From a virus: a stretch of 44,489 nucleotides of DNA. The translations under genes and the position numbers were made by a program. The notes beneath the pieces are model-generated. The model worked only from the letters and a program-made list of their open reading frames with translations. It made no database searches and was not told the DNA's origin. This document shows, piece by piece, positions 1-44,489 of this stretch (positions are counted from its first letter, which is position 1; the number at the start of each line of letters is the position of its first letter). Where the stretch lies: IMG/VR virus record IMGVR_UViG_3300029914_000051, positions 1 to 44,489 of that record; one strand, 5' to 3'.

Positions 1-5
1 AACGA

Positions 6-176
6 CTATCTAGGCGCTATTTCCCTAGCCGGAAACCTGTAAATCTTGCACTCATGGCGCACAACTGGAAGGCATGCCGTCCACATTTCAACGTACCATT
101 GCCAGATCAGGAATGGGTTATACGCGACGATCTTAGCCGGAAACGGTATTACGACAGCAGTTTCACTACGAACCAT
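6..176 (-). CDS. Small hypothetical protein, left end of early operon
   Basis: A 56-codon frame beginning MVRSETAVVIPFPAK and ending near the window edge. It overlaps the 3' end of the upstream membrane-protein gene by 28 bases, in keeping with the tight packing of this operon. I recognise no domain. Two similar short stretches, VIPFPAKI and IYRFPAREI, occur near its start and end. The frame remains open upstream of this start, and the ribosome binding site is weak (a GGGG run about 9 bases before the ATG), so both the start and the gene itself are uncertain. Confidence 0.35.
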   Translation of the reverse strand: MVRSETAVVIPFPAKIVAYNPFLIWQWYVEMWTACLPVVRHECKIYRFPAREIAPR

Positions 177-553
177 AGCACTAGCCCCATACTCGCCATT
201 GACAGCATACCACAAATGAACATGACGGTTAAGTCGGTTTTTGTCGGGATTATGTCGTGTTCGGATGGATCTCCCCCACCATGCGCGTGACTAGTATCGT
301 TTGCATGGGGCCCTGTTAATTCAGGTGCTCGGTTTGAGCTTGCTTGCGTAGAGGCTTGCGGGGAATCTTTGGGGAACCACGCAGCAATCGGTGCGCGTGG
401 ATCGTCTTTAGCGGCATGATCTGGGCATTTCGGATCAATGCAAATTGCGTCTTCGTAAATATGTTTTTTGTCAATCACCCGTTTAGGGGATGCCGTCTTT
501 TTCGGCTTTTTGCTAATTTTCTTAATGACTCTTTTCGACATTGGCGTTAGCAT
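149..553 (-). CDS. Lys/Pro-rich protein with C-terminal membrane anchor
   Basis: 134 residues. The N-terminal 25 residues are very basic (KRVIKKISKKPKK), followed by a polar Pro/Ala/Ser-rich middle with a CxxxxCPDH cluster. A single hydrophobic segment of about 20 residues ends the protein (LTVMFICGM...LVLWFVV). The layout suggests a tail-anchored inner-membrane protein with a cytoplasmic basic domain; that is inferred from sequence only. The start is well supported: GGAGG lies 6 bases before the ATG. The first 7 bases overlap the end of the preceding gene, implying translational coupling. Function unknown. A role in lysis or host-membrane interaction is possible but nothing specific shows it. 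Confidence 0.72.
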   Translation of the reverse strand: MLTPMSKRVIKKISKKPKKTASPKRVIDKKHIYEDAICIDPKCPDHAAKDDPRAPIAAWFPKDSPQASTQASSNRAPELTGPHANDTSHAHGGGDPSEHDIIPTKTDLTVMFICGMLSMASMGLVLWFVVKLLS

Positions 554-891
554 AACACACCTCCCTGAATAACCCGTTGCCGTAGCAAAGCCTTAACATT
601 GGTAAACACCTGACGTTTAAGCCGTGACGCGGCAATGCAATACATCATGCAATGGGCGGTCTCTACGTCACATAGCCATTGCCCAAACGCCTCGCCGTAT
701 TCGACCTTGCGAACGATTCCCGTGCCGATCCTCAAATTCGTGTCATAGAACGAATGCACGGCTACCAGCATCCCAACATCAAACGGACGGTTCAAACGCA
801 TGTCGGCCTCAATTTGGGTTTCGTAGGCGGTTGCAAAATCGTACAGCATATATTCGGGCAAAAGGTCGGGGATGTCAAAGGGTGCGGCCAT
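547..891 (-). CDS. Hypothetical protein, 114 aa
   Basis: A soluble-looking 114-residue protein with no recognisable domain; two Cys lie close together in AHCMMYC. The start is fixed by AGGAG seven bases upstream of the ATG. The gene begins just beyond the HNH stop and its 3' end overlaps the next gene by 7 bases, so it is part of the same leftward operon. The second half is basic (ASRLKRQVFTNVKALLRQR), which may hint at nucleic-acid contact, but this is only composition. Confidence 0.72.
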   Translation of the reverse strand: MAAPFDIPDLLPEYMLYDFATAYETQIEADMRLNRPFDVGMLVAVHSFYDTNLRIGTGIVRKVEYGEAFGQWLCDVETAHCMMYCIAASRLKRQVFTNVKALLRQRVIQGGVLC

Positions 892-894
892 GGG

Positions 895-1356
895 TTAGCT
901 CCTGTTGAGTTTTTCCAGTCTTATTTTTGTTCTTTTTTTTCTTCCTCTAGCAGCGTCACATGCCCTACAAACTTTATGCTGTTTGTTTATTTTTTTATCA
1001 AAAGTTATGTAAGCATTTGCATCGTTGTATTCATGGCCATGCGGGCAATGAGATGTATGAATTATATAAGGTTTATTACGCCTCATATTTTCCCTGTGAG
1101 TAACCTGTTCGAGATGGGCGGGGTTTACACAAGAGTGAACTCTGCAAAGATGGTCTAAACATAAATTTATATCTATTCCTCCGTGAAAAGATTTAAACAC
1201 AAATCTATGTGCTTTTGTCACCTTTTGGTGTTTTCCGCTGCAAGTTACACCATACCCTCCTATATCAATAGCCCCCATCCATAACCAACATCCAGAGTTT
1301 GGTTCAGGCATTATTTTATTTTTTATTCTTTGAGGAAGTTTTTCCAAATCGAACAT
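895..1356 (-). CDS. HNH homing-type endonuclease
   Basis: 153 residues with the N-terminal pattern of phage HNH_3 enzymes: PEPNSGCWLW at about residues 17-26, then KAHRF, then a Cys/His-rich core LCLDHLCRVHSCVNPAHLE at about 66-84 that should bind one metal ion and cut DNA. A C-terminal zinc cluster follows (HCPHGHEY ... VCRACD, about residues 103-136). The start has AAAGGA seven bases upstream. Such enzymes are often mobile intron-like or free-standing genes in phages and may also assist terminase; here it sits far from the terminase, inside the early operon. The C-terminal zinc motif resembles the separate 63-aa protein at 3378-3569. Confidence 0.86.
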   Translation of the reverse strand: MFDLEKLPQRIKNKIMPEPNSGCWLWMGAIDIGGYGVTCSGKHQKVTKAHRFVFKSFHGGIDINLCLDHLCRVHSCVNPAHLEQVTHRENMRRNKPYIIHTSHCPHGHEYNDANAYITFDKKINKQHKVCRACDAARGRKKRTKIRLEKLNRS

Positions 1357-1358
1357 AT

Positions 1359-1580
1359 CTATCCTTTAATCTTAGGCTTTTTTTGCGGCGCTGGGTGCGT
1401 AGGCAACGGCTGCATAAGCGCCATGTCTAAAGCTGGTGCAAGCGCGACCTGCTCAACGGGAGGATTCCCGAAAGTCACCTGAACGAATAAATGGGTTTGC
1501 CACACCATAACCCCTAAATTTGCCAGTATGCACAGGGTCAACACAAGAAACAGGGTTTTGTTGGCTATTGAGATAATCAT
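1359..1580 (-). CDS. Small single-pass membrane protein
   Basis: About 73 residues. An N-terminal hydrophobic segment (KTLFLVLTLCILANLGVMVW) should span the inner membrane as a signal anchor, and a Pro-rich tail (PLPTHPAPQKKPKIKG) ends in basic residues. In-frame ATGs lie at 1592, 1583 and 1580. I chose 1580 because GGAGG at 1586-1590 is then five bases away, while the 1592 ATG itself overlaps that GGAGG. Small anchored proteins of this shape can be spanin- or holin-like, but no endolysin is adjacent, so no function is assigned. It overlaps a second frame at 1453-1644. Confidence 0.68.
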   Translation of the reverse strand: MIISIANKTLFLVLTLCILANLGVMVWQTHLFVQVTFGNPPVEQVALAPALDMALMQPLPTHPAPQKKPKIKG

Positions 1581-1644
1581 CATATCCTCCATTTAAAAGT
1601 TTACGCTGTAGGCGCATTAAGGTTTGTTCGGTGTCCTCGTTCAC
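1453..1644 (-). CDS. Possible small protein overlapping the membrane-protein gene
   Basis: A GTG-started frame of 63 codons (MNEDTEQTLMRLQRKLLNGG at the start). The GTGA start/stop overlap with the preceding gene, ending at 1641, is the same coupling seen through this operon, which favours a real start. Its second half, however, lies over the membrane-protein gene in another frame and reads as low-information sequence. It may be real with a non-conserved tail, or a remnant. No domain recognised. Confidence 0.37.
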   Translation of the reverse strand: MNEDTEQTLMRLQRKLLNGGYDDYLNSQQNPVSCVDPVHTGKFRGYGVANPFIRSGDFRESSR

Positions 1645-1835
1645 AGCTTGCCGCCAAACATAATCACATCACAGGCGCGGTTTAGATGCTCAACTGCCTT
1701 GCGTGCACGTTCGTCAAGCTCCCGCGCGCCTTGGTCGATAGCCGCCCATTCGTGGATATAACGGCCTGTAGCGTATGCTTTGCGGCACTCAGCGTTAAAC
1801 GGTGGCTTTGGTGTAAGTGGCGTAACGTTTGACAT
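1641..1835 (-). CDS. Hypothetical protein, 64 aa
   Basis: A 64-residue, mostly helical-looking protein (RKAYATGRYIHEWAAIDQGA ... ARKAVEHLNRACDV). The ATG lies two bases after the stop of the Arc-like gene, with GGAG inside the end of that gene acting as ribosome binding site, so the two are co-transcribed and probably coupled. No family recognised. Confidence 0.65.
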   Translation of the reverse strand: MSNVTPLTPKPPFNAECRKAYATGRYIHEWAAIDQGARELDERARKAVEHLNRACDVIMFGGKL

Positions 1836-1837
1836 GG

Positions 1838-1978
1838 CTATTTGCTCCTGATGGTTTGTTTGAGCCGGTGGATTATTTCGGCTGATAGGCTGCGCGTGTT
1901 TGACTTTGCGCTCTGGCGGATTGTTGCCAGAATATCAGCCGGTATTCTTAAACCTATGTGGATATTCTTGATCTTCAT
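1838..1978 (-). CDS. Arc-like ribbon-helix-helix transcriptional regulator
   Basis: A 46-residue protein, short enough to be missed by many gene callers. It has the Arc/Mnt layout: a short N-terminal beta strand (NIHIGLRIP) that would insert in the DNA major groove as a dimer ribbon, then helix A (DILATIRQSAKSN) and helix B (SLSAEIIHRLKQTI), with the SxxxEI pattern typical of Arc-type proteins. GGAG lies seven bases before the ATG. A strong promoter directly upstream (2002-2030) holds a near-perfect 17-bp palindrome in its spacer, so autorepression is likely (inference). It heads the leftmost early operon and would set expression of the genes from 1835 down to the left edge. Confidence 0.85.
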   Translation of the reverse strand: MKIKNIHIGLRIPADILATIRQSAKSNTRSLSAEIIHRLKQTIRSK

Positions 1979-2001
1979 GTTAGCTCCGTTCTATGATTAT
2001 G

Positions 2002-2030
2002 ATTGTTGCACAGTGTACAACGATAGTCAA
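2002..2030 (-). promoter_or_regulatory. Sigma70-type promoter for the Arc-like operon
   Basis: On the minus strand: -35 TTGACT (2025-2030), 17-base spacer, -10 AACAAT (2002-2007). It lies 24 bases upstream of the Arc-like start codon. The -35 is five of six and the -10 four of six to consensus. Confidence 0.62.
2005..2021. promoter_or_regulatory. Putative operator, 17-bp palindrome in promoter spacer
   Basis: GTTGCACAgTGTACAAC: 8-base arms around a single central base, with one mismatch. It fills the spacer and touches the -10, so a bound protein would block RNA polymerase. The adjacent Arc-like gene is the obvious candidate ligand (inference). The 8-1-8 geometry is shared with the TTTAGGCA palindrome at 13319-13335, though the sequence differs. 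Confidence 0.5.
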
Positions 2031-2066
2031 TGCAATAATTCGTTTCGCCAGCGGATATATAATTAA

Positions 2067-2255
2067 CTAAATGTTAACCCGTTTAACTGGCTTTACATCA
2101 AATACAGCGTCATGATGTTCACAGCGATACCATTGCGGATTCGTGCGCATGGCCAGCTTCATAACCTCGCGTTTGCCGTGATATTCAACAATCCAGTATT
2201 CGCCTATTTTGGGGTTCGGATGCGGTAGGCGGGGCTTGTAGGGTTTTACGCGCAT
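2067..2255 (-). CDS. Hypothetical protein, 62 aa
   Basis: A basic 62-residue protein (MRVKPYKPRLPHPNPK ...). The central part GEYWIVEYHGKREVMKL and the end WYRCEHHDAVFDVKPVKRV look like a small beta barrel, as in many short phage proteins, but no family is recognised. A GAGAAAAG stretch precedes the ATG. It overlaps the 3' end of the upstream frame by about 70 bases. It is followed by the 88-base promoter region of the Arc-like gene. Confidence 0.58.
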   Translation of the reverse strand: MRVKPYKPRLPHPNPKIGEYWIVEYHGKREVMKLAMRTNPQWYRCEHHDAVFDVKPVKRVNI

Positions 2256-2394
2256 ATCTTTTCTCTATCTCATGTTCATAGTACCATTTAGGAACGGTTT
2301 TTTTATTTACAGATCGTTCATAAATGTATTTTGTCAGATGATGGCAGTTTTGGCCTAGATTTTGCCAAAGAATAAGGTCGGTGCTGGGTTTCAT
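2185..2394 (-). CDS. Hypothetical protein, 69 aa
   Basis: The start is strong (GGAGGG four bases before the ATG), giving MKPSTDLILWQNLGQNCHHL and a very basic C-terminal half. The last 24 residues overlap the next gene in another frame and may be a non-conserved tail. It lies 76 bases below the recT stop and is probably in the same transcript. No domain recognised. Confidence 0.52.
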   Translation of the reverse strand: MKPSTDLILWQNLGQNCHHLTKYIYERSVNKKTVPKWYYEHEIEKRYARKTLQAPPTASEPQNRRILDC

Positions 2395-2470
2395 CTTCCC
2401 TCCAAATAATTGCCGTCTAATTCCGTGCTGCCAGCGCCATGCTCTACTCGTTACCTTGGCGCGAGGATTC

Positions 2471-3397
2471 CTAAATTACATCTTCTGGCTCGAATAATCC
2501 TGGTTCTGGCATTGGTGGTTGTTCGTCACGTCCACGGCGCATGTTGTCGGGGATGGGCGGCATAGCTTCTTCCGCTTCCACAACAGGCGTTGCTGCTTCC
2601 TTAACCTTGTCGAGTCGTGACTTGCGTTTTGGCTTATCTTCTTCTTGCGCCAGTTCTAGCAAAGCTTGATTTTCAGCATGATCTTTCGCTGGTAAGTCCG
2701 GCATAAACAAATCTTCGTCTGCTTTCAACGCTTGTTCAACGTCTGTTGATTGTGGCAGGTACTTAGCAAGACGGCGAATAGCTGACTTCTTAGCCATTTC
2801 CTCCCACCATGAAGTCCACGGCCCTGAGTCTTTGGAACGTGAAGCTGCGCGGATTTTCTCAACATCGGCCAATGAAAGCGGTTGCACAAACACGCTTCCG
2901 TCCTTTGTCTTAGCCATTGCATAAACGCCTATCGCGGCTCCGCGTTCTCCGAATAAAATAGGCTCGTGCGTGATATGCTGGCCTTCAGTGTCCACCCAGT
3001 AACGGAATTGGTCGTTCTTATAAACAACCGCAGCGTGGAGCGTTGCGAGTTCTCCTGATTGGCGTATCTTTTTCAAAATACCTGCAACCATAATCATCGG
3101 CTGGACTGCCTTAATCCATGTGCCGTCTTTTTGTTTGGTACTGAATGTGACGAGTGCAGCTTCACGTCCATCGGGAATAACCCCGTCTTGAGCAAGTTTC
3201 ATGCAAGCAGCGTACAGGCTGCGACGATCTGCATTAAGCAAGTCTGGGCTGTTCTGAATGGCCGTAATGGCCACGCGCTGGAACTTTTCAGGGCTTATGT
3301 GGCTCGGTAATGCCATAGCGAATTGACCACTCATTTTTTGAATGTTTGCCCTGACTTCATCTATGACGGTTATTTGCTTAGTTTGCGGTTCGTTCAT
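2471..3397 (-). CDS. recT: RecT-family single-strand annealing recombinase
   Basis: About 308 residues, the usual RecT length. RecT proteins coat single-stranded DNA left by a partner 5'-3' exonuclease and anneal it to a complementary strand, giving phage recombination and concatemer formation. Family signatures include RVAITAIQNSPDLLNADRRS at about residue 45, the stretch DGREAALVTFSTK, and GPWTSWWEEMAKKSAIRRLA at about 192-211. The C-terminal 90 residues are acidic/proline-rich, as usual. The ATG at 3397 is preferred over one nine bases upstream because AAGGA then has correct spacing. The partner exonuclease lies just upstream (3553-4497), with a small zinc protein between them. Identification is confident; its in vivo partner is inferred from synteny. 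Confidence 0.92.
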   Translation of the reverse strand: MNEPQTKQITVIDEVRANIQKMSGQFAMALPSHISPEKFQRVAITAIQNSPDLLNADRRSLYAACMKLAQDGVIPDGREAALVTFSTKQKDGTWIKAVQPMIMVAGILKKIRQSGELATLHAAVVYKNDQFRYWVDTEGQHITHEPILFGERGAAIGVYAMAKTKDGSVFVQPLSLADVEKIRAASRSKDSGPWTSWWEEMAKKSAIRRLAKYLPQSTDVEQALKADEDLFMPDLPAKDHAENQALLELAQEEDKPKRKSRLDKVKEAATPVVEAEEAMPPIPDNMRRGRDEQPPMPEPGLFEPEDVI

Positions 3398-3569
3398 TTT
3401 GTTCATCCTTTTTGTGTTGTCTATATTTTAAGCCGTACTCGCTTCTGCACTTGACGCACCTTCTAAAACCAGTGACTTCAATTCTTACGTTATCACCAGT
3501 CAATTCATGTCCATTTTTACAGAATATCAGTTCTTCTTTTCCGTTCTTCCTTCTACCTTTGTTGGTCAT
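3378..3569 (-). CDS. Small zinc-finger protein between exonuclease and RecT
   Basis: 63 residues with CKNGHELTGDNVRIE ... GFRRCVKCRSEYGLKY, a Cx3H plus Cx2C arrangement that should bind one zinc ion. The start has a full AGGAGG before the ATG. The gene overlaps the end of the exonuclease gene by 17 bases and the start of recT by about 20, so the three are one translational unit. The same pattern forms the C-terminal part of the HNH enzyme at 895-1356. Here the catalytic HNH core is absent, leaving a DNA- or protein-binding module, possibly an accessory of the recombination pair (inference). Confidence 0.75.
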   Translation of the reverse strand: MTNKGRRKNGKEELIFCKNGHELTGDNVRIEVTGFRRCVKCRSEYGLKYRQHKKDEQNERTAN

Positions 3570-4497
3570 GTCCTCCTTTTCCTAGTTTAATGCGTTGGTC
3601 TACGTAGCTTTGACCTGCGACTGTATAGCCTTTTCGGTTTACGGTTTTACGTGTCACCCAGTCAATTCCGCAACGGGCTGTACTGGCATTTCCCATTATT
3701 GTAGTCATTTCAGCTTTGGCGGCTTCTTTAGCTTTCTTGGCTACGGATTCTATTGATTGATGATGACCATATTCGCCAATCAAAGATGCAAATCTATTAT
3801 TTGATGAAAGGTCTATAGCTTCGCCTGATGTATCTGAATACAACCTCTTTATGATCTCACCATCGCGCTGAAAGTCAGGAGTTGGTTCAATGCCGATATT
3901 AACCATGCGCCAGAATGTTGAAACCTTGTCGCAAATAAGCTTGCCGATTTCACGATCCACGGTGCGCTCAACAATGACGGGTTTGTTCCCACCAATTAAA
4001 GCGCCAATAATTCCGAACGTGTAAGGCTCTGGGTTATTACTGTTGGCGACTTCTAACTCGCTCTGTAATTGCAGTTCTATAGAAACAGGCGCTTCTATTT
4101 CGTCGTCAAGAGATATCCACTTTTCTTTGTACTCTTTATAATCGACATTCTTTAACTCGAATAATCCCTTTTCGTTTCCCCGCCTGATTTCAAAATCAAA
4201 GCTCGATCCATAGCGAGCACAGGTCGAGTGCAGCATGAAAACTTTAAGCGGCTTAACTTCCCAACCATAATCTTCAGCCAACCCGTGGGCTATCGGCATT
4301 TCGAGCCTACGTCCCCAACGAAGCCGATCATTGTCCTCCATGCTGATGGAGATTCCGTCTTTCTTGCGATGGAATAGCTCATATTCTGTGGTGTATGGAG
4401 ACTCGTTAAACAGAGCGGCTACTTCGCTGCTAGTAATAGCCTTTTCCTTGTGGGAAAGCCATTCTTGCTCACTCTCGTAATTAATAATTATTGGCAT
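3553..4497 (-). CDS. YqaJ/lambda-Exo-like viral recombinase exonuclease
   Basis: 314 residues of the PD-(D/E)xK viral exonuclease family that degrades one strand of duplex ends and feeds RecT. Visible: AITSSEVAALFNESPY at residues 20-35, LRWGRRLEMPIAHGLAEDYG at 59-78, the active-site strands SSFDFEI (Asp101) and LFELKNV (Glu114, Lys116), and QLQSELEV at about 143-150. The ribosome binding site is poor. The gene starts about 100 bases downstream of a leftward promoter that is interleaved with the rightward promoter of an RHH gene, so the whole exonuclease/zinc-finger/recT unit is probably switched by that region. Confidence 0.9.
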   Translation of the reverse strand: MPIIINYESEQEWLSHKEKAITSSEVAALFNESPYTTEYELFHRKKDGISISMEDNDRLRWGRRLEMPIAHGLAEDYGWEVKPLKVFMLHSTCARYGSSFDFEIRRGNEKGLFELKNVDYKEYKEKWISLDDEIEAPVSIELQLQSELEVANSNNPEPYTFGIIGALIGGNKPVIVERTVDREIGKLICDKVSTFWRMVNIGIEPTPDFQRDGEIIKRLYSDTSGEAIDLSSNNRFASLIGEYGHHQSIESVAKKAKEAAKAEMTTIMGNASTARCGIDWVTRKTVNRKGYTVAGQSYVDQRIKLGKGGHDQQR

Positions 4498-4590
4498 TTG
4501 GCTTTTCCACTTGTTTTGAAAGAATTATTTCCGCCACATTCAACTCGATAGCGCCATGTCGTGGCTCCTAATTGAAGGTTGATTCTCTCT

Positions 4591-4619
4591 TTGACAAAAA
4601 CACTCTACAATGCTATTAA
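4591..4619 (+). promoter_or_regulatory. Rightward promoter for the RHH gene at 4655
   Basis: A perfect -35 TTGACA (4591-4596), 17-base spacer and -10 TATTAA (4614-4619, four of six). It overlaps, in the opposite direction, the promoter at 4602-4630. It lies about 36 bases upstream of the RHH start codon. Confidence 0.62.
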
Positions 4620-4630
4620 TGGGGCGTCAA
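4602..4630 (-). promoter_or_regulatory. Leftward promoter for the exonuclease/RecT operon
   Basis: Minus strand -35 TTGACG (4625-4630), 17-base spacer, -10 TAGAGT (4602-4607). Its elements interdigitate with the rightward promoter: the minus -10 lies in the plus spacer, and the plus -10 lies in the minus spacer. RNA polymerase should therefore be able to occupy only one of the two at a time (inference). Confidence 0.5.
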
Positions 4631-4644
4631 TAAAATAAATGGGG
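4618..4644. repeat. AATGGGG direct repeat, candidate operator
   Basis: Two copies of AATGGGG at 4618-4624 and 4638-4644 have start points exactly 20 bases apart, about two helical turns, on the same DNA face. They flank the leftward -35 and sit just after the rightward -10. RHH proteins often bind short direct repeats cooperatively, so this is a candidate site for the product of 4655-4798 (inference). Confidence 0.4.
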
Positions 4645-4654
4645 TAAATTACAA

Positions 4655-4798
4655 ATGTCACGAATTAAAAAAACACCAGGACTATCGGTTGATATTCCAT
4701 CCGATATGCACAAGGCTTTGAAGGCCGATGCTAAGTCAAAAGACATGAAAGTCTCCCAAATTATTCGTGGCCTAATCCGTGAGTATCTCAAGAAATAA
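4655..4798 (+). CDS. Ribbon-helix-helix (CopG/Arc-type) repressor-like protein
   Basis: 47 residues, the first rightward gene in the otherwise leftward left arm. A basic N-terminal tail (MSRIKKT) is followed by the beta strand GLSVDIP, helix A (SDMHKALKADAKSKD) and helix B (KVSQIIRGLIREYLKK), the ribbon-helix-helix order. It should bind DNA as a dimer or higher oligomer. The upstream region holds its own promoter interleaved with that of the exonuclease operon and a 20-base-spaced direct repeat. This suggests it controls both directions: its own gene and the recombination operon. Only a weak GGGG ribosome binding site is present, consistent with low expression. Confidence 0.85.
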   Translation: MSRIKKTPGLSVDIPSDMHKALKADAKSKDMKVSQIIRGLIREYLKK

Positions 4799-5015
4799 CC
4801 CCTCCATCCGAAAGCACCGAAGCGGCACTACCTGGTTCAGCCACCCATGCGTATGCGGCGCACAAGGCTCGTTCGGAACTGGCGTGAATTTGCTTTTGGC
4901 GCATAGGTTGAAGAAATCTGAGTATCTGGGGACTTGGACATGCGGGCAACGTGGTTGCGTTAGAACGGGGTCGAATAATGATGCTCTCGACACGGGATTG
5001 CCTCTAGGGATATGA
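4779..5015 (+). CDS. Possible small zinc-ribbon protein
   Basis: A GTG-started frame overlapping the last 20 bases of the RHH gene. The core reads HPCVCGAQGSFGTGVNL ... LGTWTCGQRGC: a CxC pair, a Gly/Phe-rich turn and a second Cys pair. That pattern is common in small phage proteins with a treble-clef or zinc-ribbon look. Its 3' end runs 56 bases into the convergent VRR-NUC gene. An alternative open frame lies on the minus strand (4772-4993) but shows no such motif. No good ribosome binding site; translation would rely on coupling to the RHH gene. Confidence 0.43.
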   Translation: MSISRNNPSIRKHRSGTTWFSHPCVCGAQGSFGTGVNLLLAHRLKKSEYLGTWTCGQRGCVRTGSNNDALDTGLPLGI

Positions 5016-5532
5016 TTTCCTTGAGGCCATCGATTCCGTTATCTAGCACGTAGACTTTAAAGCCTTGATCGACTCGCGCCTTATGCACAAGTTCTTGCGC
5101 TTCCGAAACAACACCGCCTTTTTCCTTTTTAAGTTCGATAAAGATTATTCGAGCAGGGTGCCACGTAAGCATTAGATCGAGTTCGCCTTTGAGCATTCCC
5201 TTGGCTTTGAAACGAGCTACTAACCCCATAAATTGCTGCATACTCATAAACCGCCGAATATAACCTATTTCACCGTTCATTGACGCGGAAACCGTTACCT
5301 GTGGGCACATTTGATGTAGGTAGTGCACGACAGCGGCCTGTGTGGTGTTTTCCTCGTGCGCGTTCTTTTGTCCTGGAGCTCGTGGTTTGCGCGGCGCTCG
5401 CGGTGTCTTGTCCATGAAGGCTAATGGAGTGGCCGAAGTCTTGTTACCCCAGCCGCTTGGAGCTTGGCTTCTCATTTGTGCCTGTAGCGCGGCGAGTGTG
5501 GGTTTGTTGCGTGTAAACTTCCCTTTAGCCAT
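4960..5532 (-). CDS. VRR-NUC domain nuclease
   Basis: 190 residues. The N-terminal 55 residues are basic and Pro/Ala-rich, probably flexible. The VRR-NUC (PD-(D/E)xK) fold follows: HEENTTQAAVVHYLH at about 59-73, GELDLML with Glu117/Asp119, FIELKKEKGG with Glu133/Lys135, then SEAQ (Gln146) and the C-terminal KVYVLDNGIDGLKEII. Members cut branched DNA and are common next to phage helicases, as here. The start shares one base with the upstream stop (TAATG), so it is coupled to the 107-aa gene. The 3' end may overlap a convergent small gene. Confidence 0.88.
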   Translation of the reverse strand: MAKGKFTRNKPTLAALQAQMRSQAPSGWGNKTSATPLAFMDKTPRAPRKPRAPGQKNAHEENTTQAAVVHYLHQMCPQVTVSASMNGEIGYIRRFMSMQQFMGLVARFKAKGMLKGELDLMLTWHPARIIFIELKKEKGGVVSEAQELVHKARVDQGFKVYVLDNGIDGLKEIISLEAIPCREHHYSTPF

Positions 5533-5855
5533 TAGAACCCCATCCTGTCTGAATTGTCGGCGTTAATGCGCCGTTCGATGATTGCGCGGCCATTAGCTAG
5601 AAGGCGTTTTAATAGCCCCTCTGGTTCGCGTTTTGACCTATTCCAGCACAGGAAACAGAACAGGTGATACAGGTGCTGCTGTTCCCAGAAACTTCCGTCA
5701 AACATGTAATTTGAAGCTCCGTCTAGGTACAGGTCGATTTCCTTCGGGTCGGCCAGCATCAACGATACGCGGTTTGTTTCTGTTTTCATGCGCTGCTCTT
5801 GCCATAATTTTAAAGAACATGGCTGTAAAGCATGAAGTGCTTCGGATGGTTTCAT
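5532..5855 (-). CDS. Hypothetical protein, 107 aa
   Basis: A 107-residue protein with an aromatic centre (SNYMFDGSFWEQQHLYHLFCFLCWNR) and a basic end. The ATG overlaps the upstream stop as ATGA, so translation is coupled to the 335-aa gene. It lies between the helicase block and the VRR-NUC nuclease, which suggests a replication or recombination role without proving one. No family recognised. Confidence 0.7.
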   Translation of the reverse strand: MKPSEALHALQPCSLKLWQEQRMKTETNRVSLMLADPKEIDLYLDGASNYMFDGSFWEQQHLYHLFCFLCWNRSKREPEGLLKRLLANGRAIIERRINADNSDRMGF

Positions 5856-6859
5856 AATACATAATCCTTTTCGATCATTCCCAGTTCTTTACGTCCGGCT
5901 AAGTGCGGACTCCACCAATACACGCCAGTTTTTCTAATTTTAAAGTGCCCTCTTCGCCAGTGCATTCTTACATGCTCGTCTGTTTCGCCGTCCTCTCTAA
6001 TTGCTGCCTTTAACTTGTTGGTTAATACAATAGTTTTATGATCAAATAATGCCAGCTTTCCGTTGCGGATTCTTTTCTTATTTAAAGCTTCAATATTTTC
6101 GTGATCTTGGATTTCTACTGCGTTTTTACAGTTCATAAGGATAAAAAACAATTGAGGAAACAATGTTTCTCCAATCCAATCTGCGGCTGCGGATTGCATA
6201 GACTGAACCATTATCTTTTGATCGAGTTTTCCTCCTTCATACATTGTATTCATGTAATGCGGGAATGGGAAAGGTACAAACATTTCCCCAATTTTTTTCG
6301 CTGCTTCCAATTCGTGCGAAGATAATGTTTCTACCCATTCGGAAATCTTTGCATCCTGTGCTTTCATATACGTACTTGGATCTACCTTTATGCCAGATCC
6401 CAGGTTAATAAGTTCTTCCATCATTTCCGCCCCTTTCTTTTTGTCGTAAACATAAGAAAGAATGCTCATAATCGGCGGCAAAGATGAATCTCTAAAAGAA
6501 TACCCCATCGAAATAAGCAATTCATTTTCGCTCTTTTCTTCTACCAGAAACCCTATTTTCTTTGTTCTGGGTGCTTCGGCCTCTGTGCGTAGATCATCTA
6601 TATTACTGTCGCGTTTTGCCGATGAACTATACTCAATCCACGTTAGGGGGAACGGTGGCCTTGCGAAATTCATACTTTCTAGCATTGATGATGGTTTCTG
6701 CTCTCTAATGTGTCGAGCCATTTCGTAAGCATCGTCGCTCACAACAAATTTATGAGCTTCTATGAACTTCCTGCATAAGGAGCCAATTCCTTCCTTGTCA
6801 TATTTGAAATATGCCCCTACTTTTCCAGTATGGCTCTCGTAAAGTTCATCACACAACAT
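5852..6859 (-). CDS. Conserved phage protein of unknown function next to helicase
   Basis: 335 residues, no named domain recognised. The middle is helical and rich in Phe/Met/Pro (EMFVPFPFPHYMNTMYEGGK). The C-terminus, RMHWRRGHFKIRKTG followed by YWWSPHLAGR, is a motif I associate with conserved phage and prophage hypothetical proteins usually located beside replication genes. It starts four bases after the helicase stop, so the two are one unit. A replisome accessory role is inferred from position only. Confidence 0.75.
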   Translation of the reverse strand: MLCDELYESHTGKVGAYFKYDKEGIGSLCRKFIEAHKFVVSDDAYEMARHIREQKPSSMLESMNFARPPFPLTWIEYSSSAKRDSNIDDLRTEAEAPRTKKIGFLVEEKSENELLISMGYSFRDSSLPPIMSILSYVYDKKKGAEMMEELINLGSGIKVDPSTYMKAQDAKISEWVETLSSHELEAAKKIGEMFVPFPFPHYMNTMYEGGKLDQKIMVQSMQSAAADWIGETLFPQLFFILMNCKNAVEIQDHENIEALNKKRIRNGKLALFDHKTIVLTNKLKAAIREDGETDEHVRMHWRRGHFKIRKTGVYWWSPHLAGRKELGMIEKDYVL

Positions 6860-6862
6860 GCT

Positions 6863-8218
6863 TTATTCCTCCCAATCTATGGGTTGATTCAGTCTTTCCT
6901 CGAAGGCAGCGCGGTAATATTCTATCCTATCCAACGCATAGTAGGTCGATCCATTAGAAGACTCCTGTTTACGTGTTAGTCTAAGCTCGTTTTTCTCAAG
7001 TCCGGCGTATTCGTTGATATTCCTCGCCAGCCATATAGAAGTTTTTGGGTGCTTAACTCTCGCCTGTTCGCCCCATTTTATATAGGCTTCAAAGAACTCA
7101 TTACATCCTATCGTTGGGTTAAGCGGATTTGTGTCCCACGGATTTGCTGCCCCTATACGGCGCGTCAATAATACCTCGTGCCACCATTTTAATTCGTCTG
7201 CTATGCCGTTGAGTTTTTGATCTAAAAGAGCGTTTGTTTTAGGAACATCCGAAAAAATATTTTCGTCATATTTTCTATTTAAAAAGAAACTCAGTAAAGC
7301 CTTATATCCGGCATTGTTATCGTCGGTTAGTTGCTTTTCGATTGCTGCGAAATAGGGGCGGTTTCTTATTGCGTTTTCCGCTACGTCCAGAACGCAAAAT
7401 CGCCGTGCTGTGGCATTAGCTGGTACTGCCCACGTCGAATTAGTGGCCATGATAAAGCGGATATAGCTGCGTTTAAAATCGGCGTCCTTGTTTTTCCCTT
7501 CGATGTTCAAATAAGGTTCAGTTATCATGCCATACAAAGCGCCCTTTGCTTGCTGATCGCCGCCCCAAAAAGCCTCGTCAACAAAGGCTAAAAGTTTGTA
7601 TTGCAATTGTGCGTTGAATTTTCCCACAAGCTGTTGTGATTGCAAGATGTGGACGTAATTAGCTTGGTTGATAAGGTTTGATACTGTGGTAGCGAATCGG
7701 CCCTTACCCGTGCCCTCTGCTGAACTTCTTAGCACAAGAGCAACCCCGTTTTTACGTTCTGGACGTTGGAACATGTCAGCAAGCCAGTCTAGCACCCACG
7801 AATAAAGGTAATCCTCCCCGCTGCATATATTTGTCTTGACGTGATCGAGAAATAAATCAAATTTCCCGCCCTCTTTTGGCTCAAATTTGAAGCCCCTCCA
7901 TAGGTTGTATGAACTGCTGTCCAGCTCAATATTCGGCGCAAAATCCACCGATTCATATTGTCTGCGCTGTTTCCATGATAGCCATGAAGAAGCTATCTTC
8001 TTTCTGCTTGGCTTTTTTGATTCTTCTTCCTCTGTGGTCGGCGCTTCTTCTTCAACGAATATGTTGTCCAGTAGGGTTTTGAAGTCATTAACCGACAAAT
8101 AACGCGGAATATCCTGCGAAAAATCTGCAATCCGCACAAGGCCGCCGATGCAAACAACGGCAAACCGTTTGTTCATATCATTAAGCGCGATAGTCCTAGC
8201 ACTGGATGTTTTTGCCAT
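6863..8218 (-). CDS. D5/SF3-type replicative helicase (DUF5906-like)
   Basis: 451 residues. The ATPase core has a Walker A loop SSAEGTGKGR (about 165-174), Walker B LLAFVDEAFW (about 209-218), a sensor FIMATNS (about 255-261) and an Arg-finger-like ATARRFCVLD. This is the arrangement of virus-type primase-helicases that unwind the fork as hexamers. The first 150 residues contain no visible primase motifs, so this is helicase-only. An acidic stretch (EEEAPTTEEEESKK) lies at about 56-70. The C-terminal part (NPTIGCNEFFEAYIKWGEQA) resembles the winged-helix region of D5 proteins. A DNA polymerase is not encoded in the window, so host replication proteins are probably used. Confidence 0.9.
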   Translation of the reverse strand: MAKTSSARTIALNDMNKRFAVVCIGGLVRIADFSQDIPRYLSVNDFKTLLDNIFVEEEAPTTEEEESKKPSRKKIASSWLSWKQRRQYESVDFAPNIELDSSSYNLWRGFKFEPKEGGKFDLFLDHVKTNICSGEDYLYSWVLDWLADMFQRPERKNGVALVLRSSAEGTGKGRFATTVSNLINQANYVHILQSQQLVGKFNAQLQYKLLAFVDEAFWGGDQQAKGALYGMITEPYLNIEGKNKDADFKRSYIRFIMATNSTWAVPANATARRFCVLDVAENAIRNRPYFAAIEKQLTDDNNAGYKALLSFFLNRKYDENIFSDVPKTNALLDQKLNGIADELKWWHEVLLTRRIGAANPWDTNPLNPTIGCNEFFEAYIKWGEQARVKHPKTSIWLARNINEYAGLEKNELRLTRKQESSNGSTYYALDRIEYYRAAFEERLNQPIDWEE

Positions 8219-8227
8219 ACCTCGCCC

Positions 8228-8407
8228 CTATTTCATGAGGCGCAGGAATGTCGAAACTTTGTAAGATTTGTTGCGGGTTTTCCAGCGTGTGATAGTAGCT
8301 GGCGAAACACCTGCCTGAGTGCAGAGAACAGAAACCGATATTTTAAGCTTTTTGGCACGTTTTGCGACTAATTCAACGGCTTCACTAACGCTAATCGGAA
8401 TATACAT
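8228..8407 (-). CDS. Small Cro/CI-like helix-turn-helix protein
   Basis: 59 residues with a helix-turn-helix of the lambda-repressor type: KLKISVSVLCTQAGVSPATI then TRWKTRN, in which the second helix (SPATITRWK) would read DNA. It has no dimerisation domain beyond the last helix, so it is Cro-sized. A promoter-like sequence (8440-8469) lies just upstream, and it ends nine bases before the helicase start. It may regulate that replication block. The ribosome binding site is weak. Confidence 0.7.
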   Translation of the reverse strand: MYIPISVSEAVELVAKRAKKLKISVSVLCTQAGVSPATITRWKTRNKSYKVSTFLRLMK

Positions 8408-8439
8408 GGGGAACTTTCAACTGGCGGGGTTCTACGCTC

Positions 8440-8469
8440 AATATATATCCAATTCTTTCCTTTGGTCAA
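8440..8469 (-). promoter_or_regulatory. Probable leftward promoter for HTH/helicase operon
   Basis: Minus strand -35 TTGACC (8464-8469) with TATATT at 8440-8445 (18-base spacer), or TATATA at 16. It lies in the only gap of note between 8559 and 5532. The remainder of the gap (8470-8558) is AT-rich with no gene that I can support. Confidence 0.45.
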
Positions 8470-8558
8470 AAACATTATTTATTTCTTATACGGAATGATT
8501 TTTTGTTTTTATCGTCATTGGGTAGTGTGATAACCTGATTGTCCGTCAACCATTTGTG

Positions 8559-8987
8559 TCAAGAGGAAATTGCCTTGTATTCAAAAACCACGCGCTTGCC
8601 ATTTCGCTTCATATTTTGGCGGCACTGTCTTAGCTCGATCTCACCTTTTCGAGCAAGCTTCATGAGTGCCATATGTACGTTTTTCGATTGTACAGTATCA
8701 TCAAGCTGCTGAATAACCGCTAGAACTTCGTGCGCGGTCATCCAGCAAAAGTCTGGCAAGTGGTCGCGGATTAGCTGCGTTATGGTTTGTCGTATCTGTT
8801 TGCGTGGCGCAAACTCGCGGATTGGCGGTTGTTCGGGCTGCGGTAGTACGCAAGTTATAGGAGGTTCAACGTATGCGCGGCGCTCTGACCTGCGTACATT
8901 GTTAGCACCATGCCAGTTATAGTTGGCGCGGTTAACGATCAGGGATTTAAACGCTCGTCGTTCTCTCCCGCTGCGCCGTTCGATCAT
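8559..8987 (-). CDS. Hypothetical protein with winged-helix-like C-terminus
   Basis: 142 residues from the ATG at 8987, chosen because it forms an ATGA overlap with the stop of the zinc-ribbon gene (8984-9151). The N-terminal half is very basic (IERRSGRERRAFKS; NNVRRSERRAY). The C-terminal half, WMTAHEVLAVIQQLDDTV then NVHMALMKLARKGEIELRQC, looks like a small winged helix with a wing ending in the basic stretch RNGKRVVFEY. It is likely DNA-binding and last in the compact early chain. Confidence 0.7.
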   Translation of the reverse strand: MIERRSGRERRAFKSLIVNRANYNWHGANNVRRSERRAYVEPPITCVLPQPEQPPIREFAPRKQIRQTITQLIRDHLPDFCWMTAHEVLAVIQQLDDTVQSKNVHMALMKLARKGEIELRQCRQNMKRNGKRVVFEYKAISS

Positions 8988-9151
8988 TCCGACTCGCGTG
9001 GGTCTATGCACATTTGCGCCAAGCTAGGCTGTTTGCAATTCTCGCACCTTTCCCATTTCAATGTGCGGTAACTATCGAAGCATCTGCACTGGGCAATAAC
9101 CGTATAACAACGGTCACATTTGATAATGAAGTGCTTATGTGGGTTAATCAT
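8984..9151 (-). CDS. Small zinc-ribbon protein, 55 aa
   Basis: A short gene with cysteine pairs IKCDRCYTV, QCRC and ERCENCK, enough to hold one zinc ion. It overlaps the preceding gene's stop by 8 bases (ATGATTAA) and the next gene's start by ATGA. Composition and couplings support a real gene despite its size. Function unknown. Confidence 0.65.
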   Translation of the reverse strand: MINPHKHFIIKCDRCYTVIAQCRCFDSYRTLKWERCENCKQPSLAQMCIDPRESE

Positions 9152-9491
9152 CGTTCGGCTGGCTCATTTCTGCGAAGGTTTTTGCATGTCCTCCGTCCTC
9201 TAGCTTTTTAATGGCGATTCGGCACGCGACGATCACGGCTTCGCTAGGATTATCACGCTCTAGTTCTGCGTCAAGTTGTTCGTGTGTCCAGTGCAAGAGA
9301 CTCATGTGGTCAGTCATTTCCCGCCCTCCACTTCCGCCCTCCACTTTCAAAACCGAGCCATTATGCAAAGCCTGTTCACGCTCGGCTAGATACCGGCGCG
9401 AATATACGCCAAGAATGCGCCCGTCTGCTGCGTATAGGCGAAACCTTAAAGCGTTCCGTTTGCGGCGGGATCGTGATGGGTGGTTACTCAT
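9144..9491 (-). CDS. Hypothetical protein, 115 aa, with possible internal start
   Basis: A basic N-terminal half (RSRRKRNALRFRLYAADGR) joined by a Gly/Glu linker (VEGGSGGRE) to an acidic helical half (MTDHMSLLHWTHEQLDAELE). The linker DNA is a near-perfect tandem repeat of GTGGAGGGCGGAA. Its second copy provides a strong Shine-Dalgarno just before the in-frame ATG of MTDHM, so a 57-residue C-terminal product might also be made. The start at 9491 overlaps the preceding stop by 8 bases. Confidence 0.65.
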   Translation of the reverse strand: MSNHPSRSRRKRNALRFRLYAADGRILGVYSRRYLAEREQALHNGSVLKVEGGSGGREMTDHMSLLHWTHEQLDAELERDNPSEAVIVACRIAIKKLEDGGHAKTFAEMSQPNDD

Positions 9492-9666
9492 TCATTCCCC
9501 TAACAATCTTTCGCATTTTCTTCTGCAATCGTGCGCTTCTGTTTTTCTTGTACGGTATGCCTAGCACGACATAATCTTGGCACTTAATCATAAGTGTTAA
9601 AAGATCAGGCGGTTCAGTACCTTCATATGGGTTATCAATGTTAGTTAGCTTGTGAATTTCTCTCAT
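9484..9666 (-). CDS. Hypothetical protein, 60 aa
   Basis: The start at 9666 forms an ATGA overlap with the stop of the ASCH-like gene. The C-terminus is basic (KKNRSARLQKKMRKIVRG). The N-terminal part MREIHKLTNIDNPYEGTEPP gives no family match. It is part of the coupled early chain. Confidence 0.63.
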   Translation of the reverse strand: MREIHKLTNIDNPYEGTEPPDLLTLMIKCQDYVVLGIPYKKNRSARLQKKMRKIVRGMNE

Positions 9667-10019
9667 TTCGGCAACCATGCATGTATCCAGCCGCGATAGG
9701 GCAATCCGTATTCGTGGCGAAAGAACTCCAAGAAATCTTGCGCGTTCTTAAAACCTTCTTGAATATGTAAAACACTGGCTGGATGGATATTGCCTTCGAT
9801 CTTGCCAATAATTGCCCATATGTCAGGCTCACGGATCATAATTGGCGCGACACCAATGCAAAGCGCGTCCATGAGCTTACGGCATTTCTTAGTGCGCAAC
9901 CCCGTGTATAGCTGCATCGTGTCGCCAACCTCGCAACGCTTGGTCGAACGAATAGTCGATAGCTTTTCGCCAGCGAGGATTTTAGGCACGAATATGGGTT
10001 TGAAGGAAAAGGCGGTCAT
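9663..10019 (-). CDS. ASCH/PUA-like domain protein
   Basis: 118 residues resembling phage ASCH domains, a PUA-like beta barrel thought to bind RNA or modified nucleotides: FSFKPIFVPKILAGEKLSTI, then TKRCEVGDTMQLYTGLRTKK (about residues 26-45), with the Thr-Ile-Arg and Gly-Asp turns typical of the family. It ends in aromatic RGWIHAWLPK. Specificity cannot be read from sequence. The start is ATGA-coupled to the gene above. Confidence 0.75.
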   Translation of the reverse strand: MTAFSFKPIFVPKILAGEKLSTIRSTKRCEVGDTMQLYTGLRTKKCRKLMDALCIGVAPIMIREPDIWAIIGKIEGNIHPASVLHIQEGFKNAQDFLEFFRHEYGLPYRGWIHAWLPK

Positions 10020-10222
10020 AAATCCCCTCTATCTGGCATTTTGGGTAAAGTCATCCAACCTCTAGCTTTATGCCAATCAAGATATGAATCTCCTTCATTC
10101 TCAAAATGTCCAAGTTCTTGTTCCCACCTATAAATCGCATAAAGTCCCTTTCCATAGACAAGAAAAGGCTTGCCGTCCCGTGGTGCTGTATCCATTGTTT
10201 GCCAATCTTCTTGGATTATCAT
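10016..10222 (-). CDS. DUF551-like small protein, 68 aa
   Basis: I chose the ATG at 10222 because it overlaps the preceding stop as ATGA and has a purine-rich GGGGTGG before it. The sequence DWQTMDTAPRDGKPFLVYG is the hallmark opening of a widespread family of short phage proteins (DUF551-like) of unknown role. The rest (IYRWEQELGHF ... ARGWMTLP) fits its single small domain. Confidence 0.68.
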   Translation of the reverse strand: MIIQEDWQTMDTAPRDGKPFLVYGKGLYAIYRWEQELGHFENEGDSYLDWHKARGWMTLPKMPDRGDL

Positions 10223-10377
10223 GCGCCCACCCCGAATTGCCCGTTGTCCATTTCTTCCTGCTCCTGCGCTAACCATATGCACTCGTCGCAATACGGGTAG
10301 TCTTTGTTAACCGATGTTGCGTGGGCTAGTTCGTGATCTAGCCATATGCCGCATTCTTTGCATGTGAGCATGGTCAT
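10219..10377 (-). CDS. Small zinc-finger protein, 52 aa
   Basis: Two CxxC pairs (LTCKECGIW and YPYCDECIW) about 30 residues apart form a likely zinc site, followed by an acidic tail. It is ATGA-coupled at both ends. Function unknown; the second such knuckle protein in this chain. Confidence 0.65.
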   Translation of the reverse strand: MTMLTCKECGIWLDHELAHATSVNKDYPYCDECIWLAQEQEEMDNGQFGVGA

Positions 10378-10706
10378 GACATTAACTCCCTCAACAATTC
10401 ATCATCGCTCATTTCGATTTCTTCAGGGATAACAATGCCCTTTTTGGCAAGAAACTTCTTTTCCCCGTCCAGTTCTTTTTGAGCTTGTTTAACTTGTGTT
10501 TCCCGAAACACTCGCTCTTTTTCGTTCACGGCATGAAACAAGCGTGTTTTTTCGCGGTTTAATCTGGCTTCGATTGCGCGAAGGTGGGATAGGTCAACCT
10601 TTTGTTCAAGGCTAAGATGAAAGGCGTCAGCGCGAGCTTTGTTGTAAGCTTTATCAGCGGCGTTTAGCTTGGCCGCAGTTTCGGGGTTATTGGTAAGCCA
10701 AGTCAT
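10374..10706 (-). CDS. Coiled-coil hypothetical protein, 110 aa
   Basis: The ATG at 10706 is preferred because it forms ATGA with the preceding stop; an in-frame ATG 48 bases further up lies inside that gene. Residues 15-85 are a long charged helix (RAIEARLNREKTRLFHAVNE ... ERVFRETQVKQAQKELDG), probably a coiled coil, ending in an acidic MSDDELLRELMS. No enzyme motif. Confidence 0.65.
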   Translation of the reverse strand: MTWLTNNPETAAKLNAADKAYNKARADAFHLSLEQKVDLSHLRAIEARLNREKTRLFHAVNEKERVFRETQVKQAQKELDGEKKFLAKKGIVIPEEIEMSDDELLRELMS

Positions 10707-10864
10707 GATTGCACCATGCTTTCGGCGATATTGTCGCGTTGCTGAATTGTCCAAAACTCCCGCCAGTCCGGGTTAAGCTTTTCCAATGTGGCGCAAGCTT
10801 CGATAAACGTTTTACAAGGCGGATACGTATTGCCAATTTCTTCGCATTCTGTGACTTCAATCAT
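10703..10864 (-). CDS. Hypothetical protein, 53 aa
   Basis: A short gene (MIEVTECEEIGNTYPPC ...) with ATGA overlaps at both ends, which is the main evidence for it. Trp- and charge-rich second half (LNPDWREFWTIQQRDNI). No family recognised. Confidence 0.6.
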   Translation of the reverse strand: MIEVTECEEIGNTYPPCKTFIEACATLEKLNPDWREFWTIQQRDNIAESMVQS

Positions 10865-11049
10865 GATTGCACCTGTAAGCGAGTGAATTTATCAAGCGAG
10901 ACGTAGCTATAGGCTTTGCCAGCGGTCAAAAACTCTTTTTCTGTCCCGATAAAAGAGGCGCTTTCACTTTTGAAAACTTGTTCGAACGTGAAGGGCTTTG
11001 TTTGCTTAACCCCGGTAAGTTTGGCGTCATTCGGTAATTGAATAAGCAT
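10861..11049 (-). CDS. Hypothetical protein, 62 aa
   Basis: The start at 11049 is fixed by a perfect AGGAGG in the end of the preceding gene, eight bases away. The product (MLIQLPNDAKLTGVKQTKPF ...) looks like a small beta-rich domain. No family recognised. Confidence 0.65.
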   Translation of the reverse strand: MLIQLPNDAKLTGVKQTKPFTFEQVFKSESASFIGTEKEFLTAGKAYSYVSLDKFTRLQVQS

Positions 11050-11051
11050 GG

Positions 11052-11204
11052 CTAGACCTCCTGATAGATTGTTACGCAATGCCAGCCTGGATAGGCGTCT
11101 AAAGCCTGTTCTTCCGCATGGTCAGCGTCATCGGCATCGCAAGGAAAATAAAGCGGTGTTTCGTTATCTTCGCTTAGTTGCATCATGATGATAAAGCGTT
11201 TCAT
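11052..11204 (-). CDS. Hypothetical protein, 50 aa
   Basis: MKRFIIMMQLSEDNETPLYF, an acidic middle (CDADDADHAEEQALDAYPG) and a beta-like end. It looks like a single small alpha/beta domain. The start overlaps the preceding stop (ATGA), and its last codons carry the Shine-Dalgarno of the next gene. Function unknown. Confidence 0.64.
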   Translation of the reverse strand: MKRFIIMMQLSEDNETPLYFPCDADDADHAEEQALDAYPGWHCVTIYQEV

Positions 11205-11437
11205 GCCGTCACCGTTGTTTCAAAAGCCGTTACGACAACATGACCGCCCTTGCGTTGATAGTTAAGCTCAACGTGTTTGCCGTTGCCTTGGTAAATATCG
11301 CCCCAGCTTTCAACGCCCATGTCGCAATCAATGCCATAGCCACCTGTGAATGCCAGGTTGTGGTTTTTAATTAATCCCACGATATAGGCAGCGGCGGTAT
11401 CAATCGTTAGGGGTATTGCTTTGCATGTTCTGGTCAT
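11201..11437 (-). CDS. Hypothetical protein, 78 aa
   Basis: The start at 11437 (MTRTCKAIPLTIDTAAAYIV) has AAGGCGG at good spacing; longer in-frame starts lie inside the preceding gene. The product seems alpha/beta with a Gly-rich turn (AFTGGYGIDCDMGVESWGD). ATGA overlap with the next gene. No family recognised. Confidence 0.65.
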   Translation of the reverse strand: MTRTCKAIPLTIDTAAAYIVGLIKNHNLAFTGGYGIDCDMGVESWGDIYQGNGKHVELNYQRKGGHVVVTAFETTVTA

Positions 11438-11438
11438 T

Positions 11439-11603
11439 TTAAGCCGCCTTTCCATGTTCAAGTTTAAGAGAACGTAAGTTCAACATCGTAGCCAGCTCAT
11501 AAGCTTGCAGGATGGTCAGCCCTGCTCCTACCGTCTCGCGGGTGCTCGTATCTATCACGAGGAAACGATGCGGCATTGGGGCGCGTTGTAGAGCGTATTT
11601 CAT
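11439..11603 (-). CDS. Small protein overlapping the ArdC-like C-terminus
   Basis: A 54-codon frame (MKYALQRAPMPHRFLVIDTS ... TRETVGAGLTILQAYELATM) with GAGG seven bases before its ATG. Its first 107 bases overlap the end of the ArdC-like gene in another frame. It reads like a folded small protein, whereas the overlapping ArdC tail is Arg/Pro-rich and low in information, so this frame may be the ancestral one. The stop falls just inside the next gene's Shine-Dalgarno region. Confidence 0.5.
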   Translation of the reverse strand: MKYALQRAPMPHRFLVIDTSTRETVGAGLTILQAYELATMLNLRSLKLEHGKAA

Positions 11604-12360
11604 GCGGCCTCGCCTTCAATATCGCGTCCACGGCGCTAAATACCTTCCCATACCGTACCTTTTCCCCTGCGTTGCCGCTGTTCCAGTTGGCGATATAACC
11701 GCGCGAGTATTCCAGCCCTTCGGTGATGCCAAGAACGGAAAGCACGACATAAGCGGTTAGCTCGGCCTCTACTTCGATAACGGTGTTGGGAAGTTCGGCG
11801 CTGTCGGCAAGCAAAACATCATCGGCATGTAGCAAACAGTGCGCGATTTCGTGCAAGTGGGTTTTAAGGGGATTAGCTGCCAGTGCGCTAACGGCGATTG
11901 TTTTTGCATTCGGCTTTGCGTATCCCTGCGCGTTGCCATTGACCGTTGAAAAATGCTCGGTTGTTATGCCTAGCCCGACAAGTGCGTTTGCCATATCAAA
12001 GCTTGGCGTTTCCGGCATAACATAGTCATCGCCTTCGGTCTGGCTCAATCCGAACCAGTTATTCCGGCGAATGAAGAACATGCCGTTAACTTCGCCCGAA
12101 ACTTTGTCCTTCGACACGCAAGGCATTAGCAACGCGATGGCCTTCGAGCCTTTTTTAACTTGGCGACCTAATTCTTTCCACCCGTTATAAGTGTTAATCG
12201 GTTCGGCTTGTGCAAGCTGCATGATCGCTAAGAACTGATTACCGATTGAATAGCGGTGGAAGTAACGATAAGCGGCGCAAAGCTTGCCTGATTGCGTCAA
12301 GGTTTCTTTGGCAATGGCTTCGTAGTTGTGGGAATTGGAAGAAGTGGAATTATCTGACAT
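11497..12360 (-). CDS. ArdC-like antirestriction protein with metallopeptidase motif
   Basis: 287 residues. The N-terminal ArdC domain (about 10-105) binds single-stranded DNA in plasmid relatives: SIGNQFLAIMQ, TYNGWKELGRQVKKGSKAIA at about 57-76, and FFIRRNNWFGLSQTEG. A zinc-peptidase-like region follows with HEIAH at 170-174 and a third ligand in EVEAELTAY at about 196-204. Plasmid ArdC protects incoming DNA from restriction; the same early role fits here because it has its own promoter near the top of the leftward operon. The last 35 residues (from about 253) are Arg/Pro-rich and lie entirely over another gene, so they may be an acquired tail. GGAG nine bases before the ATG. Confidence 0.88.
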   Translation of the reverse strand: MSDNSTSSNSHNYEAIAKETLTQSGKLCAAYRYFHRYSIGNQFLAIMQLAQAEPINTYNGWKELGRQVKKGSKAIALLMPCVSKDKVSGEVNGMFFIRRNNWFGLSQTEGDDYVMPETPSFDMANALVGLGITTEHFSTVNGNAQGYAKPNAKTIAVSALAANPLKTHLHEIAHCLLHADDVLLADSAELPNTVIEVEAELTAYVVLSVLGITEGLEYSRGYIANWNSGNAGEKVRYGKVFSAVDAILKARPHEIRSTTRPNAASFPRDRYEHPRDGRSRADHPASL

Positions 12361-12412
12361 GGTATCTACTCCAGCCCCTGATTTCCCGAGGCGCGGTCTC
12401 GCTTATGACTGC

Positions 12413-12441
12413 ATCTTATCCCACAATTTACCGTCTGTAAA
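12413..12441 (-). promoter_or_regulatory. Leftward promoter for the ArdC-like operon
   Basis: Minus strand -35 TTTACA (12436-12441), 17-base spacer, -10 TAAGAT (12413-12418). It lies about 50 bases upstream of the ArdC-like start and probably drives the whole compact chain down to 8559. The rest of the 12361-12498 gap shows no gene. Confidence 0.6.
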
Positions 12442-12498
12442 GCATAATCGCCATGTTAGTATTCAATAATTACAACACGTTAGAAGAAAGCAATAAAA

Positions 12499-12720
12499 TT
12501 ACTTAGTACGCTTTATCAGCAAGCCCATTATGCCGTTTTCCATTACAGTTTTTGTTTTAAAACGCTTGTCTGTCCGATAGTTCCAATTTCTAAGCGTGCA
12601 TCGCATTTTATTGAAATACTCCTTTGAACCCACACGAAAGGCAATAAATTGAGCGTGTCCTAGTTCCCACTGCCCAAAATGGTATTTCCTGCTTCGGTTT
12701 GATCTTTCTGGCTTGTTCAT
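12499..12720 (-). CDS. Small protein, second of two tandem paralogues
   Basis: 73 residues from the ATG at 12720, which overlaps the preceding stop as ATGA. It shares with the preceding gene a pattern of aromatic and basic positions: FGQWELGHAQF versus FKNWQIGQTEF, and KRFKTKTVMENGIMGLLIKR versus KKFRTKKTMENGVMGTRVWR. Both are exactly 73 residues long. The C-terminal K-F-x-T-K-x-MENG motif looks like a strand-turn of a DNA-binding wing, but the family is not known to me. First operon after the control region, so probably immediate early. Confidence 0.65.
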   Translation of the reverse strand: MNKPERSNRSRKYHFGQWELGHAQFIAFRVGSKEYFNKMRCTLRNWNYRTDKRFKTKTVMENGIMGLLIKRTK

Positions 12721-12938
12721 TCTACCCGCCACACTCTCGTTCCCATTACACCGTTCTCCATTGTCTTTTTGGTTCTGAATTTCTTTTTTGTTCTTGATGC
12801 CCAACACTGAGCCGCGCCGGTGGTGTTCCTCCCGTCTTCTGGAAAGAATTCCGTTTGACCGATTTGCCAGTTTTTAAAAGGCCAATGCCTGATAGGCGGC
12901 GGCGGTGGTACTTTTGACCAGTCTATCTCAAAAGCCAT
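12717..12938 (-). CDS. Small protein, first of two tandem paralogues
   Basis: 73 residues from the ATG at 12938 (AAGGA seven bases upstream). It has a Pro run (VPPPPPI) near the N-terminus, then the domain shared with the next gene: FKNWQIGQTEF ... AQCWASRTKKKFRTKKTMEN ... RVWRVE. It is the first gene of the leftward transcript starting in the control region. Likely a regulator or host-takeover protein by position only. Confidence 0.65.
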   Translation of the reverse strand: MAFEIDWSKVPPPPPIRHWPFKNWQIGQTEFFPEDGRNTTGAAQCWASRTKKKFRTKKTMENGVMGTRVWRVE

Positions 12939-12968
12939 ATAAAATCCTTTCATTACAGTTATTTAGGC

Positions 12969-12998
12969 ATTATTACCACAATAAACTACATTGTGCAA
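12969..12998 (-). promoter_or_regulatory. Candidate leftward early promoter
   Basis: Minus strand -35 TTGCAC (12993-12998), 18-base spacer, -10 AATAAT (12969-12974, five of six). It is directly upstream of the tandem 73-aa genes. Its spacer holds the ACTACATT arm, and its -10 touches a TTTAGGCA site. Confidence 0.4.
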
Positions 12999-13318
12999 TA
13001 GTGATGTTGTGATGTCGTGTAATGTAGTCACGTATGTAAAAAACTACGATAAGGAAATGCATATATCAGATAAATATCAATGAGTTACAGGAAAACTTAC
13101 GATATAGCGTCAACATTTGCCCACCATCAGAAGATATCGGTGGCTTCTTATCACCCCTTCTCTTTTTCTTTTTATATTATAATATATATATATATTGACT
13201 AAATAAAAGAAAAACCCCTGCAAACGTTGATTCCTTATCCTAGTTTTTACCCAATTCTGCCGTAGTTATGCTGTTGGTGGCGCTTTTGTTGGGCTTTTTG
13301 CGTGGTTGTCAAATTTGG

Positions 13319-13335
13319 TGCCTAAAATTTAGGCA
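13319..13335. promoter_or_regulatory. Operator-like palindrome TTTAGGCA type, site 1
   Basis: TGCCTAAAaTTTAGGCA: perfect 8-base arms around one base. It lies about 75 bases upstream of the small terminase start. The same right arm recurs at 13366-13373 and 12962-12969. Confidence 0.55.
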
Positions 13336-13356
13336 GTTTTATTCGTGGTTGACTTT

Positions 13357-13373
13357 TGATTAAAGTTTAGGCA
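13357..13373. promoter_or_regulatory. Operator-like palindrome TTTAGGCA type, site 2
   Basis: TGATTAAAgTTTAGGCA: same geometry as site 1 with two mismatches in the left arm, centred 38 bases downstream. The preceding TTGACT (13349-13354) may be a -35, which would put the site in promoter spacer; the matching -10 is poor. Confidence 0.45.
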
Positions 13374-13410
13374 CATTAGTTAATATTCAATTATTTAAGG
13401 ATTGAAATGA

Positions 13411-13845
13411 ATGCCTTTTCAGCCAGGACAATCCGGAAATCCTGGCGGAAGACGTTCCGCTAAGCCTATAACCGATGCTCTAAGCGTTATTTTAAGTTTG
13501 CCTAGGGATTATGACCTTTCAAAAGATAACCGTTCCTTGGGCAATAAAGCGGCCTTGCTGGCGGAAACACTTTGCAAGCAGGCTATGGAAGGCAACTCCG
13601 CCGCCATTCAAGAAATAATCAACCGCGTTGAAGGCAAACCGATCCAACAACTCGATATTAAAAAACTTGATCCATTTGAGGAGTTAACGCTCGATGACAT
13701 TCTCAGACTCCGCGATGCTCTCTCAATCCGAATTGCTGATGTTTCAGGCCAAGATCGAGGAACAGTTATTGAGGCGCAAGCTCGAATTGTATCAACCTTA
13801 CCCGAAACAGAAACAATTCCACAGCCTGGGCAAGACGAAACGTGA
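13411..13845 (+). CDS. Terminase small subunit-like protein (DUF5681-type N-terminus)
   Basis: 144 residues opening with FQPGQSGNPGGRR, the signature of DUF5681 proteins that precede large terminase genes in many phages. The middle, NKAALLAETLCKQAMEGNSA then AIQEIINRVEGKP (about 45-75), is the conserved helical domain likely to bind the packaging site. The C-terminal part lies over the start of the large subunit by about 150 bases. First gene of the rightward late arm. Function inferred from family and position. Confidence 0.82.
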   Translation: MPFQPGQSGNPGGRRSAKPITDALSVILSLPRDYDLSKDNRSLGNKAALLAETLCKQAMEGNSAAIQEIINRVEGKPIQQLDIKKLDPFEELTLDDILRLRDALSIRIADVSGQDRGTVIEAQARIVSTLPETETIPQPGQDET

Positions 13846-15142
13846 AAGATTGTTTCGGGCAGGCAACCAATTAGGAAAATCATTGGCTGGCGGCGCTGAG
13901 GCCGCTATGCACGCAACGGGGCGGTATCCTGATTGGTGGGATGGCAAACGTTTTGACAAAGCTAATGATGGCTGGGCATCGGGCGTTACAGGCGAGGTGA
14001 CACGCGACACCATTCAAAGATTGTTGATCGGCGCTGTTGGTAAAGAGGGAACGGGGTTTATTCCGCACAAGGACATCAAGGAAGTCATTAACGCTCGCGG
14101 TGTGGCAGGGCTTGCGGATACGATACTTGTTCAGCATGTCAGGGGTGGCGTTTCACGTATTAAGCTGAAATACTATGAACAGGGGCGCGAGAAGTTCCAG
14201 GCCGACACGTTGCAATGGGCTTGGAATGACGAAGAACCGCCCGATGATATTTATATGGAAATCCTCACACGTACCAATGCGACCGGCGGTATTTTGTGGA
14301 CGACATTTACCCCTCTTTTAGGGATGTCCACCGTTGTGCGTAGATTCCTGAATGAACCTTCGCCTGATCGCGTTGATATCAATATGACGATATCCGATGT
14401 TACGCATATTTCAGAAGATGAAAAACTGCGTATTATCGCAAGCTATCCCGCGCATGAACGCGAGGCACGCATTAACGGTAAACCGATGCTTGGATCGGGT
14501 CGCATATTTCCGGTATCTGAGGAATTGATAAAAGTTCCTCGTTTTGAGGTTCCACAGTGGTATCGCAAGATCGGTGGCATCGATTTCGGTTGGGATCATC
14601 CGACAGCTGCAGCTAAGATAGCTTACAATCCTGATATGGATATTATTTACCTTATCAATGTTTATAAACGTTCTGAGGCTATTCCTGCCATTCATGCGAG
14701 CGCGTTAAAATCATGGGGCAAAGATTTGCCGTGGTCGTGGCCGCATGACGGATTGCAACATGATAAAGGATCGGGCGAAAACCTAGCTGATCAATATCGC
14801 CGCGAAGGTCTAGCCATGTTGCCTGAACGCGCAACCTTTGACGATGGATCGAACGGCGTTGAGGCTGGAATTATGGACATGCTGACGCGCATGGAAAATG
14901 GCACATTCAAAGTTTTCGATAGCTGCCAATTGTTCTTTGATGAAATGCTTATGTATCATCGCAAGGATGGCAAAGTGGTCAAAGAGTTCGATGACGTTAT
15001 ATCGGCTTGTCGCTATGCAATTATGATGCTGCGTTATTCAAGGCCAGATACAAAAAAAGCCGATAGTGGCATGAAGCATGATGAAGGCAATCATCAATAT
15101 AACTACAATCCATTGACGACAGATGCCGCTCGCGGTCTCTAG
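13694..15142 (+). CDS. terL: Terminase large subunit
   Basis: 482 residues, DNA-packaging ATPase and nuclease. ATPase: Walker A-like loop AGNQLGKS (56-63), Walker B LQWAWNDEEP (173-182), coupling motif TTFTP (203-207). Nuclease (RNase H-like): GGIDFGWDHP with Asp297, WPHDG with Asp352, and the C-terminal DDVISACRYA with Asp433/434. It closely follows the podovirus Terminase_6/gp19 type. The first ATG has GAGGAG about ten bases upstream; in-frame ATGs at 13715 and 13739 are possible. The overlap with the small subunit implies coupled synthesis. Confidence 0.94.
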   Translation: MTFSDSAMLSQSELLMFQAKIEEQLLRRKLELYQPYPKQKQFHSLGKTKRERLFRAGNQLGKSLAGGAEAAMHATGRYPDWWDGKRFDKANDGWASGVTGEVTRDTIQRLLIGAVGKEGTGFIPHKDIKEVINARGVAGLADTILVQHVRGGVSRIKLKYYEQGREKFQADTLQWAWNDEEPPDDIYMEILTRTNATGGILWTTFTPLLGMSTVVRRFLNEPSPDRVDINMTISDVTHISEDEKLRIIASYPAHEREARINGKPMLGSGRIFPVSEELIKVPRFEVPQWYRKIGGIDFGWDHPTAAAKIAYNPDMDIIYLINVYKRSEAIPAIHASALKSWGKDLPWSWPHDGLQHDKGSGENLADQYRREGLAMLPERATFDDGSNGVEAGIMDMLTRMENGTFKVFDSCQLFFDEMLMYHRKDGKVVKEFDDVISACRYAIMMLRYSRPDTKKADSGMKHDEGNHQYNYNPLTTDAARGL

Positions 15143-15432
15143 TGTCATTACATATGGGGTATGTCTGGGGGTATGTCATAACATTCATACTGTATTTATC
15201 TAAGCATATCAATTCAATAGCAGTTTAGTTCAATCCCTTGCCCAGACCACAATGCCGAAACAGTGTTTTAGGGGCACGGGTAGGCGGGGGAGTCCCCCCA
15301 AAGTCATAGTCGTAGGCGTATATACCCCCGCCTATATCGCACCGAAAAAACAACTTTCACACTTTTATGCTTGCTATTTTTTACAGGAGGTATAGATTGA
15401 AATTATGAAAGTTCACACTACGGAGTTTATCT
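15143..15432 (+). promoter_or_regulatory. Intergenic region with competing hairpins
   Basis: 290 bases without a convincing gene. It contains a tandem TGGGGTATGTC / TGGGGGTATGTC pair (15155-15177) and a perfect 10-base inverted repeat TAGGCGGGGG (15281-15290) / CCCCCGCCTA (15325-15334). Inside it, the same G run can pair with the adjacent C run (15294-15299), so two exclusive structures are possible. An AGGAGG (15386-15391) lies 15 bases before a short frame that overlaps the next gene. Could be an attenuator or RNA-processing site; no poly-U terminator is seen. Confidence 0.4.
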
Positions 15433-15714
15433 ATGAAATACCTAATATTGTTTATGGTTATTTCGACCCCAGCATTTGCTCAATACGACAGTTACGATTC
15501 GTATTCGTCGCATAATTCGTATAACGACAATTCGTATTCGAATAATTCGTATGACGAAGGTGCTGCGCGTAATCAGCAAATGCAGGAAGATGCACGAGAG
15601 CGGCAGTATCAACAGCAAATTCAAGATCAACAACGCGAATTGCAACAATATAACGCGCAAACTCCTGCTGAACGGTTTACGTCGCAGTTTGGGGATTGTT
15701 ATACATGTCGGTAG
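15433..15714 (+). CDS. Secreted Tyr/Asn/Ser-rich protein
   Basis: 93 residues. A clear signal peptide (MKYLILFMVISTPAFA) has an AxA cleavage site before Gln17. A Tyr/Ser/Asn/Asp-rich repeat follows (YDSYDSYSSHNSYNDNSY), then a Gln/Arg-rich helix (QQQIQDQQRELQQYN) and a Cys pair near the end (GDCYTCR). In DNA the AATTCGTAT motif repeats four times. It should be exported to the periplasm. Such a protein in the packaging region is unusual and its role is unknown; a cell-surface or superinfection-exclusion role is conceivable. GGAG eight bases before the ATG. Confidence 0.78.
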   Translation: MKYLILFMVISTPAFAQYDSYDSYSSHNSYNDNSYSNNSYDEGAARNQQMQEDARERQYQQQIQDQQRELQQYNAQTPAERFTSQFGDCYTCR

Positions 15715-15726
15715 GGAGTTTTTAAT

Positions 15727-16020
15727 ATGTTTGAATGGTTTAGAAAATGGATTTTGCGCGGCGTGGTCTTGCACGAAGATGACAGGACTGTTATTTTGCA
15801 AGAAGATTTTGCAACATTAAATTATATTAAAGCGCAAATACAAACGCTAGGAAGGCATAACAAAGACCTGCACAATAGGCTTGTTGACCTAGAAGATGCG
15901 CTTAACAGAATGTACGATTATCATCAAAAACAAATTATTGCTCTTGATAATAAGATTGACGATGGATTGAAAAAAAAGAAAATTGTTGCCAAGAAAAAAC
16001 AAAAACGCAGGAAACGCTGA
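15727..16020 (+). CDS. Amphipathic/coiled-coil protein with Lys-rich tail
   Basis: 97 residues: an aromatic N-terminus (MFEWFRKWILRGVVL) that may lie on a membrane, a central coiled coil (HNKDLHNRLVDLEDALNRMY), and a strongly basic tail (KKKKIVAKKKQKRRKR) likely to bind nucleic acid. GGGAG upstream. The neighbour before it is secreted and the one after it is an RHH regulator. Function unknown. Confidence 0.7.
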   Translation: MFEWFRKWILRGVVLHEDDRTVILQEDFATLNYIKAQIQTLGRHNKDLHNRLVDLEDALNRMYDYHQKQIIALDNKIDDGLKKKKIVAKKKQKRRKR

Positions 16021-16021
16021 C

Positions 16022-16171
16022 ATGCCGATAGATAATGGAAACACAGTAAGACGAACGATTAGTTTGTCGCGCATGGCTGACAAAATATTATTGGATCGTG
16101 TCAAAAAAACGGGATTAAAGATCAGCACGATTATTGAACAGTTGTTGGTGAAAATGGGCGGTGAGAAATGA
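16022..16171 (+). CDS. Ribbon-helix-helix protein, late-arm copy
   Basis: 49 residues. The beta strand VRRTISLS is followed by helix A (RMADKILLDRVKKTG) and helix B (KISTIIEQLLVKMGG): the RHH order. It is the third such protein in the window and the only one in the late arm. It starts one base after the preceding stop. It could repress early or late promoters, for example the TTTAGGCA sites, but nothing in the sequence links it to a specific operator. Confidence 0.75.
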   Translation: MPIDNGNTVRRTISLSRMADKILLDRVKKTGLKISTIIEQLLVKMGGEK

Positions 16172-16230
16172 GCTGGCTCCTCGCACTCGCAACTTTGGTT
16201 ATCTGCAATGTCATTGAGGGGCGGAGATGA
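16168..16230 (+). CDS. Possible 20-aa membrane micropeptide
   Basis: ATGA overlaps at both ends link it to the RHH gene before and the glycosyltransferase after. The peptide is one hydrophobic stretch (MSWLLALATLVICNVIEG) plus Arg-Arg. GAGAA lies too close to the ATG, so translation would rely on coupling. Size alone keeps confidence low. Confidence 0.35.
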   Translation: MSWLLALATLVICNVIEGRR

Positions 16231-17312
16231 GTAAATCTGTAATCACGCCATCATGCGCTGGAGCGGGCATGAAACTTCTTTTTATTGACCTTTCCCCACG
16301 CGCCTATGATTGTTTAACGGGTTTAAGCGAACCCCTTGGAGGCACGCAATCGGCTGTGGCTGGATTGTCGAAAGCTTTGGCATTACGTGGGCATGACGTT
16401 ACGGTTGTGAATGGTGTTGCGGAGCCACGCGAAGTTGAGAACGTTAAATTCATTTCGCAAAGCGAAAAAGTTCAACCCAATGATTATGATATTTTGATTC
16501 CCGTTTCTGTGCCGTTGGGTCGCAAATTGAAATCTGTTGGTTGCACAAAGCCGATTGTTTTGTGGGCACATCATGATAGCAATCAACCGGCATGTTTTAA
16601 TTTGGCAACGCCGGAGGAAAAATCCATTTACTCTGGGTTTGTATTTGTAAGTGAATGGCAAAAGTCGCGTTACGAATTGTCGTTTCGGATATTTGATAAA
16701 ACCAGAATTATCAGGAATGCGATAAGCGAACCGTTCTTAAATGTTGAGCGTCGTTTACATGATAACATTACGCTTGCTTATACATCAACGCCCTATCGCG
16801 GGTTGGATGTGTTGCTGTTGGCGTTTTCGACGATACGAAAACATATACCTGAATGCCGTTTAAAGATATTTTCGAGCATGGCGATTTATGGAGAAACTGA
16901 CCCTTATGAAGGATTGTATGAAACTGCTCGTAAGTTGGATGGTGTTGAGTATGTCGGCGCATTATCGCAAGTTCGGCTGGCTGATGAATTGGCTGGCATA
17001 GATTATTGGACATATCCTTCTACGTTTCCAGAAACGTCTTGCATATCAGCTATGGAAGCTATGGCGGCTGGTTGCGGGATTATATCAACCGAGCTGGGCG
17101 CGTTGCCTGAAACGTGTGCCGGGTTTGGGGCGTTGATGGATTTACAACCCGATATTACGCCTATCGTGGCTGGCAGATTTGCAGCGCATGTTGTTAATTC
17201 AATAAGTAATCTTTCGTGGTTTGACAGGGAAGGTCAAGTTGCCTACGCGCGTGCGTGTAATTGGGATGCTCGTGCAAAAGAATGGGAAGACTATTTGGGA
17301 TCTCTGATATGA
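16227..17312 (+). CDS. Glycosyltransferase, GT4-like (GT-B fold)
   Basis: 361 residues. Retaining GT-B transferases move a sugar from a nucleotide sugar to an acceptor. Visible: the N-terminal Gly-rich loop EPLGGTQSAVAGLSKALALR (35-54), AYTSTPYRGLDVLLLAF (184-200) and the E-x7-E donor-site motif FPETSCISAMEAMAAGCG (267-284). The true start may be the ATG at 16269 (MKLLFIDLSPR), which has its own GGAG. It is followed, with an ATGA overlap, by a second glycosyltransferase. The acceptor may be a virion protein, phage DNA or host surface sugar; the sequence does not say. Confidence 0.88.
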   Translation: MSKSVITPSCAGAGMKLLFIDLSPRAYDCLTGLSEPLGGTQSAVAGLSKALALRGHDVTVVNGVAEPREVENVKFISQSEKVQPNDYDILIPVSVPLGRKLKSVGCTKPIVLWAHHDSNQPACFNLATPEEKSIYSGFVFVSEWQKSRYELSFRIFDKTRIIRNAISEPFLNVERRLHDNITLAYTSTPYRGLDVLLLAFSTIRKHIPECRLKIFSSMAIYGETDPYEGLYETARKLDGVEYVGALSQVRLADELAGIDYWTYPSTFPETSCISAMEAMAAGCGIISTELGALPETCAGFGALMDLQPDITPIVAGRFAAHVVNSISNLSWFDREGQVAYARACNWDARAKEWEDYLGSLI

Positions 17313-18046
17313 AGATTATGATTGACCAACCGCATGGCATTGGCGATGTCATGTTTATTCAAAAAATTGTAAAGCGATATGCTGACATGGGATTTAAAGT
17401 TGTTTTCCCATTACTTGATCGCCATTATTGGATTGCTTCTTATTTTGAATCCCATCCTAATGTCGAGTATCAAATTTTAGGAACTGACTTTGAGTATTCT
17501 AACGAATTTACCAAATTGCATAATGAGACGGCCAATAAACCGTTTACATCGCCCGTCCGTCATTCTGATAAATTTGTGTTTTTACCCATTGGATCTGCCT
17601 ATCAAGCAATGAACGGTAGCATGATGACATCCAAATATTCGTTTTTGAAGATGGATTGGTCGGATTGGGCAAATTATGTCAAAATTAACCGTTTGCCTAA
17701 AAAAGAGGCAGAACTGGAAGAAAAACTAAAAATTGAAGGTTCCTACACATTGGTTAATGGTCATTGCAGTACAGGCGAAATGCAGATTAATACGCAGTTA
17801 AATACGGTGTATTTGCGTGAAACTCCAGGTTTTACTTTGTTTGATTGGATTGGCGTTATTGAAAAAGCAGAACGGGTGATTACAATAGATACGTCACTGG
17901 TTTTGCTGTGCGAAGTTTTGAAACTACAAAAACCTTTGTATGTCATATCTCGTTACAAACCCGTTAGCTTTGAGCCGATTGTAAATATCTTGAAACTGCC
18001 GTGGCATTTTGTGCCTGATGCTGAACATTTGGAAATAACGGAGTAA
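17309..18046 (+). CDS. Glycosyltransferase-like protein, GT9/heptosyltransferase type
   Basis: 245 residues from the coupled ATG (ATGA). The N-terminus QPHGIGDVMFIQKIVKRYAD carries the GxGD motif of heptosyltransferase-like GT-B proteins. The C-terminal TIDTSLVLLCEVLKLQKPLY (about 192-211) resembles the family's nucleotide-sugar site. It is shorter than cellular GT9 enzymes (about 320-350 aa), as common for phage versions. Works with the GT4-like neighbour in one pathway, by synteny. Confidence 0.75.
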   Translation: MKIMIDQPHGIGDVMFIQKIVKRYADMGFKVVFPLLDRHYWIASYFESHPNVEYQILGTDFEYSNEFTKLHNETANKPFTSPVRHSDKFVFLPIGSAYQAMNGSMMTSKYSFLKMDWSDWANYVKINRLPKKEAELEEKLKIEGSYTLVNGHCSTGEMQINTQLNTVYLRETPGFTLFDWIGVIEKAERVITIDTSLVLLCEVLKLQKPLYVISRYKPVSFEPIVNILKLPWHFVPDAEHLEITE

Positions 18047-18048
18047 AC

Positions 18049-18351
18049 ATGACCGACAATTTTGAAAAAATTCGTAGCGCAATGGGATTGCCAAACAATC
18101 TTGATGGCAATGGAACTGGGTTTGCAGCAAAACCAGCAGCGCCGGATCAGGGGGTTGTTTTTAAGCCAAAGCCCGATGGTACAATTGTTAAGCCAACCGA
18201 AATGCCTTCTCAAATGGCAATGAAGATTGGTATTTCCGATAACAAACTTACGCTTGAATTTGAAAAGGAATGCGCCTGGATGCAGTTCGATAAAGCATCT
18301 GCATGGAAATTCATTCAAGCTTTAACGGGTTATGCAAGAACGATAACCTAG
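18049..18351 (+). CDS. Hypothetical protein, 100 aa
   Basis: Flexible Pro/Ala/Lys-rich first half (AAKPAAPDQGVVFKPKPDG), then a compact domain with MKIGISDNKLTLEFEKECA and WMQFDKASAWKFIQAL. It follows the GT9-like gene by two bases. No family recognised; it may be a small virion or regulator protein. Confidence 0.68.
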   Translation: MTDNFEKIRSAMGLPNNLDGNGTGFAAKPAAPDQGVVFKPKPDGTIVKPTEMPSQMAMKIGISDNKLTLEFEKECAWMQFDKASAWKFIQALTGYARTIT

Positions 18352-18352
18352 A

Positions 18353-18403
18353 CTTAACATAAATTTAGTGTTAAGATAACACCCAAATTACCGTTTTTTG
18401 GGT
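18353..18403 (+). repeat. Two consecutive hairpins in the intergenic gap
   Basis: CTTAACA (18353-18359) pairs with TGTTAAG (18369-18375); ACCCAAA (18381-18387) pairs with TTTGGGT (18397-18403). Both are perfect 7-bp stems with 9-base loops. The second ends ten bases before the next start and may mask its ribosome site or mark an RNA end. Confidence 0.4.
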
Positions 18404-18412
18404 TCAAAAGGC

Positions 18413-18580
18413 GTGCCAAGTCAGTCAAAAGCACAACATAAGATAATGCAAATCGCCGCCCATACAAAAGGTGGATACGCCGGTATTCCGCAGTCTGTTG
18501 GTAGAGATTTTACTGATGCAGACAAAAAGCAGTCCAAATTCCAATCCCGTAAATCAAAATTTTATAAGAAGGGAAAATGA
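18413..18580 (+). CDS. Conserved small basic phage protein, 55 aa
   Basis: Starts at GTG 18413 (V/M-PSQSKAQHKIMQIAAHTK). The patterns PSxSKAQHxxM, GIPQSVGRDFTDADK and a basic tail are typical of a short conserved phage protein found beside head and packaging genes; its function is not established. A TTG 15 bases earlier is a weaker start. Confidence 0.7.
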   Translation: MPSQSKAQHKIMQIAAHTKGGYAGIPQSVGRDFTDADKKQSKFQSRKSKFYKKGK

Positions 18581-19029
18581 AACGGCTCGTTCCAACGCCG
18601 TATGATGACCTGCAACCATATCTTGATGTTGTGTATCCTAAGCTTGTTGTTGCGTGTTCGTATAGCTTGGGAAGGTTAAGGGCCGAGGATGTCATTGAAT
18701 ATATTAGAACTAATCATATGCAGATATGGCTGGCTTTTGAGGACGATGATCTGGACGGGTTTATAATAACGCAGATTCTTGAATATCCTGCCGCGAAAGA
18801 ACTAAGGTTTATTTGTTTGACGGGGGTTCGGGTTGAGGGTTGGCAAGAGTTTATGGAGACAATAGGTGGCTGGATACCATACACAAAGCAGGTCGAGGAT
18901 TGGGCCGAAAGTATAGGATGCACAATCTCACAGGTAGAATGCCCCGCTCCATGGGAGGTATATCTTAAGGATTATGAATATCGCAGAGGTCACGTTTTGT
19001 TGCAAAAGAAGTTAAGCAAAAGGAGTTAA
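18577..19029 (+). CDS. GNAT-fold protein, T7 gp13-like
   Basis: 150 residues with the compact alpha/beta layout of GNAT acyltransferases and the size of the T7 gp13 group: RLRAEDVIEYIRTNHMQIWL, GFIITQILEYPAAKELRFIC (central strands), GWQEFMETIGGWI and YLKDYEYRRGHVLLQKKL. In T7, gp13 is needed for internal core assembly and is not kept in the virion. The canonical acetyl-CoA loop is degenerate, so enzymatic activity is uncertain. ATGA overlap with the gene before; located just upstream of portal genes. Confidence 0.75.
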   Translation: MKRLVPTPYDDLQPYLDVVYPKLVVACSYSLGRLRAEDVIEYIRTNHMQIWLAFEDDDLDGFIITQILEYPAAKELRFICLTGVRVEGWQEFMETIGGWIPYTKQVEDWAESIGCTISQVECPAPWEVYLKDYEYRRGHVLLQKKLSKRS

Positions 19030-19030
19030 G

Positions 19031-19318
19031 ATGATTAAGTTCACTAACAATGGTTATGTTTTTTACGAACCGTGGATTTGTTATATGGGTGGAGGCGCAC
19101 CATCCGCGCCTGCAATTCCTGTGCCGCCTCCAGCTGCTTCACCTCCTATTGCAGCTCAAACAATTAATCAATCGTCCGAGGCTACCGCAACAGCTCGTAG
19201 TCGGTCCGCTGCTTCGGCTGGTGGGGCGGCGGCGGCCAGTGGAACAGCAGGGCCTCTGGGGGAACAGGGGCTTACGGTTCCACAAAGCACGGCTCAGCAG
19301 AAATTGTTGGGGCAATAA
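19031..19318 (+). CDS. Pro/Ala-rich small virion-type protein
   Basis: 95 residues. AAGGAG precedes the ATG at 19031; homologous-type proteins often start near MGGGAPSAP (19085), which is another in-frame ATG. A Pro/Ala-rich linker (IPVPPPAASPPIAAQ) and Ala/Gly/Ser-rich tail give a disordered protein like those before podovirus portals. Stop and next start share TAATG. Confidence 0.65.
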   Translation: MIKFTNNGYVFYEPWICYMGGGAPSAPAIPVPPPAASPPIAAQTINQSSEATATARSRSAASAGGAAAASGTAGPLGEQGLTVPQSTAQQKLLGQ

Positions 19319-19560
19319 TGAATTATAACTACGAAGGGTCTCGACAATATGCCGAAAGTTTGGGGGTCACATTTAAAGAACAATGGTTTGAAAATTTTGA
19401 CCAACAGGCAAAGGCCATGGGATTTAGCCAAGCCCAAGTCTCAGTTTCCATCCAGAACCACCTTTGGGTTGTCGGAAAAAAGTTACTCAATCCTAAAGAA
19501 TATGTTTTTAAAGACAAAGTTAAGATGGCCTTAAAACTTTTATTGGGAGCAAAGAAATGA
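19318..19560 (+). CDS. Hypothetical protein, 80 aa
   Basis: An alpha-helical 80-residue protein (YNYEGSRQYAESLGVTFKEQ, QAKAMGFSQAQVSVSIQNHL) with a basic end. TAATG coupling before, ATGA after. Part of the small-gene run upstream of the portal. No family recognised. Confidence 0.68.
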   Translation: MNYNYEGSRQYAESLGVTFKEQWFENFDQQAKAMGFSQAQVSVSIQNHLWVVGKKLLNPKEYVFKDKVKMALKLLLGAKK

Positions 19561-19754
19561 CGACAGCTTATCGCGATAATCGTAGTCAGAATATATTTAC
19601 GGGTGGGCTGGAAACATTGATGCTTGATGCTCTTGCTGAATGCACATCCATAGAATTTGATGACAATGGCAGTTATTTAAAATTTGACCGAGATCGTGCT
19701 AAAGACATTATTGATGAATATTTAAATCAACGTGTCGTGGGTAGGGGCGGTTAA
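19557..19754 (+). CDS. Hypothetical protein, 65 aa
   Basis: 65 residues with an acidic, helical middle (LETLMLDALAECTSIEF) and KFDRDRAKDIIDEYLNQR near the end. Coupled to its neighbours (ATGA before, TAATG after). No family recognised. Confidence 0.66.
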   Translation: MTTAYRDNRSQNIFTGGLETLMLDALAECTSIEFDDNGSYLKFDRDRAKDIIDEYLNQRVVGRGG

Positions 19755-19948
19755 TGGTTGATTCTACGCCTGTTAACAAACCAATTATTAAAGCTGACGG
19801 AGCCCCCGTTAGGGCTAATCGTAAGCATATTGTTAAACAAAATACTGATAAAGAAAAAAAAATTGTCGGTAAATTAAATTTAGCAAAACACAACCTTATC
19901 CACGGCGTAAGCAGCGGTTCAATCAATAGGGGCGATCATCGTGGGTAA
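19754..19948 (+). CDS. Hypothetical basic protein, 64 aa
   Basis: A Lys/Asn-rich, probably disordered protein (VRANRKHIVKQNTDKEKKIV). Its 3' end overlaps the portal start by 8 bases. No family recognised. Confidence 0.62.
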   Translation: MVDSTPVNKPIIKADGAPVRANRKHIVKQNTDKEKKIVGKLNLAKHNLIHGVSSGSINRGDHRG

Positions 19949-21821
19949 ACAGTTATTAAATAAAATAACCAAACAAAACCCTGTGGCAATGCCGAAAAAT
20001 TCTGTGGGTGCTTTTTACGATCAAGAAAGCCCAACCGTATTAAGTTTGCAGCCAAACGATCCACCTATGAACAAAAAGCCAATAGGTAAAGATTGGCAAG
20101 AACTTGAAAAGCATTTAACTGAACGATTAAACGGATTACGAGCATGGCGTTATTCGTGGTGGATGCAAAACTGGTCTGATTTAGCTGAGTTTGAATTGCC
20201 TCGTCGTTCTATTTGGTTGACTCAATCTTCTGGCGGTATGCCAACCCCCAATAATATGCTTCGTGGCAGAGAAATCAATAAATCAATTGTTGATCCTACA
20301 GCTACTTATGCCGCACGTATTTGCTCTGGCGGCCTTGTATCTGGCTTGGTATCGCCATCGCGGCCTTGGTTTAAAATGGTTTCGGCGATTGCCCATAAAG
20401 ATCTTGATACCGCTGGCCGTCAATGGATGGACGAAACTGAAGATCGTTTTTATAAAATATTGGCTGCTTCTAATTTTTATGAATCTGAAGCCCAGGAAAA
20501 AGAAGATGTGGTTGTTTTTGGGACAGCCCCATGTCTTATTTATGAAGATCAAAGAGACATTATTCGTTGTTATAATCCTTGCATTGGCGAACATTATTTA
20601 GGGAATGATGGATCAAATAGAGTTGATACATTTAACCGTCAATTTCTACAAACCATTTTACAAACCATAGACTTTTTTGGCAGTCAGACTCCTCCTGACG
20701 ATATTAAAGCTATGTGGTCACAAAAAGGTTCTGCGTTAGATCAGGAACGCACTATATCACATTCTATTGAACCAAATTTTGCTGTTGGAAAAGGAAAAAT
20801 TGGTAAAGTACCTGGCGATTTTGCGTGGAGAGAAGTTTACTGGGTGTGGGCTTCTGGCAGCAAAGAACCTTTATCAATTCGTGGGTTTCATGACCAGCCG
20901 TTTACGGTTGCTCGTTGGTCAACACAATCAAACGATGCTTATGGGCGCAGTCCCGGTATGGACGCTCTCCCTGATGTTATTCAGCTCCAAGTTATGACAC
21001 GCAGATTAGCGGAAGCCATTGAAAAGCAGGTTCGTCCACCTTTGTTGGCGGACATGTCAATGAAGAATCAACCATCGTCGGCATTGCCTGGCCATGTTAC
21101 ATATGTGCCTAAACTTGATGCAGGAACGGGTATGCGTTCCATATATCAAGTTAATCCTGATGTGGAGGCAATGTCGGCAAACATTGCGGCGATTGAGCAA
21201 CGTATTAAAGTAGCTTTTTTTAATGATTTGTTTTTGATGCTAGAGCAAGGTGCTGGTTCTGATCGTATGACGGCATACGAAGTGGCACAAAAAGTTCAAG
21301 AAAAATTAACTGTACTTGGGCCTGTTATCGAAAATATGCTTGGGGTTTTAAAGTTAAAACTGAAACGTATTTACGGAATTTTGCAACGCAAAGGTTTTAT
21401 AGATCCACCGCCCCCTTCGTTAAAGGGTGTGCCTTTGGGCGTCAATTTTGTTTCTATGTTGGCGTTGTCTCAAAAAGCTGCTGCTACAGGAGGATTGGAA
21501 CGTTTGGCTGCTTTAATTGGCAATATGGATCCTATATATCCTGAAATTAAAAATATTCTTGATGCTGAACAATATGTTCGTGTTATGAACGACCTTCTTG
21601 GCAACCAGCAGCGCATCATTCGTTCGCCAGATCAATATAAACAGATTAACGATATGCAAGCTAAGGCTGCTCAGGCAACGGCTAAGATGCAAGCAATGCA
21701 GCATGTTGCGCAAACAGCCAATATAGCCGCACAAGCTGGACAAACTCTTGCAAGTACAGATATAGGCGGCGGCGCTAATGCGCTTTCTCAGTTATTAGGA
21801 ACCGGAGCGAATGGTGGGTAA
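19941..21821 (+). CDS. Portal / head-to-tail connector protein (T7 gp8-like)
   Basis: 626 residues of the podovirus connector family, forming the dodecameric ring through which DNA is packaged. Typical blocks: KHLTERLNGLRAWRYSWWMQ near residue 60, SIVDPTATYAARICSGGLVS at about 115-134, DVVVFGTAPCLIYED (about 185-200), and DRMTAYEVAQKVQEKLTVLG in the C-terminal helices (about 440). The last 50 residues are Gln/Ala-rich. The start is GTG with GGGG upstream. The length is in the upper range for this family. Confidence 0.92.
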   Translation: MGKQLLNKITKQNPVAMPKNSVGAFYDQESPTVLSLQPNDPPMNKKPIGKDWQELEKHLTERLNGLRAWRYSWWMQNWSDLAEFELPRRSIWLTQSSGGMPTPNNMLRGREINKSIVDPTATYAARICSGGLVSGLVSPSRPWFKMVSAIAHKDLDTAGRQWMDETEDRFYKILAASNFYESEAQEKEDVVVFGTAPCLIYEDQRDIIRCYNPCIGEHYLGNDGSNRVDTFNRQFLQTILQTIDFFGSQTPPDDIKAMWSQKGSALDQERTISHSIEPNFAVGKGKIGKVPGDFAWREVYWVWASGSKEPLSIRGFHDQPFTVARWSTQSNDAYGRSPGMDALPDVIQLQVMTRRLAEAIEKQVRPPLLADMSMKNQPSSALPGHVTYVPKLDAGTGMRSIYQVNPDVEAMSANIAAIEQRIKVAFFNDLFLMLEQGAGSDRMTAYEVAQKVQEKLTVLGPVIENMLGVLKLKLKRIYGILQRKGFIDPPPPSLKGVPLGVNFVSMLALSQKAAATGGLERLAALIGNMDPIYPEIKNILDAEQYVRVMNDLLGNQQRIIRSPDQYKQINDMQAKAAQATAKMQAMQHVAQTANIAAQAGQTLASTDIGGGANALSQLLGTGANGG

Positions 21822-22028
21822 ATGACCGAAGAAAAACAAACTGAAATTTTAAAACGTTTTATCGACGGATTGACAAAATCTAGTGGTGCTGCGGCGCAAA
21901 TGGTTCATTCGCATCAAGATCCACGATTTTTGCCAATTAAAGAAAAGCTTATAGCGGTTCGGGATAAAGCAATTAATATGGCCATTAAAGGAAGCGGCAT
22001 AAAGGTGGAAAATGTCAGTAGGCATTAA
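21822..22028 (+). CDS. Small head-module protein, first tandem paralogue
   Basis: 68 residues starting directly after the portal stop. The segment RFIDGLTKSSGAAAQMVHSH ... FLPIKEKLIAVRDKAINMA aligns by eye with FFVEGLRQASSAAMQMSRLQ ... ELLDEIHNHGVNLW of the next gene, so they are duplicates of one small helical domain. Likely a head or connector accessory by position. Confidence 0.7.
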   Translation: MTEEKQTEILKRFIDGLTKSSGAAAQMVHSHQDPRFLPIKEKLIAVRDKAINMAIKGSGIKVENVSRH

Positions 22029-22326
22029 TGCAACAGATGCAAAAGATAAATCTCTTACACCCATTACTGAAAGAGAAACATTTGAGTTTTTTGTTGAAGG
22101 TTTAAGACAAGCATCCTCTGCGGCTATGCAAATGTCTCGTTTGCAAAATCACCCAATTTGGGCTGATGTCAGCGAACTGTTGGACGAAATCCATAATCAT
22201 GGCGTTAATTTATGGAAATCAAAACCAATGTCTCGTTTTGATGTGTTGCAGATGATAGATGGCAAACAAAAAAAATCCGTTGCTGCTCTTGATGAAAGCC
22301 GTCCGCAAAAGCTTATTATTAACTAA
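22012..22326 (+). CDS. Small head-module protein, second tandem paralogue
   Basis: 104 residues overlapping the preceding gene by 17 bases. It holds the shared helical domain (ETFEFFVEGLRQASSAAMQM, about 24-43) plus an extra C-terminal part (KPMSRFDVLQMIDGKQKKS). Function unknown. Confidence 0.7.
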   Translation: MSVGINATDAKDKSLTPITERETFEFFVEGLRQASSAAMQMSRLQNHPIWADVSELLDEIHNHGVNLWKSKPMSRFDVLQMIDGKQKKSVAALDESRPQKLIIN

Positions 22327-22595
22327 TGCCAAAAGAACGCAAATCAGCTGAAATTATTGCGTTAACAGAATCTCATCTTCCAACGGGTGATACGCCTACA
22401 TCCATTATTTGCTTATTGGAAAACCTTAATCAAAAAGCAGAGCGTGGTGAATTAGTCGGAATGTGTGTAGCTTATATTGAAAGCAACGGGCATGTTTTTA
22501 CCCATATATGCCACGGGTCTTCCACATGGTCACAAATTGTATCGGCTGTAACTGCATTGTTTCATGACATCAATGTTAAATGGTCAAAATTATGA
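22326..22595 (+). CDS. Hypothetical protein, 89 aa
   Basis: 89 residues with SIICLLENLNQKAERGELVG followed by MCVAYIESNGHVFTHICHG, a helix plus beta hairpin seen in small phage proteins of unknown role. Shares its first base with the preceding stop (TAATG) and ends in ATGA with the next gene. Confidence 0.66.
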   Translation: MPKERKSAEIIALTESHLPTGDTPTSIICLLENLNQKAERGELVGMCVAYIESNGHVFTHICHGSSTWSQIVSAVTALFHDINVKWSKL

Positions 22596-22921
22596 TTGAA
22601 GAAGAAGATCAATATAATGCTGACGACAAAGAACAAGTTAATAGGGCACGCAAAAAAGCTGCTCGCGCAAAAATACAGAACGACGAAGTTATACGTGGGA
22701 TCATGTCCGTTAAAGAAGCACGCGCATGGATATACCATATACTTGAAGCCAGCTATATGTTTGGAAATCCTATTGTCCGTGGAGATTCTCACGAAACTTA
22801 TTGCAATATCGGAATGGCTAACCTTGGTAAAATGATTTGGATGGAAATTGAAGAAGCCGCTCCTGAGCTTTGTATAAAAATGCGTAAAGAAGCAGGGAAA
22901 AATGAAGATATTGAGTCCTAG
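22592..22921 (+). CDS. Bbp19-like phage protein
   Basis: 109 residues from the ATGA-coupled start (MIEEEDQYNADDK...). The C-terminal part ARAWIYHILEASYMFGNP ... TYCNIGMANLGKMIW ... EIEEAAPELCIKM matches what I know of the Bbp19-like domain of podoviruses: an aromatic helix, a Gly-rich turn, a helix and EAAPE. In BPP-1-type phages this lies between portal and capsid genes, as here. Function not established. Confidence 0.76.
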   Translation: MIEEEDQYNADDKEQVNRARKKAARAKIQNDEVIRGIMSVKEARAWIYHILEASYMFGNPIVRGDSHETYCNIGMANLGKMIWMEIEEAAPELCIKMRKEAGKNEDIES

Positions 22922-23102
22922 AGAACAGCAAGTCATGGTGCTTTTGGCAAACGGATTAACGTGTCAAGAAGCTGCACAAAATCTCCAATTGGAAATAACA
23001 ACAATAAAAACTCATGTTCTATCTGTAAGAAATAAAATTGAAGCCCGTAATATTCCGCACGCTGTTGCAATTTTAGTTTCTAATGGTTCATTGCATATTT
23101 AA
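22902..23102 (+). CDS. Stand-alone LuxR/GerE-type HTH protein
   Basis: 66 residues that are essentially only a GerE domain: LSPREQQVMVLLANGLTCQE then AAQNLQLEITTIKTHVLSVR and NKIEARNIPHAVAIL. Scanning helix, turn and recognition helix (TTIKTHVLSVRNKI) are all present, with no receiver or ligand domain. It should bind DNA as a dimer. A regulator between portal and scaffold genes is unusual. Overlaps the Bbp19-like gene by 20 bases. Confidence 0.8.
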   Translation: MKILSPREQQVMVLLANGLTCQEAAQNLQLEITTIKTHVLSVRNKIEARNIPHAVAILVSNGSLHI

Positions 23103-23129
23103 TATGCATCATGCTTCCGTAGGATATTA

Positions 23130-23159
23130 ATGAGTATAAATTTTCTATATAATACTTAA
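23130..23159 (+). other. Possible 9-codon leader ORF before scaffold gene
   Basis: ATG AGT ... ACT TAA, with AGGA five bases before its ATG. Its stop lies two bases before the scaffold ATG, which itself has no Shine-Dalgarno. Reinitiation after this leader could set scaffold synthesis (inference). Confidence 0.28.
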
Positions 23160-23161
23160 CC

Positions 23162-24010
23162 ATGACTGAAGAAGTGGTTAATGTTACGGCACCTGAGCCA
23201 GTACAATCTGCTCCTGTTTTATCAACAGAGAGCGCATCGGCATCTATGGATACCGTACTGGGCAGTGACGTTGTAGATACAGCACCAGCTGATGTAAAAA
23301 CCGAAGTATCTACAGAAATTAAATCTGATAATAAATCTGATGTTTCGACAGAAATTAAAACTGAACCAAAAGATTTAAAATCTGAAGTTAAATCGGACAT
23401 TAAGGTAGATGCTAAACAAGATTCTGCTGATGGCGCTGAAAAAGCGACTGAGGCAAACAAAGAGGAAAAGAGCAACCAGTCTGATGAACCAGCTCCGTTG
23501 CCGTCCTATGAGCCGTGGAAGTTTCCTGAAAATATGACTGTTGACCAATCCCAATTGGGAAAAGTTAACAAGATGTTTGCTGAATTTGAACTTGAGTCTA
23601 AAGCAGACCATGCTTTAGTTCAAAAGTTTGGACAGAAAATTATTGATCGTCATATTGAAAGTGTACAAGCGGTTGTCGAGAAAATTGCGGAAGCTTACAA
23701 AAAATCGTGGCAAGACCAAACAAAGGGTTGGTACGATTCTTTTGTTAAAGATCCTGAAATTGGCGGAAATCGTAAAGACGAGACTGCTGCTGCGGCACGT
23801 GAATTTATTCGTCGTCATGGTGGAAGTGAAGAACAACAAAAGGAACTTAGAACGCTTATGCAAACAACGGGCATTGGCAATCATCCAGCTGTTATTCGCG
23901 CTTTTGCTAAAGCTACCGCGAATCTTTCTGAGCCTACGGCTGTCCCTGCTGGAACTCCACCCGCTCAACAAGTTTCGCGCAAACAAAGATTTTACGGGAA
24001 GAAAAGCTAA
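23162..24010 (+). CDS. Capsid scaffolding/assembly protein
   Basis: 282 residues directly before the major capsid gene, the usual place. The N-terminal 110 residues are acidic and repetitive (TEIKSD, TEIKTEPKD, SEVKSDIKVD) and should be disordered. A helical region follows (MFAEFELESKADHALVQKFG ... IESVQAVVEKIAEAYKKSW), then KGWYDSFVKDPEIGGN and a basic C-terminal end (QQVSRKQRFYGKKS) that fits the capsid-binding tail known for scaffolds. No protease motif. Confidence 0.84.
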   Translation: MTEEVVNVTAPEPVQSAPVLSTESASASMDTVLGSDVVDTAPADVKTEVSTEIKSDNKSDVSTEIKTEPKDLKSEVKSDIKVDAKQDSADGAEKATEANKEEKSNQSDEPAPLPSYEPWKFPENMTVDQSQLGKVNKMFAEFELESKADHALVQKFGQKIIDRHIESVQAVVEKIAEAYKKSWQDQTKGWYDSFVKDPEIGGNRKDETAAAAREFIRRHGGSEEQQKELRTLMQTTGIGNHPAVIRAFAKATANLSEPTAVPAGTPPAQQVSRKQRFYGKKS

Positions 24011-24051
24011 CACTTCTCGAAGTAATTATCGCCCTTTAGCAAGGCATAACT

Positions 24052-24071
24052 GGAACGATGTGAATCGTCCC
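24052..24071 (+). promoter_or_regulatory. GNRA-capped hairpin upstream of capsid gene
   Basis: GGAACGAT-GTGA-ATCGTCCC: 8-base stem with one mismatch and a GUGA tetraloop, 23 bases before the capsid ATG. No U run follows, so it is not a terminator. It could stabilise or delimit the capsid mRNA. Confidence 0.4.
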
Positions 24072-24094
24072 ATCCCTTAGAAGGAGCTAATAAT

Positions 24095-25159
24095 ATGGCT
24101 GGTGCATTTAGCTATAACGTCCTACCAAATCTCGTTGATTGGGCACGGAGCGTCGATCCCGATGGTGCAGTTGCTGACATTGCAGAATTGCTTTCTCAAT
24201 GCAACGAAGTCCTGAAGGATATTATCTGGAAGGAAGGCAATCTTCCTCTTGGCCACAAAATCTCGGTTCGTGCTGGTTTACCGCAAGGTACATGGCGCGG
24301 CAACAACCAAGGTGTTGCGTCCACCAAACCCCTCCAAGCTCAGTTCCAGTTTGCCATTGGCGAATTGGTTGATTACAGCTTGGTAGATAAGTCTGAAGCA
24401 TCCCTGAATGGTGACGTAGAGGCTTTCCGTTTGTCGCAAGACATGGCGCATATTGAAGGTCTTAGCCAGCAGATCGCTTCAGCTTTGTTCTATTCAAACG
24501 AAGCCACGAACCCACAGCAGTTTACTGGTCTTGCACCTCAGTATAATACGATTACGTCTTCAAACGCGAAGAATGCCGTAAACGTACTTAATGCTGGCGG
24601 TACAGCATCAGCCAACGCTTCTTTGTGGCTTGGTGGGTGGGGCGACGAAACTTTGTTTGGTATTTTCCCCAAGGGTTCGCCAGCCGGTCTTCAGTATGAA
24701 GACAAGGGTGACGTTCGCGCTCTTTACGATACGAACGGCAACCAGTTTGAAGGTTACACCAGCTATTTCTGCTGGAAGTGCGGCCTAGCTGTTAAGGATT
24801 GGCGCTATACGGTTCGTATCTGCAACATTGATACGACTACAAACGCAGGCGGCCTGTTCTCAACGACACCTCCTGACTTGTTTGCTTTGATGTCGCGTGC
24901 AGTTGTTAAGTTGCCTACCCTTACTCGTCGCGCTTCTGGCATTACTGAAAGCGACAGTCCTCGTGAACCGGCTCCTGGTATTAACCCAGCTTGGTATTGC
25001 AACCGTACTGTTCGTGAAAACTTGGATATCCAAGCTATTCGCGACAAAAACGTTTTGTTGTCGAGCAAGGACTTTGCAGGCGATCCCGTATTGGCCTTCC
25101 GTGATATCCCCATCCGTGTGGTCGATGCTTTGACCAACACTGAAGCAACACTGTCGTAA
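24095..25159 (+). CDS. Major capsid protein
   Basis: 354 residues, HK97-fold type by size and position after scaffold. AAGGAG lies before the ATG. Recognisable blocks: YNVLPNLVDWARSVDPDG near the N-terminus, LPLGHKISVRAGLPQGTWRG (about 50-69), a long backbone helix region (EAFRLSQDMAHIEGLSQQIA), FAGDPVLAFRDIPIRVVDAL near the C-terminus. Sequence style matches the podovirus capsids associated with Bbp16/Bbp19-type neighbours. Codon choice shifts to more C-ending codons than neighbours, as for a highly expressed gene. Confidence 0.9.
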   Translation: MAGAFSYNVLPNLVDWARSVDPDGAVADIAELLSQCNEVLKDIIWKEGNLPLGHKISVRAGLPQGTWRGNNQGVASTKPLQAQFQFAIGELVDYSLVDKSEASLNGDVEAFRLSQDMAHIEGLSQQIASALFYSNEATNPQQFTGLAPQYNTITSSNAKNAVNVLNAGGTASANASLWLGGWGDETLFGIFPKGSPAGLQYEDKGDVRALYDTNGNQFEGYTSYFCWKCGLAVKDWRYTVRICNIDTTTNAGGLFSTTPPDLFALMSRAVVKLPTLTRRASGITESDSPREPAPGINPAWYCNRTVRENLDIQAIRDKNVLLSSKDFAGDPVLAFRDIPIRVVDALTNTEATLS

Positions 25160-25170
25160 GGAGAAATCTA

Positions 25171-25728
25171 ATGTACTTGGATAATAGTTTGTCTTTCAAT
25201 ACGGCGGTCAACACTGTACTAGCAATCGCTAATACAACCACAACCTCCACCATCATTGATATTACGGGTGCTGGCTCAGGCAATGCTCCTTCAATGATTA
25301 ATGGTTTCCCTGCAACCAATACTGCAATCGGCGTTGATTACGGTGTTGGCGATGGAATGGCACAACCTTATGTTGTCGTAACGATTAATACCGTCACGAC
25401 AGTAACCGGCACCATGACTATCACCTTGCAGGCTGCTCCTGATAACGGTTCGTATGGTCAAGGCACTTACACTACCATTTACACGTCCGCTGCGCTTTCT
25501 GGCAGTACGATGCTGTACGCTGGTTCTGTTTTGTACTTTCCTGTACCGTCTACCTTGGCAGCTATGGGCGAAGCACTTCCTCGCTTTTACAAGCTTGTTT
25601 ACACGGTATCGAACACGACCATTACCCTTAGCGTCAATTCGTTTATGACGCTAAATCCTCCAAGCTTTGCTGGCACAAAAGCTGGTTTGCTGGGCAATCA
25701 ATACGCAAACAATTACATCGCTGGTTAA
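25171..25728 (+). CDS. Bbp16-like capsid cement/decoration protein
   Basis: 185 residues, rich in Thr, Ser and Asn and beta strands: STIIDITGAGSGNAPSMING, YVVVTINTVTTVTGTMTITL, PDNGSYGQGTYTTIYTSAAL, FYKLVYTVSNTTITLSVNSF. This all-beta protein follows the capsid gene by 11 bases with GGAG upstream, like the trimer-forming cement protein Bbp16. Followed by an intrinsic terminator. Confidence 0.78.
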   Translation: MYLDNSLSFNTAVNTVLAIANTTTTSTIIDITGAGSGNAPSMINGFPATNTAIGVDYGVGDGMAQPYVVVTINTVTTVTGTMTITLQAAPDNGSYGQGTYTTIYTSAALSGSTMLYAGSVLYFPVPSTLAAMGEALPRFYKLVYTVSNTTITLSVNSFMTLNPPSFAGTKAGLLGNQYANNYIAG

Positions 25729-25737
25729 TACGCATAC

Positions 25738-25766
25738 CCCGTGGCCAGAAATGGTCACGGGTTTTT
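25738..25766 (+). terminator. Intrinsic terminator after the capsid/cement genes
   Basis: CCCGTGGCC (25738-25746), loop AGAAAT, GGTCACGGG (25753-25761), then five T. Nine pairs with one G-U. It ends the capsid transcript and probably lowers expression of genes to its right. Confidence 0.82.
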
Positions 25767-25784
25767 CTAAACAAAGGAGACTTT

Positions 25785-26261
25785 ATGGTTCAGCTTTTTA
25801 CAGCGCCTCCCGTTCAAAAACGCGATCCTGCTATTCCGCAAGATCGTCCTGTTTATCGTATTCTTAATGAACAGGGATTTTTTGGCCCAGATGACACGCT
25901 GCATCCATCGGGCGAACTCATTGTTCTTTATGATACGCCGAACGAGGATATGGAGCCAATGAATGAACTGGCGCAAGAAGCGTTTGAAAAATATGTTGAT
26001 TCTTTGGAAGAAAGCGCACGCATTGTAGCTGAGCGCAATGGTCGTTATTATGCTGGTCGTCCACGCACTAAAGATGAAATGATTGCCAACGCTTCAGAAG
26101 ATGCTCGTCGTTTGCAAACGGTTCAAAACCCTAATGGTGTTAAAATTATGGGCGCTAAAATGAATAGCAAGAAGCGTATTCAAAAAGTTAGCCCAGAAAC
26201 AACTTCTGAATTTGTTGGAAACAATGAAGAACGCGCTTCTAAAATCGAAAAACTTGGTTAA
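25785..26261 (+). CDS. Hypothetical virion-associated protein, 158 aa
   Basis: First gene after the terminator; AAGGAG before the ATG. Opens with a Pro/Asp-rich region (APPVQKRDPAIPQDRPVYRI) and continues with acidic helices (NELAQEAFEKYVDSLEESAR), then a basic tail. Proteins like it are common downstream of podovirus capsid genes, but the function is unknown. Confidence 0.7.
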   Translation: MVQLFTAPPVQKRDPAIPQDRPVYRILNEQGFFGPDDTLHPSGELIVLYDTPNEDMEPMNELAQEAFEKYVDSLEESARIVAERNGRYYAGRPRTKDEMIANASEDARRLQTVQNPNGVKIMGAKMNSKKRIQKVSPETTSEFVGNNEERASKIEKLG

Positions 26262-26266
26262 TCTAA

Positions 26267-26551
26267 ATGGTAATGTCCAATCTTGTTGATGGTGCAAAAT
26301 CAATGTCTGAAAAACCAAAAAAGAAATGGATGAAAAAAGCGGTTCCTGAAAGCCATAAAGGAATTTTTACGGCTAAAGCAAAAGCTGCCGGTAAATCCGT
26401 TCATGAATATGCTGAAGAAGAAAAAAATGCACCAGGTAAGCTTGGAAAAGAAGCTCGTTTAGCTGAAACGTTTGAAAAAGAAGCACATAAGAAAAAGCAC
26501 GTTGGGGCTAAGACTCTTATGAAATCTATGTATGGAAAGGTTAAAAAATGA
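26267..26551 (+). CDS. Conserved Lys/Ala-rich phage protein, 94 aa
   Basis: Very basic (KPKKKWMKKAVPESHKGIFT). The block KAKAAGKSVHEYAEEEKNAP and KEARLAETFEKEAHKKKH is a conserved small phage motif with unknown function. In-frame ATGs at 26267 and 26273 are possible. Coupled to the next gene by a 4-base overlap. Confidence 0.72.
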   Translation: MVMSNLVDGAKSMSEKPKKKWMKKAVPESHKGIFTAKAKAAGKSVHEYAEEEKNAPGKLGKEARLAETFEKEAHKKKHVGAKTLMKSMYGKVKK

Positions 26552-26958
26552 GCAGCAGAGCTGAACGCATGTACGGCAAATCTCCTACGATGAAACGTGG
26601 AGAAGACGGAGATATGGAAATTAGCCGTATTGAAAAAGATTCCAAAAAAGCTGGCAACCATGAAACCATGAAAGAAGCCGATAATCATGAAGTAATGCCA
26701 GCACATGTCCGCCACGTCAAAGAACGCCATGATATGCATTCTCGTCATGAACACGAACATGCTATGCATGATGCCAAAGGTCATACTGATAAAAAAGAAA
26801 TGCATACTCGTCACGAAAAAGAAATGAAAGAAATGCATTCTCGCCATGAAAAAGAGCTTGGCGAACCCGAACATCAAAAAGAAATGCAATCGCACGAAAA
26901 GAAAGACAAAATCATAGACAAAGCCACCAAGGGTGGCGAAAAAGAAGGGAATGATTAA
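26548..26958 (+). CDS. His/Glu/Lys-rich repetitive protein
   Basis: 136 residues with an extreme His content in a helical repeat: RHDMHSRHEHEHAMHDAKGH, EMHTRHEKEMKEMHSRHEKE. It is probably an elongated charged helix that could bind metal ions. No catalytic motif. Lies between head and tail genes; role unknown. ATGA overlap with the preceding gene. Confidence 0.75.
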   Translation: MSSRAERMYGKSPTMKRGEDGDMEISRIEKDSKKAGNHETMKEADNHEVMPAHVRHVKERHDMHSRHEHEHAMHDAKGHTDKKEMHTRHEKEMKEMHSRHEKELGEPEHQKEMQSHEKKDKIIDKATKGGEKEGND

Positions 26959-26960
26959 TC

Positions 26961-27491
26961 ATGGCAACACTTCCTATTGGTAACGAACTAGTAATCGTAC
27001 AGGGTATTTCTGGAAACGGTTATCCTGCGGCCACGACTGAGCAATTCAGTCTTACGCAAATCACTAACTTTGAGGGCAGCACGTATTTTGCCAATAGCGT
27101 TTCGGTAACTTCGACTACGCTTATTACGTCAAGCGGCATGTCAGTTATTTTGCAAGCTGCTGGCGTTTATGTTTTTGACGTTTATTTGTCGGTAACTAAC
27201 GGTGCATCTGGCGGTCTAAAGCTTCAATTTACTGGCACTGCTACCGCAACAACTTTGTCTGCTGATACTTGGGCCTACAATACCGCTACGGTGGCCGCAC
27301 AAGGTAACATTACGGCTCTGTCAAGCAATCTTCTGGCTTATACAGGGGCAGTTACCACAGTTAACATTACAGGTACGATTTTAGCTGCAACAACAGGAAC
27401 TTTTGCGCTATCTTTCTCTCAAAATGTCAGCAACGCAACGGCTACTACGCTTAACGCAGGCTCTAATTTCTGGGTTGATAGGTTGTCGTAA
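26961..27491 (+). CDS. Beta-sandwich (C1q/TNF-like) virion surface protein
   Basis: 176 residues. After 60 residues the pattern GMSVILQAAGVYVFDVYLSV, GGLKLQFTGTATATTLSADT, VTTVNITGTILAATTGTFAL, SFSQNVSNATATTLNAGSNF resembles trimeric C1q/TNF-like jelly-roll domains of phage head fibres or decorations. Very rich in Thr/Ser/Ala, few charges. Position after the capsid block suggests head decoration. Family assignment is by strand pattern only. Confidence 0.65.
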   Translation: MATLPIGNELVIVQGISGNGYPAATTEQFSLTQITNFEGSTYFANSVSVTSTTLITSSGMSVILQAAGVYVFDVYLSVTNGASGGLKLQFTGTATATTLSADTWAYNTATVAAQGNITALSSNLLAYTGAVTTVNITGTILAATTGTFALSFSQNVSNATATTLNAGSNFWVDRLS

Positions 27492-27502
27492 AGAGGATTT
27501 TA

Positions 27503-28225
27503 ATGGAAAATGTAAGGCTCTATGTTAGCGTGGCCAGCAATAGAGATTGGAAGGGCAAATTTGGCTCTTCCCTTGTAGGACTTATGTCCTATTTGATGAC
27601 AACTGGCATTGGCGTATCTGGGTATAAACTCCAAGATGTTCAGTTTCGTTCATACGGCCAAGTTAGCGTTCTTCCTATAGCCCAAGAAAAATTTGTCGAT
27701 GAGATGATTAATGGGAATTACACCCATTGGTTATCTTTAGATGACGATATGACATTTCCTAACAATATTGTTGATCGTCTTATTCAGCATGATAAGGATG
27801 TTGTGACAACAAATTATCGTCACAAAACTATGCATGATATTAATGAAGTTAAAGGCATTTTGTGTGACATAAACGGCAACCGTTTGGATTCAACTGGTAA
27901 GACAGGATTGCAAGAAGTCGCTTCTATGGGCGGGGCAAGTTTTTTGGCTCGCGTGTCGTCTTTTAGAGAAATTCCTAAGCCTCGTTTTGAAATCCGTTGG
28001 CTTGAAGAAAAACAAGATTATGTTGGATCGGATATTTATTTTTCGACACTTTTACGTGTGCATGGCGTCAAAATGTTCTGCGATCATGATTTATCGCAAG
28101 AAATTGGGCATATTGGCGAATATGAATATATGTTTCCAAAAGTAACAAATGTGATTCCAGTAGAGCATGTGGCTGAAGATATCCGGCCTATATCTGTTGA
28201 TGAAATTGAAAATCTTGCGGCTTAG
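27503..28225 (+). CDS. Glycosyltransferase, GT2-like (GT-A fold)
   Basis: 240 residues. The metal-binding DxD-type motif is THWLSLDDDMTFPNNIVDRL (Asp80-82), followed by DKDVVTTNYRHKT; the acceptor side is MGGASFLARVSSF and YVGSDIYFSTLLRVHG with the late Asp of SDIYF. This architecture is common in phage and virus GT2 proteins. It is the third glycosyltransferase gene in the structural arm, separated from the other two by about 9.5 kb. Its target is unknown; neighbours are a surface beta-sandwich protein and a capsid-staple-like protein. Confidence 0.84.
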   Translation: MENVRLYVSVASNRDWKGKFGSSLVGLMSYLMTTGIGVSGYKLQDVQFRSYGQVSVLPIAQEKFVDEMINGNYTHWLSLDDDMTFPNNIVDRLIQHDKDVVTTNYRHKTMHDINEVKGILCDINGNRLDSTGKTGLQEVASMGGASFLARVSSFREIPKPRFEIRWLEEKQDYVGSDIYFSTLLRVHGVKMFCDHDLSQEIGHIGEYEYMFPKVTNVIPVEHVAEDIRPISVDEIENLAA

Positions 28226-28234
28226 GGGTTAAAT

Positions 28235-28612
28235 ATGAAAATGCCAAAATTGGTTGATATGGCGCGAAGCCTCGAAGATGAACAGTCAATGGGCGTTCCA
28301 TTTGCTCTAGGCGAATCTGTTCCCAAATATCCTTATGGCCTTCAAATTACGCTTTGTGATGCTGAACTTGAAAAGCTTGGCTTGGATGAAAATTGCGAAA
28401 TTGGCGATTTGATTCATTTGTTTTGTATGGCGGAAGTTACGGGAATTAATACTGAACAAAATGAAGACGGCGAAAAATGCCGCGTTAGTCTGCAAATCAA
28501 ATTTATGAGTTGTGAGAACGAGCAGGCAGAAGAAGCCGAAGTTGAGCGTGATGAAATGCCCAAAAAGAAACTCAAAGGTCGTGGCAATAAAGGTCGCAAC
28601 CTGTATTATTAA
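28235..28612 (+). CDS. Capsid-staple-like protein
   Basis: 125 residues. PKYPYGLQITLCDAELEKLG (about 30-49), ENCEIGDLIHLFCMAEVTGI and CRVSLQIKFMS follow the pattern of phage capsid-staple proteins that fasten capsomers, with a basic C-terminal tail (PKKKLKGRGNKGRN). Function by resemblance only; position between head and tail genes is consistent. Confidence 0.68.
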   Translation: MKMPKLVDMARSLEDEQSMGVPFALGESVPKYPYGLQITLCDAELEKLGLDENCEIGDLIHLFCMAEVTGINTEQNEDGEKCRVSLQIKFMSCENEQAEEAEVERDEMPKKKLKGRGNKGRNLYY

Positions 28613-28623
28613 GCAGGTGAAGC

Positions 28624-29415
28624 ATGACATCAGCATCCAGCCAATTAAGTCTATGCCAACGATCTTTGATGGCAATAGGCGGCAAATCAACCATAAGCAG
28701 CGTATTTCCTAGCGATCAAAGTGTTGCCGCAAATGCTTGCAATCTTTTGTATCTTCCCACATTTCAATCTTTAGCGCGAACTGCTTGGTGGAATTGTTTA
28801 TCTCAACAAGCTTCATTGTCAATATTGGGAGCGGCAGCAGGTACGCCTGAAGGTGGAACTACTGGCTATGGTTTAACCGTTCCTACACCTTGGCTTTATA
28901 TGTATGCAGCCCCTACTGACATGCTTAAAGCACGAGCTATTGTTCCTACGTATCCGGCCCAGTTAAGTGGCACGAATTATACAACTGGTAGTGTTCCAGC
29001 GCCCATCTATTTTCGGGGTCGCGGTCAAATTCCTTTTAAGGTTGCTTACAGCACAAATGCAAGCGGAAGTCCTATTAGCGTTATCTTGACCAATCAAGAT
29101 CAGGCTCAACTTAATTATATTGTTAATCAACCAATCCCAACAATTTGGGATTCGCAATTTGAAGCTGCATTTGTGGCGTCTTTGGCGGCCTTTTTATGCC
29201 CTGGCATTGCTATGAATTTGCCGTTGATGCAAATGCAAGCTCGGTTGGCTGAAGAAATTATTATGCAAGCCAGGACGGCTGATGGGAATGAAGGCAGCAA
29301 CTGTCAAGATCACGTCCCTGACTGGATATCCGCAAGAAATGGCGGCTCTGGTGGATGGGATGTTTGGCAAGGCGTAGGGTATGACAACATTAATTGGGGA
29401 TTTAGCCTATGCTAA
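28624..29415 (+). CDS. Tail tubular protein A (T7 gp11-like adaptor)
   Basis: 263 residues. N-terminal LCQRSLMAIGGKSTISSVF and VAANACNLLYLPTFQSLART match the adaptor that docks under the portal. The end (AEEIIMQARTADGNEGSNCQ then PDWISARNG) fits the long C-terminal helix and loop. The gene overlaps the tail tube B gene by 7 bases. Length is slightly above T7 gp11 (196 aa), as usual for this branch. Confidence 0.86.
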   Translation: MTSASSQLSLCQRSLMAIGGKSTISSVFPSDQSVAANACNLLYLPTFQSLARTAWWNCLSQQASLSILGAAAGTPEGGTTGYGLTVPTPWLYMYAAPTDMLKARAIVPTYPAQLSGTNYTTGSVPAPIYFRGRGQIPFKVAYSTNASGSPISVILTNQDQAQLNYIVNQPIPTIWDSQFEAAFVASLAAFLCPGIAMNLPLMQMQARLAEEIIMQARTADGNEGSNCQDHVPDWISARNGGSGGWDVWQGVGYDNINWGFSLC

Positions 29416-32294
29416 CCACTATTCAAAACAGCTTTTCGTCAGGCGAACTTAGTCCTTCGGTTTTTGGCAGAACGGATCTTCAGAAATATCATTCGGGGGC
29501 TTCTACTTATCGTAATTTCTTCGCCAATTATCGTGGAGGAGCCGCGTCACGCGCAGGCACTGCGTATTGCGGAATGTGTAAGCAAAACGCCCCTAATGTT
29601 GGTGGCACAATATCTAGCTATCCACCACGGTTAATTCCTTTTCAATTTAACATTGACCAAGGTTATGCGCTGGAATTTGGTGATGAATATATGCGCATCT
29701 TGTCTGATGGCGCATACGTTTTAGAAAGCGCCGTTACTGTAACAAGTGTCAGTTCCGCTGGACTATTTACAGCTACGGCTCATGGTTATCGTGTTGGCGA
29801 TTGGATTTATGATTCTGGAAATACGGGTTTTAGCGGATTAGTTTGGGTTGTTACAGCGAAAACCACCAATACTTTTAATGTTCAAGATCTTTTTGGAAAT
29901 AACGTAACTTCGGCAACCGCTTCTACTGGCGGCACGGTTGCCCGTATTTATACTGTGACATCTCCATACGCTGCTGTAGATTTGCCTTATTTAAAATATA
30001 CTCAAAGCGCGAACACAATGTCTTTGACATGTGTTTCTTATGTTAATGAAAGTTCACCCTATGATTATCCGCCCTATGATCTTCAGCGTGATGGGGCGAC
30101 AAATTGGGTTTTTACAGAAGTAACATTTGCTTCTTCTATATCTGCTCCTACTGGTGCTTCCGCTACAGCTAATTCTTCCACAACTGCGACAACTTATTAT
30201 CAGTATGTTGTTACGGCTGTTGCTTCCGATGGCGAAGAAAGTATCGCTTCAAATGTAGCTCAATGTTACAATAACGACATATCAATATACGCAGGTAGCA
30301 ATACTATTACGTGGTCAGCCGTGACCGGGGCTACAAGCTACAATATATATGAAGCAACGCCTTCGTATGGAACCGCGCAACCTTCGGGAGTTCTTTTTGG
30401 TTTTGCCGGGACAAGTTTATCGACAAGTTTTGTTGACACAAACATTCAACCTGATTTTACGACTGTCCCCCCTCAGCATCAAAACCCTTTTACAGGGACG
30501 GGTTATTACCCCGGATGCGTAGCGTATTTTCAGCAACGTCGCGTTTATGCAAGTACAATTGATAATCCAGATACGTATTACATGAGCCAGCCAGGGGCTT
30601 TTCTTAATTTTGACTATGCCATACCTATTGCCGATTCTGATTCAATAACTGGATCACCGTGGGCGCAACAAGTTAATGGCATTCAATTTCTTGTTCCCAT
30701 GCCAGGTGGGTTAGTTGTTTTGACAGGTTCTGGGGCATGGCAATTAAATGGTGGTAATAGTGCAGCTATTACACCGTCAAGTCAGGACGCACAGCCCCAA
30801 GCATATAATGGTTGCAATTCAACCGTCCCGCCTATCGTGGTTAATTACGATATTTTATATGTGCAAGCCAAAGGATCAATCGTAAGGGATTTGTCTTATA
30901 ATTTCTTTGTTAACATTTATACTGGAACGGACACTACTGTTCTTTCAAACCAATTGTTTACTGGTTATGAGATCATTCAATGGGCTTATGCTGAGGAACC
31001 GTACAAACTTATATGGTGCGTCAGAAATGACGGCACTATGTTATCTTTTACATACCTTAAAGAACAAGATGTTTATGCTTGGGCAAGACACGACACCAAT
31101 GGATTGTATGCCAGCGTTTGCACTGTTGTAGAGCCACCTGTAGATGCTTTGTATATTGTAACGCAGCGTTTGGTAAATGGTGTTTACGTTTATTATTCAG
31201 AACGCATGAATAATCGTTTGTGGCAAGATGTTGGTAGTTGCTGGTGCGTTGATGCAGGGCTCACTTTGGCTTTAAATTATCCATCAGCTACAATTTATGC
31301 AGCATCGGCAAACGGAACAAGTAATATATCAAGTACCCTCGTGGCTTTTGGAGGAGAAGGATATACAGCACCTACTGCTGTTGCGCTCGACGCCAGTGGG
31401 CAAGGTTTTGGGGCTACTTTTAGTGTTACGGTTGTTGCTGGTGTTATCACAGCAGTTACTCCATTAACTCAAGGCCAAAATTATACATTAGGTGAAACCA
31501 GTATATTAATATCCGATAGTACAGGTTCGGGTGCGGTTGTCAGCGCCGTAATTACCAATAATGTTGTTTTCACAACTTCATCTTCGGTTTTTTCTTCTGG
31601 CATGGTTGGGGATGTTATTAGAACTGGCGGTGGGGTGGCTACAATTACGTCTTATACGTCAGGAACAAGTGTTACGGCCAACATAACGACACCTATAACT
31701 AAAACTATTCCCAATGACCCGAATAATACGCCAATACCCCAAATATCAGGGAACTGGTCAATAGGAACGCCAACAACGTCTGTGAGCGGGTTAAATCATT
31801 TAAACGGTTTGGAAGTTTCTATATTGGCGGATGGCGCTGTCGTTCCCAGTCAGACTGTTGTTAACGGCACCGTGACATTGCCTCTGGCAGCCTCCCAAAT
31901 AACCGTAGGATTGCCGTACACGTGTCAATTACAAACTATGTACCTTGACCCACCAGGACAAAAAGACACGCCCCAAGGCAAACGTAAGTCAATATTTGGC
32001 GTTACGGCGCGTATGGAGGCATCAAGGGGCATTTCAATTGGTGTTAATCAGCCTGATGCATCCACCCAGCCAAATAATGCTAATATAACGTGGACGGGTC
32101 TTTATTCATCAAGAGAACGAAATGCTGCTGTTATCCCTGGTAATTCAGTGCCATTATATACTGGCGATGAATATATTGAAGCTCCCGCCGATTGGGAAAC
32201 AAACGCACAAATTGCTATTCAAACGCAGTACCCCCTTCCTATAAACCTTAACAGCCTTATTGTTTGGTATGAAATGGGGGATACGAGTGATTAA
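29409..32294 (+). CDS. Tail tubular protein B (T7 gp12-like nozzle)
   Basis: 961 residues forming the hexameric nozzle. The start, TTIQNSFSSGELSPSVFGRT followed by DLQKYHSGASTYRNFFANY, is diagnostic. Later: LIPFQFNIDQGYALEFGDEY (about 77-96), an FCCH-like insert (TATAHGYRVGDWIYDSGNTG, about 119-138), a fibronectin-type III-like insert (about 240-350, VVTAVASDGEESIASNVAQC; YNIYEATPSYG), and the conserved propeller part (YFQQRRVYASTIDNPDTYYM). A second Gly/Thr/Val-rich insert lies at about 640-780. The core matches the family; inserted domains make it longer than T7 gp12 (794 aa). Confidence 0.92.
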   Translation: MLTTIQNSFSSGELSPSVFGRTDLQKYHSGASTYRNFFANYRGGAASRAGTAYCGMCKQNAPNVGGTISSYPPRLIPFQFNIDQGYALEFGDEYMRILSDGAYVLESAVTVTSVSSAGLFTATAHGYRVGDWIYDSGNTGFSGLVWVVTAKTTNTFNVQDLFGNNVTSATASTGGTVARIYTVTSPYAAVDLPYLKYTQSANTMSLTCVSYVNESSPYDYPPYDLQRDGATNWVFTEVTFASSISAPTGASATANSSTTATTYYQYVVTAVASDGEESIASNVAQCYNNDISIYAGSNTITWSAVTGATSYNIYEATPSYGTAQPSGVLFGFAGTSLSTSFVDTNIQPDFTTVPPQHQNPFTGTGYYPGCVAYFQQRRVYASTIDNPDTYYMSQPGAFLNFDYAIPIADSDSITGSPWAQQVNGIQFLVPMPGGLVVLTGSGAWQLNGGNSAAITPSSQDAQPQAYNGCNSTVPPIVVNYDILYVQAKGSIVRDLSYNFFVNIYTGTDTTVLSNQLFTGYEIIQWAYAEEPYKLIWCVRNDGTMLSFTYLKEQDVYAWARHDTNGLYASVCTVVEPPVDALYIVTQRLVNGVYVYYSERMNNRLWQDVGSCWCVDAGLTLALNYPSATIYAASANGTSNISSTLVAFGGEGYTAPTAVALDASGQGFGATFSVTVVAGVITAVTPLTQGQNYTLGETSILISDSTGSGAVVSAVITNNVVFTTSSSVFSSGMVGDVIRTGGGVATITSYTSGTSVTANITTPITKTIPNDPNNTPIPQISGNWSIGTPTTSVSGLNHLNGLEVSILADGAVVPSQTVVNGTVTLPLAASQITVGLPYTCQLQTMYLDPPGQKDTPQGKRKSIFGVTARMEASRGISIGVNQPDASTQPNNANITWTGLYSSRERNAAVIPGNSVPLYTGDEYIEAPADWETNAQIAIQTQYPLPINLNSLIVWYEMGDTSD

Positions 32295-32745
32295 TATTTG
32301 TAAATGTACCGTATCGCGCCTTGAATCTGCACCAAATTTTTCAGATTTATTGGCTGAATATGCGACTGAACTTGTTGTGGACGGCGCACCCCCGTTTTCT
32401 GCTAAGATGGAAATGTATTATAACCTTGAAAAATTGGGTTCTTTGCAGGCGATTGGTGCGTTTTTGGACGATAAATTAGTCGGTTTTGTAACTGTTTTAA
32501 TATCTATTTTCCCTCATTGCGGGGTTCTTATGTCCGTCACTGAAAGCCTTTTTGTTGCTAAAGAGCATCGTAAAACAGGCGCTGGTCTTAAACTTATTCG
32601 CGCTGCTGAAGAATATGCCGCAGAAAGACAATCTCCATGCCTCTTTATTAGTGCCCCCTTTGGTGGTAATCTAGCTGAAGTTTTACCCCATATAGGGTAT
32701 GTTGAGACTAATCGTGTGTTTTTCAGGAAATTAACGAATGTCTAA
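32287..32745 (+). CDS. GNAT-family acetyltransferase
   Basis: 152 residues from the GTG at 32287, which overlaps the nozzle stop by 8 bases (GTGATTAA). GNAT core: AIGAFLDDKLVGFVTVLISI, TESLFVAKEHRKTGAGLKLI (acetyl-CoA loop, here HRKTGAGLK, about residues 97-105), RAAEEYAAERQSPCLFISAP. The CoA loop is well preserved, unlike the gp13-like protein at 18577, so this one may be an active enzyme. Substrate unknown. Confidence 0.82.
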   Translation: MINICKCTVSRLESAPNFSDLLAEYATELVVDGAPPFSAKMEMYYNLEKLGSLQAIGAFLDDKLVGFVTVLISIFPHCGVLMSVTESLFVAKEHRKTGAGLKLIRAAEEYAAERQSPCLFISAPFGGNLAEVLPHIGYVETNRVFFRKLTNV

Positions 32746-33196
32746 TGCAGTGGCTGAGCGTCGCATAGATACTATGAGTGAAGTGACGATTGCCAATGTT
32801 CGTCGTCTTGAGGCTTTTGTTGGTCAATTACCACAAACCTTAATTCCGACATCTCATTTGATTCACGCTGGAATGTATTCACGAACGATTATGGTTCCAG
32901 CTGGTGTGACAATAGTTGGTTCGCTTATGAAGATTCCAACATTACTAATTTTGAGCGGTGATTTTGTTATTTATATTGATAACGAACCCATTGAATTGCA
33001 TGGGTACAATGTATTCTCTGGGAACGCCAACCGCAAACAAGCTGGATATGCGATAGGTGACACTTACGTTACAATGGTCTTCCCAACGAGCGCAAAAACG
33101 GTTGAAGAAGCTGAAGAAGAATTTACGGATGAGACGCACCTTCTATTCTCGCGCAATGAAGACGCCATCAATCATGTTACCATTACGGGGAAGTAA
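32738..33196 (+). CDS. Cupin-like beta-barrel phage protein
   Basis: 152 residues. SHLIHAGMYSRTIMVPAGVT, TLLILSGDFVIYIDNEPIEL, YVTMVFPTSAKTVEEAEEEF form the strand order of a small cupin-like barrel, with His43 on the first strand. It is found in several podovirus structural clusters without a known role. The start overlaps the preceding stop by 8 bases. Confidence 0.72.
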   Translation: MSNAVAERRIDTMSEVTIANVRRLEAFVGQLPQTLIPTSHLIHAGMYSRTIMVPAGVTIVGSLMKIPTLLILSGDFVIYIDNEPIELHGYNVFSGNANRKQAGYAIGDTYVTMVFPTSAKTVEEAEEEFTDETHLLFSRNEDAINHVTITGK

Positions 33197-33201
33197 ATAA
33201 T

Positions 33202-33822
33202 ATGTCGGGTGGAACTGTATCTGCCGCTGGAATAGCCGCCGCCGCTGGTGGGGCTGGTACCTTTGGAACTGCCACAGCAGCTATTGGAGCTAATTTGGGG
33301 GCTATAGGTGCCATCACATCCATAGGAGCTGCTGGGTTGGGTACAGTTGGTGCCATACAACAAGGAGAAGCCACATCTGCCACAGATAAATCCAACGCCC
33401 AGATAGCTGCTAATAATGCTATTATAGCTACACAAAGCGCAAATTACGCTGGGGCAGCTGGCACAGCACAAGCCGAACAAGCTGGGCTTCAGTCACGCGC
33501 AAAACTTGGGGCCATTGTTGCTAACGAAGGCGCATCTGGCGTTGATATTAATTCAGGGTCAAACTTACAAGTACAATCGTCGGCTCGCCAACTTGGAGAA
33601 TTAAACGCCATTACAATCCGCTCTAATGCTGCTCGAACGGCTTATGGGTACCAAGTCCAAGGTGCCAATGATACGGCGCAGTCAAATTTAGACACTTCTT
33701 CTGCAGGCCAAGCTGAAACAGCCGGAGACATTGGAGCGGGTTCTTCTGTGCTTGGTGGGTTGGGAAGTGCTGCTAGTAATTACGCTAAATTTACCACGAA
33801 TGGTGGCCGCAGTGGTTTTTAG
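33202..33822 (+). CDS. Internal virion protein, gp14-like, Ala/Gly-rich
   Basis: 206 residues. An N-terminal Gly/Ala-rich hydrophobic stretch of about 55 residues (AAIGANLGAIGAITSIGAAG) is likely to enter the host outer membrane on ejection. A helical Ala/Gln/Asn-rich section follows (NAQIAANNAIIATQSANYAG; GASGVDINSGSNLQ). This is the usual architecture of gp14-type ejection proteins. The 0-frame ends at TTT TAG within a five-T run, and a +1 shift would add 24 Gly/Ser-rich residues (see 33820-33895). Confidence 0.8.
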   Translation: MSGGTVSAAGIAAAAGGAGTFGTATAAIGANLGAIGAITSIGAAGLGTVGAIQQGEATSATDKSNAQIAANNAIIATQSANYAGAAGTAQAEQAGLQSRAKLGAIVANEGASGVDINSGSNLQVQSSARQLGELNAITIRSNAARTAYGYQVQGANDTAQSNLDTSSAGQAETAGDIGAGSSVLGGLGSAASNYAKFTTNGGRSGF

Positions 33823-33895
33823 CGGTTCTGTTGCTCCTACGGTAGATTCTAGTTTTGGCACCGTTGGTTCTGGTTCAGCTTATCCAAGTCAATAG
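33820..33895 (+). other. Candidate +1 frameshift extension of the gp14-like protein
   Basis: After GGT-TTT (33814-33819) the zero frame meets TAG (33820-33822). Moving one base forward keeps tRNA-Phe paired on TTT (33818-33820) and reads AGC GGT TCT ..., giving SGSVAPTVDSSFG and then TVGSGSAYPSQ before TAG at 33893. This fills the otherwise odd 80-base gap, leaving seven bases to the next ATG. Could be programmed, or a single-base deletion or sequencing error. Confidence 0.4.
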
Positions 33896-33902
33896 GTAAA
33901 TC

Positions 33903-36836
33903 ATGGCTGGCCCAAAACCTCAAGATGTTTATCAAGGTTATAACGCAAGCCCATCGGGTATTGCGGATACGGATTCACCTGCTGGTCGTGGGCCGCGTTT
34001 TGAGGTTCAAGCCAATCCGAATGATTTCGGTGCAAATGTAGGACAGGCGTTAGAGCAAGCGGGTAAAACTGGTGAGCAATTAGGAGATGAAGCGAGTGAT
34101 TTAGCTACGCATTTTGCCCAAATGTACGCTGACTCGTCTGCGCGTGACGGCGTAACAAATGCGTCTAAAGAATTATCTGATGCGGAATTGGCTTTTAGAC
34201 AAAACAAAGGCAATAATTCCGTAAACGCTTATAAAACTTTTCAGGATAGCGTTTCTCAAATTCAAGAAAAATACGCCAATTCTATGCCAAATTTGGCGGC
34301 GCAGAATAAATTCAAAGACGATTTTTCGCATGAAGCCAGCAGTGCTATTTTTCGTTCTGGTGCTTATGTTGCAGATCAAGCCGAATCCGCACAACTCACC
34401 TCATTAAAATCTTCTATAGATAATAATGCCAATCAGTTTGCGCTTAATGCAAACAACCCTACTGCGTCTACTTATATTGATAAGATTAGAAATGACACGG
34501 CTGATTTAGCTGACCATCAAGGTATTACTGATCCATCTGCGATTGCTGGTATGTCGGCAAAACATATAGGCACAGCAATATCAGGTGCTATTAACTCAAA
34601 TATTCGTACTAGCCCAGATTTGGCGCAATCTATAGCCAATAAATATCTGAATGGTTCATACCAAGCTGTTGGCGTTGATAAGGACGGCAATCAAGTTGTA
34701 ACGAACGTGCCTTATGTTGATGCGCAACAACGCACTGAAATTACCAATGCTATGCAACAAGAATTTGTGCGTCAGCAAAATCAGACGATACAGGATGCAA
34801 AAGAATATGCGGTAACAGGAGACAATTATAATAAAGCCGCTGTTGTTGGTTCAATGCAACGCGCAGGAAGAAGTCAGGATGATATAGATGCCATGACGCA
34901 TCATCTTGATAATATGCAAACTAGTTTTGGCGCAGAGCAGGCGCGTTATGATTTAAACCAAGCCTATAAGAATGACGAGGCTCTAGCTTACGCTGGGAAA
35001 TCCCCAGTCGGCGTTTATGATCCTGCTACAGTTCAAAAAGCTTTTAGAAAAGATCCAGATAAAGCACAAGACTTTCTAAACCAAGTAAATCAGCTTCATC
35101 AGGTTGCCGGTTTTGTTGGCGGGATGCCCACACGAACGCCTGCTCAAAATCAGGCGGCATTAGATGCGTTTGCCCCTCACGGCATGTCGATTGCCGATTC
35201 CATTCATCAACAAGAATCTGGCGGTAAAGCGAACGCTCCTGCTAACGGAGTTTCTGTAGGTGGATGGCAGATTACTCCCGGAACCTTTGCACAATACGCC
35301 AAACCTGGTGAAGATATAAACAACCCCAAAGATAATGAGGCGGTTGGTCATCGCATTATTGATGATCTATCAAGCAAGTTTAACGGCGATCCAGCAAGAA
35401 TCGCGGTTGGGTATTTTTCTGGTGCTGGAAATGTTGCTCCTGCCGGAAGCCCTACGCCTTGGATAAATAATACATCAGATAAGAACGGTAAAAGCGTTTC
35501 TTCTTATGTTGCTGATGTCACTGGACGCATGAGCGGTTCGCAGAACTTCGGTGAGCAGTCAAATTTGTATGGCAAAATGCAGAAAGCGGCTCAGGACTAT
35601 TATAAGCAACTAGGTGATGATCCCGCTGGCATGATAACTAGCAATGATACTAAATTAAGCAATCAATTCCAAGATGCTGTTCAGGATACCAAGAACCCGC
35701 AGAAGATGGTTAATTACGTTAATGCTGTTGCGGCTCGTCAGGAAGCCCTACAGGTGCCAGAAGTTAATCGTTCTGTTTTGCCAAAAGCTTATGCTGCGGC
35801 AATTCAGAATGATTTAACTGCGAATCCAGAGCAGGCTCCAGACAAGCTTGCGAAGATGGCAAGGAATTACGGAAATACATGGCCCCAAGTTTATAAGTCA
35901 CTCGGCCTGACGTTCCAACAGCAAACTCAGGCACACACGGCAGAAGACCCGATGATGGCGCAGTATGGCGCAATGGATGCTAAACTTGGTTCGGATGATT
36001 TGACGAAGGGTAAAACAGACGAATTTATTATGGGCGGTAAAGAAAATCTTACGGCAATGAAAGATGCCGTGACCAGCAATACTGATTTACAATCTTTTAT
36101 GTTGTCGATGCGTAGATCGGGTGCAAGCCCACAATATCTACAGCAAATACAAGACCAAGCCGAACATATGTCTATGGCGATTAAGTTTTATGACCCAGCA
36201 GCCGGAAGTATTAAAGATGCTACCAATAAGGCTGTTGCTGCAATGACGCATGGTTATGGCTATCTGCCATCAGGAGATCGCGTTCCCTTAAATAGAATTG
36301 ATAGCATATCTACAAACACCCAGTTTTATCAGCAGCACATTGGGGATCTAGTATCTCCGCAACAATATGTGCCGCCAACTTATGCTTCAAGAGAACACTA
36401 TATCCAAGATTTACAAACATCATCTTCTTTTTTAACCGATGAGGCCAATCAAAGATTACTGATGATCGACAATCATGGGCTTCCTGTTCTTGGTTTGGAC
36501 GGTAAGCAAATATCTGTTGGCTTTAATGATGCTGCTATGCGGAAGCCTGTCGTGCGTCCACCAGATTTAACTGTGCAACCCAATCAATACTTGGGACGTG
36601 GTGAAATTCCAGTCAAGGGTTCATTGGCTGATAAAGCGCCTAGCTTCTCCGAAATTCCAGGTATTGCTGAATCGGCAGGGAAGAAAGTTGCTTCTGGTGT
36701 TGAAAATCTTGCTGCAAAAGCGAAAGAACGTGAATCCCAAGGCGGTTTGGCTGCGACACCCAATCAATACTTGGGACGTGGTGAAATTCCAGTCAAGGGT
36801 TCATTGGCTGATATTATTAACGAGGCGATTAAATAA
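33903..36836 (+). CDS. Internal virion protein with lytic transglycosylase domain
   Basis: 977 residues. An SLT lysozyme-like domain lies at about 428-560: GMSIADSIHQQESGGKANAP, with catalytic Glu438 in QESGG, then SVGGWQITPGTFAQY and ARIAVGYFSGAGNV. It should cut peptidoglycan during genome ejection. The first 400 residues are Ala/Asn/Gln-rich helices (GANVGQALEQAGKTGEQLGD). The C-terminus carries two copies of NQYLGRGEIPVKGSLAD (about 895 and 955) from a perfect 56-base repeat. The role matches the T7 gp15/gp16 ejectosome; here the enzyme domain lies mid-protein rather than at the N-terminus as in T7 gp16. Confidence 0.88.
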   Translation: MAGPKPQDVYQGYNASPSGIADTDSPAGRGPRFEVQANPNDFGANVGQALEQAGKTGEQLGDEASDLATHFAQMYADSSARDGVTNASKELSDAELAFRQNKGNNSVNAYKTFQDSVSQIQEKYANSMPNLAAQNKFKDDFSHEASSAIFRSGAYVADQAESAQLTSLKSSIDNNANQFALNANNPTASTYIDKIRNDTADLADHQGITDPSAIAGMSAKHIGTAISGAINSNIRTSPDLAQSIANKYLNGSYQAVGVDKDGNQVVTNVPYVDAQQRTEITNAMQQEFVRQQNQTIQDAKEYAVTGDNYNKAAVVGSMQRAGRSQDDIDAMTHHLDNMQTSFGAEQARYDLNQAYKNDEALAYAGKSPVGVYDPATVQKAFRKDPDKAQDFLNQVNQLHQVAGFVGGMPTRTPAQNQAALDAFAPHGMSIADSIHQQESGGKANAPANGVSVGGWQITPGTFAQYAKPGEDINNPKDNEAVGHRIIDDLSSKFNGDPARIAVGYFSGAGNVAPAGSPTPWINNTSDKNGKSVSSYVADVTGRMSGSQNFGEQSNLYGKMQKAAQDYYKQLGDDPAGMITSNDTKLSNQFQDAVQDTKNPQKMVNYVNAVAARQEALQVPEVNRSVLPKAYAAAIQNDLTANPEQAPDKLAKMARNYGNTWPQVYKSLGLTFQQQTQAHTAEDPMMAQYGAMDAKLGSDDLTKGKTDEFIMGGKENLTAMKDAVTSNTDLQSFMLSMRRSGASPQYLQQIQDQAEHMSMAIKFYDPAAGSIKDATNKAVAAMTHGYGYLPSGDRVPLNRIDSISTNTQFYQQHIGDLVSPQQYVPPTYASREHYIQDLQTSSSFLTDEANQRLLMIDNHGLPVLGLDGKQISVGFNDAAMRKPVVRPPDLTVQPNQYLGRGEIPVKGSLADKAPSFSEIPGIAESAGKKVASGVENLAAKAKERESQGGLAATPNQYLGRGEIPVKGSLADIINEAIK
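36578..36633 (+). repeat. 56-bp perfect direct repeat, copy 1
   Basis: Identical to 36758-36813, offset exactly 180 bases, so both copies are read in the same frame. Encodes NQYLGRGEIPVKGSLAD. Confidence 0.95.
36758..36813 (+). repeat. 56-bp perfect direct repeat, copy 2
   Basis: Second copy, ending 23 bases before the end of the transglycosylase gene. Absence of even silent differences means a recent duplication or ongoing gene conversion. Confidence 0.95.
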
Positions 36837-39800
36837 TGTATATCCCTGATGGTACACCATTTCAGATGCCGCAAGAGAGCGCTGCTTTTGATTTCCAGAA
36901 AGAGTCTCCAACATGGACTGGATTGACTGGGAATAATATAGCCTCAGACTTTACGAATAAAGCTGGATCGTTCGTTGCGGAGAACGTAGATACAGCTATA
37001 GACGCCACATCTAATGCGCTTGGGTTCAATCTTCCGAAGTCTCAGAAAATATCTGCCGAACAAATTAATTCCTCGGCTCCGATTGGCAATGACGGCAAGC
37101 AGGTTCATATTACTGATGAGCCGATGTATGAGAATGTCGCCAATATGATTACTAAGGATAAACAGCGAGAATTAGTTAATGAGGATATGAATGCTCGTTA
37201 TAGTAATACGCATGGATTATTGCCGACATTGGCATCTGGCGCGGCTGCAACGTTAGCCGATCCTGCCAGTATCGCTGCAATGGCATACGGAGGCGCGATT
37301 CTCAGCAGCAGCAAGGTTTTAGCTGGCCTTGGTGCTTTGGGCGTTGATACAGCCACTACAGCAGCCAGAGTGGGCGCGAGGGTAATATCAGGCGCTGTTG
37401 GCGGCGCGGCTTCCATGGTGCCTTTGGCCGGAGCGCAATTGGGCATCAGCGCGTATCAGGGCGGTGACTACGATGTGAAGTCTGCTCTTAGTGATATGGC
37501 GTTCGGGGCTGTCGGAGGCGCATTAATTCATGGTGGGTTCGGAAGCGCGTTGCATGAGAGTGGCGTTCTGAAGCCCGACGAGTTAATGAGGGCGCAGACG
37601 CTCAAGACTGACTTTCAATCACAAGCAGCAGATATTCTTCGCCAACCAGCGCCCGTTAAAGCTGCGGCGATGAACTCGACGATTGCTGATGTTGTTAATG
37701 GTCGTCCGGCTGATCCTTCGGCAGTCATAGGTAAGGATGGGCAACCGCCCAATTTATCGCAAATTGCTGATGACAGGAAGCAACAAAATCAGAACGGCTA
37801 TTCCCCCAATATGACGCCAGAAGAAATGGCGGCGGCAAGAAAAACAATTCTTCCGAATGGCCTAAAGGTTGAGCCTCAGCCCTCGCGTTTGCCGGACGAT
37901 GAAATTAACCGTTATAAAGGAACGGTAAAACAGGAATTGTCGAACGCTGGCATCGAGAATGTTGACGATAGCGTTGTTCAGGAAATAGCAAGAATTAAGG
38001 CTGAGCAGATTAATCCAGAAGGTGTTGCTAAACCGCGTCCTTTGGCAAAAGTAGAGGCTGGTGAGAGAAACCCAGAATCTGTCTGGAAATCAGTTGATCT
38101 GACGCCAAAGCCCGTTGAAGTTGCACCTCGTCCTGTTCCTGTTGCAGAGCCAAGACTACCTTCTGAATTATCCAAATCCTCCCCTCGTTGGGCCGATGGT
38201 AAAGAGGTAGCCTTTAATAGTGACATTGATAAGGCTCTTTATATTGTGGGCGGAAAAGGTAAATCACCAGCGCATGACAAGTTTGTAAGTTTTCTGACTG
38301 ATAAAGCTGGATTAACGAAGCAACAGATTGCACAAGGCGCATTAGATGTTCGTGAGGCCATTAAGCAAAATGCAAAGGCCAAGACAGAAGTAATCAATGT
38401 TCCGAAGGTATTTAATTCTGAAAAACCTCTTGAAATTACCGTTCCGCAAAAACGTACAGTTTCTCCATTTAAAAACCCTAATGTTATTCAACTTGCCGCT
38501 GAAATGGGCGGATTAAAGCCACATGGCGATCTCAAAGCTATGGGCGCAGAAACAGAATTTGTCCCCGGTCGTGGCAGACTTATTCGTGACACCGGGCGCA
38601 GTTTGCATGAATTAGGTCTTGAGTTGGCTGGACGAGAATATACCGGATTCGATGCACATAACCCTCCGTCAGATAACCAAGTTCTTGAGTTGATTCGTAG
38701 GGGTCTAAACGAGGATCATGTTTATTCAGAGAAAAACAGATCATCAATGGAAGCTAGAGACGAAAAGGCTGTATTGAGTGAATACCATGAAGATTTAGAG
38801 CGTCATGCTGGAGAAATGGGCATTGATACTACTGGGATGAAACCAGAAGAAATTCATGCTGAGCTTGAGAAACAGCTTAGAGAGGCGGCAGAAGAGCATA
38901 ATGCTCTTGATTTGCTAGATAAAGAAGATCCATCATTACAACGAGATTACTATCCAGATATGGAGGATATTCATGCCAATGAAACCGTCCCGACTAGCGC
39001 ACATACAGCAGATGAACCAGAAATCAGCGCAGGCGATGAGCGATCCGAATTTGAAGCCGGAAACGAGGGAGGCATTCAAGGCTCTGAACAAGTCAACTCA
39101 GAGCTTGCTGGACGCGGAGCCGAAGGTGCAAGAGCCGACGCAGGACGAACAGGCACAGATGATGGGCCAACAGCAAGCGGCGCAAGCGGTGAAGTAGTTA
39201 CAAAAGGCGATTTATATAAATTACCCCGTGAATCTCTGGAACAGATGCGTGATGAAACGCATTTATCTGACCATGAGAAACTTATAAAAGCCCTTGGAAG
39301 CGATGAAGAAGCCAAAAGGTTTAATCGCCTTGTCCGGCAGTCCGAAAGCATGGATCATGCCCGTGCCGACAAAGCCAGCAAGGAACTTGGTGAGATAGAG
39401 GATAAATTAACGCCAGAACAACAGAAGCTTATTTATGGCATTGGTGAAACTGGCGCAACAAAAGAAGATTTGGACGAGTTAATAAAAGCTCACAGTGACA
39501 TCACTTTCACGCCGCATGATGATATTAAAGACATTGGATATATCGGAACCCTTGGAATAAGGAAGATGCTGCCAGAGGAAATTCTATCTGTCAAAGAAGG
39601 TAAGGCTTCTATTGCGGCTCAGGCCGCACTTATAAGGTTCAAGGGTGCGTTGGATGAATTGAGAGACAGGGGATTAACCATAGAGGAATCCTTTAAGGCA
39701 ATGGCGCAGGGGATGTCTGAAAAGTCAGGCATGAGCATAGGCGACGCAACTGATTTTGTCCGTGATTTTTCTAATGCGGTAAAAGAAAGATCAGAAGAAA

Positions 39801-40153
39801 AACCCACAACCTTCGAGCCAGCAAAGAATGTCGCAGGAGGCGGAGAGCAAGGTGTCCTAAGCGGCATGGAGAAATCCGCTAAACAAGCCATGCAAGCGCG
39901 TGGCGACAAGATTAAGCCAAATGTTGAACAAAAACCTGCCGATGAAGGATTGTTTAAGAGTGCAATCGGCGGCGGCGATGAATTGGATTTACGCATTGCC
40001 GATGCCGAGAGAACAATCAATGCTTCTGGAATGACGGTCGAAGAACGAGCTGATATTCAGCAAGCCTATAAAGAAGCTGCGGATGCAGATAAAGTTTATT
40101 CCGATAAAATGAAGGAACTTGGGCAATGCCTAGGTGAAAATGGGGTTGGGTAA
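36836..40153 (+). CDS. Large internal virion (ejection) protein, 1105 aa
   Basis: Starts on TAATG with the preceding stop. A long Ala/Gly-rich hydrophobic region at about 127-242 (ATLADPASIAAMAYGGAILS; GAVGGAASMVPLAGAQLG) suits a trans-envelope channel. It is followed by Pro-rich linkers (PLAKVEAGERNPE; PVEVAPRPVPVAEPRLP) and a domain around 545-640 (MGAETEFVPGRGRLIRDTGR ... LVLELIRRGL-like helices). Residues about 713-788 are low-complexity acidic/Gly linker, and there another gene is nested out of frame (38973-39197). The C-terminal helical part ends at TAATG with the next gene. Function inferred from position and shape. Confidence 0.82.
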   Translation: MYIPDGTPFQMPQESAAFDFQKESPTWTGLTGNNIASDFTNKAGSFVAENVDTAIDATSNALGFNLPKSQKISAEQINSSAPIGNDGKQVHITDEPMYENVANMITKDKQRELVNEDMNARYSNTHGLLPTLASGAAATLADPASIAAMAYGGAILSSSKVLAGLGALGVDTATTAARVGARVISGAVGGAASMVPLAGAQLGISAYQGGDYDVKSALSDMAFGAVGGALIHGGFGSALHESGVLKPDELMRAQTLKTDFQSQAADILRQPAPVKAAAMNSTIADVVNGRPADPSAVIGKDGQPPNLSQIADDRKQQNQNGYSPNMTPEEMAAARKTILPNGLKVEPQPSRLPDDEINRYKGTVKQELSNAGIENVDDSVVQEIARIKAEQINPEGVAKPRPLAKVEAGERNPESVWKSVDLTPKPVEVAPRPVPVAEPRLPSELSKSSPRWADGKEVAFNSDIDKALYIVGGKGKSPAHDKFVSFLTDKAGLTKQQIAQGALDVREAIKQNAKAKTEVINVPKVFNSEKPLEITVPQKRTVSPFKNPNVIQLAAEMGGLKPHGDLKAMGAETEFVPGRGRLIRDTGRSLHELGLELAGREYTGFDAHNPPSDNQVLELIRRGLNEDHVYSEKNRSSMEARDEKAVLSEYHEDLERHAGEMGIDTTGMKPEEIHAELEKQLREAAEEHNALDLLDKEDPSLQRDYYPDMEDIHANETVPTSAHTADEPEISAGDERSEFEAGNEGGIQGSEQVNSELAGRGAEGARADAGRTGTDDGPTASGASGEVVTKGDLYKLPRESLEQMRDETHLSDHEKLIKALGSDEEAKRFNRLVRQSESMDHARADKASKELGEIEDKLTPEQQKLIYGIGETGATKEDLDELIKAHSDITFTPHDDIKDIGYIGTLGIRKMLPEEILSVKEGKASIAAQAALIRFKGALDELRDRGLTIEESFKAMAQGMSEKSGMSIGDATDFVRDFSNAVKERSEEKPTTFEPAKNVAGGGEQGVLSGMEKSAKQAMQARGDKIKPNVEQKPADEGLFKSAIGGGDELDLRIADAERTINASGMTVEERADIQQAYKEAADADKVYSDKMKELGQCLGENGVG
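38973..39197 (+). CDS. Nested small protein inside the 1105-aa gene
   Basis: 74 codons in the +1 frame relative to the host gene. GGAGG lies exactly six bases before the ATG, one of the best ribosome sites in the window. The product is helix-rich and looks like a folded protein: MPMKPSRLAHIQQMNQKSAQ, AMSDPNLKPETREAFKALNK, STQSLLDAEPKVQEPTQDEQ, then a Gln/Ala-rich end. In contrast, the host frame here is a Glu/Gly/Ala linker (ISAGDERSEFEAGNEGG; GRGAEGARADAGRTGTDDG), as expected if it was shaped by the nested gene. Function unknown; perhaps an assembly partner of the host protein. Confidence 0.62.
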   Translation: MPMKPSRLAHIQQMNQKSAQAMSDPNLKPETREAFKALNKSTQSLLDAEPKVQEPTQDEQAQMMGQQQAAQAVK

Positions 40154-42591
40154 TGGCGACTTGCAGCATGGAGCGTGGTGAGTTTCAAAAGGCTATGCGT
40201 GACGCGCAGGAAGCCCGTGAGAAGAAGATGGACGCGCTGGATTCTGCTGTTAAGCGCGACAGGATTATGACAAAGATTTTTGGCAATGGGGGCATAAAGA
40301 ATGCGGCTGAAACGCTCCACGCATTGTTACGCGGATCGTTCAAGAATGTTAATGAGGCTGCGAACAGCATTCAGAGCAAATGGATTTCAAAACGCGGTCA
40401 ATACAGCACGTTATTTGGTGAGGAATTACGAAAGGCAAATTTGACTAAGGCTTTTAATTCTGGCTTGATGGACAAAGACACATATACTGCAATGTATAAA
40501 TTGCAGAACGGTGAGAAGATAGGAAATTCCCCCGTTTCTACATTGGCAAAGTTGATTGTCCAGTTCACCGATGGTGCGCGTGATGATGTAAATGCCGTTG
40601 GCGGAAGAATTAAGGACGCCCGTGATTATGCAATCGCAACAGATCACAGTTCTGAAAAGTTACGCGCTGCTGCGGGTTCTGGGAAGACATTGGATGAAGC
40701 ATTTAATGCTTGGTATGGCGATGTAAAACAATGGATGTCGCCCAAAACATTCAGGGGCGATATGCCAAAAGCAGGTGAATCTGCCGCCGATATGCAAATG
40801 CGCTTGATGCGCGATATGTATGACAGCCTCTACACGGGCGTTCATGAAAAGGTTGGTTCTACCGAGAGCGGGTTCGTTCCCAAGGATTTTGAGAATACAA
40901 AGAACGTGTCCAATCAAGTTTCCGCGCATCGTGCGATAGTCTGGAAAGACGGCGAATCTGCTTATTCCTATTCCCAGAAATACGGCAAAAGCCCCAATCT
41001 GGCTACAACCGTTGCAAATATCTTTGATCGCATGGCACGGGCTGGCGCATTGATGGAGCAATTCGGCAACAACCCAATGGCTAATCTTAACATGGTTATT
41101 CGTCGCGTTGAGGAAACGTATAAGAGCGAAGGGGATGCCGTAAGGAGTTTTAGAGATCAGGCGAACAACATTCGCAACGAGATGGCATTACTCGACGGAA
41201 CTGCCAACATCCCGTACAACATGGGATTCGTTGCAAAAGCTGGCCCCGCGCTTCGTGCGTTTGAGGGTACTACGAAATTAGGCGGTGTTATGTGGACGCA
41301 TTTCTTCTCTGGTGTGTATGCGATTCCCAATATGGCTGCTCATAACGGCATTAATAGGTTAAGCGCGTTTGGGATGATGGCTAAGAGTATATTCGAAGGC
41401 AAGCCACAGGGGGAATGGGCGCGGATTGCTGCTGAAAATGGTGCGTATGATGACGGCATGTTCCGGCATCAATCGAATGTATTTGGTGAAAGCACGGTGC
41501 CGGGAGCGGTTAGCGCATTTGCCAACAAATTCATGGATGCAACTGGAATCCATTTTCTATTTGATCGCTGGAAAGCTGGCATCAAGAGTATGATTTCAAA
41601 TAATCTCGCTGAGTCGATTAGGACTAACTTTGATGCTCTGGAACCGCACATTAAAAATCAGCTATCTCGCTACGGCATTAATGCGGATGCGTGGGGGTTG
41701 ATACAAAAAACAGAGGGCAACCTTCGTGAGTACAACGGCAATAAATACCTGACGCCAACTTCGATTATGGAGGGTTTGGGCGATCATCCTGATGCGAGAA
41801 ATATATCCGATAAAATCCTGTCCTATTATTCCGATTCTGCCCGTGAAGGGGTTGTGACATCTGGCGTTAAAGAACAAGCGTATATGTACGGCAATTTGAG
41901 AAAAGGAACATTGCCTAGCGAATTGGTAAAATCTTTGATGCAGTTCAAAGCGTGGCCTCTTGCTGCTTATAACCAGATACTTGAACGAAATGTCTTTCAA
42001 AGCCTATCCAAAAAAGAAGTCGTTTATAATATGGGGATGCTTGTCGCTCTCGGCGTTCCCGCTGGATATATGAGAATGGCTGTGAACGCCAAATTAGCAG
42101 GTCGTCCGTTGCCTGATCCGATGAACATAAAGACGGCACTAGAGGCAACTGCCAATAGTGGGTTCCTCGGTATTGCTGGTGACGAGTTGTTTGGGCAAAT
42201 TCAGCGTATGGGCAAGCAGGGTGTTATTGCCGCTGCTGGCCCCGTTGCCGGAGACTTGAACGACATAGCCTCGCTATACGGTAAAGCGATGGGCGATGTT
42301 GAGGGCGAGAAGAATAAACTGTGGCCTGATTTGGCGCACATGGCGGTTAATCACGTTCCTTTCGCCAATCTATTTTACGTCAAGGGTGCGTATGATTATC
42401 TGATTGCGTATCACTTGTTGGAGGCTGCTGATCCGGGTTACTTCGAAAGAGCAAATCAAAGATTGAGACAAGAAGGCAATAATACGATGATTGGATATAG
42501 TCCTGGTGCTGGCGTTCCGTGGGGGGTTCCTGGTGTTTATCTTGCCAAGGGTGGCGCATCTAGCGGATTGCTGGGCAACAACAAGCTTTAA
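40153..42591 (+). CDS. Large internal virion (ejection) protein, 812 aa
   Basis: Coupled by TAATG to the 1105-aa gene. Largely helical: ERGEFQKAMRDAQEAREKKM at the start, then AAETLHALLRGSFKNVNEAA, KRGQYSTLFGEELRKANLTK. Hydrophobic segments occur near 380-400 (LGGVMWTHFFSGVYAIPNMA) and 630-650 (VVYNMGMLVALGVPAGYMRM). The C-terminus (YLIAYHLLEAADPGYFERAN ... GVPWGVPGVYLAKGG) is typical of the last ejection protein in such clusters. It completes a gp14/gp15/gp16-like core set. No enzymatic motif seen. Confidence 0.8.
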   Translation: MATCSMERGEFQKAMRDAQEAREKKMDALDSAVKRDRIMTKIFGNGGIKNAAETLHALLRGSFKNVNEAANSIQSKWISKRGQYSTLFGEELRKANLTKAFNSGLMDKDTYTAMYKLQNGEKIGNSPVSTLAKLIVQFTDGARDDVNAVGGRIKDARDYAIATDHSSEKLRAAAGSGKTLDEAFNAWYGDVKQWMSPKTFRGDMPKAGESAADMQMRLMRDMYDSLYTGVHEKVGSTESGFVPKDFENTKNVSNQVSAHRAIVWKDGESAYSYSQKYGKSPNLATTVANIFDRMARAGALMEQFGNNPMANLNMVIRRVEETYKSEGDAVRSFRDQANNIRNEMALLDGTANIPYNMGFVAKAGPALRAFEGTTKLGGVMWTHFFSGVYAIPNMAAHNGINRLSAFGMMAKSIFEGKPQGEWARIAAENGAYDDGMFRHQSNVFGESTVPGAVSAFANKFMDATGIHFLFDRWKAGIKSMISNNLAESIRTNFDALEPHIKNQLSRYGINADAWGLIQKTEGNLREYNGNKYLTPTSIMEGLGDHPDARNISDKILSYYSDSAREGVVTSGVKEQAYMYGNLRKGTLPSELVKSLMQFKAWPLAAYNQILERNVFQSLSKKEVVYNMGMLVALGVPAGYMRMAVNAKLAGRPLPDPMNIKTALEATANSGFLGIAGDELFGQIQRMGKQGVIAAAGPVAGDLNDIASLYGKAMGDVEGEKNKLWPDLAHMAVNHVPFANLFYVKGAYDYLIAYHLLEAADPGYFERANQRLRQEGNNTMIGYSPGAGVPWGVPGVYLAKGGASSGLLGNNKL

Positions 42592-42796
42592 ACACCCAAA
42601 CACACCCAGCGACAGTATAATACTGTGGAATAACACATAGTTAAATGATACTATGCCGTCAAAATTGTTTTATGCCGGTGACCCTTGACAATTGCTACAG
42701 AACAATCGTCCGTTATAATATATGGATAGCTTTTTAAACAAATATCACCTATAATACTGCTCAGACTATCTGCGTGATGCAGACAGGGAGACTATA
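42592..42796 (+). promoter_or_regulatory. Promoter region for the tail fibre gene
   Basis: 205 bases without a gene. Three TATAAT boxes occur (42616-42621, 42714-42719, 42750-42755). The best promoter is TTGCTA (42692-42697), 16 bases, TATAAT (42714-42719). A perfect TTGACA (42685-42690) is 23 bases from that box, too far for normal use. ACAGTATAATACTGT (42612-42626) is a perfect 7-1-7 palindrome, and its TATAATACTG part repeats at 42750-42759. The fibre gene may thus be expressed separately from the ejection proteins. Confidence 0.5.
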
Positions 42797-44419
42797 TTGA
42801 CAATCAGCACAACCGCTTCATCCACCGCCGTTGTTTTGATAGCGGCTCAAACTGTCGTTCCATTTTCATTTATCGCCGATGCTGCATCTGACATTACTGT
42901 TCAGACCACAAATACAAGCACTGGCGCATCCACCACTCTAACAGCATCGCAATATACAGTAACGCTTAATTCAGCCACGACTGGTCAGCTTTGGGGTGTG
43001 GGGGGATATGTAACTTTAAATAGTGCCCCTGGCGTTGGTTATACTTGTACGATTACGCGCACGCTTCCTTTACAGCAACTTATCAGCATCCAGAATCAAG
43101 GCGATTTTGCGCCACAAGTTACAGAACAAGCCCTTGATACTCTTTGCATGGAAATCCAGCAAGTATCCGCTCGCGGTGGCTCCTACCGTGGCGTGTGGGC
43201 TACCAACGTCATTTACAATTTTGGCGACATCGTTCAGGACGGCGTGAACGGCGCATATACGAACAACCTGTATGTCTGCGCTATTGCAAATACGTCTGGA
43301 ACATGGGCAACGGATTTAGCGTCCGGGGATTGGTCGCTTGCTCTTAATATTCAAACTATCAACGCTTCTGGAACATATTTGCCATTGGCGGGTGGAACGA
43401 TTAGCGGGAATTTGGCGGTAACGGGAACAACGACTACAGCCGCCATTAACGCATCTGGGACTATTACTGGCAACGTGACGGGCAACGTGACGGGCAACGT
43501 GACGGGCAACGTGACGGGCAACGTGACGGGCAACGTGACGGGCAACGTGACGGGTGGAACAGTCCAGACCACATCCGTCAATGGCGGTCAACTCGCCGGT
43601 CTTCGCAATCGTACGATAAATGGTGATTTTCGTATCGATCAAAGAAATTCAGGCGCGAGCCAGACGATTACCGCTGGAACTTCTGGGACATCAAACGCAT
43701 ATACTGTTGACCGATTTTATGCCGCTTGTACGGGCGCTAATGTCACGGGGCAGCGCGTTGCGGGGTCGGCTCCCAACCAGTACGTTTATAAATTTACGGG
43801 CGCGGCCTCGGTCACGGGAATTGCGTTCGGACAAAGATATGAATCGACGAATGTCTATGACCTAGCTTCAACGACAGCGACATTCTCCGTCCAATTGGCA
43901 AACAGTTTGCTGACAACAGTAACATGGACGGCTTATTATCCTGGTTCGTCTGACACATGGACATCGAGAACGTCTATTGCAACAGGAACTTTCACCGTTT
44001 CGTCAACTGCCGCAATATATTCGGCACAAATTGCCTTGGGTGCAAACATAACGGCTGGGCTTGAGATTGAACTTTCAGTGGGCTCGCAAACTTCCGGCAC
44101 ATGGACAATCGGCGAATGGCAACTCGAAAACGGGACACAGGCGACGCCATTTGAACGAAGATCGGATGGGTTAGAGCTGGTATTATGCCAAAGGTATTTT
44201 GAACTTTTGAATAATAATCTCAATGGTACTTTTGCGGCATCGGGTTCTTCACGAGTCATATGGTCCTTCAAAACTTCCAAACGTGTGACACCTACGATGT
44301 CATATTCTGGTATTAATGGAAGTCAATCTGCGCTCAGCACTGATTCGGCAGTTGTGGGCATAACGTCCACTGCTGAAGCGGTGATCGGTACAGGTTCAAC
44401 AGCAAGTGCGGAGCTATAA
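42797..44419 (+). CDS. Tail fibre protein with T7-type N-terminal domain
   Basis: 540 residues, start TTG with GGGAGA six bases upstream. Residues 1-135 match the virion-attachment domain of T7 gp17-type fibres (YTVTLNSATTGQLWGVGGYV; VTEQALDTLCMEIQQ). A carbohydrate-module-like stretch follows (YRGVWATNVIYNFGDIVQDG; NNLYVCAIANTSGTWA), then PLAGGTISGNLAVTGTT and seven GNVT tandem units (225-252). A C-terminal beta-sandwich receptor domain begins with LRNRTINGDFRIDQRNSGAS and includes WTIGEWQLENGTQATPFERR and ELVLCQRYFELL, a signature found in many phage tail proteins. It should determine host recognition. Confidence 0.87.
   Translation: MTISTTASSTAVVLIAAQTVVPFSFIADAASDITVQTTNTSTGASTTLTASQYTVTLNSATTGQLWGVGGYVTLNSAPGVGYTCTITRTLPLQQLISIQNQGDFAPQVTEQALDTLCMEIQQVSARGGSYRGVWATNVIYNFGDIVQDGVNGAYTNNLYVCAIANTSGTWATDLASGDWSLALNIQTINASGTYLPLAGGTISGNLAVTGTTTTAAINASGTITGNVTGNVTGNVTGNVTGNVTGNVTGNVTGGTVQTTSVNGGQLAGLRNRTINGDFRIDQRNSGASQTITAGTSGTSNAYTVDRFYAACTGANVTGQRVAGSAPNQYVYKFTGAASVTGIAFGQRYESTNVYDLASTTATFSVQLANSLLTTVTWTAYYPGSSDTWTSRTSIATGTFTVSSTAAIYSAQIALGANITAGLEIELSVGSQTSGTWTIGEWQLENGTQATPFERRSDGLELVLCQRYFELLNNNLNGTFAASGSSRVIWSFKTSKRVTPTMSYSGINGSQSALSTDSAVVGITSTAEAVIGTGSTASAEL
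43469..43552 (+). repeat. Seven perfect 12-bp tandem repeats in the fibre gene
   Basis: GGCAACGTGACG repeated seven times without a mismatch, encoding (GNVT)7 in frame. Such repeats change copy number by slippage in 4-residue steps without breaking the frame, so fibre shaft length may vary between relatives. Confidence 0.97.
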
Positions 44420-44421
44420 GC

Positions 44422-44489
44422 ATGGCATATACTCTCACCGCCACAACAACTATCATTCGTGACGCTGACCAAGCGTATATTCCTGCCGA
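44422..44489 (+). CDS. Start of a tail-fibre-assembly-like gene, cut by window end
   Basis: Only 22 residues visible (MAYTLTATTTIIRDADQAYI then PA). The I-I-R-D-A-D-x-A-x-I-P opening resembles short proteins found just after phage fibre genes, some with chaperone roles. Partial at the 3' end. Confidence 0.5.
   Translation, partial: MAYTLTATTTIIRDADQAYIPA

Follow-up and report, generated by a model that had tools for sequence, protein, structure and literature searches.

A candidate divergent control region between a ribbon-helix-helix gene and a recombination operon in a podovirus-like phage

Gene content of the locus

The window analysed here comprises the 44,489 nt of IMGVR_UViG_3300029914_000051, a metagenome-derived phage record to whose positions coordinates refer unless another record is named. 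The genome is podovirus-like and encodes a T7-type head-tail adaptor, tail proteins and a terminase; a near-identical longer record of the same phage (G001) spans 58.7 kb. Early genes (1-12.4 kb) are read leftward and late genes rightward from 13.4 kb, with the leftward early run interrupted by a rightward gene for a ribbon-helix-helix (RHH) protein. The early region also contains a gene (11497-12360, -) whose product matches a PHROG anti-restriction family (3e-15). Low-complexity repeats with several open frames, encoding GSGY-, AP- or RV-type runs, are located near record ends in G001 (L097 6059-6470) and in the distant relative G009 (L188 130-555). Furthermore, both ends of the 58.7-kb record carry related segments (..NKKGVKKVKTEQG..VLYVV..; L096 247-747 and L097 6849-7775), which possibly represent duplicated genes or an assembly overlap.

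The leftward unit of the locus begins with a YqaJ-family exonuclease gene (3553..4497, -), followed by genes for a 63-aa zinc-ribbon/HNH-fragment-like protein (3378..3569, -) and a RecT annealing protein (2471..3406, -; family match 2.6e-40), and is preceded by a 463-nt break holding opposing genes. Gene identities and orientations agree with the initial annotation, which had described divergent units with an exonuclease/zinc-finger/RecT operon on one side; that annotation included neither the Arc-family gene of the leftward run nor the zinc-ribbon-like ORF of the rightward unit, both described below. Further along the leftward run, a 46-aa Arc-family RHH protein is encoded (1838..1978, -; Arc profile 30.8 bits, cut-off 20.4). 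A promoter-like TTGACT-17-AACAAT sequence with a TGn element (2002..2030, -) precedes this gene and overlaps a 17-bp near-palindrome, GTTGCACAGTGTACAAC (2005-2021), in which 14 of 16 positions are symmetric. Six widths were tested, and at this width 3.4% of shuffles reach the same symmetry.

The rightward RHH gene (4655..4798, +) encodes a 47-aa CopG/ORF56-like protein, which barely exceeds the cut-off of the RHH_1 profile (21.0 versus 20.5 bits). Its nearest proteins are ORF56 and CopG (ORF56, PDB 2k9i, E 0.022), and it scores 28.8 bits against the NCBIfam ORF56 model, below the cut-off of 50. Comparisons with phage and plasmid records yielded weak matches only. The predicted structure consists of a strand and two helices (pLDDT 78), and Foldseek returned no significant match for this single-chain model. 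Judged by its family match, the ORF is real and belongs to the RHH (CopG) family, and both the profile match and the strand-helix-helix model bear out its earlier description as a 47-aa RHH protein. Small single-domain RHH proteins are typically autoregulators that usually repress their own promoter. An alignment anchored at the conserved proline places G, S and D at the strand positions through which Arc contacts DNA, so the DNA target of the protein is not to be guessed from that of Arc.

A 78-aa ORF (4779..5015, +) overlaps the 3' ends of both the RHH gene and a VRR-NUC gene. It contains a zinc-ribbon-like pattern (HPCxCG...WTCGxxGC) and had no match in Pfam or PHROG. In the relative G004, most aligned late-gene segments are 87-95% identical to the window and the early region is mostly replaced. 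This relative nevertheless encodes a counterpart of the ORF with 49% identity (L194:6253-6453, -) and retains its convergent overlap with a VRR-NUC-like gene. The G004 contig terminates in AAATAAC, which, with the frame unchanged, corresponds to the last lysine codon and stop codon of the RHH gene; the junction between the RHH stop and the zinc-ribbon ORF is kept in this relative. As both the junction and the ORF are conserved, the comparison suggests that the rightward unit consists of two genes, of which the zinc-ribbon ORF is probably the second, and that G004 may also carry an RHH gene beyond its contig end.

Overlapping promoter-like sites and candidate operators

The divergent gap between the RHH gene (start 4655, +) and the exonuclease gene (start 4497, -) contains two opposing promoter-like sites. 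The rightward candidate, TTGACA-17-TATTAA (4591..4619, +), has its -35 element at 4591-4596 and its -10 element at 4614-4619, directly preceded by an extended -10 TGC (4611-4613). The leftward candidate, TTGACG-17-TAGAGT (4602..4630, -), has its -35 element at 4630-4625 and its -10 element at 4607-4602. The two sites share a stretch of 40 bp (4591-4630) in which the -10 element of each falls within the spacer of the other, so that the hexamers, 17-bp spacers and mutual interleaving, read directly from the sequence, are exactly as previously claimed. The predicted rightward start lies at ~4626, with a predicted leader of 29 nt to the RHH ATG, and the predicted leftward start at ~4595, ~98 nt from the exonuclease ATG.

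The sites were scored with an approximate sigma70 weight matrix. Across the 44.5-kb window, the rightward site ranks second on the plus strand and the leftward site 23rd on the minus strand. The window contains a single strictly interleaved pair of this strength; when its full sequence was dinucleotide-shuffled 200 times, 5 of the shuffles held an interleaved pair at least as strong. A looser definition of overlap adds five weaker opposing pairs elsewhere, all inside genes. In the rightward -10 element, the T at -7, a strongly conserved base, is missing, and an alternative rightward -10, TACAAT (4606..4611, +), is accompanied by a weak -35 (TTCTCT at 4583). The leftward site matches the consensus at only 9 of 12 positions, and sites of this class are no more common than expected by chance (21 observed versus 22.5 in shuffles). 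The sequence geometry speaks for the proposal of two promoters; the mediocre leftward score and the missing -7 T speak against it. Taken alone, the pattern is suggestive of real promoters, and its placement in a divergent gap makes the pair credible.

Two copies of AATGGGG (4618-4624 and 4638-4644, +), 20 bp apart, had been put forward as a feature of the switch and as a target of the RHH protein. A 7-mer repeat of this kind is present in 22% of gap shuffles, a 9/10 repeat resembling its extended form in 13%, and 18% of equal-sized windows of the same phage also hold such repeats, frequencies which provide no statistical support for a special role. The second copy precedes the RHH ATG at the spacing expected of a Shine-Dalgarno sequence and probably serves as one for this gene; ATGGGG also precedes the ATG of the VRR-NUC gene. 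The repeats were rejected as an operator on the grounds of both their shuffle frequency and this fit to a ribosome site. No other repeat or palindrome in the gap exceeded shuffles as a clear operator, and folding of the exonuclease leader and of the 4800-4960 gap gave nothing above shuffles. The 8-mer CACTCTAC (4601..4608, +), which overlaps the leftward -10 element, also occurs within the arc operator of P22; it covers 8 of the 21 bp of the Arc operator, has a shuffle frequency of 3.7% and is perhaps shared by chance.

Known systems and regulatory interpretation

The closest likeness at the sequence level is the immI region of phage P22, where interleaved opposing sigma70-type promoters also separate divergent units with RHH genes. 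The same matrix recovered the P22 pair as a positive control (13.4/10.7), with Pant as TTGACA-17-TATATT (14793-14821, +) and Pmnt as TTGAGA-17-TATCAT (14826-14798, -). In P22, the Arc operator lies inside the interleaved promoters and the RHH genes mnt and arc flank them on both sides; Mnt represses arc and ant, while Arc inhibits mnt and moderates ant (PMC11016777). The use of RHH proteins in place of a CI/Cro pair, initially pointed out as a difference, is accordingly already present in immI. In contrast to P22, the adjacent RHH gene of the window is CopG/ORF56-like and found on the right side only, and the Arc-family gene belongs to the left run, at a distance of 2.6 kb. Furthermore, the offset between the promoters is 11 bp rather than 5, a recombination operon forms the leftward unit, and neither ant nor sar was seen. 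A search of the 58.7-kb record with the P22 Ant protein gave no match, which covers Ant only and leaves room for unrelated antirepressors. Because of this result and the remote position of the Arc-like gene, the region is not classed as immI.

Bidirectional promoters (Warman et al. 2021; PMC10268837) likewise have divergent sigma70 starts on shared DNA, with exclusive binding expected. That class is defined by starts 7-25 bp apart (PMC10268837), whereas the predicted starts in the window are ~31 bp apart and its two -10 elements have no bases in common. The CopG/ORF56 plasmid copy-control repressors are similarly minimal single-domain RHH proteins, but the window protein is encoded by a phage, has no plasmid replication gene downstream and falls below the ORF56 cut-off. 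The exonuclease-RecT modules of Lessievirus (JC1, BcepIL02) include a homologous exonuclease (~41%) adjoining a regulator gene; in JC1, however, the annotated 'repressor' is co-oriented with the exonuclease, a divergent 'transcriptional regulator' is also present, and a serine recombinase is annotated, unlike in the window phage. The conjugation switch of pLS20 is likewise reported to be built on overlapping divergent promoters, but on a Gram-positive plasmid and with DNA looping (PMC4207663).

A role in immunity, as initially suggested, is unsupported. No match to integrase (PF00589), resolvase (PF00239) or an S24 repressor was identified in the 58.7-kb record, which may be incomplete, and the only HTH_3 (Cro/CI-type) match, in a 59-aa protein (8228-8407), is below the cut-off. 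A temperate life of the phage, within the bounds of a possibly incomplete record, is equally unsupported.

The reading that we favour, though by no means strongly, is a pair of mutually exclusive divergent promoters with an RHH protein that represses its own gene and also sets the timing of the recombination operon. Given their geometry, two sigma70-type promoters on the same 40 bp would be occupied by host RNA polymerase one at a time. The rightward promoter would express the small CopG-like protein and the overlapping zinc-ribbon ORF, and the leftward promoter the exonuclease/RecT operon. We infer that an RHH dimer would bind within or beside the shared 40 bp, repress its own promoter and thereby damp or time the recombination operon. 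It is unlikely, though worth weighing, that both promoters are simply used as plain divergent promoters without any switch, the RHH protein regulating a phage or host promoter elsewhere or belonging to an unseen pair. The lack of a significant operator in the gap fits that account, as does the finding that bacteria commonly have divergent promoters that overlap, many of which are intragenic and without a demonstrated regulatory role (PMC10268837). The usual self-repression by small RHH proteins, in contrast, speaks for an autorepressor.

We consider it improbable that the region operates as a two-RHH switch like that of P22, in which the rightward RHH protein and the Arc-like protein would act on the shared 40 bp, each repressing the promoter of its counterpart, to give two stable or sequential states. 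Such a switch would account for the Arc-family gene in the leftward run, the P22-like promoter architecture and the presence of CACTCTAC on the leftward -10. However, the Arc-like gene lies ~2.6 kb downstream of the shared region behind a promoter-like site of its own, CACTCTAC represents only part of the operator at the shuffle frequency given above, and the 58.7-kb record shows neither an Ant match nor recognisable lysogeny genes. Little probability is likewise assigned to the rightward promoter alone being real and the leftward hexamers arising by chance, in which case the operon would be read from upstream early promoters (at 8.4 kb or in the divergent gap at 12.4-13.4 kb). The chance-level rate of 9/12 sites in this region, the leftward orientation of the upstream genes (4960-8218) and the failure to find a terminator-like site on the leftward strand from 4960 to 4497 are consistent with such read-through, but the exonuclease opens a new leftward run after a break with opposing genes.

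An RHH-controlled divergent promoter is thus the likeliest form in which the proposed compact switch survives, stripped of its immunity role and its AATGGGG operator. As the arrangement is already known from P22, it is probably ordinary timing control rather than a new kind of switch, and a divergent phage control region at this locus is credible, though ordinary and with known precedent. If real, it would carry the immI promoter design over to the control of YqaJ/RecT recombination genes in a phage that has no recognisable lysogeny genes, and would offer a very small divergent promoter on which RHH autoregulation and the exclusion of RNA polymerase could be studied; such divergent control is already established as a general principle. 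Very doubtful is the more far-reaching version, in which CopG-like and Arc-like repressors would form an RHH-only switch on one shared 40-bp promoter in such a phage, choosing between expression of the recombination operon and a rightward RHH/zinc-ribbon state.

Comparable gaps in related phages

Over 9.5 kb, the other copies of the gap (L002/L003) show no more than a single base difference. A diverged homologue of the promoter gap was not found: the contig of G004 breaks off precisely at the RHH stop codon, and another scan of the collection yielded no contig reaching beyond it. Across 80 relatives of the exonuclease, no RHH homologue was located near the exonuclease gene. Among 32 portal-relative records, one weak RHH match (G009) and one exonuclease (G016) were identified. 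In the distantly related G009, opposing TTGACT/TTGACA sites are present upstream of its RHH gene, and a perfect GGTTGAC/GTCAACC inverted repeat (L188 801-850) spans these opposing -35-like sites.

Follow-up and report, generated by a model that had tools for sequence, protein, structure and literature searches.

We describe here a candidate gene of 74 codons that lies wholly inside, and in the +1 frame of, the gene for a large internal virion protein in a 44,489-nucleotide stretch of viral DNA (positions 1 to 44,489 of IMG/VR record IMGVR_UViG_3300029914_000051, referred to here as the window). From comparative sequence analysis, we put the probability that this is a real, selected, and separately translated gene at roughly 90%, a figure that excludes its function. 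The nested frame shows purifying selection and the host frame suppressed synonymous change in the same stretch, and the nested gene has its own start codon and ribosome-binding site, both of which are kept in two relatives, L007 and L107.

Table 1. Positions of the nested gene, its host gene, and the neighboring genes in the window
Feature	Position	Strand	Remarks
Nested gene, 74 aa	38973..39197	+	frame +1 relative to the host ORF; putative product MPMKPSRLAHIQQMNQKSAQAMSDPNLKPETREAFKALNKSTQSLLDAEPKVQEPTQDEQAQMMGQQQAAQAVK
GGAGG ribosome-binding site of the nested gene	38962..38966	+	doubles as host codons for Met-Glu-Asp
Nested-gene core, residues 1-62	38973..39158	+	ungapped against L007; carries the substitution signature
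Host-frame linker codons under the nested gene	38972..39196	+	Glu/Gly/Ala/Ser-rich
Host gene, 1105 aa, internal virion (ejection-type) protein	36836..40153	+	assigned from synteny; conserved N-terminal domain and C-terminal segment, linker between
Upstream neighbor, 977-aa virion protein with SLT transglycosylase domain	33903..36836	+	PF01464, E 1.5e-10
Downstream neighbor, 812-aa virion structural protein	40153..42591	+	phrog_684; start codon overlaps the host stop codon

The nested ORF consists of the ATG at 38973, 73 further codons, and a TAG at 39195–39197, with a second in-frame ATG at 38979 (Table 1). The 6 nt between the GGAGG and the ATG resemble the spacing of other Shine–Dalgarno sites in the window. 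A preliminary description of this DNA had reported a 74-codon ORF preceded at six bases by GGAGG and nested out of frame in a Glu/Gly/Ala linker of the host protein; the sequence bears this out exactly, and the ORF is complete and inside the host gene in the +1 frame. The host frame across the overlap reads NETVPTSAHTADEPEISAGDERSEFEAGNEGGIQGSEQVNSELAGRGAEGARADAGRTGTDDGPTASGASGEV, a linker rich in Glu, Gly, Ala, and Ser.

The host gene is located between genes for an SLT-domain protein and a gp16-like protein and has homology to other members of its type; its N-terminal domain is recognizable in other such phages (phrog_3003), and the same gene order surrounds it in Pelagibacter phage Skadi-4 and in Pseudomonas phages Flu_PA14_4 and vB_Pae_HB2107-3I. 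From the synteny with a T7-like block and the annotation of equivalent genes elsewhere, we infer on sound grounds that the host encodes an internal virion or ejection protein; the earlier label "ejection protein" fits both lines of evidence, as an attribution rather than a demonstration. Several other features of this region were observed along the way. Approximately 200 host residues directly after the nested gene (39199–39840) are missing from L007 and L107 and resemble a domain that was inserted where the linker ends, in the window lineage. At the C terminus of the 977-aa SLT-domain protein (36530–36833), PNQYLGRGEIPVKGSLAD occurs twice, ≈60 residues apart, and a similar pair is found in L008, suggesting a functional C-terminal repeat; L008 itself, related at 76% over the N-terminal part, stops short of the linker and is thus unusable for the overlap. 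A tail-fibre-like protein (42797–44419) contains tandem NVTG repeats at 43400–43600. The near-identical copies L004–L006 differ from the window at 13 to 22 sites in the host gene, none of those listed inside the overlap, and tight clusters of SNPs flank the overlap at 38650–38810 (L004 and L006) and at 39334–39490 (L005), a pattern suggestive of recombination patches.

The close-range codon-position test draws on one lineage pair, the window and L007 (IMGVR_UViG_3300029953_000081), whose host gene is about 53 to 60% identical to that of the window. L007 has a nested ORF at the same place, with a product of 80 aa that is 66% identical to that of the window and shares the identical segments ATATGGAGGA and ATGCCAATG, whereas host-frame identity in the overlap is 48%. 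Host codon positions 1/2/3 have 27/11/11 changes over 63 codons of the overlap, compared with 27/24/39 before it (81 codons) and 18/8/52 after it (114 codons), and this distribution differs from that of the flanks taken together (45/32/91; χ2 p = 1.6e-4); host third-position changes are depleted relative to the flanks (Fisher p = 2.8e-5) and to the rest of the gene (p = 1.5e-9). When the 62-codon core is read in the nested register, the counts become 10/10/26. Nei–Gojobori pN/pS in the overlap is 0.25 for the nested frame and 1.49 for the host frame, the former like the 0.23 of the host N-terminal domain. The drop in host-frame synonymous change over 38973–39197 that the preliminary description would expect of overprinting is found, with pS of 0.185 vs 0.585 to 0.757 elsewhere in the host gene. 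In 200,000 bootstrap trials that drew codons from the remainder of the host gene, the overlap pattern was never reached, and the overlap is the most extreme of 1886 intervals over all genes shared with L007 (difference of −15; best elsewhere, −5). Judged by these alignments, the nested gene is protected by evolution more than the host stretch that it overlaps. The host protein is nevertheless kept intact across the linker: the host frame is open in all three phages, its downstream C-terminal segment is under strong constraint (pN/pS 0.17), and none of the nested-synonymous third-position changes seen creates a host-frame stop, which 9 to 13% of such changes would do. Among the signals whose conservation had been proposed as diagnostic, the GGAGG, the ATG, and the open frame are kept in L007, whereas the position of the stop is not fixed; the last dozen residues of the nested product vary, with lengths of 74 (window), 80 (L007), and 67 aa (L107). 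We looked within the clade for a phage in which the linker is present and the nested frame absent and found none.

The third lineage, L107 (IMGVR_UViG_3300047498_000007), is distant, with a downstream protein that is 45% identical. Its +1 ORF, whose ATG follows a GAGGAG at a distance of 7 nt, encodes 67 aa and occupies the same place and frame in the host gene, between the same two conserved host anchors, a GIDTxG motif and the C-terminal segment. Alignment of the nested products yields shuffle p values of 0.0004 against L007 and 0.10 against the window copy, with 22% identity in the nested frame and an hhalign E of 0.027. Host third positions are changed at 23 of 65 sites vs 479 of 712 (Fisher p = 6e-7) in an alignment that was made in the nested frame. 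In a nucleotide alignment made blind to frame, 173 of 190 columns fall into the nested register, with the fewest changes at nested position 2, which corresponds to host position 3 (19/58 vs 32/57 and 30/58). We take these data to indicate that the L107 ORF is homologous to the nested gene of the window and L007 and has been independently retained. The two-frame use, or overprinting, first proposed from the window by itself is thus supported by the nested pN/pS of 0.25, the drop in host pS, and retention in both L007 and L107.

In the mechanism that we propose, the mRNA for the internal virion protein would be read twice over 38973–39197, late in infection. Ribosomes making the 1105-aa protein would cross the overlap as a flexible linker, while others would initiate at the nested ATG, just downstream of the internal GGAGG, to produce a 74-aa protein that is soluble and Q-rich. 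We infer internal initiation from these start signals and late timing from the place of the gene in its operon. The putative product is hydrophilic (GRAVY −1.0; best 19-aa hydropathy −0.31) and has no Cys, transmembrane (TM) segment, lipobox, signal peptide, or hydrophobic N terminus. AlphaFold predicts helices at residues 7–21, 29–47, and 57–69 with a mean pLDDT of 74 and pTM of 0.45, such that the helical part of the earlier claim of a folded helical product is upheld and the fold itself is only moderately supported; the protein is probably soluble and helical, with three helices. No homologues were found in Pfam, PHROGs, INPHARED phages, or the scanned genome contigs, and none of the fold-search matches, all of them generic and helical, fell below E 0.001; close relatives were likewise absent from INPHARED, the genome contigs, and a scan of 398 genomes of the family that had no positive control. 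One match in L011 (DPNLKPETRE, 37% identity) belongs to the main reading frame of another virion protein and is treated as chance; it weakens to E 0.014 once L107 joins the profile.

As to function, the product might be a small factor that helps to build or fill the virion inner body, for instance by partnering the large ejection proteins during assembly, an assignment that we offer tentatively and at somewhat less than even odds. We favor such a role over an anti-host one because the gene is in a late structural operon, its neighbors belong to the inner body, and the product appears soluble. A rather less likely possibility is that a real gene encodes a product that acts on the host cell, in anti-defence, takeover, or lysis control, and has nothing to do with the virion. 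Small size, solubility, and the lack of known relatives would all suit such a protein, and de novo overprinted genes of viruses often encode accessory anti-defence proteins, at least in the eukaryotic viruses reviewed (PMC8227390). The location of the gene inside one virion gene and beside two others in the late structural operon argues against it, and a product with neither TM segment nor lipobox is neither a holin nor a spanin, identities that we rejected on these grounds.

The relative age of the two frames can be judged from codon usage, a criterion reviewed previously (PMC8227390). Within the overlap, the host frame uses codons much as the genome does (−0.03, 0.08, and 0.13 bits per codon in the three phages), whereas nested-frame usage is like that of an arbitrary +1 frame (−0.25, −0.25, and −0.62 bits per codon), which by this criterion suggests an older host frame and a nested gene that arose later, in the linker. 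Nested third positions, which are host first positions, are G/C-rich (0.73, 0.78, and 0.66) and favor host codons for Gly, Ala, Glu, and Asp; the coupling of the frames may therefore be a source of the Glu/Gly/Ala character of the linker. A linker that seems disordered in a phage virion protein can thus reflect a second gene in another frame. The reverse history, in which a once separate small gene was engulfed when the host gene was later extended across it, is improbable. Engulfment of this kind has been discussed for embedded spanins (PMC6139136), and the nested frame is today the more constrained of the two, but the codon usage of both frames speaks against it in all three phages and no free-standing homologue was found.

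A selected +1 reading might also be reached without a start codon of its own, by a programmed frameshift in which host ribosomes slip to +1 near 38960 and terminate at 39197 to give a truncated virion protein that ends in an alternative tail. The +1 frame is indeed open upstream of the ATG for 18 codons in the window and for 56 in L007, and the constraint upstream of the ATG is not sharply separable from that of the overlap in 15-codon blocks. In L107, however, the +1 frame is closed by a TAG two codons before the ATG, so the frame is not open upstream in all three phages and slippage would be confined to AAC-ATG; a frameshift would have hardly any space there, which favors internal initiation. 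Since a good Shine–Dalgarno site and the ATG are kept in all three phages, and an unsystematic look revealed no slippery site, we regard a frameshift as very improbable.

Is the ORF itself a chance product of a linker that rarely makes +1 stops, with a GGAGG that merely spells Met-Glu-Asp? An equally long +1 ATG ORF (at least 74 codons) arises in 71% of 2000 synonymous-codon shuffles that keep the host amino acids, and 26% give such an ORF plus a Shine–Dalgarno match; a long +1 ORF is unremarkable here because a Glu/Gly/Ala linker makes few +1 stops. We therefore reject ORF length and the Shine–Dalgarno site as stand-alone evidence. In addition, no homologous nested ORF was found in about 100 host genes of wider relatives, which fits a chance ORF. 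The composition of the ORF and above all its conservation nonetheless exceed chance. When shuffled ORFs of at least 60 codons with a preceding ribosome site are counted, 0 of 500 are as protein-like as the real ORF, in the window and in each of three relatives; a genome-wide scan with this composition score returned as top entries mostly gene ends that overlap neighboring genes. A chance ORF is contradicted by the nested pN/pS, by a substitution pattern reversed only in the overlap, by a product better conserved than the host frame there, and by independent retention in L107, which together make it scarcely credible. Least probable of all is a constrained DNA or RNA structure or signal in place of a protein: low host third-position change by itself fits any second constraint, but here the constraint has a period of three in the nested register (10/10/26), no Rfam match was obtained, and start-region folds have z values of −0.6, 2.2, and −1.4 in the three phages.

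Among 102 related host genes, the best combinations of protein-like score and ribosome site belong to L095, the window, and L007, with L107 also high; a higher-scoring entry, L130, is a real gene caught by a wrong boundary and was rejected. L095 (IMGVR_UViG_3300033076_000428; downstream protein 25% identical) encodes a 1737-aa protein related to the host protein, and the C-terminal linker of that protein is overlapped by an 86-aa +1 ORF with GGAG (positions 5301–5561). This ORF begins 143 codons before the end of the host gene, none of 500 shuffles is as protein-like, and its product is predicted to form helices with a mean pLDDT of 81 from a single sequence; it has no similarity to a profile of the window nested family. 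Two other ORFs were observed in this survey: a mid-gene GTG ORF with AGGAGG and neutral composition in L018, and a 71-aa +1 ORF with a weak Shine–Dalgarno site and protein-like composition in L027 (3686–3901), inside a 1552-codon frame upstream of a gp16-like gene. If the L095 ORF is real, then the linker has been overprinted more than once. One could speculate, and we consider it doubtful, that the C-terminal linker of internal-virion-protein genes is a recurrent site of overprinting by unrelated +1 genes in podovirus-like phages (window/L007/L107 vs L095), with its low complexity partly a by-product of hidden genes and the nested proteins an unrecognized class of small morphogenesis proteins.

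Judged by its selection signature, the nested gene is a clear example of a gene placed out of frame within a structural gene in a tailed dsDNA phage. Genes of this class tend to be discarded by standard gene callers, and uncatalogued small proteins may be encoded around the phage ejection apparatus. Overprinted genes as such are a known kind, and only the location in an internal virion protein gene appears to be new; we found no description of a gene so placed in the open-access literature, which is weak evidence of novelty. The gene order around the host gene is that of the T7-like internal virion block (gp14-gp15-gp16), as it is in Skadi-4, Flu_PA14_4, and vB_Pae_HB2107-3I, which differ in that no nested +1 gene of this kind was found in them. 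In phage phiX174, B within A and E within D are out-of-frame overprinted genes translated by internal initiation. The discovery of that overlap is cited in PMC8227390. The nested gene resembles these pairs as an out-of-frame gene inside another phage gene and putatively translated by internal initiation, but it belongs to a tailed phage with dsDNA and a genome of some 44 kb or more, which is under less pressure for space. Rz1 is embedded in the +1 frame of Rz, and embedded o-spanin genes of this type are usually missed by gene callers (PMC6139136). Relative to Rz/Rz1, the host here is a large internal virion protein rather than an i-spanin, and the nested product, with no signal peptide, lipobox Cys, or TM segment, does not have the makings of an o-spanin. 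In its architecture, the nested gene is nonetheless like Rz/Rz1 of lambda and 18.5/18.7 of T7: a small gene wholly inside a larger one, in the +1 frame, with its own start and with both frames in use.
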